Below, piece by piece: positions 1-64,000 of a DNA stretch of 64,000 bases. This DNA comes from an archaeon. Its GTDB lineage: Archaea; Thermoproteota; Nitrososphaeria; Nitrososphaerales; Gagatemarchaeaceae. The first letter of the stretch is position 1; every line of letters starts with the position of its first letter. The notes below the pieces were generated by a model. The model made no database searches, was not told where the DNA came from, and worked only from the letters and a program-made list of their open reading frames with translations. The translations under genes were made by a program, and so were the position numbers. The DNA is taken from contig JAKAUC010000009.1 in the NCBI GenBank assembly GCA_021827865.1, forward strand, positions 124,001 to 188,000. Reading direction: 5' to 3'.

Positions 1-387
1 CTCCATCACGGCGAAGAAGTGGGACCTCAGCATTATGGCCCTGTCCCCGGAGTTCCAGGCCAGGGGGAAGTTCAGGGTGTCCGTTATCAGCCCCTTGTGG
101 GCCTCCACCACCTCGACGCCCCGGACGTAGCTGGAGCCCTCGACGGCTTTCTTCAGGTCCTCGGGGCCCGGCCTCCCTTCGGTCGCCTCCACGAAGAAGC
201 TGCACCTCCCCTGGGGCCCCCCCTCGGGGCTGGAGATGAACCCGGAAAGGATGCTGAACTTCCCCTTCTCCAGTCGGTCCGAGAGGCTGGCCAGGGCGCC
301 GACCTCGTGCCTCAGCTGGACCGCCACGAGGAAGAGCTTCCGCCCCCCTTCCCGCTGGAATACGATTACCTCCTTCTTGGTCCCCAT
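1..387 (-). CDS. ACT-like domain protein, C-terminus beyond left edge
   Basis: The frame is open from ATG at 387 to the first base of the window, so the 3' end is missing; at least 129 residues are present. After a short lysine-rich start it reads LFLVAVQLRHEVGALASLSD, the beta-alpha opening of ACT-type ligand-binding domains, followed by an alternating strand/helix pattern (CSFFVEATEG, VRGVEVVEAH). ACT domains bind amino acids or other small ligands and regulate enzymes or transcription. A TATA-like box (CATTAA, read on the minus strand near 421) lies about 30 bases upstream of the ATG. The ligand and any C-terminal fusion cannot be seen. The ACT assignment comes from pattern only. Confidence 0.6.
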   Translation of the reverse strand, partial: MGTKKEVIVFQREGGRKLFLVAVQLRHEVGALASLSDRLEKGKFSILSGFISSPEGGPQGRCSFFVEATEGRPGPEDLKKAVEGSSYVRGVEVVEAHKGLITDTLNFPLAWNSGDRAIMLRSHFFAVME

Positions 388-491
388 GGTCGGCCGCGGC
401 TGTAGGACGCGTGAGTCGGGTTAATGCTTTTCGCCGGGGGGGCCCTATCCCACTCCCCTCCCCATTTGCCAGCCTGGACCGACCCGCCGGG

Positions 492-1586
492 TCAGTCCCC
501 CCGTCCGAGGACAGCCCGGAAGGAGTAAGCCAGGGACGCGAGGACGGCCAGGGCCGGGCCCAGGGTGGAAGCGGCCCCCCCCTGGATGCTGGGGGCCACC
601 AGCAGCGGCTGGAAGAAGAAGCTCAGGGCCCCCGCCGAGGAGAGGTATCCGACCCCCCAGTAGGCTGCAACGTAGCCCAGGGCGCCGCAGGCAGCGGCGA
701 GGGGGACCGACGCCCCCGCCAGCCAGAGGAAGCGCCTCCGCCTCCCCATCCCCAGTGCGGCCAGGGTGTCGGAGGTGGGGCCGGCCCCCTGCAGCCAGTA
801 GGCGGTGGCGAAGTAGACGGCGAAGAGGGACACGGCGAGGACAAGGATGTCCAGGGAGGAGAGGACAGACTGGACGATGCCTGCCCCGCCGGCGAGCTCG
901 GTCGCCAGGGACGGGGAGCCCCCCTGGGGCTCTATGGACACCAGTATGGAGTAGGGGGCCAGCTGCAGCTGCTGGACGTAGGGGTTCGAAGGCTTCGGCG
1001 CCCCCCCGCCGCCGGCCCCGAGCGCCGCCAGCATCGCCGGCTCGCTGAAGACAGCCGGGTCGACCTTGAGCCTGAGGAACGTCGCCTGGTCAGGGGAGAG
1101 CCCCCGGAGGGACCTGGCGGTGCTCAGGGTCGTGAGGATCTCGGAGTCGAAGGGGGTCCCCGCAGAGACGATCCCGACGACCTTCAGCGCGGCCGAGGAG
1201 TCGGCCAGGACCCCGGAGACCGCCAGCGTCTCCCCCACCTTCACCCCCGCCACCCTGGCCAGCTGGGCTCCCACCAGGGCGGTCCCGTTGCCGAAGGCCG
1301 CGGCGCTCCCGGCCACGACCGACGTCGGCTGCATTGCGGAGAAGTCCGCGTAGTCAACTCCCCTGACCACGGCGACGCTCCCCCCCGACTCCACCGGGGC
1401 GTACACCTCGAAGCTGTAGGCGAGGACCCCCGGGACCCTGGTGGCGTTCATCGCCTGCGCGAGGCCGATGGCTCCGGTCTCCGGGACCCTCCCCCCGCTG
1501 GATACCACCACCACGTCCTTCCCGGCCCCCGGTGCCGCGAGGAAGGCGCCGGCAGACCCCGAAAGGAGGAAGGAGGTGGACGACAT
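492..1586 (-). CDS. FtsX-type ABC permease, distal half of a gene split by an in-frame TAG
   Basis: This part has a large extracytoplasmic domain (MacB/FtsX 'periplasmic core' style, about residues 20-210) followed by three membrane helices near the C-terminus, the FtsX permease arrangement. The first ATG (1586) falls inside a hydrophobic stretch. The open frame continues 24 codons upstream, beginning with an arginine-rich segment (TLRRVTRWRELGG) and a membrane helix, up to a TAG at 1661-1659. That TAG is the stop of the next gene upstream in exactly the same frame. The two pieces together would form a normal two-domain FtsX permease of about 576 residues. Either this piece reinitiates internally, the gene is broken, or the TAG is a sequence error. 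No partner ATPase lies beside it. Confidence 0.7.
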   Translation of the reverse strand: MSSTSFLLSGSAGAFLAAPGAGKDVVVVSSGGRVPETGAIGLAQAMNATRVPGVLAYSFEVYAPVESGGSVAVVRGVDYADFSAMQPTSVVAGSAAAFGNGTALVGAQLARVAGVKVGETLAVSGVLADSSAALKVVGIVSAGTPFDSEILTTLSTARSLRGLSPDQATFLRLKVDPAVFSEPAMLAALGAGGGGAPKPSNPYVQQLQLAPYSILVSIEPQGGSPSLATELAGGAGIVQSVLSSLDILVLAVSLFAVYFATAYWLQGAGPTSDTLAALGMGRRRRFLWLAGASVPLAAACGALGYVAAYWGVGYLSSAGALSFFFQPLLVAPSIQGGAASTLGPALAVLASLAYSFRAVLGRGD

Positions 1587-1658
1587 GGCGACCGAAAGGA
1601 GGAGGACGACCGCGAGGAGACCCCCCAGCTCCCTCCACCTGGTGACCCGCCTTAGCGT

Positions 1659-2222
1659 CTAGGGCCCCCTCCAGGTCCTCGAGGAGAGCCCCGCCCCGGC
1701 CCCTCCCAGCAGGACGGCGGACAGGGCCAGCGCCGCCGTCGTCCCCAGCGAGGCAGGGGTGAGCTCCGGGACGTAGTAGGGGGCGCCGGCCAGGACCACT
1801 GCCGCACGGAAGACCACCTGGGCCGCGACCACGCCCAGGGAGACGCCGAGGGCCAGCGAGAGGGCCCCCAGCAGGAGTGTCCTGAGGGCAAGGAGCCTGG
1901 CCGTCGCCGAGGGGGGCGCCCCCAGGTCGGAGAGGAGCCTCCCGGAGCCCGCGAACTCCCTGGCGTAGCCTGCGGAGACGACGAAGGCGGCGGCGGCCGT
2001 CAGGGCCCAGACAGGGACCAGCCAGGCGGAGAGGAGGGTCCCCACCTCGCCGAGGAACGAGGAGACGAGGAGGGCTCCGGCGCCGCCGACCGGGGGGACC
2101 GCCTCGGTCACGAGGCTGTCGAGGGCCAGGGACCCGGCCAGGAGCGCGACCAGGGACGCCAGGGCGAGCATCCTCGCCACGAAGGAGGGGGGGTGCCCCA
2201 GCGAGAGGCGGACGCTCATCAA
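1659..2222 (-). CDS. FtsX-type ABC permease, proximal half ending at in-frame TAG
   Basis: The protein is 187 residues, starting at TTG 2222 or ATG 2219. It has an N-terminal membrane helix (FVARMLALASLVALLAGSLA), a short extracytoplasmic loop and three helices with the cytosolic link YAREFAGSGRLLSDLGAPPS typical of FtsX domains, where arginine- and glycine-rich coupling loops touch the ATPase. It ends SSRTWRGP-stop, and the same frame resumes at once with the distal half. A TATA-like box (2253-2258 read on the minus strand) sits about 30 bases upstream. FtsX permeases move lipids or peptides or transmit mechanical force with an ATPase; none is adjacent here, so the substrate is unknown. Confidence 0.65.
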   Translation of the reverse strand: MMSVRLSLGHPPSFVARMLALASLVALLAGSLALDSLVTEAVPPVGGAGALLVSSFLGEVGTLLSAWLVPVWALTAAAAFVVSAGYAREFAGSGRLLSDLGAPPSATARLLALRTLLLGALSLALGVSLGVVAAQVVFRAAVVLAGAPYYVPELTPASLGTTAALALSAVLLGGAGAGLSSRTWRGP

Positions 2223-2249
2223 ATCTTGGACTGTCGGCGCCGGGCCCCC

Positions 2250-2294
2250 GGGGTTAATGCGTCTTTGCCCAGGAGGGAGCCGCCCGTTAAATCC
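2250..2294. promoter_or_regulatory. Divergent promoter region with two TATA-like boxes
   Basis: GTTAAT at 2253-2258 reads as ATTAAC on the minus strand, about 30 bases before the FtsX-type start at 2222. GTTAAATC at 2286-2293 lies about 27 bases before TTG 2317 of the DMT exporter. Both distances fit archaeal TATA-to-start spacing for leaderless messages. Confidence 0.45.
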
Positions 2295-2316
2295 AGCCCA
2301 CGGCAGCCTGCAGCCG

Positions 2317-3237
2317 TTGGGACAGGGGAGGGCGGGGCGGGGGACAGCCTACGCGGTCGCGCTGCTGGTGACCGCGCTCTGGTCGTCGTCATTCGTCCTG
2401 ATCAAGTGGGGGCTCGCCGACATACCACCGCTCTACTTCGCCACCCTCAGGTACGCCCTCGCCTTCGCGATCCTCCTCGCGATCATGGCGGCCACCCGGG
2501 GGAGGCGGAAGGAGCCGCTCCCGGCGGGGCGGAGGAGGTGGGCCCTCCTCACGGTGGCGGGGGTAGCCGGGTACACCGTGGCCCAGGGCTTCCAGTACGT
2601 CGGCCTCTACTACCTCCCGGCGGTCACCACCAGCCTGATCCTCAACTTCACCCCGTTCTTCGTCCTGCTGCTTGGGGCGAGCTTCCTCGACGAGAGGGTG
2701 TCGGTCGCCCAGGTGGGGGCGCTGGGGGTGGCGGTCCTCGGGGCCATGGTCTACTTCAGCGCCAAGGCGAGCGGGGGAGGGGATTGGTTCGGGGTCCTCG
2801 TGGTGGCCTCCTCGGGGGCTGGCTGGGCGGTCTACGTCGCGGTGGTGAGGAAGATACAGAAGTCCGGGGCCATGGGCTCCCTGAGCCTGACGACCATCAC
2901 CATGGGGGCCGGGGTCGCGGGGATGGTCGTCCTGTCGGCTGCCTTCGGGGAGTACGCCCCCCTCAGCGCCGCGGGGGCGGCCACGGTGGTGGTCCTCGCG
3001 GTGGCGAACACGGCCTTCGCGTTCCTCGCGTGGAACTGGACCCTGAAGGCCATCCCCGCCTACGAGCTGACCGTCCTCCAGGACCTGATGCTCGTCGAGA
3101 TAGCTGTCTTCTCCCTGGTCTTCCTCGGGGAGGTGATCACCCCGGCGATGTACGCCGGGATCGCGCTGGTCCTCGCGGGGGTGGTCCTCGTCCAGCTGAT
3201 GGTGAGGCGCCCCGGCGCGCAGAAGCCAGGTTTTTAA
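2317..3237 (+). CDS. DMT-superfamily (EamA) transporter
   Basis: An integral membrane protein with about ten helices arranged as two EamA repeats. The first repeat holds the typical WSSSFVLIKWGL and PPLYFATLRYALAF, and the second begins near residue 155. Drug/metabolite transporters of this group export amino acids, metabolites or drugs; the substrate cannot be told. I chose TTG 2317 because a TATA-like GTTAAATC lies about 27 bases upstream. The ATG at 2257 overlaps another TATA-like box and would add about 20 residues (glycine/proline-rich) with no family counterpart. The next gene follows after 25 bases behind its own TATA-like TTTTTAAC. Confidence 0.85.
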   Translation: MGQGRAGRGTAYAVALLVTALWSSSFVLIKWGLADIPPLYFATLRYALAFAILLAIMAATRGRRKEPLPAGRRRWALLTVAGVAGYTVAQGFQYVGLYYLPAVTTSLILNFTPFFVLLLGASFLDERVSVAQVGALGVAVLGAMVYFSAKASGGGDWFGVLVVASSGAGWAVYVAVVRKIQKSGAMGSLSLTTITMGAGVAGMVVLSAAFGEYAPLSAAGAATVVVLAVANTAFAFLAWNWTLKAIPAYELTVLQDLMLVEIAVFSLVFLGEVITPAMYAGIALVLAGVVLVQLMVRRPGAQKPGF

Positions 3238-3262
3238 CGAGGGCGGCGGCCCGGGGTGAGCC

Positions 3263-3772
3263 GTGGCCGGCAGGCTGGTGATATTCTGCGGCATCCCGGG
3301 GAGCGGCAAGACGAGCGTCGCCCGGCTCGTGGCCGCCGGGAGCGGCCGGGCCGTCCATCTGCAGACCGACGCCATGAGGGAGGCCATACCCAACCCTGAC
3401 TACACCCTGGAGGAGTCCGAGTTCGTCTACGGGGCCTGCGTAGCCGCAGCCAGGACCGCCCTGGACGCGGGGTACGACGTCGTCCTGGACGGGACCTTCG
3501 GGAGCAGGAGGCGGAGGGAGAAGTCCCTGGCCGCCCTCGACGGCCACTACGACGAGGTCACGTTCGTGAGGGTAGTCTGCGACGAGGAGACGGCCCTGAG
3601 GAGGAACAGCCAGAGGGAGAGGGTGGTCCCCCCGGAGAGGCTGGCTGGGATAGCGTCGTCCTTCGAGGCCCCGCCCGGGGCCCTGGAGGTGGACACGTCG
3701 AGGATGACCCCGGCCGAAGCGGCGGAGCGGGTCCTGGCCGCGCTCTCCTACCCCTTGGTCCCGCCCGAGTAG
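3263..3772 (+). CDS. Small P-loop kinase (AAA_33 / zeta-toxin-like fold)
   Basis: A 169-residue cytosolic protein with Walker A GIPGSGKTS at residues 10-18, a D-rich strand YDVVLDGTFG acting as the second substrate/ATP-side motif, and a lid region RRREKSLAAL. Family members phosphorylate nucleosides, tRNA, sugars or antibiotics, so the substrate is open. It starts at GTG 3263, 26 bases after the centre of TTTTTAAC (3231-3238), which indicates a leaderless message. Its last 25 bases overlap the convergent end of the ABC permease gene, so the two transcripts overlap tail to tail. Confidence 0.75.
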   Translation: MAGRLVIFCGIPGSGKTSVARLVAAGSGRAVHLQTDAMREAIPNPDYTLEESEFVYGACVAAARTALDAGYDVVLDGTFGSRRRREKSLAALDGHYDEVTFVRVVCDEETALRRNSQRERVVPPERLAGIASSFEAPPGALEVDTSRMTPAEAAERVLAALSYPLVPPE

Positions 3773-5490
3773 AGCCCCTTCAGCAGGTAGCTCTGGGCGA
3801 CCAGGGAGAGGATTATGACAGGTATCGCGAGTATGATCCCGGAGGAGGCGAGCTGGGTCCAGACGTTGTTGGAGATGGTCCCCCCGGTGCTGTCGGGGTC
3901 GAAGAGGATGGCGAAGGTGGTGACCGTGTTCGAGCCCACGGTGGAGAAGCCGAAGGACCATGGGGTCTGGGAGAGGACCAGGGGGAAGAGGAGGAGGTGC
4001 CACGAGAAGATGAAGGCCACCATCCCCGCGGCTATGAGCCCCGGCCTCGCCAGGGGCATGACTATGGAGAAGAAGGAGCGGATCCTCGAGTAGCCGTCGA
4101 CCAGGGCCGCCTCCTCGTACTGCCTGGGGAGGGAGTTGTAGAAGTTGGTCATGGTCCAGACGACGAAGGGGATGGTGAACAGCGGCTCGGTGAGTATCAG
4201 GGCCCACCAGGTGTTGAGGAGCCCCAGGTTGACTATGATGTAGAAGGCCCCGTAGACGAAGACGATGGACGGGAGGGAGAAGACGTAGATCATCAGCCCG
4301 AGGAGGGCCTTCCGGCCGTCCCTGGCTATGGTGTAGGCGGCCGGGGCCGCCAGGAGGATTGTGATGGCGGTGACAGCGCAGGCGACCGCCAGGGTGGTGA
4401 TGATCTCCGGCATCGCCTGGCTGACGGTGGAGAGGAAGACCCCGGTGATTATCTTGGTCGGGTAGAGGATCGGCGGGAGTAGGTAGTCCAGGGACTGGGG
4501 CCTGAAGGCGACGAGGAACATCCAGTAGACAGGGAAGAGGACGAAGACCGAGGCGAGGGCGACGACGGCGTAGATGACGAACTTGAAGGGGGCGCCGGGG
4601 AGCCGCGGGAAGCTGGGGCGTGGGAGCCGGGGGAGGCGCCTCTTCCCCTCCCCGGGGCGGCCGATGGTTGTCCTGACCAGGAGCAGCCCGGGGATGCTCG
4701 CCAGGAGCGCCAGGAATATCGCCGCGGCTATCCCCTGGGACGAGAGCCCCACGTAGAACATCTCGGCGTAGGCGTAGACCACCAGGGTCGCCATGGTGAC
4801 GGGGGGGACGCCGCCGGCCCCGCTGAGGATGAAGGGGAGGTCGAAGTTCCCGAAGGCGAGTATCATCGTCATCAGGAAGGCGGTGACCACGGCCCCCTTC
4901 GCCAGGGGGAGGGCGACCGAGGAGTAGTAGTCCCACATCCCCATCCCGTCGACGTTGGCCGCCTCCTTCACCTGCTTGGGGACCGAGGTGAGCCCCGCGA
5001 GGACTATGAGGAAGGCCAGGGGGATGGCGGCCCAGACGCTGACCAGGGTGAGGGAGTAGAGCTGCAGGGACGGGCCCATCCAGTCGACGATGGGGAGGCC
5101 GACGGCCTTCAGGATCGGGTCTATGGGGCCGTAGCCCGGGTTGAACAGCGTCGCCCAGATCAGGGCGCTGGCTGTGAACGGGATCATGTACGGGAGGTAG
5201 GCGACCAGGGAGAAGATGCGCTTCCCCCGCCTGCGGCTGTCGACGAATATGGCGAAGGCGATGCCTGTGGCCAGGGAGAAGACGGCGGTCCCCACCGAGA
5301 AGAAGAGGGTGTTGTAGACGACCTCGTTGAAGTCGGTGAGCTGGAAGAGCCGGACGTAGGAGCCGAAGTCCGAGCTCGGGGCTGAGAGGACGACTGAGAT
5401 CAGGAGCGGGACCAGGGCGAAGCCTACGAGATAGGCGGCGGCCGGGATGTAGAAGACCCTGCTGGAGAGGAAGTCTCCTAGCCGGGACAT
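3748..5490 (-). CDS. Fused MalF-MalG-like sugar ABC permease
   Basis: A 580-residue membrane protein that joins two binding-protein-dependent permease domains. Each half has about six helices and its own ATPase-coupling EAA loop: EAANVDGMGMWDYY in the first half and EEAALVDGYSRIRSFF in the second. A charged, proline-rich linker (about residues 280-300) separates them. In most sugar importers the two halves are separate MalF- and MalG-type proteins. The gene starts 4 bases after the ATPase stop and is the last of the three-gene import operon, so both transmembrane half-channels come from one chain. The sugar is unknown. Its 3' end overlaps the convergent kinase gene. Confidence 0.9.
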   Translation of the reverse strand: MSRLGDFLSSRVFYIPAAAYLVGFALVPLLISVVLSAPSSDFGSYVRLFQLTDFNEVVYNTLFFSVGTAVFSLATGIAFAIFVDSRRRGKRIFSLVAYLPYMIPFTASALIWATLFNPGYGPIDPILKAVGLPIVDWMGPSLQLYSLTLVSVWAAIPLAFLIVLAGLTSVPKQVKEAANVDGMGMWDYYSSVALPLAKGAVVTAFLMTMILAFGNFDLPFILSGAGGVPPVTMATLVVYAYAEMFYVGLSSQGIAAAIFLALLASIPGLLLVRTTIGRPGEGKRRLPRLPRPSFPRLPGAPFKFVIYAVVALASVFVLFPVYWMFLVAFRPQSLDYLLPPILYPTKIITGVFLSTVSQAMPEIITTLAVACAVTAITILLAAPAAYTIARDGRKALLGLMIYVFSLPSIVFVYGAFYIIVNLGLLNTWWALILTEPLFTIPFVVWTMTNFYNSLPRQYEEAALVDGYSRIRSFFSIVMPLARPGLIAAGMVAFIFSWHLLLFPLVLSQTPWSFGFSTVGSNTVTTFAILFDPDSTGGTISNNVWTQLASSGIILAIPVIILSLVAQSYLLKGLYSGGTKG

Positions 5491-5494
5491 GAGG

Positions 5495-6559
5495 TCACCG
5501 GGACCCCCCTGCGAGCACCCTGACCGCCCCGGGGAGGACGGCGAACCTGACCTTCTGCCCTATCTGCAGGCCCCCGGCCTCCTGGACTATGGACCTGACC
5601 TCGACCCCTCCGACCTTCAGGTACACCACCGTCTCCCTCCCCGCGAACTCCAGGGCCGTGACCTCCGCGCCGTTGGGCCCCGACCCCAGGGTCATGCTCT
5701 CGGGCCTGATCCCGACGCGATACTCCCCGTCCTTCATGCCGTCGACGGGGATGAACAGCGGGGAGGAGGCGCCGTTGGCCACGGCGACAGTCAGGACGTT
5801 GAGGGGGGGGCTCCCGATGAAGGTGGCCGTGAACTCGTCGGCCGGGGACGCATAGATCTCCTTCGGCGTCCCCACCTGGTGCACCTCCCCCTTCCCCACT
5901 ATGGCGACCCGGTCCGAGATGGAGAGGGCCTCGGACTGGTCGTGGGTGACGTAGATGGTGGTTATGCCGAACCTCCTCTGCACGTCCTTCAGGAACTTCC
6001 TGGAGGAGAACCTCAACTGGGCGTCGAGGTTGGAGAAGGGCTCGTCCAGGAGGAAGACGTCCGGCTTCTTCACCAGGGCCCTGGCCAGGGCGACCCTCTG
6101 CTGCTGCCCCCCGGAGACCTGGCCGGGCCTGCGGTCGACGGTCTCGCCAATGCCGAGGAGCTCGGCCATCTCTCTCGCCTCCTTCACCGCGTCGGCCTTC
6201 TTGACCCCCTTCACCAGCAGCGGGGAGGTGATGTTCTCCATCACCGTCTTGTTGGGGTAGAGGGCGTAGTCCTGGAAGACCATCCCCACGTTCCTCTTCG
6301 CCGGGCCCAGGGCGTCCACCGCCTTCCCGCCGATGTAGACGTGGCCCTTGTCCTGGGTCTCGAGGCCCGCTATTATCCTGAGGAGGGTCGTCTTCCCCGA
6401 CCCCGAGGGCCCGACCAGGGAGAAGAGCTCCCCGGCTGAGACTTCGAGCCCGACCCCGTCGAAAACTGTAACCTTGCCGAAGCGCTTCGAAATCCCTTCT
6501 AGCCTGACTCCCGTCCCCCTCTCGCCTGAGGGCGCAGCGGAAAAATCAGGGGCAGGCAC
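5495..6559 (-). CDS. Sugar ABC transporter ATPase (MalK/UgpC type)
   Basis: A 354-residue ATPase that powers the adjacent permease. Walker A GPSGSGKTT is at residues 50-58, the Q-loop FQDYALYPN near 95, the signature VSGGQQQR at 148-155, Walker B FLLDEP at 169-174 and the switch histidine in VTHDQ near 205. About 120 residues follow as a TOBE/OB regulatory domain, as in MalK-type ATPases. It lies 6 bases downstream of the binding-protein gene and 4 bases upstream of the permease, so it is clearly cotranscribed. Some MalK-type ATPases serve several importers. Confidence 0.93.
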   Translation of the reverse strand: MPAPDFSAAPSGERGTGVRLEGISKRFGKVTVFDGVGLEVSAGELFSLVGPSGSGKTTLLRIIAGLETQDKGHVYIGGKAVDALGPAKRNVGMVFQDYALYPNKTVMENITSPLLVKGVKKADAVKEAREMAELLGIGETVDRRPGQVSGGQQQRVALARALVKKPDVFLLDEPFSNLDAQLRFSSRKFLKDVQRRFGITTIYVTHDQSEALSISDRVAIVGKGEVHQVGTPKEIYASPADEFTATFIGSPPLNVLTVAVANGASSPLFIPVDGMKDGEYRVGIRPESMTLGSGPNGAEVTALEFAGRETVVYLKVGGVEVRSIVQEAGGLQIGQKVRFAVLPGAVRVLAGGSR

Positions 6560-6565
6560 TGCGAT

Positions 6566-7984
6566 TCAGCCTACGGCTGTTACCCACGACTGGGCGGCCG
6601 AATTCAGCGCCTGCTGTGCTGCAGATGTGCTGTTGGTGTTGCCCGTGAGGAAGCTGTAGACCGGCGTGTTGAAGGCCGGGATCAGCGTGGACGATGTGAT
6701 CGGGAGGTTGGGCGGATTGGCCCATCCGACGGACGCCGTGTCGAAGACGCTCTGGATCACGCTCCTCACCGGCTGCGAGAGGGTGGAGTCAGAGGTCAGG
6801 ATGGCGGTGGCCGCCTTGGATATGGGGAACTCGCCTGAGTAACTGTAGATCTGGGAGTTGATGGTCGGGGAGACGAGGTACTGGATGAACTCGGCCGCGA
6901 TGTTCTGGTTGGCCGAGTACTTGTTGATGGCGTAGAAGTCTGTCCCGGTCTCGGCATAGCCCCCCGGAAGGGTGGTGACGCCGATGGAGGACGAGATGTT
7001 CTTGGAGGAGAGGAGGGTGGAAGCGTCGGCTGTGAACATCAGGCTCCCTACCGCCTCGCCGGCCTGCAGCGGAGCGAAGACCGTCCCGTAGTTCACGGTG
7101 GTCCCTGCTGGCTGCGGGTCGTACTGCATGAGGTTGTACATCATCTGGAGGGCCTGGACGCCTGCCGTCCCGTTGAACGACGGGGCCGGGATGCCTTTGC
7201 TTCCCGCGAACCCGTTGAACATGATGTTGTAGTTCAGGAGGCCGCCCTGGGGGTTGTTCCCGCTGATGGTGTGGTCGTTCATGTAGTAGTACCCGAAGAT
7301 GGCTGGGTAGGTGTCGATTATGTCGTGACCCTCAGAGCCGTCGACTATGATCCCATAGGGGACGGTGTGGGTCTGGTGCACGAGGAAGTTGTCCACGTTG
7401 AGGACCGCCTGCCAGCTCGACCACGGTGGGCTGAGGCTGTAGCCGTATTCCTTCTGGAACGCGGCGTTCAGCGTCGGGTTGCTGAGCAGGGTCTTGTTGT
7501 AGAAGATGGAGAAGGTCGAGGAGTCGTAGGGCATCCCTATGAACTCCTTGGTCCCGTTGGGGAGCTGGTAGTATCCTCCGAAGTTAAGCTGCGCGGCTGG
7601 TATGTCAGAGGAGTTGAGTGCCACCTTCCCCTGGAGGTTCGTCACGTAGTTGGCGAAGCCGAGGGCGCTGGTGGACGTGAAGGTGATGATGTTGTAGGTG
7701 GGGGAGGCCGCCTTCAGCGAGGTCAGCTCCGTGGTGGTGTAGCTGCTGAATCCCTGGGCGGTCACCGAGATGTTGACCCCCGGGTGGCTGGCGTCGAACG
7801 AGGCCGCCGCCGCCTTCAGCCACGCGTTGGACGGGTCAGTGAAGGTGATGACGTTGAGCTTCACCGTCTTGGGTGCCGGGGCGCTGGTGTAGTAGAAGTA
7901 CACGCCTACGCCTGCGACAATGATTAGGATGATGACTATGGCTACGATGGCTGTGGTTCCTATTGCTCGTTTTTTCGTATACAA
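6566..7984 (-). CDS. Membrane-anchored extracellular solute-binding protein (family 1-like)
   Basis: The first gene of the sugar import operon. A short basic start (YTKKRAIG) and one membrane helix (TTAIVAIVIILIIVAGVGVY) anchor the protein; a linker and a two-lobe binding fold follow, with many asparagine glycosylation-type sites. The segment WSSWQAVLNV and the C-terminal VSPTINSQIY region resemble sugar-binding proteins of the MalE group. I prefer TTG 7984 because a strong TATA box (8011-8020) is centred about 30 bases upstream. The longer GTG start at 8008 is only a few bases from that box and would lie upstream of the transcript. Confidence 0.88.
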   Translation of the reverse strand: MYTKKRAIGTTAIVAIVIILIIVAGVGVYFYYTSAPAPKTVKLNVITFTDPSNAWLKAAAASFDASHPGVNISVTAQGFSSYTTTELTSLKAASPTYNIITFTSTSALGFANYVTNLQGKVALNSSDIPAAQLNFGGYYQLPNGTKEFIGMPYDSSTFSIFYNKTLLSNPTLNAAFQKEYGYSLSPPWSSWQAVLNVDNFLVHQTHTVPYGIIVDGSEGHDIIDTYPAIFGYYYMNDHTISGNNPQGGLLNYNIMFNGFAGSKGIPAPSFNGTAGVQALQMMYNLMQYDPQPAGTTVNYGTVFAPLQAGEAVGSLMFTADASTLLSSKNISSSIGVTTLPGGYAETGTDFYAINKYSANQNIAAEFIQYLVSPTINSQIYSYSGEFPISKAATAILTSDSTLSQPVRSVIQSVFDTASVGWANPPNLPITSSTLIPAFNTPVYSFLTGNTNSTSAAQQALNSAAQSWVTAVG

Positions 7985-8010
7985 ATGAGCAACCCCCCGC
8001 CCGTCCACCG

Positions 8011-8020
8011 GATATATTAC
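8011..8020 (-). promoter_or_regulatory. TATA box of the sugar ABC importer operon
   Basis: GTAATATATC on the minus strand is one of the clearest TATA boxes in the window. Its position sets the start of the binding-protein gene at TTG 7984 rather than GTG 8008. Confidence 0.6.
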
Positions 8021-8040
8021 GCTATGGGCTCACGGCCTTG

Positions 8041-8502
8041 TTAAATCTCCGGGGGCGGAGCAGGCCCATCTGGATGCGCGCCGCGGCCGAAGCGCGCCTT
8101 GACCCCGGGCCTGTCCAGGTAGAAGACCGCGGCGACTGAGACCAGGAGGTAGATTATCCCCGCCTGGAACTCGGAGTAGTCCCCGCTGTACTGGGCGACG
8201 AAGTAGGAGCCGAAGCCGACGGCGAAGACCATGTACGCCACCCCGAGGTATGAGCCCAGGGTCCACCCCCACCTCTTCCCGGCCAGGAGGCCGTAGGCTA
8301 TGACCACGGCCGCGCAGCCGACGGCGAAGAGTATGGCGAAGTAGGAGAGGAAGTCAGGGAAGCGCAGCGGGTCGAGGCCGTAGGACGAGATGAAGGAGTA
8401 GACCACGTTGAAGTCGTAGGCGGCTATCGCAGCCGTGTAGACCCCCGCGGCCGCCTCGACCAGGGCCAGGACCGTCACTCCGACGTGCCTGGGGGAGCTC
8501 AA
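8041..8502 (-). CDS. Four-helix membrane protein of unknown function
   Basis: A 153-residue protein with four membrane helices (about residues 6-28, 50-72, 78-98 and 110-130) and a charged, proline-rich C-terminal tail. No catalytic motif is visible and I do not recognise the family. It starts at TTG 8502, about 28 bases after CTTAAC (near 8530), in keeping with a leaderless message. It lies upstream of the sugar importer on the same strand but with a separate promoter between them, so a functional link is not implied. Confidence 0.65.
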   Translation of the reverse strand: MSSPRHVGVTVLALVEAAAGVYTAAIAAYDFNVVYSFISSYGLDPLRFPDFLSYFAILFAVGCAAVVIAYGLLAGKRWGWTLGSYLGVAYMVFAVGFGSYFVAQYSGDYSEFQAGIIYLLVSVAAVFYLDRPGVKARFGRGAHPDGPAPPPEI

Positions 8503-8599
8503 CTCCGTCGGTGGCGGCGCGGAGGCTAGTTAAGGGTGGCAGCCGCTGCGGCCCCGGGCCGGGGCTGGAAGTCCGGAGAGCAACACCCACGTGATGATT

Positions 8600-9205
8600 T
8601 TAGTTATTACGGCTGTTTACACGCAGGTGCCAGACCTTCGGGACGACGTTGAGGCCGACGGCGGCGGCCATGAAGACGGGCCAGGTGGGATAGGAGAACG
8701 CGTAGGCAGCCAGCGAGAGCGGGGAGAGGATGTAGAAGACGCCGTTCCCCGCGAAGACGTCGTAGCTGAAGTGGGCGGCGACGGCCGAGAGGGTGACGAA
8801 GAAGACCCCCTTCCCCCCCATCCGGGCCCTGTAGGAGAGGTAGCCGAGGAGCGCGGCCGCCGCCAGGGCGAAGAAGACGGAGTGGGCTAGGCGCCCCGCG
8901 ACCGGGTATCCCAGGGCGGCGAGTATGTGGTCGGCGTCGATGAGGACGCTCTCCCCGCCGGCCAGGAGGACCAGCCAGCCGTCCATGGTGGGGAGGGCCG
9001 CGGCCACCCCGAAGAGGACGTGGCCGCCTATCTCCGTGACTATCTGGGCCGACGAGTACTCGCCGAAGTGGACCGGAGCCACCGGGGACGCGAAGCCCAT
9101 GGTGCTCCAGAGGAAGGAGAGGGCGGCGTAGGCCGAGGCGAGGGCGACCACCCACAGGAGCTTCTCCCTGGCCCGCCAGACCCTCGACAACGATCTTCCG
9201 GGCAC
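8600..9205 (-). CDS. Membrane-bound metal-dependent hydrolase-like protein (DUF457/YdjM type)
   Basis: A 201-residue membrane protein with about five helices and the conserved polar residues of the DUF457 group: GGHVLFG near residue 60, IDADHI near 90, AHSVFF near 107 and AHFSYD near 145. These His/Asp residues sit at helix ends and are thought to bind metal. The family (YdjM, 'LexA-binding, inner membrane-associated hydrolase') has no firmly known substrate. The call rests on the order and spacing of these motifs. The gene stands alone between unrelated genes. Confidence 0.65.
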   Translation of the reverse strand: MPGRSLSRVWRAREKLLWVVALASAYAALSFLWSTMGFASPVAPVHFGEYSSAQIVTEIGGHVLFGVAAALPTMDGWLVLLAGGESVLIDADHILAALGYPVAGRLAHSVFFALAAAALLGYLSYRARMGGKGVFFVTLSAVAAHFSYDVFAGNGVFYILSPLSLAAYAFSYPTWPVFMAAAVGLNVVPKVWHLRVNSRNN

Positions 9206-9291
9206 CGGGTGGAGGAGGGCTCCTTAGGCGTTCGGGGGGCCGCCCAGGTCAAGCCGTTGAAGGGGCGAAGAGTCCGCCCGGGGGCGAGGCG

Positions 9292-10569
9292 TCAGCTCGA
9301 GCAGGCCGGCTGCGACGGCCATCCGGCCGCGGGGGTGAGGAAGGACTGGTAGTCGCTGAAGACGTACTCCGTGGAGTTGGTCCCGGTCCCGCCCCAGGTG
9401 CCGCCGAAGAAGCCTGCGACCCTGATGTAGTCCTGCCCCCCGACCTGGGTGGAGCAGGTGGTGACCGCGTTGAGAAGAAGGGTGAGGTTCCCCTGGGCCA
9501 GCTCCTGGTTGAGCAGGGTCTGGTTGATGGACGGGACGTTGTACACGACCTGGGTGTCCCCGATCAGCCCGACGAGGCTCCCCACGACCGTGGAGTTCCC
9601 GTAGGTGGAGAAGGTGAGGAGGCGGGGGACAGCGCTCTGTGGAATCGGGGTGCCGGACTGGGTCGGGCTGCTTCCGGCGTACTCTAGGATCTTGCTTATC
9701 CCCCTGTCAGCCACCCAGACGTTACCGCTCGAGTCGGCGCGCACGGCGGTCACGTCTATGCTGAGGCCGGAGGTGAGGGTGACCGTCGGGGTGTTGTAGG
9801 GCGGGGCGAACTCGACCACCTTGGCGCCTGTGTTGCTGACCACCCACACGTTGCCGCTGGGGTCGACGGCGACGGAGTTCGGGCTTGTCACGGACAGGAC
9901 ATTCGTCGCGAGAGGCGAGCATGGGGAGTGGCCCACGCAGGCCGCGAGGGTGGAAGCCGAGAACTCTGCTACGTTGTTCGAAAGGTAGTTCGACACCCAG
10001 AGGTTGCCGCTGGAGTCCATGGCGACGTCCGTGGGGTCGTTGAAGCCTACGTTGATGAGATTCTTGAGGACGGGCGAAGTCGCAGGGTTGCCTATCTCCA
10101 CCACCTGGTTGGCCGGGCCGCCGCTGGCGATCCAGAGGTTGCCGCTGGAGTCGAAGGTCATCTGGTTGGCCGCGGAGATGTCGAACCCGCCCGACGCAAC
10201 GGACGTGGCGGTGATGGGCGCGGTTATGACAAACACATGGGACCCGGAGTAGTCAGCCACCAACATGTTCCCCGAGGGGTCGAAGGCGATGCCGCTGGGG
10301 CTGAAGGAGAGGCTCACCGTCAGGGCCGGGGTGCTGGTGCTTGTCACCGGGGCCGTGTATTCGACTACCTCGTTCTGCGGCCCGTCCGACACCCAGAGGT
10401 TGCCGTGTGAGTCGAAAGCCAGAGAGTAGACGCTCTGGGTCAGCGTCAGTGCGGGGGCCTGGGACGCGCTGAAAGCCACAGCCCTCGATGCGACGGGGAG
10501 AGCCATGAGGATGAAAGCCGCGACCGCGAACGCCCGGACGAGCGTCGGCCTGTCGTGCATTAAGAGCAA
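9292..10569 (-). CDS. Secreted NHL/SMP-30-like beta-propeller protein
   Basis: A 425-residue exported protein. A signal peptide (LVRAFAVAAFILMALPVASRAVA) is followed by about six repeats with the blade motif 'D-S-S-G-N-L-W-V-[AS]', e.g. FDSHGNLWVSDG, MDSSGNLWVSNY and VDPSGNVWVVSN, typical of NHL or gluconolactonase-like propellers. The last 130 residues leave the repeat pattern, carry several NxT/S sites and end with two cysteines (CSTQVGG, PACSS). No C-terminal anchor is seen. The start is TTG 10569, or ATG 10560, just after a strong TATA box at 10593-10600. The role is probably ligand or cell-surface binding; no enzyme residues are evident. Confidence 0.75.
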   Translation of the reverse strand: MLLMHDRPTLVRAFAVAAFILMALPVASRAVAFSASQAPALTLTQSVYSLAFDSHGNLWVSDGPQNEVVEYTAPVTSTSTPALTVSLSFSPSGIAFDPSGNMLVADYSGSHVFVITAPITATSVASGGFDISAANQMTFDSSGNLWIASGGPANQVVEIGNPATSPVLKNLINVGFNDPTDVAMDSSGNLWVSNYLSNNVAEFSASTLAACVGHSPCSPLATNVLSVTSPNSVAVDPSGNVWVVSNTGAKVVEFAPPYNTPTVTLTSGLSIDVTAVRADSSGNVWVADRGISKILEYAGSSPTQSGTPIPQSAVPRLLTFSTYGNSTVVGSLVGLIGDTQVVYNVPSINQTLLNQELAQGNLTLLLNAVTTCSTQVGGQDYIRVAGFFGGTWGGTGTNSTEYVFSDYQSFLTPAAGWPSQPACSS

Positions 10570-10592
10570 ACAGGGCGCGGTCTCAGGGTGCG

Positions 10593-10600
10593 TATATATT
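10593..10600 (-). promoter_or_regulatory. TATA box of the beta-propeller gene
   Basis: AATATATA on the minus strand, centred about 27 bases upstream of TTG 10569, supports a leaderless message for the secreted propeller. Confidence 0.55.
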
Positions 10601-10640
10601 ATTTTTCGCCGTTTCCCGGCCGGGGACGGGAGGTGTCCCC

Positions 10641-13145
10641 CTAGGTGAGCTTCTTCCTCAGGCGCTCCGCCCTGTCGGTCCTCTCCCAGGTGAAGTCAGG
10701 GTCTTCCCTCCCGAAGTGGCCGTAGCAGGCGGTCTTCCTGTATATGGGCCTGAGGAGGTCGAGCTCCTTGATGATCATCCCCGGGCGCATGTCGAAGATC
10801 AGCCCCGCCGCCTCGGCGATCTTCTCGTCGTCCGCCTTCCCTGTCCCCATGGTGTCCACCATGAAGGAGACGGGCTTGGCCACGCCGATGGCGTAGGCTA
10901 TCTGCACCTGGCACTTGGCTGCCAGTCCGGACGCGACTATGTTCTTGGCTATGTACCTCGCCATGTAGCTCCCGGAGCGGTCCACCTTGGTAGGGTCCTT
11001 CCCGGAGTTGTGGACCACGAATCCATTCGCGGTGAAGGTCTGTGACCCTGGGACGCTGATGTCAAAGACGTGGTTGACCGATGGCGTTGTGAGGTCGACC
11101 CTAGAGTAGTAGTGGCCCATCTCGTACAAGTATTCGAGATATGCGAAGTCGTCCTCGGAATGGAGGAGGCCTCGGTAAGTGTCGAGGAACTCTCCCAGCT
11201 TGGCGTATGTGAGTTCCCTGGCGGCCTTGCCGGTGGTGGCGCGCGTCAGCCTCCCGATCTTGGCCGCGTCTTTCTTCCTTTCCGCCTCCGGCAGCTTGGT
11301 CCAAAGGCGGGCCAGCCTCGCTAGCTGGTGGGGGACTGCCTGGGCGTGCCTCTCCGCACCGAAGTCCAGCTCCCTGAGTGTCTTTTGCTTGCTCGGCAGG
11401 CCGAAACCGATCTCCTTCTGGAAGATCCTGACGGAGTCCGCCCCTTTGACCCGCAGCCTGTACTCGGGGAACCTGCTGAACGCCTTCCGCCCCTGGATCT
11501 CTGACACTCGGGCCCCGCTGTGGAACAAGGCGACCGATGCCACGATGCCGAAGCTCAGAAGCAGCGATTGGACGTTCGATATCAGACTCCGCGAAGTCGA
11601 CCCGATCCAGATGCCTGCAGAGTTCTTGCCCCTCCCGGTCCTCCCCACGTGACCATCCGTGTCGAAGAGTCCCCTGAGAAACGCAGCCACCACGCTCCTG
11701 GGGGCGTCGAAGATTGTCGGAGGCACGTCTTTTTCTGGCGCCAGGCTAAGATCGACCCCGAGGTACTCGAGGAACGCTCTGAGCTTGACCCCAGACACGG
11801 ACCACCAGTGGCCGTAGATTTTTCCCTTCGTCCCGAACAGGCGGAGAGAAAGGTCCTGCACCGTCTTTTTCATTTCAGGGTCGGGGACGCAGACCTGGAT
11901 CACGTCGTATCTCTTGCAGTAGCCGTCGCCGATGAGGAGCCCCATCAGATAGGCGTAGTCTTCCGTGACGACCCGTGGAAGGCTAAGGAGGTTATGGTGA
12001 GTGGTCCCTTTCTGATAGCCATGGTCGAAGCCGCCGACGTCCGCGTCTCCTCCAAAGAGCCTGTTCTTCCTGTGGATGGCCACGTAGTCCCCTTTCTTCA
12101 GCTCATCCAGCCTGCGCCACTCGTAGCCCCCGGACTCGTCGATTATCCTGACGAGCTGGTGCTCCGAACCTTCAAGGGAGTAACCGTCTTCGGTGGCGAC
12201 CCGCACGGTCTTCATCACGCCGTTGTCCATCCACTCTGTAGCCAGCATCGGGTGAGTGTCTGTCTTCACGATGAGAGTGGAATCCACCTTGCCGTGGAGG
12301 TCTTCCAGCCTGGACAGCCCGCCGATGTGATTGACGAGCGCGTCCCCCGTTATGCAGTAGCACCCACCGCCGTGGGACCCGAACCCCCCGTAGGTGTCCA
12401 CTATGATCTTCCTCCCGGTCAGCCCCGAGTCGGCGAGGGTGCCGCCTATCACGAAGCGCCCGGTCCCGTTGACTATGAACTTCGTGTCGCCGTCGATGAG
12501 GTTCTTGGGGACCACCCGCTTCACCACCTTCTCGACCACGTCCTTCTTCACCTGCGCCTCCCCGACGCTCTCGTTGTGCTGGGCGGCGACGACCACGGCG
12601 TCGACCCTCTGCGGGGTGCCGTCGTCGTACTCCACCGTGACCTGGGACTTGCCGTCGGGCCTGAGGTATGGCAGGGTCCCCTGGTGCCTGGCGTCAGCCA
12701 GCCCCTTCACTATGCCGTGGGACAGGGTGATGGGGAGGGGCATCAGCTGCTTCGTCTCCCGGGTGGCGTAGCCGAAGACGAGCCCCTGGTCCCCGGCGCC
12801 GATCTCCTCGATGGGCCTGTTGACCCCCCTGGCTATGTCTGGCGACTGCTCCTCGATGGAGGTGAGGACCCCGCAGGTCTCCCAGTCGAGGCCGTCCCTC
12901 GCGTTGTTGAAACCGATGTCCTGGAGAACCCCCCTCACGGTGTTCTTGACGCTGACGTAGCCCTTGGTGGTTATCTGGCCCGTCACGACCACCGTCCCCT
13001 GCATTATCAGGGTCTCGGCGTCTACTCTGGCCGACGTGTCCTGCCTCAGGACATCGTCGAGGATCGCGTCCGAGATCTGGTCGGCAACTTTGTCCGGGTG
13101 ACCCTCGGCCACGCTTTCCGACGTGAACAGATGATGCTTCACCAT
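10641..13145 (-). CDS. metK: S-adenosylmethionine synthetase, bacterial type, with intein
   Basis: Makes S-adenosylmethionine from methionine and ATP. The N-extein has HHLFTSESVAEGHPDKVADQ (ATP/methionine site) and GAGDQGLVFGYA (signature 1). The second signature, normally GGGAFSGKDPTKVDRS, is interrupted after GGGCY by an intein and resumes SGKDPTKVDRSGSY. Without the intein the protein is 384 residues, the usual length of bacterial MetK; most archaea use a different, divergent synthetase. I chose ATG 13145 because GGAGGG lies 7 bases upstream. The longer start (13181) adds a glycine-rich leader. The gene probably has a leader of over 100 bases from the shared divergent promoter near 13290. 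A transferred origin is inferred from the type, not shown. Confidence 0.95.
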   Translation of the reverse strand: MVKHHLFTSESVAEGHPDKVADQISDAILDDVLRQDTSARVDAETLIMQGTVVVTGQITTKGYVSVKNTVRGVLQDIGFNNARDGLDWETCGVLTSIEEQSPDIARGVNRPIEEIGAGDQGLVFGYATRETKQLMPLPITLSHGIVKGLADARHQGTLPYLRPDGKSQVTVEYDDGTPQRVDAVVVAAQHNESVGEAQVKKDVVEKVVKRVVPKNLIDGDTKFIVNGTGRFVIGGTLADSGLTGRKIIVDTYGGFGSHGGGCYCITGDALVNHIGGLSRLEDLHGKVDSTLIVKTDTHPMLATEWMDNGVMKTVRVATEDGYSLEGSEHQLVRIIDESGGYEWRRLDELKKGDYVAIHRKNRLFGGDADVGGFDHGYQKGTTHHNLLSLPRVVTEDYAYLMGLLIGDGYCKRYDVIQVCVPDPEMKKTVQDLSLRLFGTKGKIYGHWWSVSGVKLRAFLEYLGVDLSLAPEKDVPPTIFDAPRSVVAAFLRGLFDTDGHVGRTGRGKNSAGIWIGSTSRSLISNVQSLLLSFGIVASVALFHSGARVSEIQGRKAFSRFPEYRLRVKGADSVRIFQKEIGFGLPSKQKTLRELDFGAERHAQAVPHQLARLARLWTKLPEAERKKDAAKIGRLTRATTGKAARELTYAKLGEFLDTYRGLLHSEDDFAYLEYLYEMGHYYSRVDLTTPSVNHVFDISVPGSQTFTANGFVVHNSGKDPTKVDRSGSYMARYIAKNIVASGLAAKCQVQIAYAIGVAKPVSFMVDTMGTGKADDEKIAEAAGLIFDMRPGMIIKELDLLRPIYRKTACYGHFGREDPDFTWERTDRAERLRKKLT
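11007..12356 (-). other. Intein with LAGLIDADG homing endonuclease inside MetK
   Basis: It spans 450 residues (264-713, counting from ATG 13145). It begins C-ITGDALV (block A), has the block B-like GYSLEGSEHQLV with His, and ends FTANGFVVHN, followed by Ser as the first C-extein residue. Cys1, penultimate His and final Asn are all present, so class 1 splicing should work, with Ser as the +1 nucleophile. Two dodecapeptide motifs, YLMGLLIGDGY (401-411) and FLRGLFDTDGHVG (489-501), mark a DOD-type endonuclease with both catalytic Asp residues present. The intein cuts the conserved metal/phosphate-binding loop, a typical insertion site because the host gene cannot lose it imprecisely. The exact N-edge is Cys at 12356, not the Cys two residues earlier, which replaces the family's Ala. 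Confidence 0.92.
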
Positions 13146-13280
13146 CGCAATCCCTCCCTCTGTAGCTCCCGACCCCCCCACCGCGCCCCCGGGCGGGGCC
13201 TTCCGAGACGAGCGCCATGGCCAAGGGTCCGGAGCCGGCCGCCCTTGTCTCCCCTCGTTGGCACGATGTTCGCCTCCCTG

Positions 13281-13318
13281 TAATCAGATAAATAGCTTGT
13301 TGGGGATGTTATTCCCGT
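13281..13318. promoter_or_regulatory. Shared divergent promoter and candidate operator between metK and HTH-CBS regulator
   Basis: GATAAATAGC at 13287-13296 reads as a TATA box in both directions. On the plus strand it predicts a start near 13316, just before ATG 13325. On the minus strand it predicts a metK transcript with a leader of about 118 bases. Between the box and the plus-strand start lies the imperfect inverted repeat GGGGAT..ATTCCC (13302-13316), well placed for a repressor of the regulator gene. Confidence 0.4.
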
Positions 13319-13324
13319 AAGAAT

Positions 13325-13897
13325 ATGTCGTCAGCGCTGATAGAGCCGAGGCAGCTCAAGAAGATCCGGGTCCAGCTCGGGTACACCCAGGGGAGGCTGG
13401 CGAGGGAGGCGGGGGTGAGCCAGTCGATAGTAGCCAAGATAGAGGCGGGCTCCGTCGACCCGACCTACAGCACCCTGGCGGCCATCTCGAAGGCGCTCAA
13501 CTCAGGGAGCGTGGGGAGGGTCAGGAAGGCGGGGGACGTGATGTCCACCCCGGTGGTCGGGGTCCAGGAGGACGCCAGGCTCAGAGAGTGCGCCGCGCTG
13601 ATGAAGAGGAAGGGCTTCTCCCAGGTCCCTGTCTTCTCCGGGGCGAGGATCGTCGGGACGATCACGGACAGCCACATCATGGACGCCCTCGCCGCTGCCC
13701 CGGACCCGAAGAAGGTCCTCGACGACAAGGTCCGGGACCACATCCAGCCCGCCTTCGCCGTGGTGGGGAAGGACACCCCGGTGGACGCCCTCTTCTCGCT
13801 GTTCAAGTATCTCCCCGCCGTCCTGGTGGAGTCTGAGGAGAAGGTCCAGGGGATAGTGACGAAGATAGACCTGATGACAGCAGAAGCCGCGGAGTGA
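13325..13897 (+). CDS. HTH-CBS transcriptional regulator
   Basis: A 190-residue cytosolic protein. Residues 8-58 form an XRE-type helix-turn-helix (LGYTQGRLAREAGVSQSIVA). Residues 68-188 form a pair of CBS domains (AGDVMSTPVVGVQEDARLRE; VRDHIQPAFAVVGKDTPVDA). This fusion is common in archaea; CBS pairs bind adenosyl ligands such as AMP, ATP or S-adenosylmethionine. The gene is divergent from metK with a shared AT-rich core promoter, which makes control of metK and of itself a reasonable inference, not a demonstrated one. It starts at ATG 13325, a few bases after the predicted transcript start. Confidence 0.9.
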   Translation: MSSALIEPRQLKKIRVQLGYTQGRLAREAGVSQSIVAKIEAGSVDPTYSTLAAISKALNSGSVGRVRKAGDVMSTPVVGVQEDARLRECAALMKRKGFSQVPVFSGARIVGTITDSHIMDALAAAPDPKKVLDDKVRDHIQPAFAVVGKDTPVDALFSLFKYLPAVLVESEEKVQGIVTKIDLMTAEAAE

Positions 13898-13919
13898 GGG
13901 ACGGCGCGGCGGGCCCGGC

Positions 13920-14360
13920 CTAGGACGGGGGAGAGTACTCCTCTATGTGGGTGACTTCCTTGACCTTCGCCGCCTTGGCGAGCAGCTTCTCGTCCGCCGT
14001 GTACATCTTCCTCCCCATCGTCTTCGCCAGGGCGACGTAGGCCGCGTCGTAGAGGGTTATCCCGAGGTCCACCGCCGCCGTCGCTGACACCTCTGCCATT
14101 TCGCCCAGGACCGGGTGCAGCGCGAGCCTGTATTGCTCCAGGGCCCTTGCCGCAGACTTCAGCTCGTCCAGGCCGAAGCCCGGGTTGTACCGCAGCGCGT
14201 TCAGGACCTCGAAGGGGAGCAGCTGCGTCGACCAGATGTCGGTCCTCCCGTCCCTGTAGTCGTCCCGTGCCGTCAACGCCGCTTCCGTGTGCTCTTCGTC
14301 CACGAACCACTTGACGACGACGGAGGCGTCGAGGATTACTATCTCCTTGCCTCTCTCCAT
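13920..14360 (-). CDS. vapC: VapC-type PIN ribonuclease toxin
   Basis: A 146-residue PIN-domain protein from ATG 14360. The four acidic positions of the active site are present: Asp11 (VILDASVVVKW), Glu51 (FEVLNAL), Asp105 (ITLYDAAYVALA) and Asp123 (YTADEKLL). VapC toxins cut RNA, often tRNA, and are held inactive by VapB. The start overlaps the last 22 bases of the RHH antitoxin gene, the classic order antitoxin then toxin. An upstream start (14387) would lie deeper in the antitoxin gene and is less likely. Confidence 0.9.
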   Translation of the reverse strand: MERGKEIVILDASVVVKWFVDEEHTEAALTARDDYRDGRTDIWSTQLLPFEVLNALRYNPGFGLDELKSAARALEQYRLALHPVLGEMAEVSATAAVDLGITLYDAAYVALAKTMGRKMYTADEKLLAKAAKVKEVTHIEEYSPPS

Positions 14361-14587
14361 CTCCTTATCTCCTCGGTGGAGCTCCACCCTTCGGCCGACT
14401 TCCTGATCGCGTCGGTCAGCCTGGACGCCTCCCTGACCTCCTCCGGGTCGACGCGCCTCCCCTTGAGCTCCTCCTCGGCCACCGTCCGCCTGATCGCTTC
14501 CCTGATGGTCTCGCTCCAGTTCACGTTGGAGAAGCGCCTCATCTTCTCCCTGAGCTCCTTGTCGACCTTCACGCTGACTACTTCCAT
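14339..14587 (-). CDS. vapB: VapB-type ribbon-helix-helix antitoxin
   Basis: An 82-residue protein. The N-terminal strand EVVSVKVDKELREKM and helix WSETIREAIRRTVAEEE form an RHH DNA-binding unit. The C-terminal part (SRLTDAIRKSAEGWSSTEEI) resembles the toxin-binding tail of archaeal VapB. It starts at ATG 14587, 8 bases after the predicted transcript start, and overlaps vapC. The protein should bind its own promoter, which carries three matching half-sites. Confidence 0.88.
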   Translation of the reverse strand: MEVVSVKVDKELREKMRRFSNVNWSETIREAIRRTVAEEELKGRRVDPEEVREASRLTDAIRKSAEGWSSTEEIRRWREARR

Positions 14588-14601
14588 GCCTTGAAACGCG
14601 T

Positions 14602-14630
14602 ATTACCGTGGTGGTAATTTAAAGATTACC
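14602..14630. promoter_or_regulatory. vapBC promoter with three-half-site operator
   Basis: On the plus strand the order is ATTACC (14602-14607), GGTAAT (14613-14618), ATTACC (14625-14630). This gives two overlapping inverted repeats that share the middle half-site. The TATA-like TTTAAA core sits between the second and third half-sites. RHH dimers bound here would block transcription, as in known vapBC autoregulation. Confidence 0.65.
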
Positions 14631-14751
14631 GACCAGCAGACCCTGCCGGCCACACCGAGCCGTCCGATGCGGAGACGTCCAGAGAACGAGGACAGACACC
14701 AGAGACGGAGCTGGTCGCCAGCTGACCTCGAGGCGGCTGCGCCACGGCCCT

Positions 14752-15366
14752 TTACGCCCCGGCTTTGACCTGGAAATAGACCACCGACAGGTGCCCCCAG
14801 GCGTCCCCGACGACCAGGGTGTAGGGACCGGGCTGGAAGGGGTGGTGAAGGACCCCCTCCGAGATCCCCCCGGGGGCCAGGGTCTCCCCGGCTGTCCAGT
14901 AGCCGTCGAGGTACGCGGCCATCGTGGCCGACCGGAAGGGCCCGAGCGAGAAGGGGCTTATGGAGGTCATACAGAAGGACACGCCGAAGTCGTTGAAGAT
15001 CGTCACCGCGCTCGCCGCCGACAGGTTCCCCAGGGTGTAGTGCCCGGCGTAGGCCGCGACCCCGAAGGGGTAGATGGAGCCGCAGAACCCTGAGCTCAGG
15101 TTCATGCGGTCCAGGAAGACGAAGCCGCCCGGGGGCTCGTTGGGGAACGGGAGGTAGTTCGAGTCGGTCATGGTCAGCTTCAGCGTCCCACCCTGGGCCA
15201 CCGACGTGGAGTTCGTCGAGACGGTGAAGGAGACGGCGTAGGGGGACTGGAACGAGTAGGTCTCTGACGGAAAGACCTCGAGGGCCCCGACCAGGGCCGC
15301 GATGACTACCAGGGCCGCGACTGCCACAGCCTTCCCCCGCCCGAGCCTCGGCCCCCGCACCACCAT
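14752..15366 (-). CDS. Secreted or membrane-anchored protein of unknown function
   Basis: About 204 residues from ATG 15366. A basic start (VVRGPRLGRGKAV) precedes one hydrophobic segment (AVAALVVIAALVGALEVF) that can be a signal or anchor. The rest is a beta-rich extracytoplasmic domain with NxS/T sites, two cysteines (FCGS, FCMT) and a C-terminal VVYFQVKAGA strand, like archaeal immunoglobulin-like surface proteins. GTTATAGC (near 15393-15400) lies about 30 bases upstream and sets this start. The open frame runs much further upstream, but that part is arginine/glycine/proline-rich and looks non-coding. I do not recognise a family. Confidence 0.65.
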   Translation of the reverse strand: MVVRGPRLGRGKAVAVAALVVIAALVGALEVFPSETYSFQSPYAVSFTVSTNSTSVAQGGTLKLTMTDSNYLPFPNEPPGGFVFLDRMNLSSGFCGSIYPFGVAAYAGHYTLGNLSAASAVTIFNDFGVSFCMTSISPFSLGPFRSATMAAYLDGYWTAGETLAPGGISEGVLHHPFQPGPYTLVVGDAWGHLSVVYFQVKAGA

Positions 15367-15548
15367 CTCCGGTCTTCGAAGGGGCGCGACGGCGCTATAA
15401 CTCTGCGCTCCGCCGGAGTTCCCGCCTCTGTCCGGCTGGGAGAGGCATATCCACGACCATCCCATCGCCATGATGACCCCGACCACGAGCTCGACCGCGC
15501 CCAGGACGCCCCCCGCCCTCGGACGCCTAGAAGGAGAGCCCTCCCCGC

Positions 15549-15710
15549 TCACTTCTCTGCGAACAGGGGCTCGGCGCTCTTCAGGAGAGCGTCCGTGGCC
15601 GCCGCCAGGCTCAGCCCCTCCAGGTCCCTGTGGGCCGCCCCCAGCTTCTCGAGGAACTTCTGGGCCTTCGAAGCGCCCTCCGGGTCGTGGGCGAAGACGG
15701 CGTCCTGCAC
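15549..15710 (-). CDS. Short alanine-rich ORF, possible gene remnant
   Basis: From GTG 15710 the frame reads VQDAVFAHDPEGASKAQKFL and ends AEPLFAEK-stop, 53 residues, amphipathic helical, with codon use like the real genes. The same frame continues upstream without a start codon (FAHSFHWAGAA) to a TAA near 15765. This suggests a coding remnant whose beginning was lost or changed. The 180 bases between this stop and the next gene hold only an unconvincing hydrophobic reading (AVELVVGVIMAMGWSW). No function can be proposed. Confidence 0.35.
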   Translation of the reverse strand: MQDAVFAHDPEGASKAQKFLEKLGAAHRDLEGLSLAAATDALLKSAEPLFAEK

Positions 15711-15799
15711 CGCGGCCCCGGCCCAGTGAAAACTGTGGGCAAATGGACTGGAAATCCATGTTGCTTAATATCGCGAGAGACCCTCCGGTTGGATATCGC

Positions 15800-16093
15800 A
15801 TGGGCATCAGCGCAAACCACTCGGAGTTTTTCGAGAAGTCTGTGGCGAGCATGATCGACGTCGCCAGCGTGCTGATAGCCTACAACATAGGGATGGACCG
15901 GCTGGGAATTGCATACGGCTTCATCTATGCAGGGATGGATGCGTTCGTGGTCGTCTGGCTGAGCAGGCCAATCACCGGGATCGTCAGGCGGCTGAACCCC
16001 GCCCGCAGGAGGAGGGGGTCACGGGGCGGGACCGGAACGCAGCAGGCCGTCCCCGATGTCAAGGTCGACGAGTCGGGCGCAGTCGCGGGCTGA
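15800..16093 (+). CDS. Small two-helix membrane protein, unknown
   Basis: A 97-residue protein from ATG 15800. Two hydrophobic segments (SVASMIDVASVLIAYNIGM and YGFIYAGMDAFVVVWLS) are followed by an arginine-rich cytosolic segment and a polar tail. CTTAATATC at 15763-15771 lies about 30 bases upstream and fixes the start; the longer open frame ahead of it is compositionally noise. It resembles small two-helix proteins found singly in archaeal genomes. No partner is evident. Confidence 0.6.
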   Translation: MGISANHSEFFEKSVASMIDVASVLIAYNIGMDRLGIAYGFIYAGMDAFVVVWLSRPITGIVRRLNPARRRRGSRGGTGTQQAVPDVKVDESGAVAG

Positions 16094-16167
16094 GGACGCG
16101 AGCCGGACGCGGTCGATGGGCGGAATACTCGCTTTGCCGGGTCGGTCTGTATATTCCGGTCGCCTGG

Positions 16168-16728
16168 TCAGAGCTTCCCTAGCCTCTCGAGGCCGGAGAT
16201 GAGCTCGTCCACGCTCTGCTCCGGGGTCCCCCTGGTCGTGTCCACCACCAGGTCTGGGCGCTCGGGGGCCTCGTAGGGGGCCTGGACCCCGGTCATGTTG
16301 GTTATCTCCCCCCGCCTCGCCTTCGCATAGAGCCCCTTGGGATCCCTCTCCTCGCAGACGGCCAGGGGGGCGCTCACGAAGACCTCGACGAAACGGTCCG
16401 GGCCTATCATCTCCTCGGCCTCCACCCTCGAGCTCCTGTAGGGGGAGATCAGGGCCACGACGGCCACCACCCCGTTCCTGGAGAGGACCTTTGCGACGTA
16501 GGAGACCCTCCTGGCGTGCTCCTCCCTGTGCTCCTTCGACAGCCCCAGGTCCCGGGAAAGCCCCCGCCTCACCTCGTCCCCGTCCAGCACCTCCACGTAG
16601 CGGCCGTGGGCTTCCCTGAGCCTCGCCTCGAGGAGCCTGGCAAGGGTGGACTTCCCCGACCCGGGGAGGCCCGTCATCCACACAGTGAACCCCACGGGGC
16701 CCTGGCCGCCTGGCCGCGAGCCGTCCAT
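16168..16728 (-). CDS. cysC: Adenylylsulfate (APS) kinase
   Basis: Phosphorylates adenylylsulfate to PAPS. 186 residues from ATG 16728. It has P-loop GLPGSGKST, the substrate strand VLDGDEVRRGL, the family block GLSKEHREEHARRVSYVAK, ALISPYRSSR, and the lid DPKGLYAKARRGEITNMTG with PYEAPERPDLVVDT. All usual APS-kinase motifs are present. The start overlaps the stop of the phosphatase-fold gene as TAATG, so the two are translationally coupled. No sulfurylase or PAPS reductase lies nearby; the context suggests activation of sulfate, or another group, for polymer modification rather than assimilation. A dead tail of a second copy lies at 63.1 kb. Confidence 0.92.
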   Translation of the reverse strand: MDGSRPGGQGPVGFTVWMTGLPGSGKSTLARLLEARLREAHGRYVEVLDGDEVRRGLSRDLGLSKEHREEHARRVSYVAKVLSRNGVVAVVALISPYRSSRVEAEEMIGPDRFVEVFVSAPLAVCEERDPKGLYAKARRGEITNMTGVQAPYEAPERPDLVVDTTRGTPEQSVDELISGLERLGKL

Positions 16729-18137
16729 TAGCTGCATCCCTCCACAACCTCCGGGACCGGCCTCCCGTCCAGGCCTGCCTCGTCCTTGTACCTCAGGCCA
16801 TAGAGCCGCAGCAGGGTCGGGCCGACGTCCTGTATCCTCAGCCCCCGGAGCTCCTTCCCGCCGAGGTCCCTCCCGGGGGCGTGGGCCATGAACACCCCGT
16901 CCATGGAGTGGACCGAGTCGTCGGGGCCGGTGTCGTTCTCCGACAGGTAGAGCGACCCGTGGCCGACGGTCCCGGCCGAGCGCCAGTCGAGCCCGTCGAA
17001 GTACACCATCAGGTCGGGCTTGTCCCCCAGGGCGGTCCCGTAGAGCCTGTCGGGCTCGAACACCTCGTTGGACATGGCCCTCCCGTCGGGGTCCTTGATG
17101 GACATGACCTTCCTCGCGAGGGCCCCTTTCTCCGCGTCCAACGCGGCCCGCGGGACCACCCCCTTCGGCTCCCTCCCCTCGACGTTGAAGAATATCCTGG
17201 CGTAGTAGCCCCCCCACCCCCACGCCTTCGTCTTCCCCCAGTCGATGTCGGCCTTGTCCAGGTCCGTGGCGGGGGCGGGCTTGGCCCTGAACTTCAGGTA
17301 CCCCTCCTCCTCCAGCCACTGGTTGACGCAGAAGCCCCCCTTCATCCCCTTGGAGCCGTGGTCGGAGAGGACGAAGGTGACGGCGTCCCCGGGGAAGGTG
17401 CCGAGGAGCTCCCCGAGCCCCCTGTCGAACATCTCGTAGTACTCCTCGGCTATGTGCTCGTACTTGTTCCCCCTGACGTACTTGGGGTGCGAGGGGTCGA
17501 AGTACTTCCAGAACGCGTGGTGGAGCCTGTCGAACCCGATCTCGTGCATGATGAAGAAGTCCCACTGCTTGCGGCTGGCGAGGTACTTCGCCACCTCGAG
17601 GCGGGTCCGGGTCATCTCGAAGAGCTCCTTCTTGATGGCGTCCCTGTCCTCGGTCCGGAAGGTGACGTCGAACCCGTAGCTCCCCCCGGTGAGGTCGAGG
17701 ATCTCCTTCTTCAGCCCCTCGGGGTAGGTGAACGGCCGGTCCTTGCTGGGGGTGAGGAAGCAGGAGACCACGTTGCCGTCCTTGAGCGGCCTGGGGGGAT
17801 AGCCCGGGGGGACACCGAGGACGACGGACTTTTTCCCTGCGGCGGCCAGGGCGTCCCAGACAGTCTCCTCCCTGACGTGGGTGGAGTTCACGATGTAGCC
17901 GTCGGTGTAGGACCCGGCCTTGCGGTGCCTGAAGCCGTAGATCCCCAGCTTCCCGGGGCTCTTCCCTGTCATCATGACCATCCATGCGGGGACGGTGATC
18001 GGGGGGTCGCAGGTCCTGAGGGGGCCGTGCAGCCCCTCCCTGTAGAGGCGCCGGAAGTTCGGGAGCCGGTCCATGAGCCTGTCGAAAAGGAGCGAAGGCG
18101 GGACCGAGTCCAGCCCGATGACCGCCACCCTGGTCAT
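16728..18137 (-). CDS. Alkaline-phosphatase-fold phosphodiesterase/sulfatase-like protein
   Basis: A 469-residue cytosolic protein of the type I phosphodiesterase/nucleotide pyrophosphatase group. Metal and nucleophile positions are visible: AVIGLDSV at the start, PPITVPAWMVMMTG (nucleophile Thr and context), HEIGFDRLHHAFW near residue 196, LSDHGSKGM near 268 and VGHGSL near 390. Proteins of this kind act on phosphodiesters, sugar nucleotides or phospho-polymers; the substrate here is not known. It lies in an operon between an RHH regulator and APS kinase, an arrangement that suggests handling of PAP/PAPS or of sulfated or phosphorylated surface polymers. Confidence 0.85.
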   Translation of the reverse strand: MTRVAVIGLDSVPPSLLFDRLMDRLPNFRRLYREGLHGPLRTCDPPITVPAWMVMMTGKSPGKLGIYGFRHRKAGSYTDGYIVNSTHVREETVWDALAAAGKKSVVLGVPPGYPPRPLKDGNVVSCFLTPSKDRPFTYPEGLKKEILDLTGGSYGFDVTFRTEDRDAIKKELFEMTRTRLEVAKYLASRKQWDFFIMHEIGFDRLHHAFWKYFDPSHPKYVRGNKYEHIAEEYYEMFDRGLGELLGTFPGDAVTFVLSDHGSKGMKGGFCVNQWLEEEGYLKFRAKPAPATDLDKADIDWGKTKAWGWGGYYARIFFNVEGREPKGVVPRAALDAEKGALARKVMSIKDPDGRAMSNEVFEPDRLYGTALGDKPDLMVYFDGLDWRSAGTVGHGSLYLSENDTGPDDSVHSMDGVFMAHAPGRDLGGKELRGLRIQDVGPTLLRLYGLRYKDEAGLDGRPVPEVVEGCS

Positions 18138-18201
18138 GGGAGACCCCCGCCGGCCTTGGCTCCGCCAGAGCGGTCAGAGTCTTGGTCCAAGCCACGTCCC
18201 C

Positions 18202-18420
18202 CTACAGGTAGCCCAGGGCCTTCAGGCGCTCCTGGATCTGCGCCACGTCCCCGCTGGTGAACGGGACGGGGGAGCGGTTGGTCTCGTGCATCTCGACGAT
18301 CTCGCGGAGGACGTAGGTGACGTAGTCGGAGACCGACTTGAACCCCGACTTCCCCTCGAGCAGCTTCTCGATCCTCTCCTGGAGGGCCCGGGGGATGGAG
18401 ACGGTGGTGTACTTGTTCAA
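18202..18420 (-). CDS. Ribbon-helix-helix regulator
   Basis: A 72-residue CopG/RHH-like protein: strand YTTVSIPRALQERIEKLL, helix-turn-helix VSDYVTYVLREIVEMH, and a C-terminal helix DVAQIQERLKALGYL. It is the first gene of the operon with the phosphatase-fold protein and APS kinase, 64 bases upstream of the former. An AT-rich inverted repeat lies directly at its own promoter, so autoregulation of the operon is likely. Confidence 0.8.
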   Translation of the reverse strand: MNKYTTVSIPRALQERIEKLLEGKSGFKSVSDYVTYVLREIVEMHETNRSPVPFTSGDVAQIQERLKALGYL

Positions 18421-18434
18421 CCCGGAGGAGGTTC

Positions 18435-18448
18435 AATTATATGTAATT
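18435..18448. promoter_or_regulatory. AT-rich inverted repeat at the RHH/phosphatase/cysC promoter
   Basis: AATTA-TATG-TAATT is a perfect 5-base inverted repeat inside an otherwise GC-rich stretch and overlaps the TATA region, about 20 bases before ATG 18420. It is a candidate operator for the RHH protein. Confidence 0.5.
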
Positions 18449-18481
18449 AAGCGCTGCGGTCCCCCTGGGTGATTGGGGCGC

Positions 18482-20275
18482 TCACACGTAGTCGAAGACC
18501 GCCCTCCTGTCGGGGGAGCGCGGGAACTCGACGTAGGTCAGCCCATCCTTCCAGTCGGAGAGGAGCCACCCTTTGAACAGGGCCCTCTGCCTCTCGCTGG
18601 CCCCTGCGAGGGGCTGGATCCTCCACTCAAAGTCGGGGCGGGGGCCCAGCCTCCCCCTCGCCTCCATGAGGGTCCCGTTCCTCGCCAGGGTGAGGGTCAC
18701 CCCCCTCCCCGGCCCGGCCGTCCCCGCGTAGAAGGACAGCCTCTCCTGGCCCACCCTCAGGCCGTCGAGCGCTATGACCTCGTCGCCGAAGGACAGCCCC
18801 ATGGCCTCGGCGGGGGACCCGGCGAGGACCCCCCTGACCACGGTCTTCCCGCCGTCGGAGCCCAGCTTGACCCCGAGGAACCCCTTGTCCGCCGCCGCCT
18901 GGTCCTTGGGCTCCAGCCTCAGCCCCGCGTAGGCAAGGTACCTGCCAAAGTCCACGTCCTCGCGCCCCCTGACCCTGGCGTCGAAGACCTCCTTCGCCCC
19001 CTCGCCCCCCAGGGAGACGCACGCATCCTCGAACTCCTCGTCCGTGTACCCCCTCCCCTTGAGGTAGGTGTCCGAGTACACCCTCCTCATCACGTCGTCC
19101 AGGGTCCCCTTCCCGCCGTCGCGGATCACCATGTCGAGCATCCACCCGATGACAACCCCCTGGTTGTAGTAGGACGAGACGACGTTGGGCGCGTTCTCGT
19201 TCGGCTTGTCGAACTTCGTCCACGTGTCGAAGCTCGACTCCTCGGCGCTCTGGTGGGCCCTCCCCGGGAGGGACTTCAGGATGCTGAGGTTCTGGGCGAG
19301 GGAGTCCAGGTACTCCTCGACGGTGTTCATCCCCGCCCGCCTGAGCACGAGGTTGGCGTAGTAGGAGGTGAGCCCCTCGGCCACCCACAGCGACTTCGTG
19401 TAGACCTCCTTGGTGTAGTCGAAGGGGCCCAGCCCCACCGGCCTCATCCTCTTCACGTTCCAGACGTGGAAGAATTCGTGCGAGAAGAGGGCCATGGAGC
19501 GGTTGTACTCCTCCCGGGGGAGGGTCCTGAACCTCGGGAGGAAGCAGACCGTGCTGTTGAGGTGCTCCAGCCCCCCCTGGCTCGTCTCCGTGAAGTTGAC
19601 AATGAAGACGTACCTCTTGAACGGGACCTGGCCGAAGACCGGGACCGTCCCCTCGACCATCTTCCTGATGTCTTCGACGAAACCCCTCTCGTCGGCCAGG
19701 GCGCCGCCGAACATCGAGACCTCGTAGATGGCCCCGCCGGACTCGAAGGACTCTATCCTCTGGTTCCCCAGCTCCACCGGCGAGTCCGCCAGGACGTCGT
19801 AGTCAGGGGCGGCGTACTCGAGGTCTGAGACACGCTCCAGGCCGGTGGAGACGGCCTTCCACCCCGGCCAGGGGACGAGCTTCAGCTTCGCCGGGGCGTC
19901 CTTCCTCCCGACGACGTAGAGGTAGACCCCGGGGCCGCTGATCAGCGCGTGCTGGTCGTCGACGTAGGTGGCGCTGTCGGAGTAGACGAACCCATAGACC
20001 GAGTACTCCACCCTGACCCTCCGCGACCCGCCCGAGGGGACTTGCCAGAGGCTCTTCTCCAGCTTCCGGACAGTGAGCTCCCGCCCCGTAGCCTGGTCGA
20101 AGGCCCTCACCCGGTCGACGTTCCCCGAGTAGTCGTTGACCCGATAGTGCCCCGGGGTCCAGGCCGGGAGGGCGAGGCGGAGCTCCTCCCCGGGGTCGGG
20201 GACCTCCATGGCCACGTCCAGGTAGTGGGCGTTGGCCCGCAGCATCGAGACGGTGTATGCGATGGGTTCAGGCAC
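18482..20275 (-). CDS. M61-family metallopeptidase with PDZ domain (glycyl aminopeptidase-like)
   Basis: A 597-residue protein without a signal peptide. The N-terminal beta domain (LALPAWTPGHYRVNDYSGNV) and the zinc site HEFFH at 266-270, with Glu300 in WVAEGLTSYY, define family M61. A PDZ domain follows at about 480-560 (GFLGVKLGSDGG, GLSFGDEVIALDGL). M61 enzymes release N-terminal glycine or alanine or trim peptides. Leaderless start: GTTAAAC near 20302 precedes the start by about 26 bases. The gene is monocistronic as far as can be seen. All key residues are intact. Confidence 0.92.
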   Translation of the reverse strand: MPEPIAYTVSMLRANAHYLDVAMEVPDPGEELRLALPAWTPGHYRVNDYSGNVDRVRAFDQATGRELTVRKLEKSLWQVPSGGSRRVRVEYSVYGFVYSDSATYVDDQHALISGPGVYLYVVGRKDAPAKLKLVPWPGWKAVSTGLERVSDLEYAAPDYDVLADSPVELGNQRIESFESGGAIYEVSMFGGALADERGFVEDIRKMVEGTVPVFGQVPFKRYVFIVNFTETSQGGLEHLNSTVCFLPRFRTLPREEYNRSMALFSHEFFHVWNVKRMRPVGLGPFDYTKEVYTKSLWVAEGLTSYYANLVLRRAGMNTVEEYLDSLAQNLSILKSLPGRAHQSAEESSFDTWTKFDKPNENAPNVVSSYYNQGVVIGWMLDMVIRDGGKGTLDDVMRRVYSDTYLKGRGYTDEEFEDACVSLGGEGAKEVFDARVRGREDVDFGRYLAYAGLRLEPKDQAAADKGFLGVKLGSDGGKTVVRGVLAGSPAEAMGLSFGDEVIALDGLRVGQERLSFYAGTAGPGRGVTLTLARNGTLMEARGRLGPRPDFEWRIQPLAGASERQRALFKGWLLSDWKDGLTYVEFPRSPDRRAVFDYV

Positions 20276-20374
20276 GCGACAGCGAGCCGGGGCGGCGGAG
20301 TTAAACCGTTCTGTGCTTCATGGTCGTCTGGACGACGGTCCCGCGTCTCCCCGGCGTCCGACCTTGCTGCAGCC

Positions 20375-20680
20375 TCAGGTCGGCCCGCGCGGCGTCCTGT
20401 CTCTCCTCTGCCTGGCCCCCTCACCCTGCGAGGAGGCAGCGAGCCTGCCGCTCCCCAGGGCGCCATCCATGGAGGGGGCCTGGGACCCCTTCCTGCGCTC
20501 CAGGGATTCTTCCATCGAGTAGCCCGCCGCGGCGACGAAGACCCCCAGGATCCCCAGGGGGAAGGCGACGTAGAACATCGTCGGGGAAGAGAGGAGCAGC
20601 GAGGCCGTGGCCGTCCCCCCGGCCGCGAGTATGACCGCCCCCCCTGCGATGAGGACCCCGTCGGACCGCGTGAGGCTCAA
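20375..20680 (-). CDS. Small two-helix membrane protein, unknown
   Basis: A 101-residue protein from TTG 20680. Two hydrophobic helices (GVLIAGGAVILAAGGTATAS and MFYVAFPLGILGVFVAAAGY) are followed by a polar, arginine-rich tail that is poorly conserved in appearance. No family is recognised. The only in-frame start is this TTG, about 75 bases after a TATA-like GTTTATAC near 20757, so some doubt remains about the N-terminus. Confidence 0.5.
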   Translation of the reverse strand: MSLTRSDGVLIAGGAVILAAGGTATASLLLSSPTMFYVAFPLGILGVFVAAAGYSMEESLERRKGSQAPSMDGALGSGRLAASSQGEGARQRRDRTPRGPT

Positions 20681-20908
20681 AGGCGCGGCCTCCGCGGACC
20701 CCTGGCTCCCTCATGCTTCGTGTGCGACATATGGGGCCTTCGGTCGCCGCGGTCGGTATAAACCGGGGACAACCACGCCGCGTCACCTACACCCGGGCGC
20801 GGGGAAAGTAAGATAAACGGGGGCGGGGGTCGGACTTTCCTCTGGCGAGCGTCCCTGTCGAACAAGTCTATCGGCCCTGCCCTCGGGGATGGAAGGACCC
20901 CAGGCTCG

Positions 20909-21715
20909 GTGGACGGGCTCGCGGCCGGGCTGCTCTCCTGCGGGCTGACCCTCAACCAGGCGAGGGTCTACGTGTACCTGGTGCTGAAGGGGGCGTCACC
21001 TGTGATCGCGATCTCCAGGGACCTGGGGCTCCACAGGGTGGAGGTCTACAGGAAGCTCAAGGACCTGGACGGCGCGGGGCTGCTGGAGACCTACCTCGAC
21101 GACCCCAAGAGGTACGCTGCCGTCGAGCCTTCGGTGGCGTCGACGCTGCTCCTCCGCAGGCAGGAGGAGAGGCTCTCGGTCTTCGGGGAGCAGCTCAGGG
21201 CGGTGATCTCCAGGCTGGACAGCGCGAGGACCGCGCTCGGGCCCCGGCGGGAGGGCGCCCGGGGGCCGGGGGAGGGGAGCTACAGGTTCGTCAGGGGGAG
21301 GAGGAGGTACTACAACGAGATGGCCAGCCTGGCCAGGGGGGCCCGCACTGAGATACTCAGGATAGTCTCCCCGGGGGGTGTGGCGAGGACTGTGATCGCA
21401 GGGCTCGACAGCGAGTACCGGGAGGCGAGGGGGCGGGGGGTCTCCGCCAGGATGATATGCGAGGTCAACCCGAAGAACAGGTCCTACGCGAAACGGCTTT
21501 CGAAGGCGGTGCAGCTGAAGCACCTGTCAGGGGTCCGGCTCAGGTTCACCATAGTCGACAGGTCGGTCACGATACTCGGCGCGAAGTTCGACGAGACCTC
21601 GCAGTCCCTCGACTCCCCCGTGGACAGCTACATCGTCTTCGACGACCCCGGGCTCTCGGAGGCTTTCCGGATGTTCTTCGAATATCTGTGGGACGAAGCC
21701 AAGCCGACGGCGTAG
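20909..21715 (+). CDS. TrmB-family transcriptional regulator
   Basis: A 268-residue protein from GTG 20909. A winged helix at residues 8-75 (GLTLNQARVYVYLVLKGASP, SRDLGLHRVEVYRKLKDLDG) is followed by a coiled segment and a C-terminal effector-like domain (YRFVRGRRRYYNEMASLARG) seen in TrmB-type regulators. TrmB proteins often sense sugars in archaea. The nearest sugar importer is 13 kb away, so its target is not evident from context. AGATAAAC lies near 20812, leaving a leader of about 70 bases. Confidence 0.85.
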   Translation: MDGLAAGLLSCGLTLNQARVYVYLVLKGASPVIAISRDLGLHRVEVYRKLKDLDGAGLLETYLDDPKRYAAVEPSVASTLLLRRQEERLSVFGEQLRAVISRLDSARTALGPRREGARGPGEGSYRFVRGRRRYYNEMASLARGARTEILRIVSPGGVARTVIAGLDSEYREARGRGVSARMICEVNPKNRSYAKRLSKAVQLKHLSGVRLRFTIVDRSVTILGAKFDETSQSLDSPVDSYIVFDDPGLSEAFRMFFEYLWDEAKPTA

Positions 21716-21734
21716 CGGGGCGGCCGGGGACGGG

Positions 21735-22232
21735 TCAGCCGGTCCTGTCTTCGAACTTCCGGCCCAGCTCAGACCGAGGGAGGGATTCCTTGATCAGCCG
21801 GATCTGCTCGGCCCGCAGGCCCCTCTTGGTCGACAGGACGAACTCGTGCTTGCGGACGTAGGGGCTCCCGTTGGGGGCCAGGTCCGTCCGGCCTGTGAGG
21901 TCTGTCTCCAGGTAGAGGACAGGGGGCCGCCCCCAGGGCTTCGTCAGGGCGACCTTGACGACGTTCTTGAACGGGATGAGGATCCCCTCCTTGTCCCCCT
22001 GGATCCTCTCCTCTATGGTCATGGCCTCGATCAGGTCGTACTGCTCCTTCAGGGCCCCCTTCCCCCCTCTTGCCAGGGAGCCCAGGAACCCGCCGCGGTA
22101 GGAGAGGCTCCCCGCCCTCAGGACGAGGATCCTGCTGTTGGGGAAGTCGAAGCAGACGTCATAGGGGAAGGCGGGGCCGTTCTTAACCCAAAGCGGCTCA
22201 GCTGGGCCGAGCAAGCAGCCCTGCCGGGGCAC
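21735..22232 (-). CDS. Hypothetical protein, possible PH-like domain
   Basis: A 165-residue soluble protein from GTG 22232, convergent with the TrmB gene. The middle is beta-rich (SRILVLRAGSLSYRGG, ILIPFKNVVKVALTKP, VLYLETDLTG) and ends with a helix EQIRLIKESLPRSEL, an order that could fit a PH-like or GRAM-like fold. The N-terminal 15 residues are uncertain; an AACAAT-like box about 25 bases upstream favours this start. I do not recognise a named family. Confidence 0.5.
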   Translation of the reverse strand: MPRQGCLLGPAEPLWVKNGPAFPYDVCFDFPNSRILVLRAGSLSYRGGFLGSLARGGKGALKEQYDLIEAMTIEERIQGDKEGILIPFKNVVKVALTKPWGRPPVLYLETDLTGRTDLAPNGSPYVRKHEFVLSTKRGLRAEQIRLIKESLPRSELGRKFEDRTG

Positions 22233-22273
22233 CGGTCGCTCTTAGACATTGTTAGCAATCGGGGGGTGTGAGA

Positions 22274-22294
22274 CCCCACGGCTTTAGCCGCGGG
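22274..22294 (+). mobile_element. IS200/IS605-like terminal hairpin scar
   Basis: CCCCACGGCTTTAGCCGCGGG folds into an 8-bp stem (one A:C mismatch) with a TTTA loop. It is followed by ATGAAAACTGAC and matches the familiar right-end hairpin of IS200/IS605 elements with tnpB, which is also the 3' part of their guide RNA. No tnpA or tnpB gene is beside it. It sits just upstream of the MBF1 gene and may be an end left after loss of the element, or a non-autonomous derivative. Confidence 0.5.
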
Positions 22295-22372
22295 ATGAAA
22301 ACTGACGGCGCTTCGTCAGACCCGCCAGGCCCATGGAAAGGTTTGACTTCTGCCCCCGCGACGGTGGGGTCC

Positions 22373-22777
22373 ATGGTTCGCACCTGCGAGGTCTGTGGAA
22401 GCCCCATCGATGGCGCGTCGAGCTTGGTGACGATAGACGGGGCGGTGCTCAGCGTCTGCCGGCGGTGCGCGGCGCGAGGGAAGCCGTTCGTCCCTCCACG
22501 GCCAATGGCCCGGCCGTCAGTCGGCAGGCCGCGGGCAGGCCAGGCGTTCAAGGAGCCCGAGCTCGATGTGGACCCCGGATGCGGGGCCATGGTGAAGCAG
22601 GCCAGGGAGAAGCGGGGGCTGACCCAGGAGCAGCTCGGGCGGGCGATAAACGTGAAGGCTTCGGTGATCAGCCACGTCGAGTCGGGGAAGATGAAGCCGG
22701 ACCTGGTCCTGGCGAGGACGCTGGGGAGGTACCTGAAGGTCGACCTGCTCGTCCCGAGCGACTCGCTGGGGGCCTGA
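22373..22777 (+). CDS. Multiprotein bridging factor 1 (archaeal MBF1)
   Basis: A 134-residue protein from ATG 22373. An N-terminal zinc ribbon has Cys5, Cys8, Cys29 and Cys32 (CEVC...CRRC). A basic linker follows, then an XRE helix-turn-helix (KRGLTQEQLGRAINVKASVI, HVESGKMKPDLVLARTLGRY). This order is the archaeal MBF1 signature; the protein associates with the transcription or translation machinery. The open frame extends 35 codons further upstream but runs through the IS605-like hairpin, so that part is not coding. Confidence 0.9.
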   Translation: MVRTCEVCGSPIDGASSLVTIDGAVLSVCRRCAARGKPFVPPRPMARPSVGRPRAGQAFKEPELDVDPGCGAMVKQAREKRGLTQEQLGRAINVKASVISHVESGKMKPDLVLARTLGRYLKVDLLVPSDSLGA

Positions 22778-22800
22778 CCCCGGGGTCGCCAGAGCGGGCG

Positions 22801-23397
22801 CTAGGACTGGAAGGTGGCGGTGGGGGACGCTGGGACGACGTACCAGTACCCGCCGTTGATGTTGATGCCATTCCCGTTGGTCTGGCCGGGGCTGGAGTCG
22901 CCCAGGTACAGGTAGAGCGGGTGGCCCAGGTAGGCCGTCTGGCTGGTCCCGTCTGACCGGGTGAAAGTGGTGAAGTCGCTGGCGTTCAGCGAAGCCGGGA
23001 CCACGATCGCCGGGGAGTAGAACACGGGCCACACCTGGATGCAGCTCAAGGCGCTGGTGCAGTGGCTGACCGGCGGGGACGTGGCGTTGCCCACCTGGTC
23101 AGGGACGAAGTAGTAGAGGGTGAACCCCGAACCGTCGACGAGGTACTTCCCCAGGGTGCTGCTGGTGGCGACCCCTATGGTGTAGGCGCCGGTCGCGCTC
23201 GCGGTGGCGTTGGTCGCCGTAGTAGCGCTGCTGGTCGAAGTGACCGTGGTGGCCGCGTGCGGCCCTCCGTAGAGGAAGCCGTAGACCCCTCCGCTGGTCA
23301 CGGCGTAAAGCAACCCCCCGGCCACTATGGCGTCCACTATTATGACGACTACAAAACCGCGGCCGATCCTCAGCGCGTTGTGCTGGTTGATACGCAC
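22801..23397 (-). CDS. Membrane-anchored secreted-repeat protein (Lipoprotein_15 type)
   Basis: A 198-residue protein from GTG 23397. An N-terminal anchor (GFVVVIIVDAIVAGGLLYAV), a Ser/Thr-rich stalk, and one 'secreted repeat of unknown function' domain: KYLVDGSGFTLYYFVPD ... CIQVWPVFYSP ... TAYLGHPLYLYLGD. ATTAAATC near 23428 lies about 30 bases upstream and fixes the start. It is divergent from a two-domain homologue, suggesting duplication. The family is common on cell surfaces of soil and sediment microbes; its function is not known. Confidence 0.8.
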   Translation of the reverse strand: MRINQHNALRIGRGFVVVIIVDAIVAGGLLYAVTSGGVYGFLYGGPHAATTVTSTSSATTATNATASATGAYTIGVATSSTLGKYLVDGSGFTLYYFVPDQVGNATSPPVSHCTSALSCIQVWPVFYSPAIVVPASLNASDFTTFTRSDGTSQTAYLGHPLYLYLGDSSPGQTNGNGININGGYWYVVPASPTATFQS

Positions 23398-23647
23398 GGG
23401 GATTTTCCATCTCTTGGAGCTGGATTTAATGCTTGCTGGTGATGATGCGAAGTGTCGCCTGCCCCTCGACCTGTCGCATGAACGGACAGCACCGACACAA
23501 CGGCCGGAAGCGGCCGGGCCTGGACTAGCTCCCTTTGCTCCTTCACAAAGTCCTTTGCCGGCCCCGTGAACGAAAATTGCTCGTCCGCAAACGAAACGGC
23601 GTCGACACAATAAATAAAAGCTGGGAACAGTCGTTGCAAAAATCGAT
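23398..23647. promoter_or_regulatory. Divergent intergenic region between the two Lipoprotein_15-type genes
   Basis: 250 bases. The leftward TATA-like ATTAAATC is near 23424-23431 and the rightward AATAAATAAAAG near 23609-23620, each about 30 bases from its start codon (GTG 23397; TTG 23648). The centre holds no convincing gene. Confidence 0.45.
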
Positions 23648-24541
23648 TTGCCAAACTACAAGGGTGTCGCCGTCGCGTTCGTGGTGCTCACGATAATATT
23701 CGCCGCCGGGACCGGATATCTACTCGCCTTTCCTCAGACGCGGACCACGACCACCACCGAGGTCAGCACGGCCGCGAGCACAGGATACCCCGTGAACATC
23801 GCCTACAAGCCCAGCCTGGGGTACTACCTCACCAACGGCACAGGCTTCACCCTGTACATGTTCAGCGCGGATACCCCCGGCAACGGCTCGAGCGTCTGCA
23901 ACGGCTCCTGCGCGGGGTTCTGGCATCCGTTCTACGCCGCCACCACGAAACTTCCGCCGGGGCTGAACGCGTCCAGCTTCGCCACCATCACCCGCTCCGA
24001 CGGGAGCAAGCAGACGACATACAACGGGTGGCCGCTCTACTACTTCGTGTCTGACACGAGCGCAGGGAGCGTCGCCGGGGAAGGATTCTACCAGTTCGGG
24101 GGCTCGTGGTATGCGATCCCGCCGACCTTGCAGCAGACGGGCGGGCAGATAATAGGCGGGCCCGCGTACAGTGTGGGGATAGCATACAAGCCTTCGATAG
24201 GGCTCTACCTGACGAACAGCACCGGCTTCACCCTATACTTCCGGTCGACCGACACCCCCAACAGCGGGAAGACGACCTGCGACGTCCCCCTCTGCGAAGC
24301 GAACTGGCCCCCCTTCTACGTGGCCAACCTCAGCCTCCCTCCGGGCCTCGCCGCGTCTTCGTTCAGCACCATCAACCCCTACAACTCGACGAGGATCGTA
24401 ACCTTCCACGGCTACGCCCTCTTCACCTGGGCTCATGACGCCGCCCCCGGGGACACCACAGGCGAGGGGATAGGCGGGTTCTACGCCGCGACCATCCCGA
24501 CCCCCGCAGCCCCGAGCGCCGCGACCACCAGCACCACCTAG
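23648..24541 (+). CDS. Membrane-anchored protein with two Lipoprotein_15-type repeats
   Basis: A 297-residue protein from TTG 23648. A membrane anchor at 6-27 and a Thr-rich linker precede two tandem repeats (about 50-150 and 170-280). Each begins 'IAYKPS.G.YLTN.TGFTLY' and carries a Cys pair (VCNGSCAGFWHPFY; TCDVPLCEANWPPFY), then 'F.GY/WPLY...D...G...GEG'. The repeats clearly match each other and the single domain of the divergent neighbour. Function unknown; the extracellular location is inferred from anchor and linker. Confidence 0.8.
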   Translation: MPNYKGVAVAFVVLTIIFAAGTGYLLAFPQTRTTTTTEVSTAASTGYPVNIAYKPSLGYYLTNGTGFTLYMFSADTPGNGSSVCNGSCAGFWHPFYAATTKLPPGLNASSFATITRSDGSKQTTYNGWPLYYFVSDTSAGSVAGEGFYQFGGSWYAIPPTLQQTGGQIIGGPAYSVGIAYKPSIGLYLTNSTGFTLYFRSTDTPNSGKTTCDVPLCEANWPPFYVANLSLPPGLAASSFSTINPYNSTRIVTFHGYALFTWAHDAAPGDTTGEGIGGFYAATIPTPAAPSAATTSTT

Positions 24542-24627
24542 GACGTCGAAGACCGCGCCCTGGCTGGCGCGCCGAACCTGGAGGCTTGTAGGGATACGGG
24601 TCTAGATGGACGGTTGCGGTCCCTGGG

Positions 24628-25035
24628 CTATCTCTGCGGCGCCCACAGCTCCATTATGTTCCCCGCGGGGTCCGTGAAGTAGACGCTGGCGGACTTCGCG
24701 GCGCCGTGCCAGCCCGGGGAGGCCTCGACCCTGGGGCTGACCTTGACCCCCTTTGAGCGGAGGAAGGCGGAGCATTCGTCGAGCTTGTCCCCCGGGACCT
24801 CGAAGGCCACGTGCAGCGGGAACCTGGCGCGCTCGTCGCCGTAGCCCGTGAAGAAGCCGCGCTCTTCGTCGGCGAACCCAAAGTACTGCTCCCCTACGTC
24901 TGCGAAGTGGATGTGCTTCCTGTCCGGCTCCTCGTCGAAGGGGAGGCCCAGCTCCCTGTAGAAGCCGGCGCACTCGGCCACTCCCCGGGTCAGGAAGGCC
25001 ACCTCGGCCACGCGTATCAGCGGGAGTCTGTCCAA
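24628..25035 (-). CDS. VOC-family (glyoxalase/dioxygenase-fold) protein
   Basis: A 135-residue protein with the paired beta-alpha-beta-beta-beta units of the vicinal oxygen chelate fold: VAEVAFLTRGVAECAGFYRE at the start, FPLHVAFEVPGDKLDECSAF in the middle and VYFTDPAGNIMELWAPQR at the end. The terminal Glu (IMELW) and the central His (LHVAFE) are the usual metal ligands. Members include lactoylglutathione lyases and dioxygenases; the substrate is unknown. The start follows the stop of the large surface protein by one base, so the two are likely cotranscribed. Confidence 0.82.
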   Translation of the reverse strand: MDRLPLIRVAEVAFLTRGVAECAGFYRELGLPFDEEPDRKHIHFADVGEQYFGFADEERGFFTGYGDERARFPLHVAFEVPGDKLDECSAFLRSKGVKVSPRVEASPGWHGAAKSASVYFTDPAGNIMELWAPQR

Positions 25036-25036
25036 T

Positions 25037-27352
25037 CTAAGCGCCTGAAGGCGCGGTCAGGTATAATCGTTTCCGAGCCCGGCGGCGGCGCCAAAGGACA
25101 GCCGCGCCCGACACTGCGAGGGCCAGGACCAACAGGGCGGACGCGACCCCAAGCAGGTCGTAGGCGGAGCTCCCGGTGACGGCCAGGGGCCCGTCCACGA
25201 CGACCCCGGCGCTCATGGAGGTGGAGTTGCTAGCCCCCTGCCACCCCGTGAAGCTGGTCCAGAACGGGACGCTGGACCCCGTCAGGGTGAGCAGGGACCC
25301 GGCCGGTACGTACACGACCTTCTCGGCCCCGGCCGCGACGCTCCCGGAGACCTGGCCGTCCCTGTAGGACACCGGCGACGGGCCATTGGCCTGGACCTTG
25401 ACCCCCGGGTAGAAGACCGCGGTCTCGTTGGAAGGGGCCCCCGGGCCGACGGTCATGCTCAGGCCAGTCTGGCTCCCCGACACCGAGTCGGTCCCCGCGC
25501 CCTGCCACCCCTCGAACTGCCACCCCTGGGAGGGGACAGCCTCGAGGCTCAGGACCGTCCCCGAGTCGTACCACCCGGTCCCCGGGGTGACGGCGCCCCC
25601 GGCGGCGGTCCCCTCGACCTGCACGTAGAACTGGTGCTCGTAGACCACGGCCACCGAGGAGCTCCCGGTGACCGCCCCGGTGGAGGTCCCGTTCAGGAGG
25701 AAGCGCTGGCCTGGCCCTATGGCGAACGACTGGGGGAAGTAGTAGGCCGCCCCCGAGTCTAGCCACACCCCGTTGGGGCCCCCGACCACCCCCGCAGTGT
25801 AGGAGGACCCCGCGAAGGTCGACCGGACCGAGAGCGCCGGGATTATCCCTGTGTCCCTGAAGCCGACGTCGAAGGTGACGAAATACTGGCGATAGTAGGT
25901 CGCCGAGATGCTGCCCGCGCGGCCTATGACGCCCCCGGACGCCGTGTACCACCTCTCACCCCCCGTGGATCCCGGCAGCGGGTTCTGGTACTGGTACCTG
26001 CTCCCGGAGTCGGCCCAGACCCCCTCCCCGACGGGAGCGGTGGCAGCCCGCCCGAACAGGGAGTAGCCGATGTGTGGGGGCGAGAAGCCTGACCCTCCCC
26101 CGTCCACGGTGAATCCGAAGGTGACCCGGGCCTGCTCGTAGTAGGCGAGCGCGCTCGAGGCGGGCTGGGCCGAGACCCCCGCCGTTGCCTGGTCAGTCGC
26201 CCACCTCTGGGTCGAGTTGGAGCCGAGCAGCTCTGGCGAGACGCTCCACCCCGTCCCGTTCTGTGGGAAGTAGAGGGTGGGCTCGGCCGTCAGGGTCGTC
26301 GACTCGGCCTTCCCCCCGAACGTATAGTTCAGGACCGGGGGGGAGGCACCGGCCCCGCTCCCCCGGACCCCGTAGGAGAGGACCAGGGGGACCCCCGACG
26401 ACACGGCAGCCGGGTCGGAGATGGCCCCGGTCACAAGCTCCGAGGCGTCCGCGTACTCCGTGGTCCCGTTGAAGGAGAACTCCTGGAGCCTGCTGGCCCC
26501 CGAGAAGGAGACCGGGGCGGTCGTGTTGCTGGCGAAGACGGGCTGGAAGTTGCTCGCGTTGAACTCGTCCATCCACATCCAGGCCGAAGTCACGCCGGCC
26601 CCGGCGTCGGTGTATGCGATGGGGGCCTCGTTGGCGAAGTACCGGAGGCCGTGGTACCACTCGGTCATCAGCCCGGTGAAGAAGCCGTTGGAGTTCGCGA
26701 CCGAGCCCGGGAGCCCGACGAAGTAGGAGGCCCCCATGGCCGGGTATGCCTCCGATGCCGATGCCCCGGTGTTGACGTCCCGGGCCAGCATCACCACGTC
26801 CCCGGTGGAGTTCGAGAAGTAGAGGTGCAGGGTGACGACGTCCCCGGGGTTCACCGGGCCGGAGAAGGCCAGCAGCCCGCCCTGGCCGTTGGTCGGGAAG
26901 ATCGAGCTACCGTGGGTGTCGAATACCTCGTAGCTCATGTCGAGGCCTGTCCCCGGTGTGTCGCCTGGGGCCCAGTTCCACGAGACCCCCACCTGGTACC
27001 AGTAGCCCGTGTCGGAGAGGCCGTTCACCAGGTAGGCCGGGCCGGTGCTCAGGGCCGGGTCCGTCTGCTCCAGGGCGGTGACGTTGTATTCTATCGAAGG
27101 GAAGCTCTGGGTGAAGGTGACGCCGAGCTGCTCGTCGTAGTTGTGGTAGATCGGGGGGCCGCGGATCCCGAAGCGCGGGGTCCCGCCCCCTGAGCCGGGG
27201 CCCAGGGGGAAGCAGGAGCAGACCCTCGTAGGGACAGCCTGGACCTTGGCCGAGGAGGGCGCGTGGGACGGGAGGGGGGCGAAGACCAGGAGGGCGCAGG
27301 CCAGGGAAGCGGCGAGGGCGACTGAAGTGGGGAGGGCCCTGGCGAGCTTCAC
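25037..27352 (-). CDS. Large C-terminally anchored surface protein with InlB-B-like repeats
   Basis: A 771-residue exported protein. The signal peptide is at 8-30. An N-terminal beta domain (about 60-300) is rich in Asn glycosylation sites. Several beta repeats around 400-640 contain 'YY.QY.V.F' strands (YYRQYFVTFDVGF, YEHQFYVQVEGT). An InlB-B-like unit GWQFEGWQGAG is followed by the related FTGWQGASNS. A C-terminal membrane helix (VASALLVLALAVSGAAVLW) and an arginine-rich tail anchor it. Leaderless start: ATATTAAC at 27374-27381 is about 26 bases upstream of GTG 27352. Probably a cell-surface or S-layer-associated protein. Confidence 0.75.
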   Translation of the reverse strand: MKLARALPTSVALAASLACALLVFAPLPSHAPSSAKVQAVPTRVCSCFPLGPGSGGGTPRFGIRGPPIYHNYDEQLGVTFTQSFPSIEYNVTALEQTDPALSTGPAYLVNGLSDTGYWYQVGVSWNWAPGDTPGTGLDMSYEVFDTHGSSIFPTNGQGGLLAFSGPVNPGDVVTLHLYFSNSTGDVVMLARDVNTGASASEAYPAMGASYFVGLPGSVANSNGFFTGLMTEWYHGLRYFANEAPIAYTDAGAGVTSAWMWMDEFNASNFQPVFASNTTAPVSFSGASRLQEFSFNGTTEYADASELVTGAISDPAAVSSGVPLVLSYGVRGSGAGASPPVLNYTFGGKAESTTLTAEPTLYFPQNGTGWSVSPELLGSNSTQRWATDQATAGVSAQPASSALAYYEQARVTFGFTVDGGGSGFSPPHIGYSLFGRAATAPVGEGVWADSGSRYQYQNPLPGSTGGERWYTASGGVIGRAGSISATYYRQYFVTFDVGFRDTGIIPALSVRSTFAGSSYTAGVVGGPNGVWLDSGAAYYFPQSFAIGPGQRFLLNGTSTGAVTGSSSVAVVYEHQFYVQVEGTAAGGAVTPGTGWYDSGTVLSLEAVPSQGWQFEGWQGAGTDSVSGSQTGLSMTVGPGAPSNETAVFYPGVKVQANGPSPVSYRDGQVSGSVAAGAEKVVYVPAGSLLTLTGSSVPFWTSFTGWQGASNSTSMSAGVVVDGPLAVTGSSAYDLLGVASALLVLALAVSGAAVLWRRRRARKRLYLTAPSGA

Positions 27353-27439
27353 ACAGGCGAGGGGCGCCGTCGGATATTAACGAATTGTGATGGGAAGGGC
27401 GTACCGCGCGGCCCCCCTAGCCCTGCGCGGGCTCGGCTG

Positions 27440-28168
27440 TCACACTTCGACCTGCATCAGGTCGGCGGCGACGTAGGCCTTCCCCGTGAAGCCCCTGCGC
27501 GCCTCGGCGAGGTAGTCGGCGTCCCTCCCCTCGTTGACCGGCGAGACGTGGACCATCGCCAGGGACCCGGCCCCGGCGTCCCCCGCTATCCTCCCCGCGT
27601 CGGCCGCGGTGGAGTGGTTTGTCTTCGATGCGAGGCCGGCCTGGCTCTCCAGGAAGGTCGCCTCGTGTATCAGGATGTCGGAGCCCCTGCTCAGCCCGAC
27701 CAGCCGCGGGGAGTAGGCGGTGTCCCCGGTGTAGACCAGCCTCTTCCCCTGGACCTCGACGGCGTAGGCGGCGTTCTTCGGGGCGTGCTTCGTGTAGACG
27801 AACTCGGCCCCCGCCTCCCCCGGCCCGACGAAACTGACGTCGAACCCGAAGAAGCTGCGGGGGGTCGACTGCAGCCGGAGGATCTCCTTCAGCCGGGCCC
27901 CGGTCTCTTTCGTCGAGACGACCTCCAGCCCCTCCTCCCTCCCCTCGAGCTGCATGGCCCAGAGGAGGGCGGTGAAGTCGCCTATGTGGTCGGCGTGGGT
28001 GTGGGAGACGAACAGCTTCTCTATGGACGCGAGGGGGACCTTGGCCTCCCTGATCCTGGTCATCACGCCGAAGCCTATGTCGAAGAGATACGGCCCGGCG
28101 AGGGTCCCGCTGCAGACCCGGCGAGGCGTGACCATGGACCCGCTGGTCCCGAGGAAGAGGACCTTCAA
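27440..28168 (-). CDS. RNase Z-like metallo-beta-lactamase-fold hydrolase
   Basis: A 242-residue protein with the dinuclear zinc motif HTHADH at 56-61, GDTAYSPRL with the metal-bridging Asp near 145, a His in KTNHSTA near 185 and VHVSP near 208. The N-terminal LGTSGSMVTPRR is like RNase Z and related phosphodiesterases. Whether it matures tRNA 3' ends is not certain; the long exosite arm of true RNase Z is not obvious. TTG 28168 lies about 28 bases after a GTATTTAG box. Confidence 0.85.
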   Translation of the reverse strand: MKVLFLGTSGSMVTPRRVCSGTLAGPYLFDIGFGVMTRIREAKVPLASIEKLFVSHTHADHIGDFTALLWAMQLEGREEGLEVVSTKETGARLKEILRLQSTPRSFFGFDVSFVGPGEAGAEFVYTKHAPKNAAYAVEVQGKRLVYTGDTAYSPRLVGLSRGSDILIHEATFLESQAGLASKTNHSTAADAGRIAGDAGAGSLAMVHVSPVNEGRDADYLAEARRGFTGKAYVAADLMQVEV

Positions 28169-28220
28169 GCCGGGCCGCCTTCGCCGAAGGTCAGTATTTA
28201 GCGATGAGCGCCGGGGAGGT

Positions 28221-28379
28221 TCACTTCCGCCTCCCCCTGAACAGGAAGTTCCCCTTCGCAGGCCCCTTGTACTTCTCGTTCCTCGGGCAGTGGTCCCCGC
28301 ACTTCTCGTCGGCCGGATGGTTGTGCCCCTTCTGCTGCTCCTTCTCCTTCTCTTCCATCCGCTTGCGATAGGCCGACAT
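28221..28379 (-). CDS. Small charged protein with Cys/His cluster
   Basis: A 52-residue protein from ATG 28379: a lysine/glutamate-rich helix (KRMEEKEKEQQKGHNHP) followed by EKCGDHCPRNEKYKGP and a basic tail. The H-x-H ... C-x-x-x-C spacing could bind a metal. No family is recognised. Codon use and a T-rich box about 32 bases upstream support expression. Confidence 0.5.
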   Translation of the reverse strand: MSAYRKRMEEKEKEQQKGHNHPADEKCGDHCPRNEKYKGPAKGNFLFRGRRK

Positions 28380-28448
28380 CGGCCTCTCCGTCGTATCAGC
28401 CCCCAAAAAGGATTGCCGGGGTCGCTCGGCGCTCCCCGCTCAGCCAGG

Positions 28449-28658
28449 TCACAGGAGGAAAAGGAAGATTATCAGCGGTATGGCGAGCTGCAGCAGCAGG
28501 GCGATTATCGTCTTCAGCCTGTTCCTCCTCTTCATCCTCCGCTCGTATATCTGCTCCGCGGTCTCGTAGCCCTGCCCCCCTGGGCGCCCCTTGGCCGGGC
28601 CCAGGCTGCCCCGGCGCAGGAGCTCCAGCATCCAGGCGAAGTCGTCGCGCTTGTCCAT
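28449..28658 (-). CDS. Small tail-anchored membrane protein
   Basis: A 69-residue protein from ATG 28658. A charged N-terminal part (DKRDDFAWMLELLRRGSLGP), then YERRMKRRNRLK, and a single C-terminal membrane helix (TIIALLLQLAIPLIIFLFLL) that ends the protein. This is tail-anchor topology. A GATATTTAC box is centred about 28 bases upstream. It follows the UPF0182 gene on the same strand; an interaction is possible but unproven. Confidence 0.6.
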   Translation of the reverse strand: MDKRDDFAWMLELLRRGSLGPAKGRPGGQGYETAEQIYERRMKRRNRLKTIIALLLQLAIPLIIFLFLL

Positions 28659-28708
28659 GGACTTTCCCCCCAACCCCCGATGCGATATTTACGAGTTCGA
28701 CCCCACGC

Positions 28709-31528
28709 CTAGGAGACCACCTGGATGTAGTACGACTCGGTGAGGCCGTTGGTGCTGGCCACGACGCCGAAGTTGGTGCTGTTCCCCTGGGTCCACTCGT
28801 AGATGGTCTGCGCGTGGTTTGGCGCCGCGTACTTCGAGACGAAGGAAGCGACCGCGGACTCCACCGACGCGGACGTCGCGTTGGCCAGGGAGATGGTGGC
28901 GGTCCGGTACCCCACGTTGACGTTGAACAGGCTCGGCTGGCTGACGTTGTACCCCGCGGCCCTGAAGGCGGCCGCCACGTCCCCCACCCCGATCCCCCCG
29001 GCGGAGACCGGGGCGGTCCTGTTCTCGGTGGCGAGGAGGTTCGCGAAGGCGATGGCCGAGGAGCTCCCGTAGGTCGAGACGCCGTTGCTGGCGTCGACGA
29101 CGGCCATGAACGCCAGCTTGGTGATGACGTTGGCCGAGGAGCCTGCGTTCACGTAGTAGGGGATGAAGTAGTAGAGCTGGCCCCCGATGAGGTAGGGGAG
29201 TATGTTCCCCTGGGTGGGGTTGCTCAGGAGCGTCATCTGCTCCTTGATCTGTGGGTTGGTGGTGACCGCGGAGAGGGCGGCCGACGGGCCGAAGAGCTTC
29301 TCTGTGGAGTTGGAGGACGGGTTGACCTGGTAGAGGTACATCTTCCCCAGCTGTGACCCCCCGTAGACGATGTAGATGCCCCCCAGGTTGTGCCCCGGGG
29401 AGTTGCTGAACTCCGCCAGCTGGATCCCCACGTAGGAGACATTGGTCCCGTTGTTGACCAGGACATAGTAGACGTAGGTCCCCGAAGGCCTCTCGAAGAA
29501 GTCTGAACCCGACCTCCAGACCTGGGAGGTGTCCACGTGGTAGAGGAAGCTCGCGTCGAGCTGGCCGGGGGCCGTCTGGGTCCCCAGGAGCTGGTCAGGG
29601 TAGCGGAGCTGCGGGACCAGCCAGCTGGGGGGCGCCTGGCTCCAGCTCGGGTAGTACTGCTTGAAGAAGCTGCAGAGGAACGAGGCGCAGTTGTTGACGA
29701 GGTAGGGGTGCATGCTCCCGTCGTTCACGTTGACGAGGACCACGGCGAAGTTCCTGAGGAAGTCGGCCTGGGCGAAGCCGGTCTGGAGGGGGTAGTTGAT
29801 GTAGACCATGACGGCGTAGTAGAGCTGCGAGCCGTTGGTGACCAGAAAGGTCTGAGGGTCGACGGTGAGCCCTGGGACCAGGGTCTGCGACACCCTGCTC
29901 AGTATGTTCCTGTTGTACAGCATGTCGATGCTGTTCTGGGGCGGGCTGAAGGCGAACCCCCAGGTGGTCGGCCCCCGGGTGAAGAACCAGAGGGACCGCT
30001 GGGCCCCGGACAGGACGTAGTCGGGCTTCCCGCTGTAGGTGACGTTCCCGACCTGGGCGGGCTCCCCCTTCACGTTGACGTAGACCGTGTTGCCGAAGCC
30101 GGAGCCCTCCCCGTAGTAGATGAGCGGGTTGTTGAATGAGCTGTTGGCCTGGAGGCCCAGGGCCTGGTCGAGGGACGCGTAGGCGCCTGTGTGCGCGTTG
30201 AGGACGATGACCCTGTCGGCGTGGGTGTAGATCAGGTGCTCGCTGATCCAGTCGGTGTGCCCCGGCGGGTAGCTTATGGTGGTCGGCTGGACCCAGTACT
30301 GCTGGCCGTTGAGGTAGACGATCTCTGAGTTAGGTATGGACAGGTAGTTCACCCCTATCTGCGCCTGGCTCCTGATCAGGGACGCGTTCTGGTCCCACTG
30401 CCTGACCAGCCCCAGGATCTGGCTCACGTTCCCCTGGGGGACCGAGGCCACGTCGCTGGTGGTGATCCCCTGCAGCCCGGCGGCCCACCTGGTGACGTTG
30501 ATCTGCTTCTGCACCTGCGGGGTCCAGGAGTACCCGAGCCAGTTGTTGTTCCAGTTCAGGCCGATGAAGGCCACGGACCCCAGGTTGACGACCAGCAGGA
30601 CGACAACGACCACCGCTACGCCCCGGGTCAGCATCCGCCTCCTCTTGTTTATCGGGACCAGCCCCTTCCCGGAGAGCCGGAAGTAGAGAATCCCGTAGCC
30701 CAGGCCGAACATCACGGTGAGCAGGAAGCCGTAGAGGTAGGGGGTGAAGGCGTTCATCAGCCAGTAGGGGGCGCCCAGCCAGACGGAGGCCCCTATGAGC
30801 AGCCCCACCACCAGGAGGTCGATTATCCAGGCGTTGGTCTTGCGGTACAGGTAGTCGGTGGCCAGCCTCAGGGAGAACCTGGCCGCGAGGACAAGGAGGA
30901 CGGCGCCCACGGCGGCCACCACGAGGTAGTACTGGGTCTCCATGGTCGGGACCAGGGCCACCAGCTCGGTCCCCGAGGCCGGGCGGAGGGGGAGGGAGAA
31001 GAGCCTCGGGACCAGGGACCAGGAGCCGATGCCGTGGAGGTCGAACTCCACCGTCTCGGTGACGTTGGGGTAGAAGAGGAACCCCTGGAAGGAGTAGGCG
31101 ACGAGGTAGGCCGCGACCCACTTCACCCCCTGCCACGCTGCCCAGATGTTCCTCGACGTCGCGCCGCCGGCTGACGGCCCGTCGCTGGCGACCTCGAGGT
31201 TGCTGTACTCGAGCCGCCTGCCGTTCACCGCCCTGAGGAAGGCGAAGAGGTCGCTCCGGCGGGGGAAGGGGTAGACGACTGCGAAGGCGAAGACGGCCGG
31301 GACGATGAAGGCGTAGCCCCCGAAGAACACCGTGCCGAACCAGTCCAGCCCGAGCTTCGCGGAGTACATCTGCTCCATCACGTGCCAGACCAGGAGCTCG
31401 TAGGAGACGTAGATGGCGACGGCGGCGACCAGGACGGCGAGCAGGGCGATCCCCGCCAGCAGCGCGGTGCGCCGGGGCTTCCCCCCCTCAGTCTCGTATT
31501 CGGCCGCCGAAGGTGACCAGTTCCCCAA
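28709..31528 (-). CDS. UPF0182-family large membrane protein
   Basis: A 939-residue protein. About seven membrane helices lie in the first 330 residues, then a large extracytoplasmic region contains the family-type block FNNPLIYYGEGSGFGNTVYVNV and a long C-terminal half with many Asn glycosylation sites. UPF0182 (COG1615) proteins are known mainly from actinobacteria, cyanobacteria and some archaea; their function is unknown. The start is TTG 31528, about 30 bases after TATTTAC (31557-31563). No membrane helix is visible at the C-terminus. Confidence 0.8.
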   Translation of the reverse strand: MGNWSPSAAEYETEGGKPRRTALLAGIALLAVLVAAVAIYVSYELLVWHVMEQMYSAKLGLDWFGTVFFGGYAFIVPAVFAFAVVYPFPRRSDLFAFLRAVNGRRLEYSNLEVASDGPSAGGATSRNIWAAWQGVKWVAAYLVAYSFQGFLFYPNVTETVEFDLHGIGSWSLVPRLFSLPLRPASGTELVALVPTMETQYYLVVAAVGAVLLVLAARFSLRLATDYLYRKTNAWIIDLLVVGLLIGASVWLGAPYWLMNAFTPYLYGFLLTVMFGLGYGILYFRLSGKGLVPINKRRRMLTRGVAVVVVVLLVVNLGSVAFIGLNWNNNWLGYSWTPQVQKQINVTRWAAGLQGITTSDVASVPQGNVSQILGLVRQWDQNASLIRSQAQIGVNYLSIPNSEIVYLNGQQYWVQPTTISYPPGHTDWISEHLIYTHADRVIVLNAHTGAYASLDQALGLQANSSFNNPLIYYGEGSGFGNTVYVNVKGEPAQVGNVTYSGKPDYVLSGAQRSLWFFTRGPTTWGFAFSPPQNSIDMLYNRNILSRVSQTLVPGLTVDPQTFLVTNGSQLYYAVMVYINYPLQTGFAQADFLRNFAVVLVNVNDGSMHPYLVNNCASFLCSFFKQYYPSWSQAPPSWLVPQLRYPDQLLGTQTAPGQLDASFLYHVDTSQVWRSGSDFFERPSGTYVYYVLVNNGTNVSYVGIQLAEFSNSPGHNLGGIYIVYGGSQLGKMYLYQVNPSSNSTEKLFGPSAALSAVTTNPQIKEQMTLLSNPTQGNILPYLIGGQLYYFIPYYVNAGSSANVITKLAFMAVVDASNGVSTYGSSSAIAFANLLATENRTAPVSAGGIGVGDVAAAFRAAGYNVSQPSLFNVNVGYRTATISLANATSASVESAVASFVSKYAAPNHAQTIYEWTQGNSTNFGVVASTNGLTESYYIQVVS

Positions 31529-31619
31529 TGGATTAGGGCGGGCGAGCGCGCGTCCCTATTTACACCGTTCTGAAGCGGCCGCATGGAAGCCCGAGGCCCG
31601 GAAACGGGCCCGGAGGGCC

Positions 31620-32702
31620 TTAGACCGCCGACGCAGAGACGGAGAGGACGGGGGGGAGGCCGTCGGTTATCTTCGTCCAGTGGTTCCCCTGGTCGCTGCT
31701 GGCGAAGAGCTGCCCGGTGGTCGTCCCGAAGTAGAGGCCGCAGGGGTCCTCCTGGTCGTTGACCATGGCGTCGCGGAGGACCGTGAAGTAGGACACATTG
31801 GGGAGGCCGGAGTCAAGCGGGGCCCACTCCTTCCCGGCGTTGTCCGTGGCCCAGACGGCGAAGTGGCCGGCCAGGGGTATCCGCGCGAAGTCCCCTTCGA
31901 GGGGGGCCGCGTAGAACCTCCTCGGCTCGTTGGCGTCGACGGCCGCAGGGAACCCGAACCGCGAGGGGAGGTTGTTCCTGATGTCCTTCCAGTTCTCCCC
32001 GGCGTCGTCGCTCCTGTAGACGCCGCAGTGGTTCTGGTGGAATATCACGTCGGGGTGCCCGGGGTGGATGGCGAGCTTGTGGACGCACTGGCCGTACTCT
32101 GGGTACTTGTTCGGCGCGAAGTCCTGGAGGACGTCCTTGTTCTTGAACTTCCAGGTCTCCCCGTCGTCCTCGCTCTTCATTGTCCCCACGGCGGAGATCG
32201 CTATGATGATCCTCTTCGGCCTCTTCTCGTTCACGAGGACGGTGTGGAGGCAGAGCCCCCCGTTCCCGGGCTGCCACTTCTTCCTGGTCTTGTGGTTCAT
32301 CATGGCCTCGTTGACCTTCCAGGTCTTCCCCCAGTCGTCGGACCTGAACAGGCAGGCGGGCTCGACCCCGGCGTAGACGACCCCGGGCTGGTCCTCGGTC
32401 CCCGGCCTGATCTGCCAGACCCTCGCGACCGACAGCCCCGAGCTCTTCGGGAACTTCGGCGGTGTCTTCGAGATCTTCCACTCCCCGCCCTCCCCCTTCC
32501 TGGTGGCTATGGTCGGCCCCCAGTGCCCGCTGATGACCGACGCCAGGTAGGTCTCGCTCCGCCGGTCGTAGGCCATGTTGTAGACCTCCTCCCCCTTGAA
32601 GTAGGGCCCCGACGACTTCCACTCCCTCCTCCCGCTGTCCGAGGAGAAGACGAAGGCCCCCTTCCTCGTCCCCACCATCAGGCTGACTCTATCTTGTTTC
32701 AA
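31620..32702 (-). CDS. BNR-repeat (sialidase-like) beta-propeller protein
   Basis: A 360-residue cytosolic protein without signal peptide. It carries repeated Asp-box/BNR motifs: SDDWGKTWKV, SEDDGETWKF, SDDAGENWKD, TDNAGKEWAP and SSDQGNHWTK, a propeller like those of sialidases or VPS10. Catalytic residues of true sialidases are not apparent. The gene begins 10 bases after the MoaD/ThiS-like gene, and the pair appears to be one transcript. The function of this pairing is unknown to me. Confidence 0.8.
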   Translation of the reverse strand: MKQDRVSLMVGTRKGAFVFSSDSGRREWKSSGPYFKGEEVYNMAYDRRSETYLASVISGHWGPTIATRKGEGGEWKISKTPPKFPKSSGLSVARVWQIRPGTEDQPGVVYAGVEPACLFRSDDWGKTWKVNEAMMNHKTRKKWQPGNGGLCLHTVLVNEKRPKRIIIAISAVGTMKSEDDGETWKFKNKDVLQDFAPNKYPEYGQCVHKLAIHPGHPDVIFHQNHCGVYRSDDAGENWKDIRNNLPSRFGFPAAVDANEPRRFYAAPLEGDFARIPLAGHFAVWATDNAGKEWAPLDSGLPNVSYFTVLRDAMVNDQEDPCGLYFGTTTGQLFASSDQGNHWTKITDGLPPVLSVSASAV

Positions 32703-32712
32703 TCTCTCCCCT

Positions 32713-32988
32713 CTACCCCCCGGACACCGCCGGCAGGATGTGCACAGTGTCCCCGTCCCCGACCTTGGCCCGCTCCTTCCCCAGCTCCTTCGAGTTCTCC
32801 GAGTTCACGAAGATGTTGACGTGGGGCCTGATCCTCTCCTGGTCGTCGACTATCCTCCCGCCCAGGCCTGGGAACCTCGCGTCCAGGGCCCTCACGACAG
32901 AGAGGACGTCGGGGCAGGGGTCGAGGTCCGTCCTTGAGAGGCCGCCCGCCCAGTCCTTGAGCTGCCCGCTCAGCCGGACGCGGATCAA
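32713..32988 (-). CDS. MoaD/ThiS-like sulfur-carrier or ubiquitin-like protein
   Basis: A 91-residue beta-grasp protein: VRLSGQLKDWAGG at the start, VLSVVRALDARFPGL, NIFVNSENSKEL, and the ending GDGDTVHILPAVSGG-stop with the diglycine needed for activation by an E1-like enzyme. Such proteins carry sulfur (molybdopterin, thiamine, tRNA thiolation) or modify proteins (SAMPs). No E1-like gene is in the window. TTG 32988 lies 26 bases after a CTTATT box, so it is leaderless. It leads the BNR-repeat gene. Confidence 0.85.
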   Translation of the reverse strand: MIRVRLSGQLKDWAGGLSRTDLDPCPDVLSVVRALDARFPGLGGRIVDDQERIRPHVNIFVNSENSKELGKERAKVGDGDTVHILPAVSGG

Positions 32989-33101
32989 CGCGCCCCGGCT
33001 CCCCCGCCCAGCTTATTGGGGTTTCGGGCGTTTCTTAGCACGAATCCCTAATGGCCGCATCGCCGGGAACGCGTATATTCCCGGGGCCGGCGCGAAAGCA
33101 C

Positions 33102-33779
33102 ATGGAGGTCGCGGCCGGGATACACAGGATCGAGGGGGTCCGCGGTGCCAACGCCTACCTCGTGGTCGGGGGGGAAGGGGCGGTGGTGGTCGACGCCGGG
33201 ATGCCTGGTAACGAGGGGAGGATCGTAGGCTACGCGAAGGGGGCCGGGGTCGAGCCCGGGGCGATAAGATACATCGTCCTCACGCACCCTGACATCGACC
33301 ACTCAGGGAGCGTCGCGAAGCTGAAGGGCCTGACGGGGGCGAAGGTGGCCATCCACGAGGCGGACGGGCCCAGGCTGGCGGGGGAGAAGAAGCTCAAGGA
33401 GGTTAAAGGAGCCGCCGGGGTGCTTTTCGGCCTGGCGAGCCCTTTCATGCGGTTCACACCGGTGAAGCCCGACGTCCTGCTGAAGGACGGGGACAGGGTT
33501 GACGGCCTGTTGGTGATCCACACCCCCGGGCACACGGACGGGAGCATCTGCCTGTACAAGGAGGGTGAAGCGATCTTCGTCGGGGACGCCCTGAGGACAG
33601 GCTCGGGGGGAGAGCCGCTCCTCCCCCCCGGCTCCATGACCGCCGACATGCAGCGGGCCAAGGAGTCGGTGAAGAAGATAGCAGGATACAGGTACGAGGT
33701 CCTCCTCCCCGGCCACGGGCCCCCGATCACCAGGGACGCCTCCAAGGTGATGGCAGGCTTCGCCGAGAAGTCGGCCTAG
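33102..33779 (+). CDS. Metallo-beta-lactamase-fold hydrolase
   Basis: A 225-residue protein from ATG 33102. Zinc motif HPDIDHSGS (first His replaced by the common H-x-D-x-D-H variant), GHTDGSICL and VGDALRTG, ending with LLPGHGPPI: the glyoxalase II / flavoprotein-like MBL arrangement. I chose this ATG because GTATATT (33073-33079) is centred exactly 26 bases upstream; the frame extends 17 codons before it. The substrate is unknown, perhaps a thioester or lactone. Confidence 0.85.
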   Translation: MEVAAGIHRIEGVRGANAYLVVGGEGAVVVDAGMPGNEGRIVGYAKGAGVEPGAIRYIVLTHPDIDHSGSVAKLKGLTGAKVAIHEADGPRLAGEKKLKEVKGAAGVLFGLASPFMRFTPVKPDVLLKDGDRVDGLLVIHTPGHTDGSICLYKEGEAIFVGDALRTGSGGEPLLPPGSMTADMQRAKESVKKIAGYRYEVLLPGHGPPITRDASKVMAGFAEKSA

Positions 33780-33791
33780 CGCCAGGGGGGG

Positions 33792-34082
33792 CTACCCTAC
33801 GATGGTCTTCTTCAGGACGTAGTCGAAGAACCGGTAGGTCGTCCCGTCCTCGGTCTTCCACTCAGAGCGGAGCCGGGTCTTCTTCTCGGCCCTCCTCAGC
33901 GCCGACAGGACCGAGCGGTTCAGCTCCTTCACGTCGGTCCCTTCCACCTCCGCCTCGAACACCAGCTCGTCCCCCTCCTTCCTGACCGGCGACCCCGGAA
34001 AGAGCCCATCGAGGACGGGCCTGACCGCCTCTGGCCTGTCGCTGCTGACCCTCGCCGAAACCGCCACCCGTTTGCTTTTCAC
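33792..34082 (-). CDS. Small conserved-looking protein, possibly RNA-binding
   Basis: A 96-residue alpha/beta protein: VAVSARVSSDRPEAVRPVLD, LVFEAEVEGTDVKELNRSVL, SALRRAEKKTRLRSEW and YRFFDYVLKKT. The order 'strand - strand - helix LNRSVLSALRRAEKKTRLR' resembles small archaeal proteins of the Pcc1/KEOPS or exosome-linked type, but I cannot assign it. Convergent with the MBL gene and tail to tail with it. GTG start about 30 bases after a CGTATG box. Confidence 0.55.
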   Translation of the reverse strand: MKSKRVAVSARVSSDRPEAVRPVLDGLFPGSPVRKEGDELVFEAEVEGTDVKELNRSVLSALRRAEKKTRLRSEWKTEDGTTYRFFDYVLKKTIVG

Positions 34083-34159
34083 TCAGAATCACTCGCGGAC
34101 CTGCCGCTGCCATACGCCGGGGTGGCTAACGTATAAGCTCGCGATTGGAGCCGGCGTCC

Positions 34160-34972
34160 GTGGAGTTCGGGGTGGTCGTCCCCAGCGGGTGGAGGGCGGA
34201 CCAGGTCATGGACGCCGGCCGGGCCGCAGAGATGCTCGGCCTCGACTTCTTCCTCGTGACAGACCACTACATCACCCCGACCTCCGACAGCTCCGTGGAC
34301 GCCTGGGCCATGCTCGCGGCCCTGGCGGCGATGACCCAGGAGATCACCCTAGGGACCTGCGTGACGCCGATACCATTCCGCCCCCCGCAGATGCTCGCCA
34401 AGGTGGTCGCGACGGTGGACCAGATCTCCAATGGGAGGGTGGTCCTGGGGGTCGGCGCCGGGTGGAGCAGGGCGGAGTTCGACGCCTACGGGACCTGGGC
34501 GGACGACAGGACGAGGGTCGCGATGACGGTCGAGGGGCTCGAGCTGATGATGAAGCTCTGGGCGTCGGACGAGCCCTTCGACTTCGACGGGAAGTACTAC
34601 AGGTCGAAGGGGGCGATACTGAGGCCGAAGCCTGTCACCAGGCCCCACCCGCCCCTGTGGTTCGGCGGGATGGGGAGCTACGTGCTGAAGAGGCTGGTCG
34701 CGAAGCACGCCGACGCCTGGCTCCCCCCGGTCCCCGGGATACCGGACGAGGAGTATCTCCGGGTCCTGGCCGCGGTCCGCGGCGGCGACGGAGTGGAGCG
34801 GAAGCGCCCGGTCAGGGTGATGTTCAACGGGACCCTCTCGGAGATCAAGTCCGGGGTCGAGAAGTACGAAAGGATGGGGTGCGAAGCCGCGATGCTCGTC
34901 AGGACCCCCTACGAGGAGCTCCCCGGGGCCATGCTCGAGCTGAGCGAGTTCTGCCGCTCCTACGGCCGCTAG
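34160..34972 (+). CDS. LLM-class (luciferase-like) F420/flavin-dependent oxidoreductase
   Basis: A 270-residue TIM-barrel protein of the bacterial-luciferase fold. Typical blocks: VEFGVVVPSG at the start, LDFFLVTDHY, EITLGTCVTPIPFRPPQMLA, DQISNGRVVLGVGAGWSRAEF and PHPPLWFGGMG. In archaea such proteins usually use coenzyme F420. GTG 34160 is exactly 26 bases from the centre of GTATAAG (34131-34137); the upstream TTG at 34145 is less likely. The substrate is unknown. A paralogue lies at 59.3 kb. Confidence 0.85.
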   Translation: MEFGVVVPSGWRADQVMDAGRAAEMLGLDFFLVTDHYITPTSDSSVDAWAMLAALAAMTQEITLGTCVTPIPFRPPQMLAKVVATVDQISNGRVVLGVGAGWSRAEFDAYGTWADDRTRVAMTVEGLELMMKLWASDEPFDFDGKYYRSKGAILRPKPVTRPHPPLWFGGMGSYVLKRLVAKHADAWLPPVPGIPDEEYLRVLAAVRGGDGVERKRPVRVMFNGTLSEIKSGVEKYERMGCEAAMLVRTPYEELPGAMLELSEFCRSYGR

Positions 34973-35065
34973 AAGGGCGCCGGGTGGCCGAGGGCCTCAC
35001 TCCAGGTGATTACCTGACGTGACCTGACTATTTATCAACGGTCGCGGGAGCCGGTCCCGAAGACC

Positions 35066-36028
35066 TTGGAGCCGAGCCAGCCTGGGACGGTCATAAGCGT
35101 CGAGGGGCTGAAGCACACCTACGACGGGAAAAACTACGCCCTGAAGGGGGTCAGCTTCGACGTGAAGAAGGGGGAGGTCTTCGGGCTCCTGGGGAAGAAC
35201 GGGGCGGGGAAGTCGACCCTGATCAAGATACTCACCACACTCATCAGGTCGTCGGAGGGGACGGTGAAGGTCCTCGGGATGGACACGGCCAGGGACGGCA
35301 AGCGGATACGGAGGAGGATAGGGGTGGTCCAGCAGGACGAGTCCTTCGACTTCACCACGGTGCAGGGGAACTTCGACGTCTACGGGGTCCTGTGGGGGGT
35401 CCCCAAGGCCGAGAGGGTCCGCCGCAGGGAGGAGCTCATCAAGAAGTTCGGGCTTGAGGACGTCAGGAAGAAGCGCGCCTTCGACCTCTCCGGGGGGCAG
35501 AAGAGGCGGGTCCAGGTCGCCAGGGAGATGATGCACGACGTGGACGTCCTCTTCCTGGACGAGCCGACGGTGGGGCTGGACGTGATAATGCGTCGGGACC
35601 TCCTCGACTTCGTGAAGGAGGACGTCAAGAAGGGGCTGACCGTGGTCTTCACCACCCACAACCTGGAGGAGGCGGACTACCTCTGCGACAGGGTGGCGGT
35701 CATAGACTCGGGGAGGATACTCGTCATGGACACCGTCGAGAACCTGAAAAGGCGCTACATAGGGAAGAAGACAATCGAGGTCGCGGTGAACGGGGCCGGC
35801 TCCGAGGCGTTCTATCAGCGCCTCGAGTCTTCGCTGGGGGGGACCGGGACCCTCAGGCAGGGGGACGGCTCCGCCCTGGTCCTCACCGACACCCCGAAGG
35901 AGGCCCTGGCGCTCCTCCTCGGGATCGCGAAGGAGACCGGGGCCCAGATAGAGTGGCTGAACGTCAGGAAGGACACCCTGGAGGACGTCTTCCTGGAGTC
36001 GGTCTCGAAGGAGGAGGGTGGGAGATGA
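35066..36028 (+). CDS. ABC-2 exporter ATPase (DrrA-like)
   Basis: A 320-residue ATPase with Walker A GKNGAGKST at 43-51, QQDESFD Q-loop, signature LSGGQKRRVQVAREM, Walker B VLFLDEPTVGLD and switch TTHNLEEADYL. The ~90-residue C-terminal part (EWLNVRKDTLEDVFL) is typical of DrrA/NodI-type export ATPases. The next gene overlaps its stop (ATGA) and encodes the permease. Export of lipids, polyketide-like compounds or surface polymers is possible. TTATCAAC lies about 32 bases before TTG 35066. Confidence 0.92.
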   Translation: MEPSQPGTVISVEGLKHTYDGKNYALKGVSFDVKKGEVFGLLGKNGAGKSTLIKILTTLIRSSEGTVKVLGMDTARDGKRIRRRIGVVQQDESFDFTTVQGNFDVYGVLWGVPKAERVRRREELIKKFGLEDVRKKRAFDLSGGQKRRVQVAREMMHDVDVLFLDEPTVGLDVIMRRDLLDFVKEDVKKGLTVVFTTHNLEEADYLCDRVAVIDSGRILVMDTVENLKRRYIGKKTIEVAVNGAGSEAFYQRLESSLGGTGTLRQGDGSALVLTDTPKEALALLLGIAKETGAQIEWLNVRKDTLEDVFLESVSKEEGGR

Positions 36029-36792
36029 AGGCCCCGGACATACTCAGGCTGGTCTACCGCAACGTTGTCGTGAACACCGACGTGGGGACCCTGATCATCC
36101 TCGTCGGGCTCCCTGTGTTCTACCTGGTCTTCCTCGGCTACGGCTTCCAGGCCTTCGCCCCGGCGAGCAGCACCCCTCACGCCGTCCAGCGCTTCATGGC
36201 ACCGGGGATAGTGGCCCTCCAGACGGTCATGGCCGGGACGGTCGGCGGGAGCATGCTCTGGGCCGACAGGAGGTGGGGGATGCTGGCCCAGCTCCTCGTG
36301 GGCCCCTTCACCAGGCTGCAGTACCTCCTCGGCATCATGCTGACGTCGGTTGTCTTCGGCCTCGTGGGGGCAGGGGTGATGATGGGGGCGGCCTACCTGC
36401 TGATAGGGAGCTCCTCCGTCACGGCCATCGGCGCCGTCTCCATCTTGGCGGCCATCCTGGTGGGGTCCCTCCTGTTCGGCTCTCTGATGCTCTTCATCTC
36501 GGCCCTCGTGAAGTCCAACAACGCCTACAACAGCATACAGATCCTCATACTCTTCGTCGTGAACTTTGCCAGCACCACCTTCTACCCCATCAGCTCCAGC
36601 CTCCCCGCGCCCATCAAGGCCCTGTTCGAGGTCAACCCGCTGACCTACCTCGCCAACACCGTGAGGGACGGGTACATGGGGACGGTGACCACCGGGGACG
36701 CCTACCAGCTCCTGGGGCTGACCGCGGTCATGTTCGGCTTCCTCGTCCTCGCAGTGAGGTCGTACATGCGGTCAGGGGTCTCGTTCAGCTAG
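36025..36792 (+). CDS. ABC-2 type permease
   Basis: A 255-residue membrane protein from ATG 36025 (ATGA overlap with the ATPase stop). Six membrane helices, with the family block FYPISSSLPAPIKALFEVNP and YLANTVRDGYMG between helices 5 and 6, as in DrrB-type exporters. It completes the export pair with the ATPase. Earlier in-frame ATG codons lie inside the ATPase gene and are not used. Confidence 0.92.
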   Translation: MKAPDILRLVYRNVVVNTDVGTLIILVGLPVFYLVFLGYGFQAFAPASSTPHAVQRFMAPGIVALQTVMAGTVGGSMLWADRRWGMLAQLLVGPFTRLQYLLGIMLTSVVFGLVGAGVMMGAAYLLIGSSSVTAIGAVSILAAILVGSLLFGSLMLFISALVKSNNAYNSIQILILFVVNFASTTFYPISSSLPAPIKALFEVNPLTYLANTVRDGYMGTVTTGDAYQLLGLTAVMFGFLVLAVRSYMRSGVSFS

Positions 36793-36881
36793 GGGCCGCG
36801 CCTTCCGGGATAGGGCTGGCACTCGCGCGATAAGTAAATAACGCAAACGAATCGGCGCCCTCCATCCGTCATGCCCGCCCG

Positions 36882-39800
36882 ATGCAGCCCCCGGCCCGCA
36901 CCGCAGCCCGGGCTGAGGAGCGAATAGAGATGCGCCGTTCCCGCTACGACTCGTTCAACTCGTTCATCAGGAGGCGGCGCCGGGCAATCATAGCTGCCTG
37001 GGTCCTGGCGGTCCTGGTGTCCGTCGCCGTCATCCCGTCCTTCTTCTCGTCGGTCTCGTACAACATCACCAACGTCAGCCTCGGGCAGAAGAGCTCAGAG
37101 TCGCAGGTCGCCCAGGGGATACTGAGCGCCGAGTTCCCGTCCGCCAACAGCACCGGCCAGGAGAGCATCGTCCTGGTCATCCAGCCTTCGGGGGGGACCC
37201 CCTACTCCGGGGAGATCCGGAGCGCCCTCCTCGCCCTGAACAGGAGTATCTCGTCGGTCCCCGGCGAGGCGAACTACACCGGGATGTCGAGCATCTACTC
37301 GACAGAGTACGGCCTCCTCAACTCGACGGTCCCAGCGCTGCTCCCCGGGGTCGGGGCCCTGGCTTCCAACGTCACGGCCATGAGCCGGTCGCTCTACACC
37401 CTGCAGCAGAGCCTTTCGACGCTGAACTCGAACCTGTACCTGCTCAGGCAGGGGATGAACCAGACGTCTCAGCTTGTGTACGGCGTCCCCAGCGGCTTCG
37501 TCCAGCTGTGGGGCTCCCTGGTCCAGGGAGGGGCCACCCCGGCCCAGGCTGACGCCGCGGCCAACCAGACCATCTACGCAAAGCTCGCCTCGGAAGGGGC
37601 CCAGGGGGCCGAGGGGCTCGCCTACTACCAGGGGTTCTACGGCGCCTGGAACTCGAGCTTCAGCTCGCAGCCTGGCCTGGCCCCCCTGGCGAGGGAGGCG
37701 CTCTCGGTGAACGAAACGGTGACCCAGTTTGTGAAGTCCCCGTCGCTGAACAGCGAGACCCGCCAGCTGATGATTGATGTGGCGTCGGGGCTGAACGTGA
37801 CCGACTGGTACCAGGGGAGCGCGGTCTCGGACCTCGCGATCACAACCCTGGCGGCGCAGATCCCGGTGAGCCTGACAACGCCGCTGAAGGTGACCCCCCA
37901 GGGGCTGGCAGAGAGCGTCTACTCCCTCGGCCAGGCCCCGACGAACTCTTCGCTCGGCGACCTGACCATAGGCCTCGTAGCCAACGCCTCCTCCTCTGGG
38001 GCCCCCTCCGGGGTGTCCGTCCCCCAGCTTGTGAGGTCGACCTATGCCCTGGGACCGGACCCGAGCGCTGGGGCGGCCTGGAGGCTGGCGAGCTCCTTCG
38101 TCGCCAACGCCACCGCGTCCTCCCTGGCGGGCTCCCCCCTGTTCACCGTGGACACGGGGTCCCTCTCGTCCCTGCTCGGCGGGTTCACGAACCAGACCAC
38201 GGCCGGCCAGGTCAGGGCGGCCCTCCTGTCCGTCGCCGACGGCCAGAGCTACTCCAGCTACCCCCTGGTCCTGTCCAGCTCGCTCACGAAGAACTTCGTC
38301 AGCCCGGACAACCAGACGATGATCGCGGTGTTCAACTTCTCTTCGCAGCCCGGCCCCAAGACCATCGCAGGCTTCGACGGCGCGGTGGCGGGGTCCAACC
38401 TCTCGACCCTGGCGACCACCTACGTGACCGGGGGGTCGGTGATCACCAACGACGTGCAGCACGTCTTCTCCCCGTCCCTGGGGGTGACGGTGGTGGCCGG
38501 GGTGATCGTCTCGATAATCATCGTGGGGCTGCTCTTCATGTCCCCCCTGGCGGCGCTGGTCCCCCTGCTGATAGGCGGGCTGTCCATCTCCATAGCCTAC
38601 GCCGCCATCTACCTCGGCATCGTGAAGCTCGGCCACGGCCAGATCAGCTTCCTGACCCCCACCCTGACCACCCTGCTGATGCTCGGCCTGGCAGTCGACT
38701 ACTCGGTCCTGCAGCTGAGGAGGACGAAGGAGGAGAGGGGGAACGGGAGGACGAAGGAGGAGAGCGTGGCCACCTCGGTGCGGTGGGCCGGGGAGGGGGT
38801 CCTGACCGCCGGGGTCACGGTGATAGTCGCCTACGTAGTCATGGCGGCCGCCAACGTCCCCATATTCAGCGACGTCGGGGTGGCGATAGCCATCGGCGTG
38901 TCGGTCCTCCTCCTGGCGTCGCTCACCCTCCTGCCTTCGCTGGAGCTGACCATCGGGGACAGGCTGTTCTGGCCCGGGCTCCGTGGGAAGGAGGCCCGGC
39001 GCGGCCCCAGCCGCCTGGAGCGTGTCTCGGAGAAGACGATGAAGCACAAGGTCGCCGTAGCCGGGCTGGTCGCCCTGATCGCCCTGGGGGCGGTGTACGC
39101 CACCACCAACACCCCGACCAGCCTCGACTTCCTGAGGCTCGTCCCCAACTTCCCGAGCAACCAGGGGCTCACGGTGATAACCGACAGCTTCGGCAGCGGG
39201 ACCATCTCCCCCTCGGCGATACTGATAGTGACCCCGACCCCCATCGTCAACGGCCACGGCCAGTTCAGCCAGGCCGCCCTCAACGAGATAGAGCAGGTAT
39301 CTTCGGCGGCCGCGGGGTCGGCCGGGGTCGAGAGCGTCATCAGCGCCACGAGGCCCTACGGCGTCCCGTTCAACTACTCCTCGGTCCAGTCGATGGCCGG
39401 GCCCCTCCGCTCGCAGTACCTGAGCGGGATGATGGCCCAGGTGGGGAAGGACAACAGCACGGCGCTGGTCCTGGTGGGGTTCTCGAGCTCCTCCGAGAGC
39501 TCCAAGGCTGTCAGCTCCCTCAAGGGGGTCGAGGCGGCCGTCGGCTCCCTCCCTCTGGCGCCGGGGACCAAGGTGTACTACGCCGGGGAGACCCAGGGGA
39601 CCCTGGACAGCGAGCAGTTCATGAGCTCCCTCCTCCCCCAGGTCCTGGTCATACTCGCCGCCGCGGTCTACGTGATATTGTTCCTCCAGCTCCGGTCGGT
39701 CTTCACCCCACTCAGGCTGGTCTTCACCATACTCTGCAGCGTAGCCTTCGCCCTGGCCCTGCTTTCGGTGACCTTCCTCCACCTGCTGGGGATGCCGATA

Positions 39801-40232
39801 TTCAACTTCGCCCCCCTGTTCGTCGTGGTGACCATGCTCGGGGTCGGCATCGACTACGACATATTCTACGTCACCAGGATCAGGGAGGAGGTGCTCAACG
39901 GCAAGTCGGACTCCGAAGCGATAAAGACGGCGACCACCAAGGTGTGGGTCACCATCGTGGGCCTGGGCCTGGTCCTCTCGAGCGTCTTCGGGTCGCTGCT
40001 GCTGACAGGGATCGGGATGCTGCAGGAGATAAGCCTGGCAGTCTCGTCGGCGGTCATCATCGACGTGACCGTGGTCATACTGTTCTTCGTCCCCGCGCTC
40101 ATGGCCATAGCCGAGAAGTACAACTGGTGGCCCTCGAAGCTGGGGAGGAGGGTCAGCGGGAAGGCCGAAGGCGGAGCGGGTTCACCCCCGCCAGATGATT
40201 CCTCAGGGTCCGCAGCGGCCAGGCCTGACTGA
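36882..40232 (+). CDS. MMPL/RND-family transporter
   Basis: A 1116-residue membrane protein of the MMPL-like RND group. One helix near the start (RRRRAIIAAWVLAVLVSVAV), a very large extracytoplasmic domain (~100-520) with many NxS/T sites, six helices (520-740) including TLLMLGLAVDYSVLQLRR, a second outer domain (~760-960), and a second helix set with MLGVGIDYDIFYVTRIREE. The GxxxDY motifs carry the proton-relay Asp. Such proteins export lipids or drugs. An internal ATG (36930) has a GAGGAG sequence upstream and may be the real start; a TATA-like AAGTAAATAA precedes the longer one. Confidence 0.9.
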   Translation: MQPPARTAARAEERIEMRRSRYDSFNSFIRRRRRAIIAAWVLAVLVSVAVIPSFFSSVSYNITNVSLGQKSSESQVAQGILSAEFPSANSTGQESIVLVIQPSGGTPYSGEIRSALLALNRSISSVPGEANYTGMSSIYSTEYGLLNSTVPALLPGVGALASNVTAMSRSLYTLQQSLSTLNSNLYLLRQGMNQTSQLVYGVPSGFVQLWGSLVQGGATPAQADAAANQTIYAKLASEGAQGAEGLAYYQGFYGAWNSSFSSQPGLAPLAREALSVNETVTQFVKSPSLNSETRQLMIDVASGLNVTDWYQGSAVSDLAITTLAAQIPVSLTTPLKVTPQGLAESVYSLGQAPTNSSLGDLTIGLVANASSSGAPSGVSVPQLVRSTYALGPDPSAGAAWRLASSFVANATASSLAGSPLFTVDTGSLSSLLGGFTNQTTAGQVRAALLSVADGQSYSSYPLVLSSSLTKNFVSPDNQTMIAVFNFSSQPGPKTIAGFDGAVAGSNLSTLATTYVTGGSVITNDVQHVFSPSLGVTVVAGVIVSIIIVGLLFMSPLAALVPLLIGGLSISIAYAAIYLGIVKLGHGQISFLTPTLTTLLMLGLAVDYSVLQLRRTKEERGNGRTKEESVATSVRWAGEGVLTAGVTVIVAYVVMAAANVPIFSDVGVAIAIGVSVLLLASLTLLPSLELTIGDRLFWPGLRGKEARRGPSRLERVSEKTMKHKVAVAGLVALIALGAVYATTNTPTSLDFLRLVPNFPSNQGLTVITDSFGSGTISPSAILIVTPTPIVNGHGQFSQAALNEIEQVSSAAAGSAGVESVISATRPYGVPFNYSSVQSMAGPLRSQYLSGMMAQVGKDNSTALVLVGFSSSSESSKAVSSLKGVEAAVGSLPLAPGTKVYYAGETQGTLDSEQFMSSLLPQVLVILAAAVYVILFLQLRSVFTPLRLVFTILCSVAFALALLSVTFLHLLGMPIFNFAPLFVVVTMLGVGIDYDIFYVTRIREEVLNGKSDSEAIKTATTKVWVTIVGLGLVLSSVFGSLLLTGIGMLQEISLAVSSAVIIDVTVVILFFVPALMAIAEKYNWWPSKLGRRVSGKAEGGAGSPPPDDSSGSAAARPD

Positions 40233-40289
40233 GCCCCTGCCCGCCGGGCCGGAGCCTCTCCTCTGGGGGCCGGGCCTGGCCTGCGGTTT

Positions 40290-41207
40290 GTGAAGGCTAC
40301 GAACCGTCAAAGCCTTATGTTCGCGTCCGTGAAGACCGCACCGTTGAGACCAGGTCTTGCGGCGGTCTCCAACTCTGTCTCTGTCTTCGACGGCAAATAC
40401 CCCGGAGGGGGGAACGTCACCGCCGCGGTGTTCCACTCGGGGAAGGAGGCCTTCGTCTTCGACTCCCTGCTTTACCCTGATGACACCCATGCCCTGCTGC
40501 AAGAAGCGAAGAAGTCGGGCCTGGGCGTGAAGGGTCTGATCAACACCCACTGGCACATCGACCACACCGCGGGGAACCAGCTCTTTCATGATACCCAGCA
40601 CATAATCTCCCACAGCCTCTGCGGGGGACTCATGCGGACCGAAGGAAAGGACGACCCGGAGTGGGCATTTGGGAGGCTGAAGCTGGAGGAGAAGGACAGG
40701 ATCCGGAGCACCTACCCCAACGAGGCGGTGGGAGACGGGTCGACGCTGCAGGTGGGAAGTCGGGAGATCGAGATCATACACGCCCCCGGTCACACCCCTG
40801 ACTCTATCATCGGCTGGGAGAAGGAGGAAGGGGTGCTGATTGCAGGCGACACGGTGATGGAGCTCCCGTTCTTCGGCTACGGGGATAGCCAGGCGTTGAT
40901 CGAGTCGCTGAAGAAGATCCGGTCGATCGCTGGAGCCAGGGGGAAGATAGTCCAGGGGCACGGCGGCGTCTGCGCCGGCGAGAGGATCGTCGACGACATC
41001 AGGTATCTCGAAGAGGTCAGAAGAAGGACGGCCGAGTACGTCGGCTCCGGGAAGTCCGCGGAGCAGGCGTCCGCGGGGATAAAGCTCGAAGACTGCGTCA
41101 CAAAGGCGAGGTTCGCCCTGCTGTCCGAGCGGTTCGGCTCGCTGCTCTGGTGCCACCCGTCGAACGTGGAACGAGCCTTCTCGGAGTTGGCGGAAAAGAA
41201 AGCGTGA
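40290..41207 (+). CDS. Metallo-beta-lactamase-fold hydrolase
   Basis: A 305-residue MBL-fold protein with HWHIDHTAG zinc motif (HTHWHIDHT, about 85-93), GHTPDSIIG and AGDTVMELPF, and a late HGGVCAG ligand. Its longer C-terminal helical part (LEEVRRRTAEYVGSGKSAEQ) is like the MBL-type hydrolases of the quinoprotein/PQQB-adjacent or SoxH group. The GTG at 40290 is used here; the start could also be the internal ATG ten codons on. No signal peptide. Function not known. Confidence 0.78.
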   Translation: MKATNRQSLMFASVKTAPLRPGLAAVSNSVSVFDGKYPGGGNVTAAVFHSGKEAFVFDSLLYPDDTHALLQEAKKSGLGVKGLINTHWHIDHTAGNQLFHDTQHIISHSLCGGLMRTEGKDDPEWAFGRLKLEEKDRIRSTYPNEAVGDGSTLQVGSREIEIIHAPGHTPDSIIGWEKEEGVLIAGDTVMELPFFGYGDSQALIESLKKIRSIAGARGKIVQGHGGVCAGERIVDDIRYLEEVRRRTAEYVGSGKSAEQASAGIKLEDCVTKARFALLSERFGSLLWCHPSNVERAFSELAEKKA

Positions 41208-41333
41208 GGCGACCGCCAGGATCGCCGCCTGCAGGGTGGTGACGAAGCCTGCCATAGTCGTCTGCGGATTCGAGCGCCTCCAAAGGAGAACGAACGGCAA
41301 AGGGTTATCAGATGACGCCACACCTGCGAAGCC

Positions 41334-41513
41334 GTGCCGAATCAGGGTAAGAAGAAACCTGACTCCGATCCCCTGCTCGGCTTCAAACGGGGCCCACCCG
41401 TGGACCCATTGGACGGTCCCAAGAACTCAGGGGAGGCAGCAGACAGGGGGTCAGCTCCGGGCGTGGGAGGGCGACGAAAGAGGTCTGACAAGAGCGAAGG
41501 CGATGAAAGTTGA
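41334..41513 (+). CDS. Small charged disordered protein
   Basis: A 59-residue reading from GTG 41334: PNQGKKKPDSDPLLGFKRGP at the start, then PVDPLDGPKNSGEAADRG and a basic end (GGRRKRSDKSEGDES). GGTTATCAG is centred about 28 bases upstream of the GTG, the same spacing as other leaderless genes here, and codon use is GC-ending. Rich in Lys, Asp, Pro and Gly and probably disordered. No family recognised. Confidence 0.45.
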   Translation: MPNQGKKKPDSDPLLGFKRGPPVDPLDGPKNSGEAADRGSAPGVGGRRKRSDKSEGDES

Positions 41514-41537
41514 GCACTTCGGGCTTCGTTTGGAAGC

Positions 41538-42149
41538 GTGATTAGGGTTGGCTCAGCACGTGCCCGACATACCCGAAGAACCAGTGAGGCCAAAGAAGAG
41601 GAGGAACAAGAAACGCCCCGGAAAGAAAAGCCAGCGTCCCAAGTAAATTCGGCGTTCAATTGGCGCAACACCCTCTCTGACTACGCAGCAACGGCGGGGT
41701 TCTTGGCAGGTTTCTCCATCACATTCATCACTATCATCGTATCGACCAGCTTCGCAAACACTGTCCTCGTCTCTCCCGTGAGGTGGGGGGACATCGCCAT
41801 CCTTCTCTTCGGTCTCGCGTCAGTGGGGTTCATCACAGCTACCGAGTTCTTCCTCGGGGCGCGGAACTACAACCTGTGGGAACTGCCCGGCGACTATCGC
41901 AAAGCGCTTGAGGATGCGGAAGGGCAAAAGCAGTGGAAGGTGATTCTTGATGACAGCACTAGGATGGCCAGGAGAAACGAGCAATACGCGCGCAAGTCGT
42001 ACAACTCGGCTATTTTCTTGCTCTTCGCCGGTCTGTTCTTTGTGATCGGCCCGTACAACCTGGTAGTCGCGTTCATAGTCGCAGGAACCGGAACCGTCCT
42101 TGAGGTCTTACAGGCGCTGGGACTTGGGTCGTCGAGACAGAAGTCTTGA
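41538..42149 (+). CDS. Membrane protein of unknown function, accessory-type composition
   Basis: A 203-residue protein: a charged N-terminal tail, then four membrane helices (TAGFLAGFSITFITIIVSTSF; DIAILLFGLASVGFITATEF; NSAIFLLFAGLFFVIGPYN; VVAFIVAGTGTVLEVLQAL) with a soluble loop EDAEGQKQWKVILDDSTRMA between the pairs. The first ~38 residues are doubtful: in another frame GTG 41560 opens a 28-codon charged reading (VPDIPEEPVRPKKRRNKKRP) with better codon use, ending TAA at 41645, so the true start or a frameshift needs care. No family recognised. Confidence 0.55.
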   Translation: MIRVGSARARHTRRTSEAKEEEEQETPRKEKPASQVNSAFNWRNTLSDYAATAGFLAGFSITFITIIVSTSFANTVLVSPVRWGDIAILLFGLASVGFITATEFFLGARNYNLWELPGDYRKALEDAEGQKQWKVILDDSTRMARRNEQYARKSYNSAIFLLFAGLFFVIGPYNLVVAFIVAGTGTVLEVLQALGLGSSRQKS

Positions 42150-42918
42150 CTTTATGCCTGGAGCGGCGATCCGGCTTGATCTGGCCGTGCTAGAATGGGG
42201 GCAGGCGGGAGCATGCCGAAGGCTGCGAGGTCGGGCCTAGGGTCAGTTGTCTAATCACGTTGCAGTCTTCTTTCCCCCGACCAACGCCCCCTGTCCAGGC
42301 CGCGGCCACAGCCAGCGCCCGTAGCGCCGCCAAGGTCATGTCGTAGGCGTTGTCAAAGTCGACCGCGAAGTTGACCAGCATCCCGATTGACGGCAGGACG
42401 CCGATTAGCCGGCGGAGAGCAGGTTCGCAGCAGAAGCGCTTTCCGGCACTCTGGTGGTGAACGGGGACTTCGTTGTGGACTACCACTAATACAAGCTGTT
42501 CCTCCTCGTCCTGGAGAAGGGGCCGTCGGAGGGGATCTCGGTGGCGGGGAGGGAGACGAAGTTCGACCTTGTCACCTGGCTTGCGGCCAGTGCGGCGGTT
42601 TCCTAAACGAGCATAAAGAGACAAACTGGCACCGAAAAACTGTCTTGAATGTGCCTATCGTACCTATCGTATAGTCTATCTCCGGGTACTGACTCCCGAC
42701 AGCCAGCACTAAGCCATCGATGGGCCGCCCAGCAGTCGAGTTTTCGACGCTGACGTGATTAATCCGCGATTACACTACAAGCTAGTTGCTGCAAGGCTGT
42801 TGAGAAGGAAACGGGGATAAAAAATCTCAATGAAATCGGTCTCTTACCAGAACGTGCAGCAAACATGCTGAAGAAACAGATGTGATATGGAGACTCTCGC
42901 CTAATGTAAAGGTCAGTC
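42150..42918. other. Gene-poor, partly decayed accessory stretch
   Basis: Nearly 770 bases without a convincing intact gene. 42190-42420 holds only weak readings on the minus strand (e.g. FAVDFDNAYDMTLAALRALA). 42433-42606 holds a coding remnant, listed separately. From about 42640 to 42918 the base content drops to AT-rich with many short stops and no gene. The composition shift marks the edge of the lower-GC module that follows. Confidence 0.4.
42433..42606 (+). pseudogene. Coding remnant with in-frame stop
   Basis: Read in one frame it gives EALSGTLVVNGDFVVDYH, a TAA, then YKLFLLVLEKGPSEGISVAG and TKFDLVTWLAASAAVS-stop. GC-ending codons and amphipathic strands look like a decayed soluble or membrane-associated protein of which only about 57 codons survive. 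No start codon precedes it. The parent family is not recognised. Confidence 0.35.
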
Positions 42919-43662
42919 TTAACGAATCAAGAGTTCCTTGAAATCGTCGAGAGCGTATAGGGGGTCAGTCACACGCAGCGACAGGAGATCCCTAATCTTC
43001 TTCGCACAGTCTTGAATCCCACTGTCCAGTGTTGCTAAGATGACGCTATGTTTGGACAATAGCTCCGCAGCCTCCAGGACTATCTCCTTGTCGTTCCCAG
43101 AGACACAATCGAGCGCGATGCCTTTGGTTCTGGTTCCGGGGGAGACCTCAACTTCCCAAGCTGAGGCTAAGAGGCTAGTTAATTTGATATCGTATGACTC
43201 CATCGTGCGCTTTAATTCCTGCATCACGATGAGGGCAAAGGATCCTATTGTCTTAATCGCGAATTTCCTGGAGTCTGAGAGGGCACCTTCGAAGAATGCT
43301 TCGACTTTATTGTTCATGACTTTTCGCGTTTCGCTAGAGGTGGACTTCTTTACCCTGCGGAAGAACTCTCTTAGAATCTTGTAATCGCCTGGCGCGAGGT
43401 CTGCATCTGCTTCCGGGCCGGAAGCGACACCCTTTTGCTCCCGCAGATAATCTAGCGCAGCTCGGACCACACCAAAGGTGTCCTCCGACAGCTCCCGGAA
43501 TCGCCGCCTGGCTTCATCTGTGGCTGTTTTCAGTACTGCAAGTTCGATTCCCGCCCTCCGGCACCCTTCTTTCATTCTCTGTACCCGATCAAAGTTGGTG
43601 CCCTCAAATACCTCCACCAGAATCACGTTCGTATCAACTACGAGGTAACGTTCTGGTCTCAA
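42919..43662 (-). CDS. PIN-like nuclease-domain protein of a two-gene module
   Basis: A 247-residue protein, larger than VapC. Asp10 in YLVVDTNVILVEVFE, Asp185 and Asp191 in ALDCVSGNDKEIVLEAAELL, and Asp213 in ILATLDSGIQDCA give the acidic cluster of a PIN/FEN-like nuclease. Between them is a long helical insert (about 85-170) with conserved-looking MNNKVEAFFEGALSDSRKF. Its ATG overlaps the stop of the upstream gene (ATGA, 43659-43662), so the two proteins are made together. The composition is clearly lower in GC than the surroundings, a sign of transfer. A defence, toxin or RNA-processing role is inference. Confidence 0.7.
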   Translation of the reverse strand: MRPERYLVVDTNVILVEVFEGTNFDRVQRMKEGCRRAGIELAVLKTATDEARRRFRELSEDTFGVVRAALDYLREQKGVASGPEADADLAPGDYKILREFFRRVKKSTSSETRKVMNNKVEAFFEGALSDSRKFAIKTIGSFALIVMQELKRTMESYDIKLTSLLASAWEVEVSPGTRTKGIALDCVSGNDKEIVLEAAELLSKHSVILATLDSGIQDCAKKIRDLLSLRVTDPLYALDDFKELLIR

Positions 43663-44753
43663 GCCGCAGGAACGATTAGCTCATGAAGACCGGAAGCGAA
43701 TTTCTTGGTAGATTCAAACACGATTTCGCGGAGCTCGACTTTCAGTCCTTGTTCCTTTATTTCGACCATTGCCGCTGCCATTGCGTTCTCGACCTCGCCC
43801 ATATAGCGATCAAGAACTCTGGGATCGACGCCCTCAGACTTCAGGATTGGACCTTCTAGGAGCTCATCCATGCAGGAAGAGTTCATCAATGCCACGTAAA
43901 GCTTGAGTTTTAGAGTAGCCAATGAAATAGCGTCACACGTCTTCACCAGTTCTTTGTAACGGTCTTTGTACAATGAAAACCGCCTCTCGGCCAGACGTAA
44001 GTTTCGTCTCTCCTTGAAAGATGCCGCAGTGTGAGAAAGCATATTTATTGTCGCATTGGATTGAGTCTTGAGGAGAGTGTTCGCTTCGTTGAGTATCATC
44101 GAGAACCTGAAAGGAAGGTCCGAGAAAATTAGCAAATAGGTAGTCGCATCTTCTTCCTCCTCGCTTATTTTGTCGAGAGCCTCCCTGAAATCAGTCGCAT
44201 ATTTCGCGTCCTCTAGAAAAGCGTGGCCATCCGTCTTCCTGAAGAGATTCTCAAGCAATGGACCAATCTCTTTATCATCCAGCCATCCGTCTACCATATT
44301 CTTTGCGCTCCTGCTAGCATACATTTTCTCGTTGAACCAGATGGGAAAAGAAGAACCAAGCTCTTCCCGGAGCTTTTCTGACGCCCTAAGCCGCTCAGAC
44401 TCAGAGACCTTGGTGAAGTCGTCGGGGCCGACAATTGGGAAAAGAGACATCCTCACTTCCCGTCTTGTAACGCCGTGCCCTTTCACATTCTCAACTTGGA
44501 CCTGTGGTGAGAGGTTCGAGAAGAGAAAAGACGAGAACATTCCTGTGGCTCCCGTCGTTAGCAGTTGACTCATCTGTCGTTCCTCCCTCGGCTTGGTTAT
44601 ATATGAAATAAGCCTTGTGAACACCACTTCTCTAGCGGCTCCATCCACCCTCTGAAGCGGCCGTCCTCCTCCTTTCAATGGAAGTATGGGGATAGATTCA
44701 GGCTGAAATCCCGCAACCCGCCTATACACCCTATCAGAGGAGGGTTGTGCCAT
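43659..44753 (-). CDS. Unknown, mostly helical partner protein of the PIN-like nuclease
   Basis: A 364-residue soluble protein with no recognised domain. Residues 1-60 are basic; a long helical body follows (SESERLRASEKLREELGSS, FKERRNLRLAERRFSLYKDR, LKLKLYVALMNSSCMDELLE) and ends with helix GEVENAMAAAMVEIKEQGL and strand KVELREIVFEST. Leaderless start: CAATATCC near 44777 is about 25 bases upstream of ATG 44753. It overlaps the PIN-like gene by four bases. Whether it is antitoxin, sensor or substrate carrier is unknown. Confidence 0.6.
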   Translation of the reverse strand: MAQPSSDRVYRRVAGFQPESIPILPLKGGGRPLQRVDGAAREVVFTRLISYITKPREERQMSQLLTTGATGMFSSFLFSNLSPQVQVENVKGHGVTRREVRMSLFPIVGPDDFTKVSESERLRASEKLREELGSSFPIWFNEKMYASRSAKNMVDGWLDDKEIGPLLENLFRKTDGHAFLEDAKYATDFREALDKISEEEEDATTYLLIFSDLPFRFSMILNEANTLLKTQSNATINMLSHTAASFKERRNLRLAERRFSLYKDRYKELVKTCDAISLATLKLKLYVALMNSSCMDELLEGPILKSEGVDPRVLDRYMGEVENAMAAAMVEIKEQGLKVELREIVFESTKKFASGLHELIVPAA

Positions 44754-45041
44754 TTAACAGAGACCCTGATGGATATTGGCGTGGTTACCTCTCAATTCGC
44801 ATAAGGGGCGTCTAGAAGAAACTGATTGCATTTCCGACAAAATCCCTGTCAAGTACCAGCGGCCAAGCTAGCACGAGAAACCGCCGTGAGTGCGCCATTC
44901 CAACTTGGTAACTCGCAGATATCAGCGCGCCTTCCCGCTCTGCGCGACCAACGCGCAGGCGGCCGTGGCAGGACCTACCGCGGGTCGGCCCGCACCCTTA
45001 TCAATTCCGTCGGTCCAACCGCGTGACCGGAGCGAATCCCT
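44754..45041. other. Intergenic region between divergent genes
   Basis: 288 bases. It contains the promoter of the PIN module (near 44777, minus strand) and, at 44996-45003, a CTTATCAA-like box about 40 bases before GTG 45042. Composition returns from AT-rich to GC-rich at about 44930. No gene is seen. Confidence 0.4.
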
Positions 45042-45386
45042 GTGGGCACCCCCGGCCTCGGCGTAAGCGTCACTGGGAGCCTCACCCATGTGGCCAGCAT
45101 GGCGGCCGCGCTCTTTGTGCTGTCGGTCGCGGCGGGATACACGGGACAGCCGGGCGCCGCGGTCCTTCTCTTCCTGTTCGGGATCGTCACCTGGGTCGTC
45201 TACATGTCCTTGGCACTAGGGGCGTATCGGGACGACAGGAAGAAGAAGACGAGGGCCTGGGCGAATGCGCCCAAGGACGCCTCTCTTACAAGGATGGATG
45301 TCCTCGAGTCGGTACTGAAGGCGAGGGAGAAGTACACCCCCGACGATCTTGCGAAGATCTACACGTGGCTGAACGAAAAGGCCTAG
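45042..45386 (+). CDS. Small membrane protein, unknown
   Basis: A 114-residue protein from GTG 45042. Two membrane helices (SMAAALFVLSVAAGYTG; AAVLLFLFGIVTWVVYMSLAL) are followed by a charged linker (YRDDRKKKTRAWANAPKD) and a small helical domain DVLESVLKAREKYTPDDLAK with IYTWLNEKA at the end. It overlaps the convergent aminopeptidase gene by four bases. No family recognised. Confidence 0.65.
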   Translation: MGTPGLGVSVTGSLTHVASMAAALFVLSVAAGYTGQPGAAVLLFLFGIVTWVVYMSLALGAYRDDRKKKTRAWANAPKDASLTRMDVLESVLKAREKYTPDDLAKIYTWLNEKA

Positions 45387-46546
45387 TCGCTCGGGCGCCT
45401 GGAGTGGGATCCGGGGCCCCGGGTGCGGCCAGTCTGGCTTCTCTGTGCGGCCGATTCCAGGCCTTTGCGGCTTCGCTCTTCCTCCCATACGAACCTCCCC
45501 TTCTCGTAGACCGCCTCGCCGTCCAAGTAGATCGTCCCTGTCTCCTTCATGGACTTTATCATGTCGATGTGGATCGCGCTCTTGTTGGTCCCCCCCGTCT
45601 CGGGGTAGGCCCTCCCGACGGCCATGTGGATCGTGTCCCCCATCTTCTCGTCGAAGAGGATGTTCCTGGTGAACCTGTCTATCCCGCGGTTCATCCCTAT
45701 CCCCAGCTCGCCTAGCCTCTTCGCCCCCTGGTCGACCTCGAGCAGGTCCTTCAGGGTGTCTCCTCCCTCCTCGGCGCTCGACTTCACGACGCGGCCGGAC
45801 CGGAAGGACAGCTGGGCCCCCCTGATCTCGCGCCCCTGATACAACACCGGCAGGTCGAAGTAGACGTCCCCCCGGACGGCTGTCTCCACCGGAGACACGA
45901 ACACCTCTCCGCTGGGCATGTTGTGGTCCCCGGCGCTGACCTTCGGGCGGCGCCCTTCGACGGAAAGGGTGATGTCGGTCCTCTCGCCGGTGATGCGGAC
46001 GCTCTTGGCCTTCGCCAGCCTCTCAGAGAGGACGCTCATCTCGGAGGCGAACCCGGCCCAGTCCCTTATGATTGCAGAGTAGACGAAGTCGCAGTATGCT
46101 TCGTAGGTCATCTTTGCCTCCTGGGCCAGAGCCTTCGTCGGGTGGAGCGTCAAGTTCCACCGCTTCCCTTCCATGGCCCCGCCCAGAGCCCCGCGCGCCC
46201 TGGCCGCGACCTGGAGCTTCATGGGGGGGACGTCCCCCATCTCATGGGTGTTGGAAGGGGAGATGACCTGGATTATCGCGTCCGCCCCGCGGAACAGGTC
46301 GAGCTCCTGAGGGGGGAACGAGGAAAGGGTCTCGGCGTCGGCCGCGAGGATGTAGGCCCTGTGGATGCTCTCGTCCATGTCCGTGACGACGAAGCCCGCT
46401 CCCGCCCTACCGATCTCAGCGGCGAGGGCGACGACCAGCTCCCTGGCCTCGGGGGTGGCACCGATGACGACGAAGTCCCCCCGTTTTATCTTGCACGAGT
46501 AATTCACGACTATCCTTGCGTGCTCCGCAACCCTCGGGTCGGCCAA
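45383..46546 (-). CDS. M29-family aminopeptidase
   Basis: A 387-residue cobalt/zinc-type aminopeptidase (AmpS/T family M29). Family blocks: VNYSCKIKRGDFVVI near the start, GELGIGMNRGIDRFTRNILF, DEKMGDTIHMAVGRAYPETG and NKSAIHIDMIKSM, with the His, Glu, Tyr and Asp metal ligands in place. It removes N-terminal residues from peptides in the cytosol. The last ~25 residues are a basic, low-complexity tail. TTG 46546 follows a TTCATA box by about 30 bases and an AGGAGGAGG run. Confidence 0.9.
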   Translation of the reverse strand: MADPRVAEHARIVVNYSCKIKRGDFVVIGATPEARELVVALAAEIGRAGAGFVVTDMDESIHRAYILAADAETLSSFPPQELDLFRGADAIIQVISPSNTHEMGDVPPMKLQVAARARGALGGAMEGKRWNLTLHPTKALAQEAKMTYEAYCDFVYSAIIRDWAGFASEMSVLSERLAKAKSVRITGERTDITLSVEGRRPKVSAGDHNMPSGEVFVSPVETAVRGDVYFDLPVLYQGREIRGAQLSFRSGRVVKSSAEEGGDTLKDLLEVDQGAKRLGELGIGMNRGIDRFTRNILFDEKMGDTIHMAVGRAYPETGGTNKSAIHIDMIKSMKETGTIYLDGEAVYEKGRFVWEEERSRKGLESAAQRSQTGRTRGPGSHSRRPSD

Positions 46547-46726
46547 GCTGGGCGGGCTTCCTGGACCTCCTCCTATGAACGTTTGGAGGGACCGCCGAAA
46601 GCAAGCCGATCATGGACGCGCCCGCGGACGTCCGGTCTCCTTGCTCCGGAAGCGAAGATGAAGCTCTCGCCGTCTTTGAGAACTTTCTGCCGCAATGTTT
46701 TAGTACGAAAATCACGCGGAGGGGAC

Positions 46727-47059
46727 ATGAGCGACTGGAACAGGAACATCGTCCAGATACGGGACTCGATCGCGCAGCTCCGGACCCAGATGGAGTCCTA
46801 CGAGCCCAGGGACCGCCTGGACGCGATCAGCAAGGTCGTCGAGTGCCTCAACTTCATGAGGCAGACCAACCTGGGCTGGGCTTCGTTCCTCGGCAACGCC
46901 ACACTGGTGAACGGCTTGGAGGAGGAGACGCTCAAGGACATATTCTCCAGGTTCAGGAAGATGACCCTGGAGCGGATAGACAACGACATCGACTGCATCA
47001 ACAGGTACATGCTGAACCTCGCCCCGCCCTCGTCTGACCCCCCGCCCGGCGGAGAGTGA
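46727..47059 (+). CDS. Small helical protein (DUF2153-like)
   Basis: A 110-residue all-helical protein from ATG 46727 with a good GGAGGGG site just upstream. Sequence order: WNRNIVQIRDSIAQLRTQME, RLDAISKVVECLNFMRQTNL, GWASFLGNATLVNGLEEETL, LKDIFSRFRKMTLERIDNDI. It resembles DUF2153, a small archaeal family of unknown function. The open frame far upstream of this ATG belongs to the antisense of the aminopeptidase gene. Confidence 0.65.
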   Translation: MSDWNRNIVQIRDSIAQLRTQMESYEPRDRLDAISKVVECLNFMRQTNLGWASFLGNATLVNGLEEETLKDIFSRFRKMTLERIDNDIDCINRYMLNLAPPSSDPPPGGE

Positions 47060-47186
47060 TCGCGGGACCCCGGGTCCGGCGGGAGGGCCCCCGGACGAAA
47101 CGCCATCCGTGAGCGAGAGGCCGCAGACGGAAGCGCCGGTCCAGGGGACGGCTGGCGTCTGGCCTACAGGAGCAGAATGCGTCGAA

Positions 47187-47203
47187 ATTATATTTATCTA
47201 TAA
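47187..47203 (+). promoter_or_regulatory. AbiE-type pair promoter with palindrome
   Basis: The AT-rich box ATTATATTTATC is centred about 30 bases before GTG 47222. It contains the perfect palindrome-like TTATCTATAA (47194-47203). This is a likely core promoter and a candidate site for the AbiEi-type regulator. Confidence 0.5.
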
Positions 47204-47221
47204 GTATCATTCATTCAGAAT

Positions 47222-47881
47222 GTGATTCGGGTCCCGTTGAACAGGAGGCTGAAGCGCCAGGCTCACAGGGAGGTCGCTTTCGCACAGGACGTCCTGCTGG
47301 CCGAAGCCTACGACGCCTATCCCGGCTGCGTGCTGCATGGAGGGACGGCGATATGGAGGTGCTACGGCGGGACGAGGTTCTCCGAGGACCTCGATGCCTA
47401 CCTCCCCGACCACACGGACGGCTCCGACGCCCGGCTCCGGCGTGGCCTGGCCGCCAAGGGCGTGAAAGAACTGAAGTTCAGAAGGACAGCGAACTCCGTG
47501 TTCGGGAAGTTCGAGATCGGGGGAGGGGTGGTCCGCTTCGACGGAGCCCTGCGGGAGCCACCCGCACGGGCGCTCGCGGCCTGGGAGACGATAGATGGTG
47601 GGAGGGTGATAGTCTCCGCCCTGCCGGCCGACGACCTGCTGGCGGAGAAGGCTGCGGCGTATGCCGACAGGAGGAAGGTGAGGGACCTGTACGACGTGCT
47701 GTTCCTCCTCGGCAAGGCCGAGGACGAGGCGAAGGTCGCCGTCGCGGTCAAGGCGCTGCTCTCGCGGTATCGGCCGCCGGTGGACGAGGCAAGCCTGAAG
47801 GCGCTGGTCGTGACCGGGGCTTCCCCCAGCCCAAGAGAGATGGTGGAGGCGCTGGAGAGATGGGCAAGAAGGTACACATAG
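47222..47881 (+). CDS. AbiEii-like nucleotidyltransferase toxin
   Basis: A 219-residue protein. HGGTAIWRCYGGTRFSEDLD at residues 39-58 is the nucleotidyltransferase signature (GG plus the metal-binding D-x-D-type Asp56/Asp58). ALPADDLLAEKAAAYADRRK and VRDLYDVLFLL are the second conserved block of AbiEii/MNT toxins, which block growth by modifying tRNA. The gene is first of the pair and its end overlaps the next gene by 22 bases. Leaderless GTG start. Confidence 0.85.
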   Translation: MIRVPLNRRLKRQAHREVAFAQDVLLAEAYDAYPGCVLHGGTAIWRCYGGTRFSEDLDAYLPDHTDGSDARLRRGLAAKGVKELKFRRTANSVFGKFEIGGGVVRFDGALREPPARALAAWETIDGGRVIVSALPADDLLAEKAAAYADRRKVRDLYDVLFLLGKAEDEAKVAVAVKALLSRYRPPVDEASLKALVVTGASPSPREMVEALERWARRYT

Positions 47882-48441
47882 ACGGGGTCAGGGCGTTCGT
47901 CAGGGGGACCCCGGTCTTCAGGGCACGCGACGTGGAGGCCCTGGTGGGGGACAGGGGGTACGCGCTGCTGATGCTGCACAACATGGTCGCAGGAGGGGAG
48001 GTGCGCAGGCTGACCCGCGGCTGGTACACCCGCCTCGACGACCCGGTGCTTTCCGTCTTCGCCTTCGCCCCCGCGTACCTGGGTCTCCAGGCGGCGCTCA
48101 GCATGAGGGGGGGATGGGAGCAGGAGACCAACGTCGTCGTGGTGACTTCGGGGAAGGCGGCGCCAGGGACGAGGGAGGTGCTGGGAGGGAGGGTGGTGGT
48201 CCACAGGATAGCCCCTAGGTACTTCTTCGGGTTCGACCACGTCCCCCAGGGCGAGTTCGACGTCCCTGTCTCGGACGTCGAGAAGACGGCCATCGACCTC
48301 GTATACTATGGAGAGTCGCCCGGGAGGGATGTGCTGAGGGCCGCGGTCAGGGGGGCGGACATGGGGGTCCTCGAGGGGTACCTGCGCCGCTATCCCCCCG
48401 CCTTCGTCTCGAAGTTCAGGTCCGCCGCCGGCCTGGGCTGA
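47860..48441 (+). CDS. AbiEi-like antitoxin / transcriptional regulator
   Basis: A 193-residue protein from ATG 47860. An N-terminal winged helix (FRARDVEALVGDRGYALLML, AGGEVRRLTRGWYTR) and a C-terminal AbiEi domain (VPVSDVEKTAIDLVYYGE). AbiEi proteins bind the operon promoter and neutralise AbiEii. Here the antitoxin follows the toxin, the reverse of the usual bacterial order but seen in archaea. The 22-base overlap argues for coupled translation. Confidence 0.82.
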   Translation: MGKKVHIDGVRAFVRGTPVFRARDVEALVGDRGYALLMLHNMVAGGEVRRLTRGWYTRLDDPVLSVFAFAPAYLGLQAALSMRGGWEQETNVVVVTSGKAAPGTREVLGGRVVVHRIAPRYFFGFDHVPQGEFDVPVSDVEKTAIDLVYYGESPGRDVLRAAVRGADMGVLEGYLRRYPPAFVSKFRSAAGLG

Positions 48442-48504
48442 AGCGCGAAGCGAGGGCCTGGTTGCTCCCTGATACGCGGTCGCTGCCCGCTTCGGGAAGC
48501 GGCC

Positions 48505-48714
48505 TCAGTGCGCGCCCTTCGGGTTCAGCTTCTTCTGCTCCTCGTCGCTCATCCATCCGAACCTGCACGTCCCGACCTTGTCCAGGGGGAGGGTCATGCT
48601 CGGGAGCCCGCAGATGTGGATGTGGACGATGGCCGGGTCGAGCCGCTCGACCGGGAGGCCGCACTTGTGCCACACCCCGTCCTCGAAGTGGAGCCTGTTG
48701 CAGAGCTGGACCAT
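48505..48714 (-). CDS. Small Cys-containing protein, unknown
   Basis: A 69-residue protein from ATG 48714, exactly 26 bases after the centre of CCTTATCT (near 48741). Cys5, Cys18, Cys35 and Cys50 with His9, His16, His31 and His33 suggest a metal site (FEDGVWHKCGLPVERL; IVHIHICGLPSM; VGTCRFGWMSDEEQKK). No family recognised. Promoter spacing and codon use support a real gene. Confidence 0.55.
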   Translation of the reverse strand: MVQLCNRLHFEDGVWHKCGLPVERLDPAIVHIHICGLPSMTLPLDKVGTCRFGWMSDEEQKKLNPKGAH

Positions 48715-48814
48715 GGGCGGATTCGGCGGGCGCGGGGAGATAAGGCGCCCTCGATCCGCCGCGCCGGATGGGAGAGTGGGGTCCGTGAATGTGACCCCGG
48801 GGGGACAGCCGGGG

Positions 48815-50260
48815 CTACCCCACGGCCCGGCCCGCAGCCTGACGCTTTCTCCGAGCGCTACGCCACATCAGTGCCAGGCCGCAGCCAGCCGCGACCAGGA
48901 GGACGGCGGCCACCGCCCAGGCGAGGGTCAGGGGGCCGTAGGGAGAGACGACGGTCGAGTTCGAGGCAACGAAGTCGGGGGCGCCCATGGACGCCAGGGT
49001 GCCGTTGTACGAGCCCACCCTCTGGTAGGGGAGGCTCCCCAGGGGGACCTGGAGAGCGGCCGGGAACGCGCTCCCGTTCTGCAGCACCACCGGAGGCCTC
49101 GCGACCCCCCCTCCGGGGTAGCCCTGGCCAAAGTCGAACATGTCCAGGGGGAGCCCCGAGGCCGCGACGAAGGGGTTGAGCGCCGGCAGCCTCCAGTTGT
49201 AGTCTATGAACGCCAGGGTCGAGGCGTGGTTCATCACCGTGTCGGAGACGTAGTTCTCCTTGGCGTAGGGGGAGATGACGAAGAATGGGACCCTGAACCC
49301 GAGCTGCACCCCGCCGACGACAGGCGGCGGCACCTGGTCGTAGTACCCTCCCCCCTCGTCGTAGGTGACGAAGATGGCGGTGGAGCTCCAGTAGGGGCTC
49401 CTCATCACGCTGTCCACCACCCCGAGGAGCCACCCCTCGCCGGCGGTGACGTTCCCCGACGGGTGCTGGTCGTAGACCCCAGTCCTGGCCCCTCCGCCCA
49501 CGGGCATCACCCAGGACACCGAGGGGAGGGTCCCCTGCCCCAGGGCCCCGCGGAAGGCCGACCATGACTGCACCCCGCCGGAGTAGGGCCCGAAGCCGCT
49601 GAAGTACTCGAGGGGGAAGTCCCCGGCCGAGGGGTTCAGCACGTAGTACCCCCAGCTCACGCCGTAGCTCTTCAGCTCTGCGAAGATGCTCTGGGCGGCT
49701 GGGATGTAGGGGGGCGGCCCCAGGTCCCCGGACAGCCCGGCCCCGTAGCCTGCGAGGGAGTAGAGCCTGTTGGGGTCGGTCTGGCAGAGGCAGCTGGAGA
49801 AGTACCTGTTCGCCACCGCGTACTCCTCGGCCCAGTCCCACTCGACGGCCAGCTGGGACGAGCTGAAGTATGTCATGGACTGGCTCCCCCCGTTGGCAGC
49901 GAACCCGTCCATCTTCCCCCCGGCGAAGTCCTGGGGGTAGACCCCCTCGTTGGGGTCGGCGGTGGAGTAGGTCCCGTTGGGGACCTGGGAGAGGGCCTTG
50001 GCCGCGGTCGCCGGGGCGCCGAGGACGTCCTCGGGGGCCTGGAGGGACGACAGCAGAGGGCCGGGGTTGGAAACGTTCATCGTCGGGTAGAGCCCGAATA
50101 TGTTGTCGAAGCTGTGGTTCTCCATCATGACGATCACGACGTGCTTGATCGGCGTCGCTGTCCCCCCGGAGGAAGCGGCGACGGGGAACCCCCCTGCGAG
50201 GGTCTGGAGCGCCAGCAAGGAGAGGACCAGGGAGCAGGAGAGGGCCCTATGCCATGTCAA
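48815..50260 (-). CDS. Secreted phosphoesterase (phospholipase C / acid phosphatase family)
   Basis: A 481-residue exported protein with a signal peptide (LSCSLVLSLLALQTLAGGF), the nucleophile/metal block HVVIVMMENHSFDNIFGLYP of the phosphoesterase family, YDQHPSGN, FVTYDEGGGYYDQVPPP and NHASTLAFID, and a C-terminal membrane helix (LAWAVAAVLLVAAGCGLALM) with arginine tail as cell-surface anchor. The family removes phosphate from phospholipids or other esters outside the cell. TTG 50260 lies about 26 bases after GATATAATC (minus strand, 50286-50294). Confidence 0.9.
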   Translation of the reverse strand: MTWHRALSCSLVLSLLALQTLAGGFPVAASSGGTATPIKHVVIVMMENHSFDNIFGLYPTMNVSNPGPLLSSLQAPEDVLGAPATAAKALSQVPNGTYSTADPNEGVYPQDFAGGKMDGFAANGGSQSMTYFSSSQLAVEWDWAEEYAVANRYFSSCLCQTDPNRLYSLAGYGAGLSGDLGPPPYIPAAQSIFAELKSYGVSWGYYVLNPSAGDFPLEYFSGFGPYSGGVQSWSAFRGALGQGTLPSVSWVMPVGGGARTGVYDQHPSGNVTAGEGWLLGVVDSVMRSPYWSSTAIFVTYDEGGGYYDQVPPPVVGGVQLGFRVPFFVISPYAKENYVSDTVMNHASTLAFIDYNWRLPALNPFVAASGLPLDMFDFGQGYPGGGVARPPVVLQNGSAFPAALQVPLGSLPYQRVGSYNGTLASMGAPDFVASNSTVVSPYGPLTLAWAVAAVLLVAAGCGLALMWRSARRKRQAAGRAVG

Positions 50261-50362
50261 TCTGGTTCGCGGCTTCCTCGGGGCGGATTATATCGGTTGA
50301 AGCCTGGCGGGGCCGGGGAAGGAAATAAGAGGCGCCGATGGAGAAAGAATCTCCGTACAACG

Positions 50363-52006
50363 ATGCGAACGTCATGCAGACGCCGGAGCCTGAGGGTCTC
50401 TCGTCAGGGAAAGGCCCTGCTCCCGGCGTCCCTGTTGCTCCTGCTCCTCGTCGCCGCCCAGGTGGCCCCGGCCGCGGCATCTGCAGGCCCGAAGGCAGCC
50501 GCTCCCCAGGCTGGTCCCGCGGCGTCCGTCACGCTTACAGAGTCGGTCGGCCTGCGCCAGTTCGACTACCGGGGGTACCAGGTCGAATCGTTCTCGAACT
50601 CGACCACCGTCCTCTACGCGGCTACGAGCGACGCCCCTGTCTCCACGGCCCTGATGACCGCGGCCCAGTACGGGGAATGGCAGGCGAACCTCTCCGACCC
50701 CATCTCGAACTCGTTGGCCCACCAGAACGGCACCCAGGTGCAGAACAGCGTCAGCGTCGGCCCCGGGAGCTACTACCTTGTCTTCTACGCCTACTACTCG
50801 CGGGCCCTCGTGCAGTTCGGGTACCGGGCGGACCCCAGCACACCGTTCAGCTACGGTCCCCTCAGCACCCCCCTGGGGATGGGGCTGGCGTCCTTCGGGA
50901 TCACCAACAAGTCTGGGACGGCGTCGGCCTACCAGGTCCGGACCCCCGAGATCGTCGGGGTGGCGAACGTCTCCTCGGTCCAGGTCGACACACCCAACGC
51001 CCAGAGCTACGGCGTCTCGGTCACGGGGTTCTCCCTACAGCTGAACGCCATGCTCGTCGTCAACGACGGGACGGGGGCCGCGAAGGTCTACTGGGTGCAG
51101 AACGTCCCGGAGCTCCTGACAGGCCCCTCGACGGCGGCCTTCGGCGACCAGATATGGAACGTCACCAGCCCCTCGGCGGTCCTGACCAACCAGACGATCA
51201 CCTCCACCAACTTCAGGGACGGGGGCTACGTGTACACCACCGGGCGGAGCCGCTTCAGCTCCGGACAGACCCTCTACGCCTACACCACGGGCAACGCCAC
51301 CTACGCCCTCCCCCTGGACTTTGGGCTCCTCATGTCTGAGACCGTCGTGCCTGGGACAGGGGTGGAGGTGCGCCTCGGCTACAGCCTCATCTCCAACGGG
51401 ACCGCGGGGGCCTCCCCCACCGTCTGGTTCGACAGCGTCACCATCCACGACCCCTCGGTCGCGTCGGCCTACTTCCTCGTCTCCGGGAGCAAGACACCCC
51501 CCATAGGCCTCTACTACGACGCGGAGCTGGTCTTCGCAGGCCAGGGCAACCTCGAGCCGGCGTTCTTCACCCAGCTGGACGCGTCCCTCGGGCTGTTCTA
51601 TCGGAACGGCACCGCCCTGACCTCGTTCCCGAGCTACTACGGGTTCAGCGGGGACACAGGGGAGGCGGCCGACAACCTCGTCGAGACATACAGCAACGGG
51701 ATCGTCAGCCTGGCCCCGGGGAGCACCCCGTCCTACCCCTACCTCGGGGGCGCCTCGCTCACCCTCCCCCAGGGCTCCTTCGGGGCGGCGGGCTCGACGA
51801 CGGGGCTGACGACGTCCAGTGGATCGGCCCCCACCGGGGGTCAGGCGCCCGGGCCTGGGCTCGAGGCGGCCGCGGTCTCTGCGGCAGCGGTCGTCGCCGC
51901 AGCGGTGATAATATTCGTGATAACCCGCCTCGGCCCGTCGGGGGAGCGCGAGACGGCGCAGACCGAACCTTCCCCGGCCAACTGGAACGTCCCCCCCTAC
52001 GCGTAG
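50363..52006 (+). CDS. Thermopsin-like acid protease, membrane anchored
   Basis: A 547-residue secreted protein (peptidase family A5-like). Signal peptide at about 17-40. The core has thermopsin-type blocks: SLQLNAMLVVNDGTGAAKVY, WVQNVPEL, FGDQIWNVTSPSA, LYYDAELVFAGQGNLEPA and SYYGFSGDTGEAADNL. The C-terminal helix AAVSAAAVVAAAVIIFVITR anchors it, with a polar tail. Thermopsins digest protein at low pH, hinting at an acidic habitat. Divergent from the phosphoesterase gene; ATG 50363 follows a GAAATAAG box by about 37 bases. Catalytic residues of the family are not firmly known. Confidence 0.75.
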   Translation: MRTSCRRRSLRVSRQGKALLPASLLLLLLVAAQVAPAAASAGPKAAAPQAGPAASVTLTESVGLRQFDYRGYQVESFSNSTTVLYAATSDAPVSTALMTAAQYGEWQANLSDPISNSLAHQNGTQVQNSVSVGPGSYYLVFYAYYSRALVQFGYRADPSTPFSYGPLSTPLGMGLASFGITNKSGTASAYQVRTPEIVGVANVSSVQVDTPNAQSYGVSVTGFSLQLNAMLVVNDGTGAAKVYWVQNVPELLTGPSTAAFGDQIWNVTSPSAVLTNQTITSTNFRDGGYVYTTGRSRFSSGQTLYAYTTGNATYALPLDFGLLMSETVVPGTGVEVRLGYSLISNGTAGASPTVWFDSVTIHDPSVASAYFLVSGSKTPPIGLYYDAELVFAGQGNLEPAFFTQLDASLGLFYRNGTALTSFPSYYGFSGDTGEAADNLVETYSNGIVSLAPGSTPSYPYLGGASLTLPQGSFGAAGSTTGLTTSSGSAPTGGQAPGPGLEAAAVSAAAVVAAAVIIFVITRLGPSGERETAQTEPSPANWNVPPYA

Positions 52007-52060
52007 ACAAGTCGCGCGCCCTTGTTCGGGACCGGCTAGCGGGCCCCGGAGTCGCCTGGG

Positions 52061-52897
52061 CTAGGGCCCCGTTTCCTCGACGTCCCTTGGCTTCGGCCGC
52101 GGCTGCGCGTCCGGGTGAGACTCGATGTAGGCCCGCTCGAAGGCCTTCGCCCTGGCGTCCGCCTCCTGGCTAAGCCCTCGGCTCAGCGGGGGCGACAGAC
52201 CAGGCCCCGGGGCCACCAGGCTGGGGTTCCGGGCTTTCTCCCTCAGGGCCCGCCTCCTCGCCAGGACCCTGACCGCGACCATCGCCAGCCCTGTTGGGAC
52301 CCAGAGTGCGAGGCCGAGAAGCGGGGAGTAGGTGGTGGTGGTCTCCATGGTGGCGGCCACCAGGAGCACCCCGACCACCGCCACCACCTCCAGGGCGAGG
52401 ACCTTGAGTTCCTGGCGGAGCCTCTTCCCCCTCCAGGCAGCGAGGAGCATCACCCCGGCCCCGGTGGCTATGGCGTAGCCCGAGAGCTCCACGAACGAGT
52501 AGGGGAATGCGAAGAGGAAGAGCGCCGACGGCCCTGGGAGCCCCTGGGCAACGACCAGGGCCTGGGCCACGAGGCCGGTGGTGTATATCGAGAACAGAAG
52601 GAGCAGAGCCCCCAGCCCCGGGACCATCTCGCCCAGGGCGATCGCGAGGTTGTGGGAGAAGATGAGGGCCACCTCCGGGCCGAAGGCGGCCGACCTGATG
52701 GGGCCGAACTGGCTGCTCGCCTGCTGGTTCAGGCCCTGCAGCGTCGACGCTGACAGGGGGGTCAGCAGCCCGCCGGCGAAAACGACGAGCTCCACCAGGA
52801 GCACCGCCAGGACGACCAGCACGCGCCTCCTTTCGAAGAGCTGCTCCACCAGGCCCCTCGAGGGCGCCCTGGGAGGGGCCGGCTGCTGTTCTGACAT
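52061..52897 (-). CDS. SpoIIM-like membrane protein
   Basis: A 278-residue protein from ATG 52897 with five or six membrane helices. The segment IFSHNLAIALGEMVPGLG, then YTTGLVAQALVVAQG and FPYSFVELSGYAIATGAG matches the SpoIIM/DUF95 pattern (H-N in helix, E in late helix). A proline/arginine-rich cytosolic tail of about 65 residues follows. The start is fixed by GTTAATGA (52923-52930), about 28 bases upstream; the longer open frame above it is antisense noise. Function in archaea unknown. Confidence 0.78.
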   Translation of the reverse strand: MSEQQPAPPRAPSRGLVEQLFERRRVLVVLAVLLVELVVFAGGLLTPLSASTLQGLNQQASSQFGPIRSAAFGPEVALIFSHNLAIALGEMVPGLGALLLLFSIYTTGLVAQALVVAQGLPGPSALFLFAFPYSFVELSGYAIATGAGVMLLAAWRGKRLRQELKVLALEVVAVVGVLLVAATMETTTTYSPLLGLALWVPTGLAMVAVRVLARRRALREKARNPSLVAPGPGLSPPLSRGLSQEADARAKAFERAYIESHPDAQPRPKPRDVEETGP

Positions 52898-53014
52898 GGC
52901 TGTGACCAATGTCCTCCTGCTGGTTAATGAACCTGAACGGCGCCGGGACAGCGCCGGCGAAGGTGGCGTTATTCCTTTGGGAATCCCCCGGACGGCTAAT
53001 GTTATTACCGCCTG

Positions 53015-54034
53015 ATGGGGAAGTCTCCTGTGGTCAAGGTCGGAGGGGGGCAGCTGACCGGCAGGCTCGCCTGGACCCCCGAGCGGACGGAGGCGGCGAG
53101 GAGGTACACCAGGGAGAAGACCGACGCGAACCTCGCGGCCTACGAGGCGGCCGAGCTGAAGGCTGCCAGGGAGGCGGTCGCGCTTCAGGCTTCCTTCGGT
53201 TTCGGGTATCTCACCGACGGCGGGGCCGGCGTCACCGACATCTTCGCCCCGTACACCGAGGGGCTCGGGGGGGTGAAGGGTGGCGGGAACATAGACAAGT
53301 ACCCGGGGACCCGGAACTCGTACTTCCACACCCCCGTCGTCGAAGGGGACATCAGGCCGACCGCCGTGGCGTTAAAGTTCCTGTTCACGTCGGAGCTGAA
53401 GGGGAAGAAGAAGGCGATACTCCCGTCCCCCGCCGCGCTGGCCCTGGCCTCGGAGGACACGCACTACAGTTCCAAGGAGAGGCTGATGCTCGCCTTCGCC
53501 GAGGTGCTGAAGAAGGACGTCGCGGAGCTGGCGGCCGCGGGGTACGAGTACATCCAGCTGACCGAGTGCTTCTTGAACAACGAGAGGTTCGTCAAGGCCT
53601 CGGCCGGGCTCGCTCCCTCCTTCGGGGGGTGCGTGAGGGAGATATTCGACGGCTACTCCGGGAGGTCCTGCGTCTACTTCCACGCCGGGGACGCGTCGGG
53701 GTTCCTCCCCCTGCTGGCTGAGTCGGGGGTGACCGACCTGGGGTTCGACTTCAACACCCCGGCGTCCGCGGCCAAGGGGAAGGTCCGGGGGGAGGGGGTG
53801 ATACTTGGGGTGCAGAACTCCACGAGGAAGCTCCCCGAGGAGTGGCTGGAGAGGGAGCCGGAGGCCCTGGCGGCCCGGGCAAAGGAGTACGTCAGGGAGC
53901 TGGGCCTGGGGGAAGAGACCGAGGTCTTCCTCGCGCCCAGCCAGGACTACGACGGCCTCCAGACCTACCCCCAGGCGAAGAGGCGGCTCGCGAGCCTGGC
54001 GAAGGCCATTGAGATCCTGGGAGGGAGGGCATGA
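53015..54034 (+). CDS. MetE-like protein lacking zinc ligands (N-domain-like)
   Basis: A 339-residue TIM-barrel protein: FGFGYLTDGGAGVTDIFAPY near residue 65, AILPSPAALALASEDTHYSS, YEYIQLTECFLNNERF, VYFHAGDASGFLPLLAESG and VILGVQNSTRKL. The order is that of cobalamin-independent methionine synthases, but the His-x-Cys/Glu/Cys zinc site is absent (FHAGD where the ligands should be). It is therefore probably a substrate-binding or structural partner. First gene of a four-gene operon; its stop overlaps the next start (ATGA). ATG 53015 is kept; a GTG at 53030 is an alternative given the TATA-like TAATGTTATTA at 52998-53008. Confidence 0.75.
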   Translation: MGKSPVVKVGGGQLTGRLAWTPERTEAARRYTREKTDANLAAYEAAELKAAREAVALQASFGFGYLTDGGAGVTDIFAPYTEGLGGVKGGGNIDKYPGTRNSYFHTPVVEGDIRPTAVALKFLFTSELKGKKKAILPSPAALALASEDTHYSSKERLMLAFAEVLKKDVAELAAAGYEYIQLTECFLNNERFVKASAGLAPSFGGCVREIFDGYSGRSCVYFHAGDASGFLPLLAESGVTDLGFDFNTPASAAKGKVRGEGVILGVQNSTRKLPEEWLEREPEALAARAKEYVRELGLGEETEVFLAPSQDYDGLQTYPQAKRRLASLAKAIEILGGRA

Positions 54035-55302
54035 CGGACCCCCTCTTCGCCACCATGGACATCGGGAGCGGGCCCCGGGACCCCGGGCTGACCAACCTGC
54101 TGATCGGCAAGCCGATAGACCAGGACCAGGCCGCGAGGGTGGAGTCCTTCGTCCGGCTGGTCGACCCCGGGCTGCTGAAGTCCTACGGGGAGCTCGTCAG
54201 GGCGCCCTTCCCCCAGAGGGTGCCGGCCGCCGAAGACTTCCTGACACGGCTCGCCGTGGGTGCCCTGGAGGGGCTGGGGTACAACTGGGTCTTCGACCTC
54301 GAGTGGCCGAGGACCGAGATGGTCGACTGGGAGCGGGCGGACGTCGGGGGCTTTGAAAAGTCCGAGGCCTGGCAGCACTCCTACGGGTATCGCTTCTGGA
54401 AGCCTTCGGAGATAGCGAGGCCCTTCGAGTACCGCAACTCGGACAGGCACGTCGAGGAGTACCTGCGGGTGGCGAAGCACGCGAAGAGGGAGGTGAGGTT
54501 CCCGATAACCGACGCGCACTGCGAGGTCCACGCCAACGACAACCTGTACTACTACGGGAGGTGGCTGGGGAAGGAGAAGGACGAGGTCCTCGCCAGCCTG
54601 AAGGCCGACCACGAGGCGACAATGGAGTTCTCCCGCGAGGTTACCGTGAAGAGGGTGAGAGAGCTCGCGAAGCGCGTCCCGTCCGGTTCGACACTCGCGA
54701 TCCAGCACGACAACTTCATCGTGACCTGCGAGGAGAGGGAGTACGGCGCCGGGTACCTGAAGCGGCTGGGGTTCGACGCCCCGTCGTTCATCCAGTCCCT
54801 GAAGGAGATAACCCCGAACGTCCCCGGGGTGAGGTACTTCATCCACAACTGCCTGCAGGACTACTCGCTGTACGCGAAGTATCTGGTGGAGGTCCCCAGC
54901 GTGGACAAGTTCTGCCTCGAGATGTCGAGCCACGACACCGAGCTGCTGGGGACGACGGACGAGGTGAGGAAGGGGCCCGGCTTCAGGTCCCTGAAGCTGT
55001 TCAAGGAGTACGGGCTGCGGAAGAACCAGGTAGTCGGCGTCGGGGTGGCCTCGACCTACGAGGGGGCGACGGCGCCCAGGCCGGAGCTGGTCAGAGATAG
55101 GATACTGTACGCCGTCAAGGTCCTCGGGGACCCCTGGAAGGTCCAGCCCGTCCTCGACTGCGGGACAAGGAACCTCAGCCTGCAGACCATGTGGGACATC
55201 GGTGTGGCTGTCCACAGGGGGAGGGACCTGGCGCTGAAGGCCGTTGGGAAGGACTATGGCATCGACGTCGAGCCGTTCCTTACAGGCGGGGGAGGGAAGT
55301 GA
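54031..55302 (+). CDS. MetE-like zinc methyltransferase, second subunit
   Basis: A 423-residue TIM-barrel protein of the methionine synthase II group. A complete zinc site is visible: His272 and Cys274 (YFIHNCLQDYS), Glu297 (FCLEMSSHD) and Cys377 (VLDCGTRNLS). ITDAHCEVHANDNLYYYGRW and AIQHDNFIVTC are further conserved-looking blocks. It probably moves a methyl group to or from a thiol. The start overlaps the stop of the first gene and its own stop overlaps the third gene (GTGA), so all subunits should be made in step. It does not match any named core MetE in full. Confidence 0.75.
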   Translation: MTDPLFATMDIGSGPRDPGLTNLLIGKPIDQDQAARVESFVRLVDPGLLKSYGELVRAPFPQRVPAAEDFLTRLAVGALEGLGYNWVFDLEWPRTEMVDWERADVGGFEKSEAWQHSYGYRFWKPSEIARPFEYRNSDRHVEEYLRVAKHAKREVRFPITDAHCEVHANDNLYYYGRWLGKEKDEVLASLKADHEATMEFSREVTVKRVRELAKRVPSGSTLAIQHDNFIVTCEEREYGAGYLKRLGFDAPSFIQSLKEITPNVPGVRYFIHNCLQDYSLYAKYLVEVPSVDKFCLEMSSHDTELLGTTDEVRKGPGFRSLKLFKEYGLRKNQVVGVGVASTYEGATAPRPELVRDRILYAVKVLGDPWKVQPVLDCGTRNLSLQTMWDIGVAVHRGRDLALKAVGKDYGIDVEPFLTGGGGK

Positions 55303-56546
55303 AGGCCCCCAGGACCACCACCATAGGGAGCTACCCCGTCTTCCCCTCGGGGGAGGACGTCGAGTACTACCAGAAGATGTCCAGGACGGGGGTGGCCGAC
55401 GAGGTCCTCGACCCCTACGTCTGGGCGACCCAGGAGGCGGTGTCAGACTTCGCTGCCGCGGGGGTGGAGGTGGTCTCCACCGGGCAGACCAGGGGGGACC
55501 TGTACTCCCTCTTCCTGGACGCCAGGTTCGTGAAGGGGATAGAGTGGAGGGGGGCGGAGGCCTACGCGACAGGGAAGATAGAGAGGGGGGCGAGCAGCAG
55601 GTCCGCGGACCTGAAGCTGGCGAGGAGCATGCTCCCGGCGCACCTGTCCCTGAAGGAGCCTGTGACCGACGCCTACACCCTGGCCAGGTTCACCAAGATA
55701 GCCTCGCGGTCATACAAGGACACCAGGGAGCTCGCCAGGGATATCAACAGGAAGATAGTCGTCCCTGAGATAGAGGCGCTGCAGGGGGCCGGGGCGGACG
55801 TCGTCCAGCTGGACTCACCCAACCTGGCGGCCGAGTCGTCGGTGCCGACCTACGTCTCGGACTTGTATGAGGAGGCGGCCTCGGCTGCGAAGGTCCCCCT
55901 GGCGATGCACGCCTGCGGGGACACCACGAGGATATTCAGGTTCCTGACAGGGCTGAAGGTGCAGGCGCTGGAGCTTGACTTTTACCACCACCCCAGGCTC
56001 TTCGACGAGGTGGCGAGGAAGGGGTTCGACCAGGCGATAGGCCTCGGGGTCCTCGACGGCCAGGTGCTGAGGGTGGAGACCGTCGACGAGATAGCCGCGC
56101 TCATAGAGAAGGGGAGGCAGGCGATAGGGGAGAGCCGCATCGGGTACGTCCACCCCCACTGCGGCCAGAGGAGCATAGACCGCGACACCGCGTTCAGGAA
56201 GAACGCCAACCTGACCATGGCCAGGGACGACGTGTTCTTCGGCGAGGCGGCGGAGCCAGAGGGGGTAAGGCTGAAGGGGGGGCAGGCGGACTCCAAGGGG
56301 TACTTCCTCGTCACCGTGAACAGGGAGAGCAGGGAGCTGGTGGCGACGTTCTACACCTACAAGCACGAGGTGGTGAAGAGGTACAGGTCGAGGTTCGCCG
56401 AGCGGCTGATGCAGGCGCTGAACGCCGAGGCGGACTCCCTGGGGATAAGCAGGAGGCACCTCGCCTACCTGACCCTGGAGCTCGGGAGGGCCGAGGCGTC
56501 CCTGGGGCCCAGGTCCCCGCCATACAGGCAAAGGATGATACAATGA
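55299..56546 (+). CDS. Core methionine synthase (MetE-type) with DUF4346-like tail
   Basis: A 415-residue protein from GTG 55299. TTTIGSYPVFPSGEDV at the start, the zinc site His204/Cys206 (AMHACGDTTRIF), Glu225 (ALELDFYHH) and Cys288 (VHPHCGQRS) give a core-type homocysteine methyltransferase without the N-terminal folate domain of bacterial MetE. After residue 310 comes a different domain: GGQADSKGYFLVTVNRESRE ... FYTYKHEVVKRYRSRF and the end block RRHLAYLTLELGRAEASLG, which resembles DUF4346, known next to or fused with pterin/corrinoid methyl-transfer proteins. The methyl donor may thus be a tetrahydropterin or a methylated carrier. Third in the operon. Confidence 0.82.
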   Translation: MKAPRTTTIGSYPVFPSGEDVEYYQKMSRTGVADEVLDPYVWATQEAVSDFAAAGVEVVSTGQTRGDLYSLFLDARFVKGIEWRGAEAYATGKIERGASSRSADLKLARSMLPAHLSLKEPVTDAYTLARFTKIASRSYKDTRELARDINRKIVVPEIEALQGAGADVVQLDSPNLAAESSVPTYVSDLYEEAASAAKVPLAMHACGDTTRIFRFLTGLKVQALELDFYHHPRLFDEVARKGFDQAIGLGVLDGQVLRVETVDEIAALIEKGRQAIGESRIGYVHPHCGQRSIDRDTAFRKNANLTMARDDVFFGEAAEPEGVRLKGGQADSKGYFLVTVNRESRELVATFYTYKHEVVKRYRSRFAERLMQALNAEADSLGISRRHLAYLTLELGRAEASLGPRSPPYRQRMIQ

Positions 56547-57400
56547 CCGAGGGGCCCAGGGGCTTCCTCAGCATAGTGGAGGTCTTCCCGCCGAGCTTCG
56601 GGGGGGCGGAGAAGGAGCCCGTGCTCGGGCTGAGGCAGAAGACCAGGGACTTTGTGGAGAGGGTGAGGAGGATCCAGCCCTACGCCGACGTCGTCCTGGT
56701 CGCGGATGTGAAGGACGCCTCGAGGGCCAAGTTCTCCCCGGTCCACGCCGCCGCCCTCCTGAGGGACGAGACGGGGGTGGACGCGGTCCCGGTGGTCACG
56801 GCCAGGGACTCGAACAGGCAGGCGGTGACGTCGTCCATAGTGACGGCGCTCTCCCTGGGGCTGAGGGGGGTCATGCTCGTGTGGGGGGACAGGTATGGGG
56901 AGGAGGAGGGGGTCAGGAACGTCTACGACTTCGCCTCGCTCTCCGAGGTGGTGGCCCACGCCCGGGGGCTGGCCGACAGGGCGGGGGGGAAGTGCAGGAT
57001 ATTCGCCCCGGTCAACATAGCGAAGCTCGACGGCGCCAGGGGGGTCGAGCTGGCGAAGTCCAGGATCAGGGAGGGGGCGGACTATCTGCTCGCCCAGCCT
57101 CCGACCGTGGACGCGGGGCCGACCCTGAGGTTCCACGAGAAGATACTTTCGAAGCTGGGGCTGAAGGACAGGGTGATACCCAACGTCTTCCCCTTCAGGG
57201 ACCCCGCCGACATCGAGTATTGCAGGAAGAGGTTCGGATGGAGCATCCCCCCCAGGATGGACGAGATCGCGAAGGGAGGGGAGGCGGAGCTGCTGAAGGA
57301 GGCGAAGAAGGCGGCGGCGGGGCTGGCGGAGAGCGGGTTCTCGGGGGTCTACGTGTCCACCAGGGGGAGGCCCGAGCTGGCCCGGTTCATACTCGACTGA
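56543..57400 (+). CDS. Methylenetetrahydrofolate (or -pterin) reductase-like protein
   Basis: A 285-residue TIM-barrel protein of the MetF group: SIVEVFPPSFGGAEKEPVLG at the start, YADVVLVADVKDASRAKFSP, VVTARDSNRQAVTSSIVTAL, GLRGVMLVWGDRYGEEEG and PNVFPFRDPADIEYC. The Glu in EVFPP and Asp in LVWGDRY fit the flavin/pterin site. It would make the methyl donor used by the three MetE-like proteins upstream. Overlaps the third gene by four bases and ends the operon. Confidence 0.88.
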   Translation: MTEGPRGFLSIVEVFPPSFGGAEKEPVLGLRQKTRDFVERVRRIQPYADVVLVADVKDASRAKFSPVHAAALLRDETGVDAVPVVTARDSNRQAVTSSIVTALSLGLRGVMLVWGDRYGEEEGVRNVYDFASLSEVVAHARGLADRAGGKCRIFAPVNIAKLDGARGVELAKSRIREGADYLLAQPPTVDAGPTLRFHEKILSKLGLKDRVIPNVFPFRDPADIEYCRKRFGWSIPPRMDEIAKGGEAELLKEAKKAAAGLAESGFSGVYVSTRGRPELARFILD

Positions 57401-57422
57401 CCCCGGGGGCGGGGCGGCCGGC

Positions 57423-58076
57423 TCAGTCGCGATTTCGCCTGAACCGAAGGACGACGCTCCGGTGCGCGCCCAGATAGTCGAAGGAGCCGATGGAAGCGAG
57501 CAATCCTAGCGAGACGAGCAGCAGCACCTCGTTGGTGATGAAAGGGGCTACGCCGAAGAGCGCCTGCACCATGGTGACGTGGACATCGAACTCGGTGGGG
57601 AGGAAGAAGTAGACCCCCAGCCCCAGGGTGACGCCGACCGAAGCTGCGAGGCTGACCCCTCGCCCGAAGGCCCTGAGGGGAGATGCGCCCGCCCTCCAGG
57701 TCGCCGCCATGACGATCAGGCAGCTGGCCACCAGGAGGGCCCCGACCTCGACGTCCTGCACCGACTCGTACCTGAACGCGTCGGAGAACGTCAACGGGCC
57801 TAGCCACGACGTGTACCAGAGGGTCGTGTAGGTCTGAGGGACGAGGGGGCGAAGGAGCGCCAGCGCGTCGGTGGTCTCGTAGACAGGGAGCAGGACGAGG
57901 GACAGGATGGCCATGACCATCGCCCTCGGGCCGAGCTTCAGCCCCCTCAGTCCGAAGGACCAGACGAACGCGGCGGTCAGGACGATGAAGAGGGCAGCAA
58001 ACGGGTCAGGGGCCTGCTGCGGATGGACGACAGGGGCGACCCCGACGCCCCCTAGGCTGGTCCCTCCCCCTGCCAT
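57423..58076 (-). CDS. Membrane protein of unknown function
   Basis: A 217-residue membrane protein from ATG 58076 with about six helices (FAALFIVLTAAFVWSFGL; AMVMAILSLVLLPVYETTD; DVEVGALLVASCLIVMAATW; GVSLAASVGVTLGLGVYFFL; ITNEVLLLVSLGLLASIG) and an arginine-rich end. The frame is open for another 156 codons upstream, but that part is noise-like; a start between the two cannot be excluded. Convergent with the methionine operon. No family recognised. Confidence 0.55.
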   Translation of the reverse strand: MAGGGTSLGGVGVAPVVHPQQAPDPFAALFIVLTAAFVWSFGLRGLKLGPRAMVMAILSLVLLPVYETTDALALLRPLVPQTYTTLWYTSWLGPLTFSDAFRYESVQDVEVGALLVASCLIVMAATWRAGASPLRAFGRGVSLAASVGVTLGLGVYFFLPTEFDVHVTMVQALFGVAPFITNEVLLLVSLGLLASIGSFDYLGAHRSVVLRFRRNRD

Positions 58077-58350
58077 GGTGCCAAAGCCAGCCCAGAAGCC
58101 TGCCGGAAAGGCGACGCCACCGATGGTTCGATTCGTTCTCCCAGATCCTGAGCTTGGTGCTCTGACGTGCGATAGGGAAGTTCCCTCATTTAGATGCTCG
58201 GCATCCCTGTCACCGCTCCGAGTGAGAGGACGACGACGCCCCGGCACCGGGCTGGGCCCGCCGGGCCAGGAATTGCGTTGAATGCGAAGCTCTAAATCTG
58301 ATGCGCGAATGACACACCCCGGAGCGGCCTGAAAGAGTGGTGCAGCCACA

Positions 58351-59202
58351 TTGAAGCTGACGGCTGATGCAGGCCCAGGGATCCCCACCCTGGAAGAGGC
58401 GTTCCCGACGCTCTTCTCGCGGTCCACGCCCGTGATCGAAGGCGGCTCCTTCCTGTTCCACGCGGCCTCGCTGCTGCGGTTCCATCCCTTCGAAGCTTCG
58501 TTGATGCTGATGAACGGGAGGGGGCCGGCGCGGACCGAGGACAAGGTCTCATTCCTCAGCGGGCACCCCCTGCTCGCGAGGATCCACAGGACGAAACCTG
58601 AGGACTCCTACAGGTCGCTGTTCGAGCCCTGCCACAGCTGCGCCGTCGCCCTGAGGCCCATGGCGCCCACCGACGACCTCCGCGCCCTGCTTCTGGCCTT
58701 CCAGACGTCCGGGTTCGGCTTCGCCCCTGTGACCAGGGGGGAGATGTACGCCACAGCCGGGCTGAGCGACGTCCTCGGGCTCTACAGGAGCGGCACGCTA
58801 AAGTCCAACATGACGGCGCGGGAGGTCGCCTCCCAGACAATCGCCATGGAGCCGCGGGCCACCGTCAGGACCGCGCTGACCCTGATGCTCGAGAGGAGGA
58901 TAAGGAGGGTTTTCGTCCAGGGGACCAACGCCTTCGTTTCAGACAGGGAGGTGGTGAGCCACATCTTCAGCCCCCGGAGCCTCGAGGACACCAAGCGCTG
59001 GCCCGGCGCCATGCTGGAAGCGACGCTGCTGGAGGTGGGGCCGGTGGACGCGGTGGAGATAGACGGGGACATGCTCCTCGACGAGGCCGCGGCCTATGTC
59101 CTCCGGTCCCAGGGGGGCGCGCTGGTCTGCGACGGGGGGGTGGTCTCGGCCTGGGACCTGGTGATCAAGCCCTTCGCCAGCGGGCGCCTGAGCATAAGGT
59201 GA
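58351..59202 (+). CDS. CBS-domain-like protein
   Basis: A 283-residue soluble protein from TTG 58351. The second half has MTAREVASQTIAMEPRATVR and TALTLMLERRIRRVFVQGTN, a clear CBS unit; earlier segments (FPTLFSRSTPVIEGGSFLFH, SGFGFAPVTRGEMYATAG) look like further, more divergent CBS halves. It would bind an adenosyl ligand. No DNA-binding or enzyme domain is seen. Neighbours give no clear clue. Confidence 0.6.
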   Translation: MKLTADAGPGIPTLEEAFPTLFSRSTPVIEGGSFLFHAASLLRFHPFEASLMLMNGRGPARTEDKVSFLSGHPLLARIHRTKPEDSYRSLFEPCHSCAVALRPMAPTDDLRALLLAFQTSGFGFAPVTRGEMYATAGLSDVLGLYRSGTLKSNMTAREVASQTIAMEPRATVRTALTLMLERRIRRVFVQGTNAFVSDREVVSHIFSPRSLEDTKRWPGAMLEATLLEVGPVDAVEIDGDMLLDEAAAYVLRSQGGALVCDGGVVSAWDLVIKPFASGRLSIR

Positions 59203-59272
59203 CGCCGGGCCTGCCGGAGGGGGCGGCCCACAGATATCGTTTTAACCGAACAGGTCGCGTCCGGCCTCACGG

Positions 59273-60154
59273 ATGAAGTTCGGAGTCTGCGTCCCCAACT
59301 ACGGGAACTACTCGGTCAGGGACCTGCGGATGGTCTCCCTCGAGGCCGAGACGCTGGGCTACGACTCGCTGTGGCTGACCGACCACGTCCTGATGGCGAA
59401 GGGGTCGGGGACCCCCTACGAGCGGATCCTAGAAGCGGTCACGTGCATGGCGTATCTCGCGCCGATAACGGAGAGGGTGAAGCTCGGGATCTCGTCGCTG
59501 GTCATCGCCATGAGGAACCCCGTGGTCGCGGCCAAGCAGCTGGCCACCGTCGACAACCTCAGCTCCGGCAGGGTGATGCTGGCGGTGGGCGCGGGGTGGA
59601 ACGAAAAGGAGTTCGACGCGCTGGGCGCCAAGTTCCAAGGCAGGGGGAGGAGGGTGGACGAGTCGATCAGGCTGCTCAGGGCCCTGTGGGGCGGCGAGGA
59701 CCGGTTCCAGGACGGCGGGCACATCGGCGTTGGCTTCACGGGCGTGTCCTTCGAGCCCAGGCCAGTCCAGGAGAGGCTCCCCCTGTGGGTCGGCGGGGTC
59801 AGCGAGGCGGCCATGAAGCGCGCCATCGCCCTCGGCGACGCCTGGCATCCGAATGTGTTCCCCATGGACGAGTTCAAGAGGATGGTCGCGAGGTTCAGGA
59901 GCATCCCCGGGGGGGAGAGGAAGGAGGTATGCGTCCGCATCGGCATCGACTCGAGGAGCGACAGGTCGGAGTTCGTCGGGGCCCAGGGGGAGAAGAGGAT
60001 AATGCTCTCCGGGGACAGGGAGGGGAACCGCAGGATAATCGAGGAGCTCGACAGCCTCGGGGTCGGCTACATGGTACTCACCACCAGCCCCGACGGGAAG
60101 GTCCCGGTCGAGAGCCAGCTGGACTCGCTCCGGATGATCTACAGCAAGGCGTGA
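59273..60154 (+). CDS. LLM-class (luciferase-like) F420/flavin-dependent oxidoreductase
   Basis: A 293-residue protein from ATG 59273: MKFGVCVPNYGNYSVRDL, LGYDSLWLTDHVLMAKGSGT, RVKLGISSLVIAMRNPVVAA, DNLSSGRVMLAVGAGWNEKE and RLPLWVGGVSEAAMKRAI are the standard blocks of F420-dependent members of the luciferase fold. A GTTTTAAC box is centred about 33 bases upstream. It shares fold and motif order with the copy at 34.2 kb but is clearly distinct. Substrate unknown. Confidence 0.88.
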   Translation: MKFGVCVPNYGNYSVRDLRMVSLEAETLGYDSLWLTDHVLMAKGSGTPYERILEAVTCMAYLAPITERVKLGISSLVIAMRNPVVAAKQLATVDNLSSGRVMLAVGAGWNEKEFDALGAKFQGRGRRVDESIRLLRALWGGEDRFQDGGHIGVGFTGVSFEPRPVQERLPLWVGGVSEAAMKRAIALGDAWHPNVFPMDEFKRMVARFRSIPGGERKEVCVRIGIDSRSDRSEFVGAQGEKRIMLSGDREGNRRIIEELDSLGVGYMVLTTSPDGKVPVESQLDSLRMIYSKA

Positions 60155-60191
60155 CAGCGTTCAGGGCCGAAGCTGAGGGTTTATCATCTAT

Positions 60192-60340
60192 ATGGACCTC
60201 AATTCGGCGCTGAATCTCGAGCAGTGGCCGAAGGCCAGTCGGACACCATAAGGACCTGTCACGCGCGGACAGCCTCAAGGCGGAGCCGAGCCGCTCTATG
60301 AACCAGGAAAACCCCATCCCTCCCTTCCGGGCAGGGTTAG
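60192..60340 (+). pseudogene. Possible TnpB (IS605 OrfB) C-terminal remnant
   Basis: From ATG 60192 one frame reads MDLNSALNLEQWPKASRTP-stop, like the last catalytic block 'D-[RL]-N-x-A-x-N-L' of TnpB. The next frame continues ADSLKAEPSRSMNQENPIPP, like the low-complexity tail of such proteins. The rest of tnpB is missing and no terminal hairpin is obvious. Short and degenerate, so this is only a possibility. Confidence 0.3.
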
Positions 60341-60345
60341 CCATC

Positions 60346-61866
60346 TCACAGGAGGCGAATGACCCACTGGAGCCCCGTGGGAAGTAGGTGCGAGAGATAC
60401 GATTTGTCCTCCTCAGAGAGGAGCCCGAACCACTTGGCGCAGGCCAGGAAGAGGAAGACCCCCAGCAGGGTGTAGGGGACTATGGTCATGACCTTGTCGG
60501 AAAACATTGAAGCCAGATAGACCGCGGCCGCGGGTACGGCCGAGGACAAGAGGGCCTTGCCGAGAAACGTGAGGTCGGCTCTGGGCAGGTGGTCGCGGAG
60601 GAAGTACATGGAGAGGGCGCAGCCGACCACCATTATCGTGACCCTGCTGTAGGCGGCGCCCGCGAGGCCGAGGTCAGGCACGAGGGAAAGCGAGAGTGCG
60701 ATGTCGGCGAGCGCGGTGGCCGCCCCGATGGCGAGGACCGCGCGCGTCCTCCCGACCCCCTGAAGGATGTTGATGGCGATGGACTGGACGGCGACGAATG
60801 TGTAGAACACCGTGATGAGCCTGAGATAGGGGATTCCGCCGGCGTAGAGTCCCCCCCCGGAGAAGAGGTCGAACAGCTGGGCGGCCATGGCGGCGGCGAG
60901 GAGGGAGGAGGGGAGGACGCTGAGGGCCCCGAAGCGGAGGGCGAGAGCCGTCCCCCTGGAAATCTCGGAGGGGCTGGCCGCACTGAACGAGGTCTCTGCG
61001 AATAGTGCGGTTGTGAGCGGCCCCAAGAACAGGGCGGAGACGAGGCTGGAGATTACCACGGCCGCGTTGTACACTCCGAGGTATGTGGGGCTGAGGTATC
61101 CCCCGACCACGATGATGTCGGCGTTGGAAGCCACGGTGCTGACGACGGCCGCCACCGCGAGGGGGGTGGCGTAGCCGAGCACAGGCCTGTAGTAGCCCCT
61201 CGCCTCCGCTGATATCAGGGGCCCCCGATAGTAGGAGAGGACGGCGAGCCCGACGACCCCGTAGTAGAGCGCCCACGACAGGATGGCCGCCTCAAGGCTG
61301 CGGTAGACGAGCAGGCCCGCGACTGCCGCACCCACCCCGGCGAACCGCGCGACTACGGTCAGGCGCGCCATCAGCGGGTATCTCCGGACCGCCTGGAGGA
61401 TGCCGAGGAGGACTGAGGACACGGACGAAGAGAAGAGCCAGAGGGCACCCAGGTAGAAGACCCAGGACCAAGACGGTGATTTCATGAAGTAATCCGAGAG
61501 ATAGGGCGCGGCCCCGGCCAGGGCGAGGGACGCTGTCCCGGAGAACAGGGCCACGAGGATGACTGAGGCCTTCGCCGGACCCCAGCCTGAGCCCTTCTCG
61601 TGGTCGGCCACGGGGGCGAGGAACTTCACCACGGCTGCGTTCAGGCCGAAGGCGGCCAGGGTCGAGGCGACCCCCACGGAGACCTGGAGAGAGGCGTATG
61701 CGCCGTAGGAGAGGGACGGGAGGAGGCGGAGCAGTGAGGCCAGAAGGACGAAACCCAGCAAGGCGCCGAGGACCCCCTGGATGGAGAGCCAGCCGATGCC
61801 TCTGACTATGTTCTTCCCGCGGTCAGCCCGTGCTCCGCCCTGGAGGGGGGGAGAATCCTCCTGCAA
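60346..61866 (-). CDS. Polysaccharide flippase (Wzx/MOP superfamily)
   Basis: A 506-residue membrane protein with about 14 helices. IVRGIGWLSIQGVLGALLGF at the start, LSYGAYASLQVSVGVASTLA, ASNADIIVVGGYLSPTYLG and YNAAVVISSLVSALFLGP are typical of oligosaccharide-lipid flippases, which turn lipid-linked sugars across the membrane for surface polymers. A decayed relative lies directly upstream on the same strand and a sugar-nucleotide epimerase follows toward the right edge. Confidence 0.9.
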   Translation of the reverse strand: MQEDSPPLQGGARADRGKNIVRGIGWLSIQGVLGALLGFVLLASLLRLLPSLSYGAYASLQVSVGVASTLAAFGLNAAVVKFLAPVADHEKGSGWGPAKASVILVALFSGTASLALAGAAPYLSDYFMKSPSWSWVFYLGALWLFSSSVSSVLLGILQAVRRYPLMARLTVVARFAGVGAAVAGLLVYRSLEAAILSWALYYGVVGLAVLSYYRGPLISAEARGYYRPVLGYATPLAVAAVVSTVASNADIIVVGGYLSPTYLGVYNAAVVISSLVSALFLGPLTTALFAETSFSAASPSEISRGTALALRFGALSVLPSSLLAAAMAAQLFDLFSGGGLYAGGIPYLRLITVFYTFVAVQSIAINILQGVGRTRAVLAIGAATALADIALSLSLVPDLGLAGAAYSRVTIMVVGCALSMYFLRDHLPRADLTFLGKALLSSAVPAAAVYLASMFSDKVMTIVPYTLLGVFLFLACAKWFGLLSEEDKSYLSHLLPTGLQWVIRLL

Positions 61867-61951
61867 TCGGAGCCGCCTTCCGTAGATTGGTTATAAGAAA
61901 ATGTCGGGTCGCGGCGGATGGAGATCTCGCCACCCTTCTCTTTCCAACTGC

Positions 61952-62981
61952 TTAGGATCGCCGCTTCTCTACGAGCAAGGACCTGGGCCTCTCGGTCGGG
62001 CGCCTGGCGTCGGGGCTGGAATGGAGGTTGGGGAAGTTGAAAGGCGTGCCGTGGATCATCCTCCTCAAGATTTTTCGGTTCGTAAATCTGATGGCGGGAC
62101 GTGCACCGAGCCTCAGCTCTTCGTTGCTCTCCGATCTGAGGGAACTTTCCACGAACAGGGCGGTGACCAAGAGGGTGACGAAGAACGCTCCGAGGACACT
62201 CGGTGTCGCTACGGTTGTGTTATAGACACTGAGGGCCCCCGAGCTGAGATAAGCCCCCACCACGATGATGTCGGCATTGCTTGCGACCGCAGAGACGATT
62301 CCAGCTAGCCCGAGGGAGAGGGCGTATCGCGATACCTGCATAATGTGGGACCTGGCGCTCACCCGATGGAGAGGACCGAACACGACCGGGAGTGCGGCGA
62401 GGCAGATGAGGAGAGCGAATGCGACTTGGGAAAAGACGACTATCGCCAGGCTCCGATAAAAGACCACTCCGATGACGGCTAACGTCACCGTCACGACCCT
62501 GGTCCCGAGAAGCATCTCGGCGAGGAGGGCATACATTCGCATCCCCTGGATCATCGCTGGAAAGGGTCGGAAACGTCATTCGTGAAGTGCCACAGGGCGC
62601 CGAATTCGAAGACCCAGGCGTAGGACGTCCCATTCGTGCAGCAGCTCGTGGGATATGGGGCCATGGCCGCGATGGTAACCGAGGCGAGCATGGAAAGGAC
62701 GAAGGTGGTCAACGGCGCCCCTTTGGCCGGGCCTACCCCGAGCCTCTCTGCGGCGACTCCCGGGCCGGGTAGCGGACGACTGCATGGCCTAGGCCTAGCC
62801 TCGTCACGACACTAGCCATTCCGACGGCATCTGCATGGAAGCATAGACACCGTGGGTGGGCCAGGGAAGGAACAAGGAAGACGAACGCAAGAACGGCGCT
62901 TAGCGCGCTCTGAACTGTGAGCGAGCTGAGGCTTCGGACGATGTGGCGGCTCCGGTCGGTCGGGGGCTCTTGGGTGTTCAA
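61952..62981 (-). pseudogene. Decayed second flippase gene
   Basis: Reading right to left, pieces in different frames match the intact flippase in order. RSRHIVRSLSSLTVQSALSA (from 62981) equals its N-terminus. HGVYASMQM and VGMASVVTRLGLGHAVVRY follow after a shift. AKGAPLTTFVLSMLASVTIA ... YAWVFEFGALWHFTND (about 62575-62740) is the next block. VASNADIIVVGAYLSSGALS and YNTTVATPSVLGAFFV (62190-62290) match the middle. The C-terminal third is missing. At least three frame breaks make it a pseudogene, probably from a tandem duplication or an older related gene. Confidence 0.75.
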
Positions 62982-63040
62982 ATCCTACTACAACCGGAGT
63001 CCTCGAGCCTGAACCCTGCTCTAAGGGCTGAAGTTTGTGC

Positions 63041-63535
63041 CTAAAGCTCGCCTAGCCTGCGAAGGGCGGCGACGAACTCATGGGAACCTTCCTCAGGCGA
63101 CCCATGGACGGTGTCGACGATGTTGTCAGGGCGCGTCGGCACTTCGCACGGGTCCTGGCTCGAGCCCAAGACCACCCCTGTTGGGAATGTGTCAAAGCCC
63201 AGCGTATCCCTTCCCCAGATGAAGGAGAGTTCAGCCACCTGCGACACCAGCAAAGCGGATGCCAGGGTGGAGACGTTCGCTGAAACGACAACCATCATTG
63301 AGACATAGACGTTCCAAGAGTCTGTGTTGTATCTGCTATAACAGCCGATGGATGCCCTCTGAGGGTCAGCGCTGCTCACCTCTACCTCCATGTGGGTGAT
63401 GTTCCCAGACGTCGCGCCACCCACCAAAGACGGGAACGACTCGGTGCCTTTTTCGTAAGTCCCAGTGTGAGACTGAGGAGGGCATTCGGTGCCCAGCCTG
63501 CTAGTCCAGTTTGAAATCGTGCATAAGCCGCCCAA
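63041..63535 (-). pseudogene. Open frame ending in an APS-kinase-like tail, probable remnant
   Basis: The last 38 residues, DPCEVPTRPDNIVDTVHGSP then EEGSHEFVAALRRLGEL, match the C-terminus of the intact APS kinase of this window (PYEAPERPDLVVDTTRGTP ... ELISGLERLGKL). The upstream part (63174-63535) has NWT, NIT and NVS sites and one hydrophobic segment (YVSMMVVVSANVSTLASALL) but nothing like a kinase, so the P-loop part is gone. I read it as a cysC remnant joined by chance to unrelated sequence; the upstream part might be a separate small gene. Confidence 0.5.
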
Positions 63536-63546
63536 ATCCAGGGCGC

Positions 63547-64000
63547 CTAGTCTGCATTTGTTTGGATTTCACAGTTCTCCTGGTACCAGGTCAGGTACTC
63601 CCCCACGCCCTTGCGTAGTTCAAACGTGGGCGAATATTCAAGGACGCCCCTGGCCTTCGAAATGTCTGCGTAGCTGGCTTTGATTTCGGCCTTCCTCGCC
63701 GGGCCGTGCTCGATAGGTACTCGTTTGCCCCCTGCTGAGATGAAGAGTTCGGCCAGTCCGTTAATCGAGGTGGGGACACCGCTGCCGATGTTGAAGGTCT
63801 CGCCGACAGCCTTGGGATTGGTCATTGCTGCAGCTATTGAAGAAACGACGTCGCTCACATGGACAAAGTCTCTCTCTTGCTCCCCGTCCCCATATATCAT
63901 GAGTCCCTTGCCCTGTTGGAGCGCCTCTGCGAACTTGGTCATCACGCCGCTGTATGGCCCTCCGCTTCTTCGGGGGCCATACACGTTCATGAACCTCAGA
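63547..64000 (-). CDS. NAD-dependent nucleotide-sugar epimerase/dehydratase, N-terminus beyond right edge
   Basis: The C-terminal 151 residues of an extended SDR enzyme of the GalE/WbpP type. LRFMNVYGPRR is the conserved block after the catalytic Tyr-Lys. MIYGDGEQERDFVHVSDVVS, ETFNIGSGVPTSINGLAELF and ADISKARGVLEYSPTFELRK are the substrate-binding and closing segments. The NAD-binding Gly motif and the YxxxK lie beyond the edge. It probably makes UDP-sugars for the surface polymer moved by the neighbouring flippase. Confidence 0.88.
   Translation of the reverse strand, partial: LRFMNVYGPRRSGGPYSGVMTKFAEALQQGKGLMIYGDGEQERDFVHVSDVVSSIAAAMTNPKAVGETFNIGSGVPTSINGLAELFISAGGKRVPIEHGPARKAEIKASYADISKARGVLEYSPTFELRKGVGEYLTWYQENCEIQTNAD

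Follow-up and report, generated by a model that had tools for sequence, protein, structure and literature searches.

MetK-b, a probable mobile intein with a homing endonuclease, in the sole AdoMet synthetase found in an archaeal genome

The S-adenosylmethionine (AdoMet) synthetase of this archaeon, the only one found in its genome, is interrupted by an endonuclease-bearing intein that is probably mobile and that belongs to a family we name MetK-b. Within the window (the whole 64,000-nucleotide stretch analysed), an open reading frame on the minus strand (10641–13181) runs without internal stop; the ATG at 13145, picked by comparison with the starts of relatives, is the likely start of metK, giving a precursor of 834 residues (10641–13145, −). 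This chain is formed by an N-extein of MetK residues 1–263, ending in SHGGGCY (12357–13145, −), a 450-residue intein with a LAGLIDADG homing endonuclease (11007–12356, −) and a 121-residue C-extein plus stop, beginning SGKDPTKVDRS (10641–11006, −). The in-frame insert sits at a conserved host site, exactly between the Tyr and Ser of GGGCY/SGKD, flanked on either side by host sequence collinear with that of intein-free homologues, and its removal leaves 263 + 121 = 384 residues. A search with the junction pattern gave a single match in the window and none in 100 shuffles. Pfam matches comprise the N, M and C domains of S-AdoMet_synt and LAGLIDADG_3 (PF14528, 1.8e-17), while Intein_splicing (31.7 bits, cut-off 35.8) and Hom_end (20.5 bits, cut-off 21.1) fall slightly under threshold; the NCBIfam models intein_Cterm (30.5 bits, cut-off 15.6) and metK TIGR01034 (524 bits, cut-off 309) both match, the latter identifying a bacterial-type MetK. 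The motifs GHPDK, GAGDQG, GRK and GKD..K.D, which we take to be catalytic, are invariant or nearly so among 18 aligned precursors. A first-pass annotation of this DNA had proposed an intein at precisely this Tyr/Ser site, both LAGLIDADG motifs, a host enzyme of normal length once the insert is removed and a bacterial-type MetK in an archaeon, all of which are borne out.

The intein runs from CITGDALVNH to FTANGFVVHN and has the residues expected at its ends: Cys1 (12354–12356, −) in what we presume to be block A (CITGDALVNHIGG, presumed limits 12318–12356, −), His449 and Asn450 in blocks F and G (VFDISVPGSQTFTANGFVVHN, 11007–11069, −), and a +1 Ser nucleophile in the C-extein (11004–11006, −). 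Conservation of the HN ending across relatives is partly built in, as the scan pattern demanded it. Both endonuclease motifs are recognizable from Pfam and sequence, YLMGLLIGDG with Asp144 (11922–11951, −) and FLRGLFDTDG with Asp232 and Asp234 (11652–11681, −), and these three Asp residues are conserved in 22/22 MetK-b inteins. Cys147 and Cys156 are likewise invariant in all 22. The predicted intein model (pLDDT 87.5) appears to adopt the Hint fold, matching TliVMA, PI-PfuI, Mxe GyrA and Ssp DnaB, and its best Foldseek matches are endonuclease-bearing inteins, led by the VMA intein TliVMA (PDB code 7qss, E 3.4e-22, TM 0.66 on the query), there described as homing-endonuclease-associated; TliVMA occupies a different host and site and shares 19% identity. 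The best single-sequence PDB match, over residues 2–114 and with splicing blocks aligned, is the Mxe GyrA intein (PDB code 1am2), which differs in its host and its 199-residue chain. A model of the full precursor, built from a thin alignment, scores lower (pLDDT 79.4, pTM 0.58), and block means drop to 25–30 in residues 231–260, the loop directly before the intein; this fits an active site that is unformed before splicing, a reading to which we give little weight. The 834-residue chain would have to self-splice into the 384-residue enzyme, presumably by an acyl shift at Cys1, transfer to Ser+1 and cyclization of Asn450.

MetK-b is rare and patchily distributed. A junction scan of 84,980 genomes (one per species) returned 20 records, every one an intein of a single family, 18 of which read across both junctions at exactly the same site; adding the window's genome and that of a relative brings the carriers to 22, which come from DPANN, Heimdallarchaeota, Nitrososphaeria, Omnitrophota and Thiomargarita. 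All 22 are one intein family at one site. The suggested novelty holds in that no MetK intein was found described in the literature searched, but not for this genome, whose allele is shared at the same site by the others. In one Omnitrophota MetK the other MetK signature is interrupted by a second intein as well. At the level of the genus, 4/12 full-length MetKs contain the intein and the remaining eight alleles are uninterrupted at the site (GGGC[F/L/Q]SGKD). The window's genome (G000) is a draft of 20 contigs with 7.5% estimated contamination, which might point to an assembly or binning artefact; the chance of this is negligible, given that metK lies on a 772-kb contig and that three other genus assemblies have the same gene, insert and shared neighbours, one of them with metK on a 1.7-Mb contig in a genome whose listed completeness is 100%. 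Intein identity among the genus genomes is 73–78%, so these are not copies of one contaminant. Records L047 and L051 are the contigs of G029 and G027 and were dropped in favour of L004 and L003.

Neither a second MetK nor the archaeal-type enzyme (PF01941) was found in the window's genome (99% complete; one MetK), and 0/20 pattern-hit genomes have PF01941 (completeness not given; three are bacteria, which would not be expected to have it). The first-pass annotation called bacterial-type MetK unusual in archaea, but it is not so rare there: it occurs in 85/245 genomes of the phylum of the Micrarchaeota record and in 7/24 order relatives outside the family. Divergent from metK and outside the intein is an HTH_3-CBS gene (13325–13897, +), a frequent metK neighbour and a candidate regulator.

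The LAGLIDADG endonuclease would cut intein-free metK alleles at their highly conserved site, and repair would copy the intein in; we propose that such cutting and copying explain its rare, patchy, cross-phylum spread, which departs from that of the host gene. Across phyla the intein tree is in strong conflict with the extein tree: in AU tests, whose groups were picked after the trees had been seen, intein data reject the extein clade L038+L039+L055 (p = 6e-51) and extein data reject an intein clade of six (p = 8e-5). This conflict indicates that the intein moved without its gene. The idea that host gene and intein were both transferred thus stands in part: both look transferred, but across phyla their histories differ. 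The intein trees exclude L049 (a 68-residue intein piece); L050, lacking its N-extein, is in no extein tree and the L041 extein is partial. The MetK tree omits L067, L078 and L113 (interrupted; from the same genomes as L046, L057 and L042), L079 and L090 (short) and L091 (not extracted), with L053 trimmed to 390 residues; its bacterial MetKs come from two phyla only, those of L042 and L048, and are the ones that match the window's MetK best, and 166 plasmid MetK records were left out of the trees. There was no sign of a phage or viral carrier: the junction pattern has 0 hits in IMG/VR, where the one viral relative found is 26% identical and lies in another protein, and the best phage relative (27%) falls under a gene annotated as terminase.

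Inside the genus, the case for intein movement without the host gene is weaker. Gene and intein may instead have arrived jointly from a Micrarchaeota-like donor, followed by vertical descent and repeated intein loss, a history that we consider unlikely. It agrees with a quick tree that places the genus MetK as sister (SH-aLRT 99) of one Micrarchaeota clade, whose member FK1.bin85 has the intein, and with the intein data, which do not reject a clade of the genus plus the FK1 intein (p = 0.059). The other seven MetKs of that Micrarchaeota clade and eight genus MetKs, however, are intein-free. Intein proteins pair G000 with G027 (p = 0.037 against the rival group) whereas intein nucleotides do not (0.721 to G027, 0.724 to G029), the latter favouring joint transfer. 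Synonymous divergence argues the other way: G000 differs from its sisters far more in intein dS than in extein dS (for G000–G029, extein 0.41 (0.32–0.52) and intein 1.34 (1.06–1.81)), unlike G029–G015 (extein 0.32, intein 0.25); yet intein dS is the higher in 5/6 genus pairs, beyond those singled out by the trees, so synonymous sites may change faster in the intein.

The first-pass annotation did not mention that the canonical histidines of blocks B and F are both Gln here. Block B (GYSLEGSEHQLVRI, 12144–12185, −) reads S-E-H-Q in place of the T-x-x-H of class 1, with Gln67 (12156–12158, −) at the usual His position, and in the four genus inteins Gln439 (11040–11042, − in the window) stands where most relatives have the block F His. 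The canonical block F Asp is present (Asp432, conserved in 21/21 inteins reaching that far), and judged by these blocks the intein is class-1-like and His-less rather than canonical class 1. These two replacements could mean slow or failed splicing. A decaying intein, with splicing lost and MetK inactive, or with the unspliced chain functional as it is, would be consistent with these replacements and with the Intein_splicing match under its cut-off, but is very improbable: the genome yielded no other synthetase, the insert lies three codons ahead of the conserved Lys of SGKD, the four genus copies all lack internal stops (the '1 TGA' listed for G027 metK is upstream of its ATG), and the last 30 intein residues show dN of 0.015–0.064 in five distant pairs whose dS there is >1, over 30 codons only. 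A further point against decay is that, of the 12/22 MetK-b inteins with Gln at block B, eight are from outside the genus.

The host residue at −1 is aromatic, Phe or Tyr, in 21/21 visible junctions (L066 and L102, which read GKDA, are absent from the −1 and −2 counts). In the window's lineage, strain from this bulky residue would probably cover part of the role of the block B His; we tentatively propose, with the balance somewhat against it, that Gln-type MetK-b inteins splice without that His because the conserved aromatic −1, which belongs to the active-site signature of MetK, strains the scissile bond, that the host motif thereby shares in catalysis, and that this junction might double as a redox gate on AdoMet supply wherever Cys(−2) is present. 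In one published study, Phe(−1) allowed up to about 50% splicing of the M86 Ssp DnaB intein carrying H73A (PMC6333167). The same study describes the Tko CDC21-1 group, which resembles MetK-b in that the block B His is naturally missing and the −1 residue is bulky; that group has Leu(−1) and its own compensating residue in contrast to the Phe/Tyr(−1) of MetK-b, in which His and Gln forms occur within one allele. Mxe GyrA has TANH in block B, against [T/S]xNQ in MetK-b Gln types (SEHQ in the window's genus), and His66, adjoining Gln67, might supply the missing His. At several positions, for example 430 (Val/Thr), the Gln and His types differ without exception; the types are largely two clades, so these positions show descent as much as compensation.

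The N-extein ends in Cys(−2) Tyr(−1) (12357–12362, −), and a redox trap through the Cys(−2)/Cys1 pair is possible; the first-pass annotation had suggested that splicing rate or redox state could exert control. That the intein persists because it acts as a switch, a host Cys(−2)–Cys1 disulfide blocking splicing when oxidized and so linking AdoMet supply to redox, strikes us as quite improbable. Cys(−2) occurs in 8/21 visible junctions, including the window's, and an N-extein Cys/Cys1 disulfide stops splicing of Pyrococcus abyssi MoaA (PMC10663303), a likeness that lies in an N-extein Cys able to bond with Cys1. Against a switch, Ala(−2) occupies the other 13/21 junctions, Cys(−2) is a host residue also present in 34/67 intein-free MetKs counted, and the spread of the intein looks parasitic.

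Outside MetK, the nearest relatives by profile are MutS Walker A inteins (L132, L133, L135 and L136; host identity by sequence reading, not family search), which also sit in a nucleotide-binding loop and score 217–236 bits against 748–797 for MetK-b members in the same searches, which covered the two phyla to which the Woesearchaeota record L038 and the Heimdallarchaeota record L040 belong. A mobile endonuclease-bearing intein remains our preferred reading, and MetK-b is a clear example of an intein that has spread between phyla and domains independently of its host gene. With His-containing and His-lacking inteins at one site beside the same kind of −1 residue, the share of the extein in catalysis becomes directly testable. 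Where the intein interrupts the sole AdoMet synthetase, all AdoMet-dependent methylation would hinge on splicing.

The metK gene of the window is a single open frame at 10641–13145 on the reverse strand (834 codons plus a stop; open to 13181), whose first 263 and last 121 residues form a bacterial-type S-adenosylmethionine (AdoMet) synthetase (TIGR01034, 524 bits; cut-off 309). A 450-residue intein at 11007–12356 (−) separates Tyr263 from Ser264 (numbering of the joined enzyme) within GGGCY–SGKDPTKVDRS (dash, insertion point); it starts with Cys, ends with His-Asn and is followed by host Ser, and its LAGLIDADG motifs are YLMGLLIGDG and FLRGLFDTDG. The first-pass annotation had placed a full-length intein here, and its call is correct to the base. 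The structure predicted for the intein plus short flanks (mean pLDDT 87.5) has endonuclease-bearing inteins as its top Foldseek matches (7qss, E = 3.4e-22). A MetK intein was not found described in open-licence full-text literature, as judged by listings in a search of the literature; passages of PMC517821 treat MetK and inteins as separate topics, and an exception model for intein-containing MetK is absent among the NCBIfam matches of the window protein. We rate this allele, MetK-b, as new to the searched literature and its host as a new type of host enzyme.

MetK-b is widely scattered yet rare. Scanning one genome per species (84,980 genomes, contigs of at least 3 kb; the window's own record possibly outside this set) with the degenerate junction pattern HN–[S/T/C]GKDP[S/T..]KVD gave 20 records, all of them inteins, a lower bound because the pattern demands both His-Asn and the SGKDP motif. 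The insertion site is identical in the 18 read across both junctions; contig ends truncate the other two inteins (L050 and L049), and the rest of the L049 intein, with the same N-junction, lies on another contig of its genome (L114). By title, the records are Woesearchaeota (3), Pacearchaeota (1), Aenigmatarchaeota (4), Diapherotrites (2), Micrarchaeota (3), Heimdallarchaeota (1), ‘archaeon’ (2, one being genus genome G029, LSA3.bin14), Nitrososphaerales (1, genus genome G027, A_CRE_07), Omnitrophota (2) and Thiomargarita (1). With the window's genome (G000) and its relative G015, 22 genomes carry MetK-b. The 20 full-length inteins span 448–456 residues in a nearly gap-free alignment; the window intein is 44–52% identical to those outside its genus; Cys is invariant in 22 of 22 at residues 147 and 156, in the endonuclease region. 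Searches that may miss cases, because few first-look candidates were scored per genome, found MetK-b in 4 of 400 genomes of the class (all four in the window's genus; a fifth match is a ribonucleotide reductase intein), in 2 of 371 genomes of the Woesearchaeota record's phylum and in 1 of 227 of the Heimdallarchaeota record's phylum, the last three being already-known carriers. Among MetK-bearing genomes, open frames above 700 residues occur in 2 of 85 in the Micrarchaeota phylum and in 2 of 110 and 1 of 30 in the two bacterial phyla sampled (L042 and L048, respectively), again all known carriers; within the genus, 4 of 12 full-length MetKs have the intein.

Outside MetK, the nearest relatives found are an intein in a ribonucleotide reductase (33%) and MutS Walker A inteins, which score 217–236 bits against 748–797 for MetK-b inteins in the same profile searches, both hosts being named by reading sequences. 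The Woesearchaeota and Heimdallarchaeota searches also gave two and seven weaker matches; the five read of these nine are all MutS inteins, in the Walker A loop of MutS-like genes (L132, L133, L135, L136 and L137). The Omnitrophota MAG AUK132 (G419, L114) has two MetK inteins, one per MetK signature motif: alongside MetK-b, a 406-residue intein occupies GAGDQG–C...HN–SMIGY, and it is a relative of MetK-b (30% over 372 residues, E = 9e-37). The 30 genus genomes (G000–G029) hold many more intein-like or LAGLIDADG-like matches, which suggests an intein-rich lineage.

Tree comparisons indicate that MetK-b moves across phyla independently of its host gene. Exteins (host MetK without intein) from Thiomargarita, Omnitrophota and the PMV and FK1 Micrarchaeota cluster with intein-free MetKs from their respective phyla in a tree of 87 MetKs (closest Omnitrophota placement, SH-aLRT 82), and the Thiomargarita intein is nested in a clade of archaeal inteins (support 100/99). 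In clade tests, for all of which, here and below, groups were picked after the trees were seen, the extein clade L038+L039+L055 is rejected by intein data (p = 6e-51) and the intein clade L038+L041+L044+L048+L053+L054 by extein data (p = 8e-5); a clade of genus and FK1 Micrarchaeota inteins is not rejected by intein data (p = 0.059). Inteins are more identical than exteins in just 27 of 190 pairs; most transfers, if they took place, would thus be old.

Evidence from inside the genus points both ways. By extein, G000 falls with G029 and G015 (98/87), followed by the intein-free G012 and G022; by intein protein, it falls with G027 (91/88; 78% identity, versus 74 and 73% to G029 and G015). The G000+G027 grouping is rejected by extein data (p = 8e-5), and G000+G029+G015 weakly by intein data (p = 0.037); nucleotide identity of the G000 intein does not favour G027 (0.721, with 0.724 to G029). 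Extein and intein dS, imprecise above 1, are 0.41 [0.32–0.52] and 1.34 [1.06–1.81] for G000–G029, 0.52 and 1.48 for G000–G015, 0.91 and 2.06 for G000–G027, 0.82 and 1.44 for G027–G029, 0.99 and 1.56 for G027–G015, and 0.32 and 0.25 for G029–G015. G000 and its sisters thus have inteins that look older than the extein split, as would match separate arrival or replacement. Generally faster change of the intein would also raise its dS; the G029–G015 value speaks against this, yet five of six pairs show an intein excess. Splicing and endonuclease parts both look to be under purifying selection: G029–G015 inteins have dN 0.050 and dS 0.25 (dN 0.015 in the N-terminal splicing part, 0.076 in the endonuclease and 0.046 in the last 30 residues), and over those last 30 residues dN is 0.015–0.064, with dS above 1, in the five distant pairs.

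The block B histidine column holds Gln67 in the window intein (aligned by profile to the Mxe GyrA intein). Across the 22 MetK-b inteins this position is Gln in 12 (four in the genus, eight outside) and His in 10, with at least two changes on the tree; the block F His is Gln in 4 of 4 genus inteins and Asn in L042. A His-less centre has a small known precedent. According to Friedel and co-workers (PMC6333167), large residues at −1, the last host position, make up for loss of the block B His, Phe(−1) in M86(H73A) giving up to ~50% splicing, and inteins that lack this His in nature, the Tko CDC21-1 group among them, could have arisen in this way. That group has Leu(−1) in the same source, whereas MetK-b has Phe (18) or Tyr (3) at the 21 visible junctions (L050 not visible), set by the host motif: Phe or Tyr occupies −1 in 64 of the 67 intein-free MetKs counted, and the three with Leu or Gln (G012, G022 and G021) are all from the genus. 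MetK-b fits the Friedel et al. proposal, adding an aromatic −1 residue dictated by the host. Alternatively, His66, adjoining Gln67, may supply the missing histidine.

Divergent from metK lies an HTH_3-CBS gene (13325–13897, +), near metK in 10 of 13 MetK-bearing genus genomes and elsewhere in the genome in the other three; homologues (30–39%) are near metK in 6 of 90 non-genus loci (L045, L052, L056, L088, L089 and L093). CBS domains can bind AdoMet, so the protein may sense AdoMet and regulate metK. Some 40 kb away from metK, at 53015–57400 (+), lie two cobalamin-independent methionine synthase-like genes (53015–54034, +, over the Pfam cut-off; 54031–55302, +, below the NCBIfam cut-off) together with a gene for a methylenetetrahydrofolate reductase (56543–57400, +). 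Three ORFs at 42190–44753 (−) have a third-position G+C of 0.53–0.68, below most of the window, and are possibly a recent import; the two searched had no Pfam match at 1e-5.

Genus MetKs are sister to one Micrarchaeota clade (61–64% identity; SH-aLRT 99 in the 87-MetK quick tree, whose bacterial MetKs come from two phyla only). Bacterial-type MetK is common in the Micrarchaeota phylum (85 of 245 genomes), and a separate MetK clade occurs in 7 of 24 genomes of the order outside the family. Thirteen of 30 genus genomes have bacterial MetK (12 full length; G004 cut by a contig end), seven have the archaeal-type synthetase PF01941, two have both (G016 and G025) and 12, only 48–90% complete, gave neither; in other genera of the family (G030–G036), PF01941 is present in 6 of 7 and MetK in 0 of 7. 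Most simply, the genus would have acquired a bacterial-type MetK, which then took the place of the archaeal enzyme in some of its members. A profile search of G000 (draft, 1.94 Mb, 20 contigs, 99.2% complete) gave one MetK match and did not find PF01941, which was detected in four of the 14 control genomes, each of them archaeal; PF01941 was likewise not found in the intein carrier G015 (listed as 100% complete). If MetK is the sole synthetase, all AdoMet would depend on splicing.
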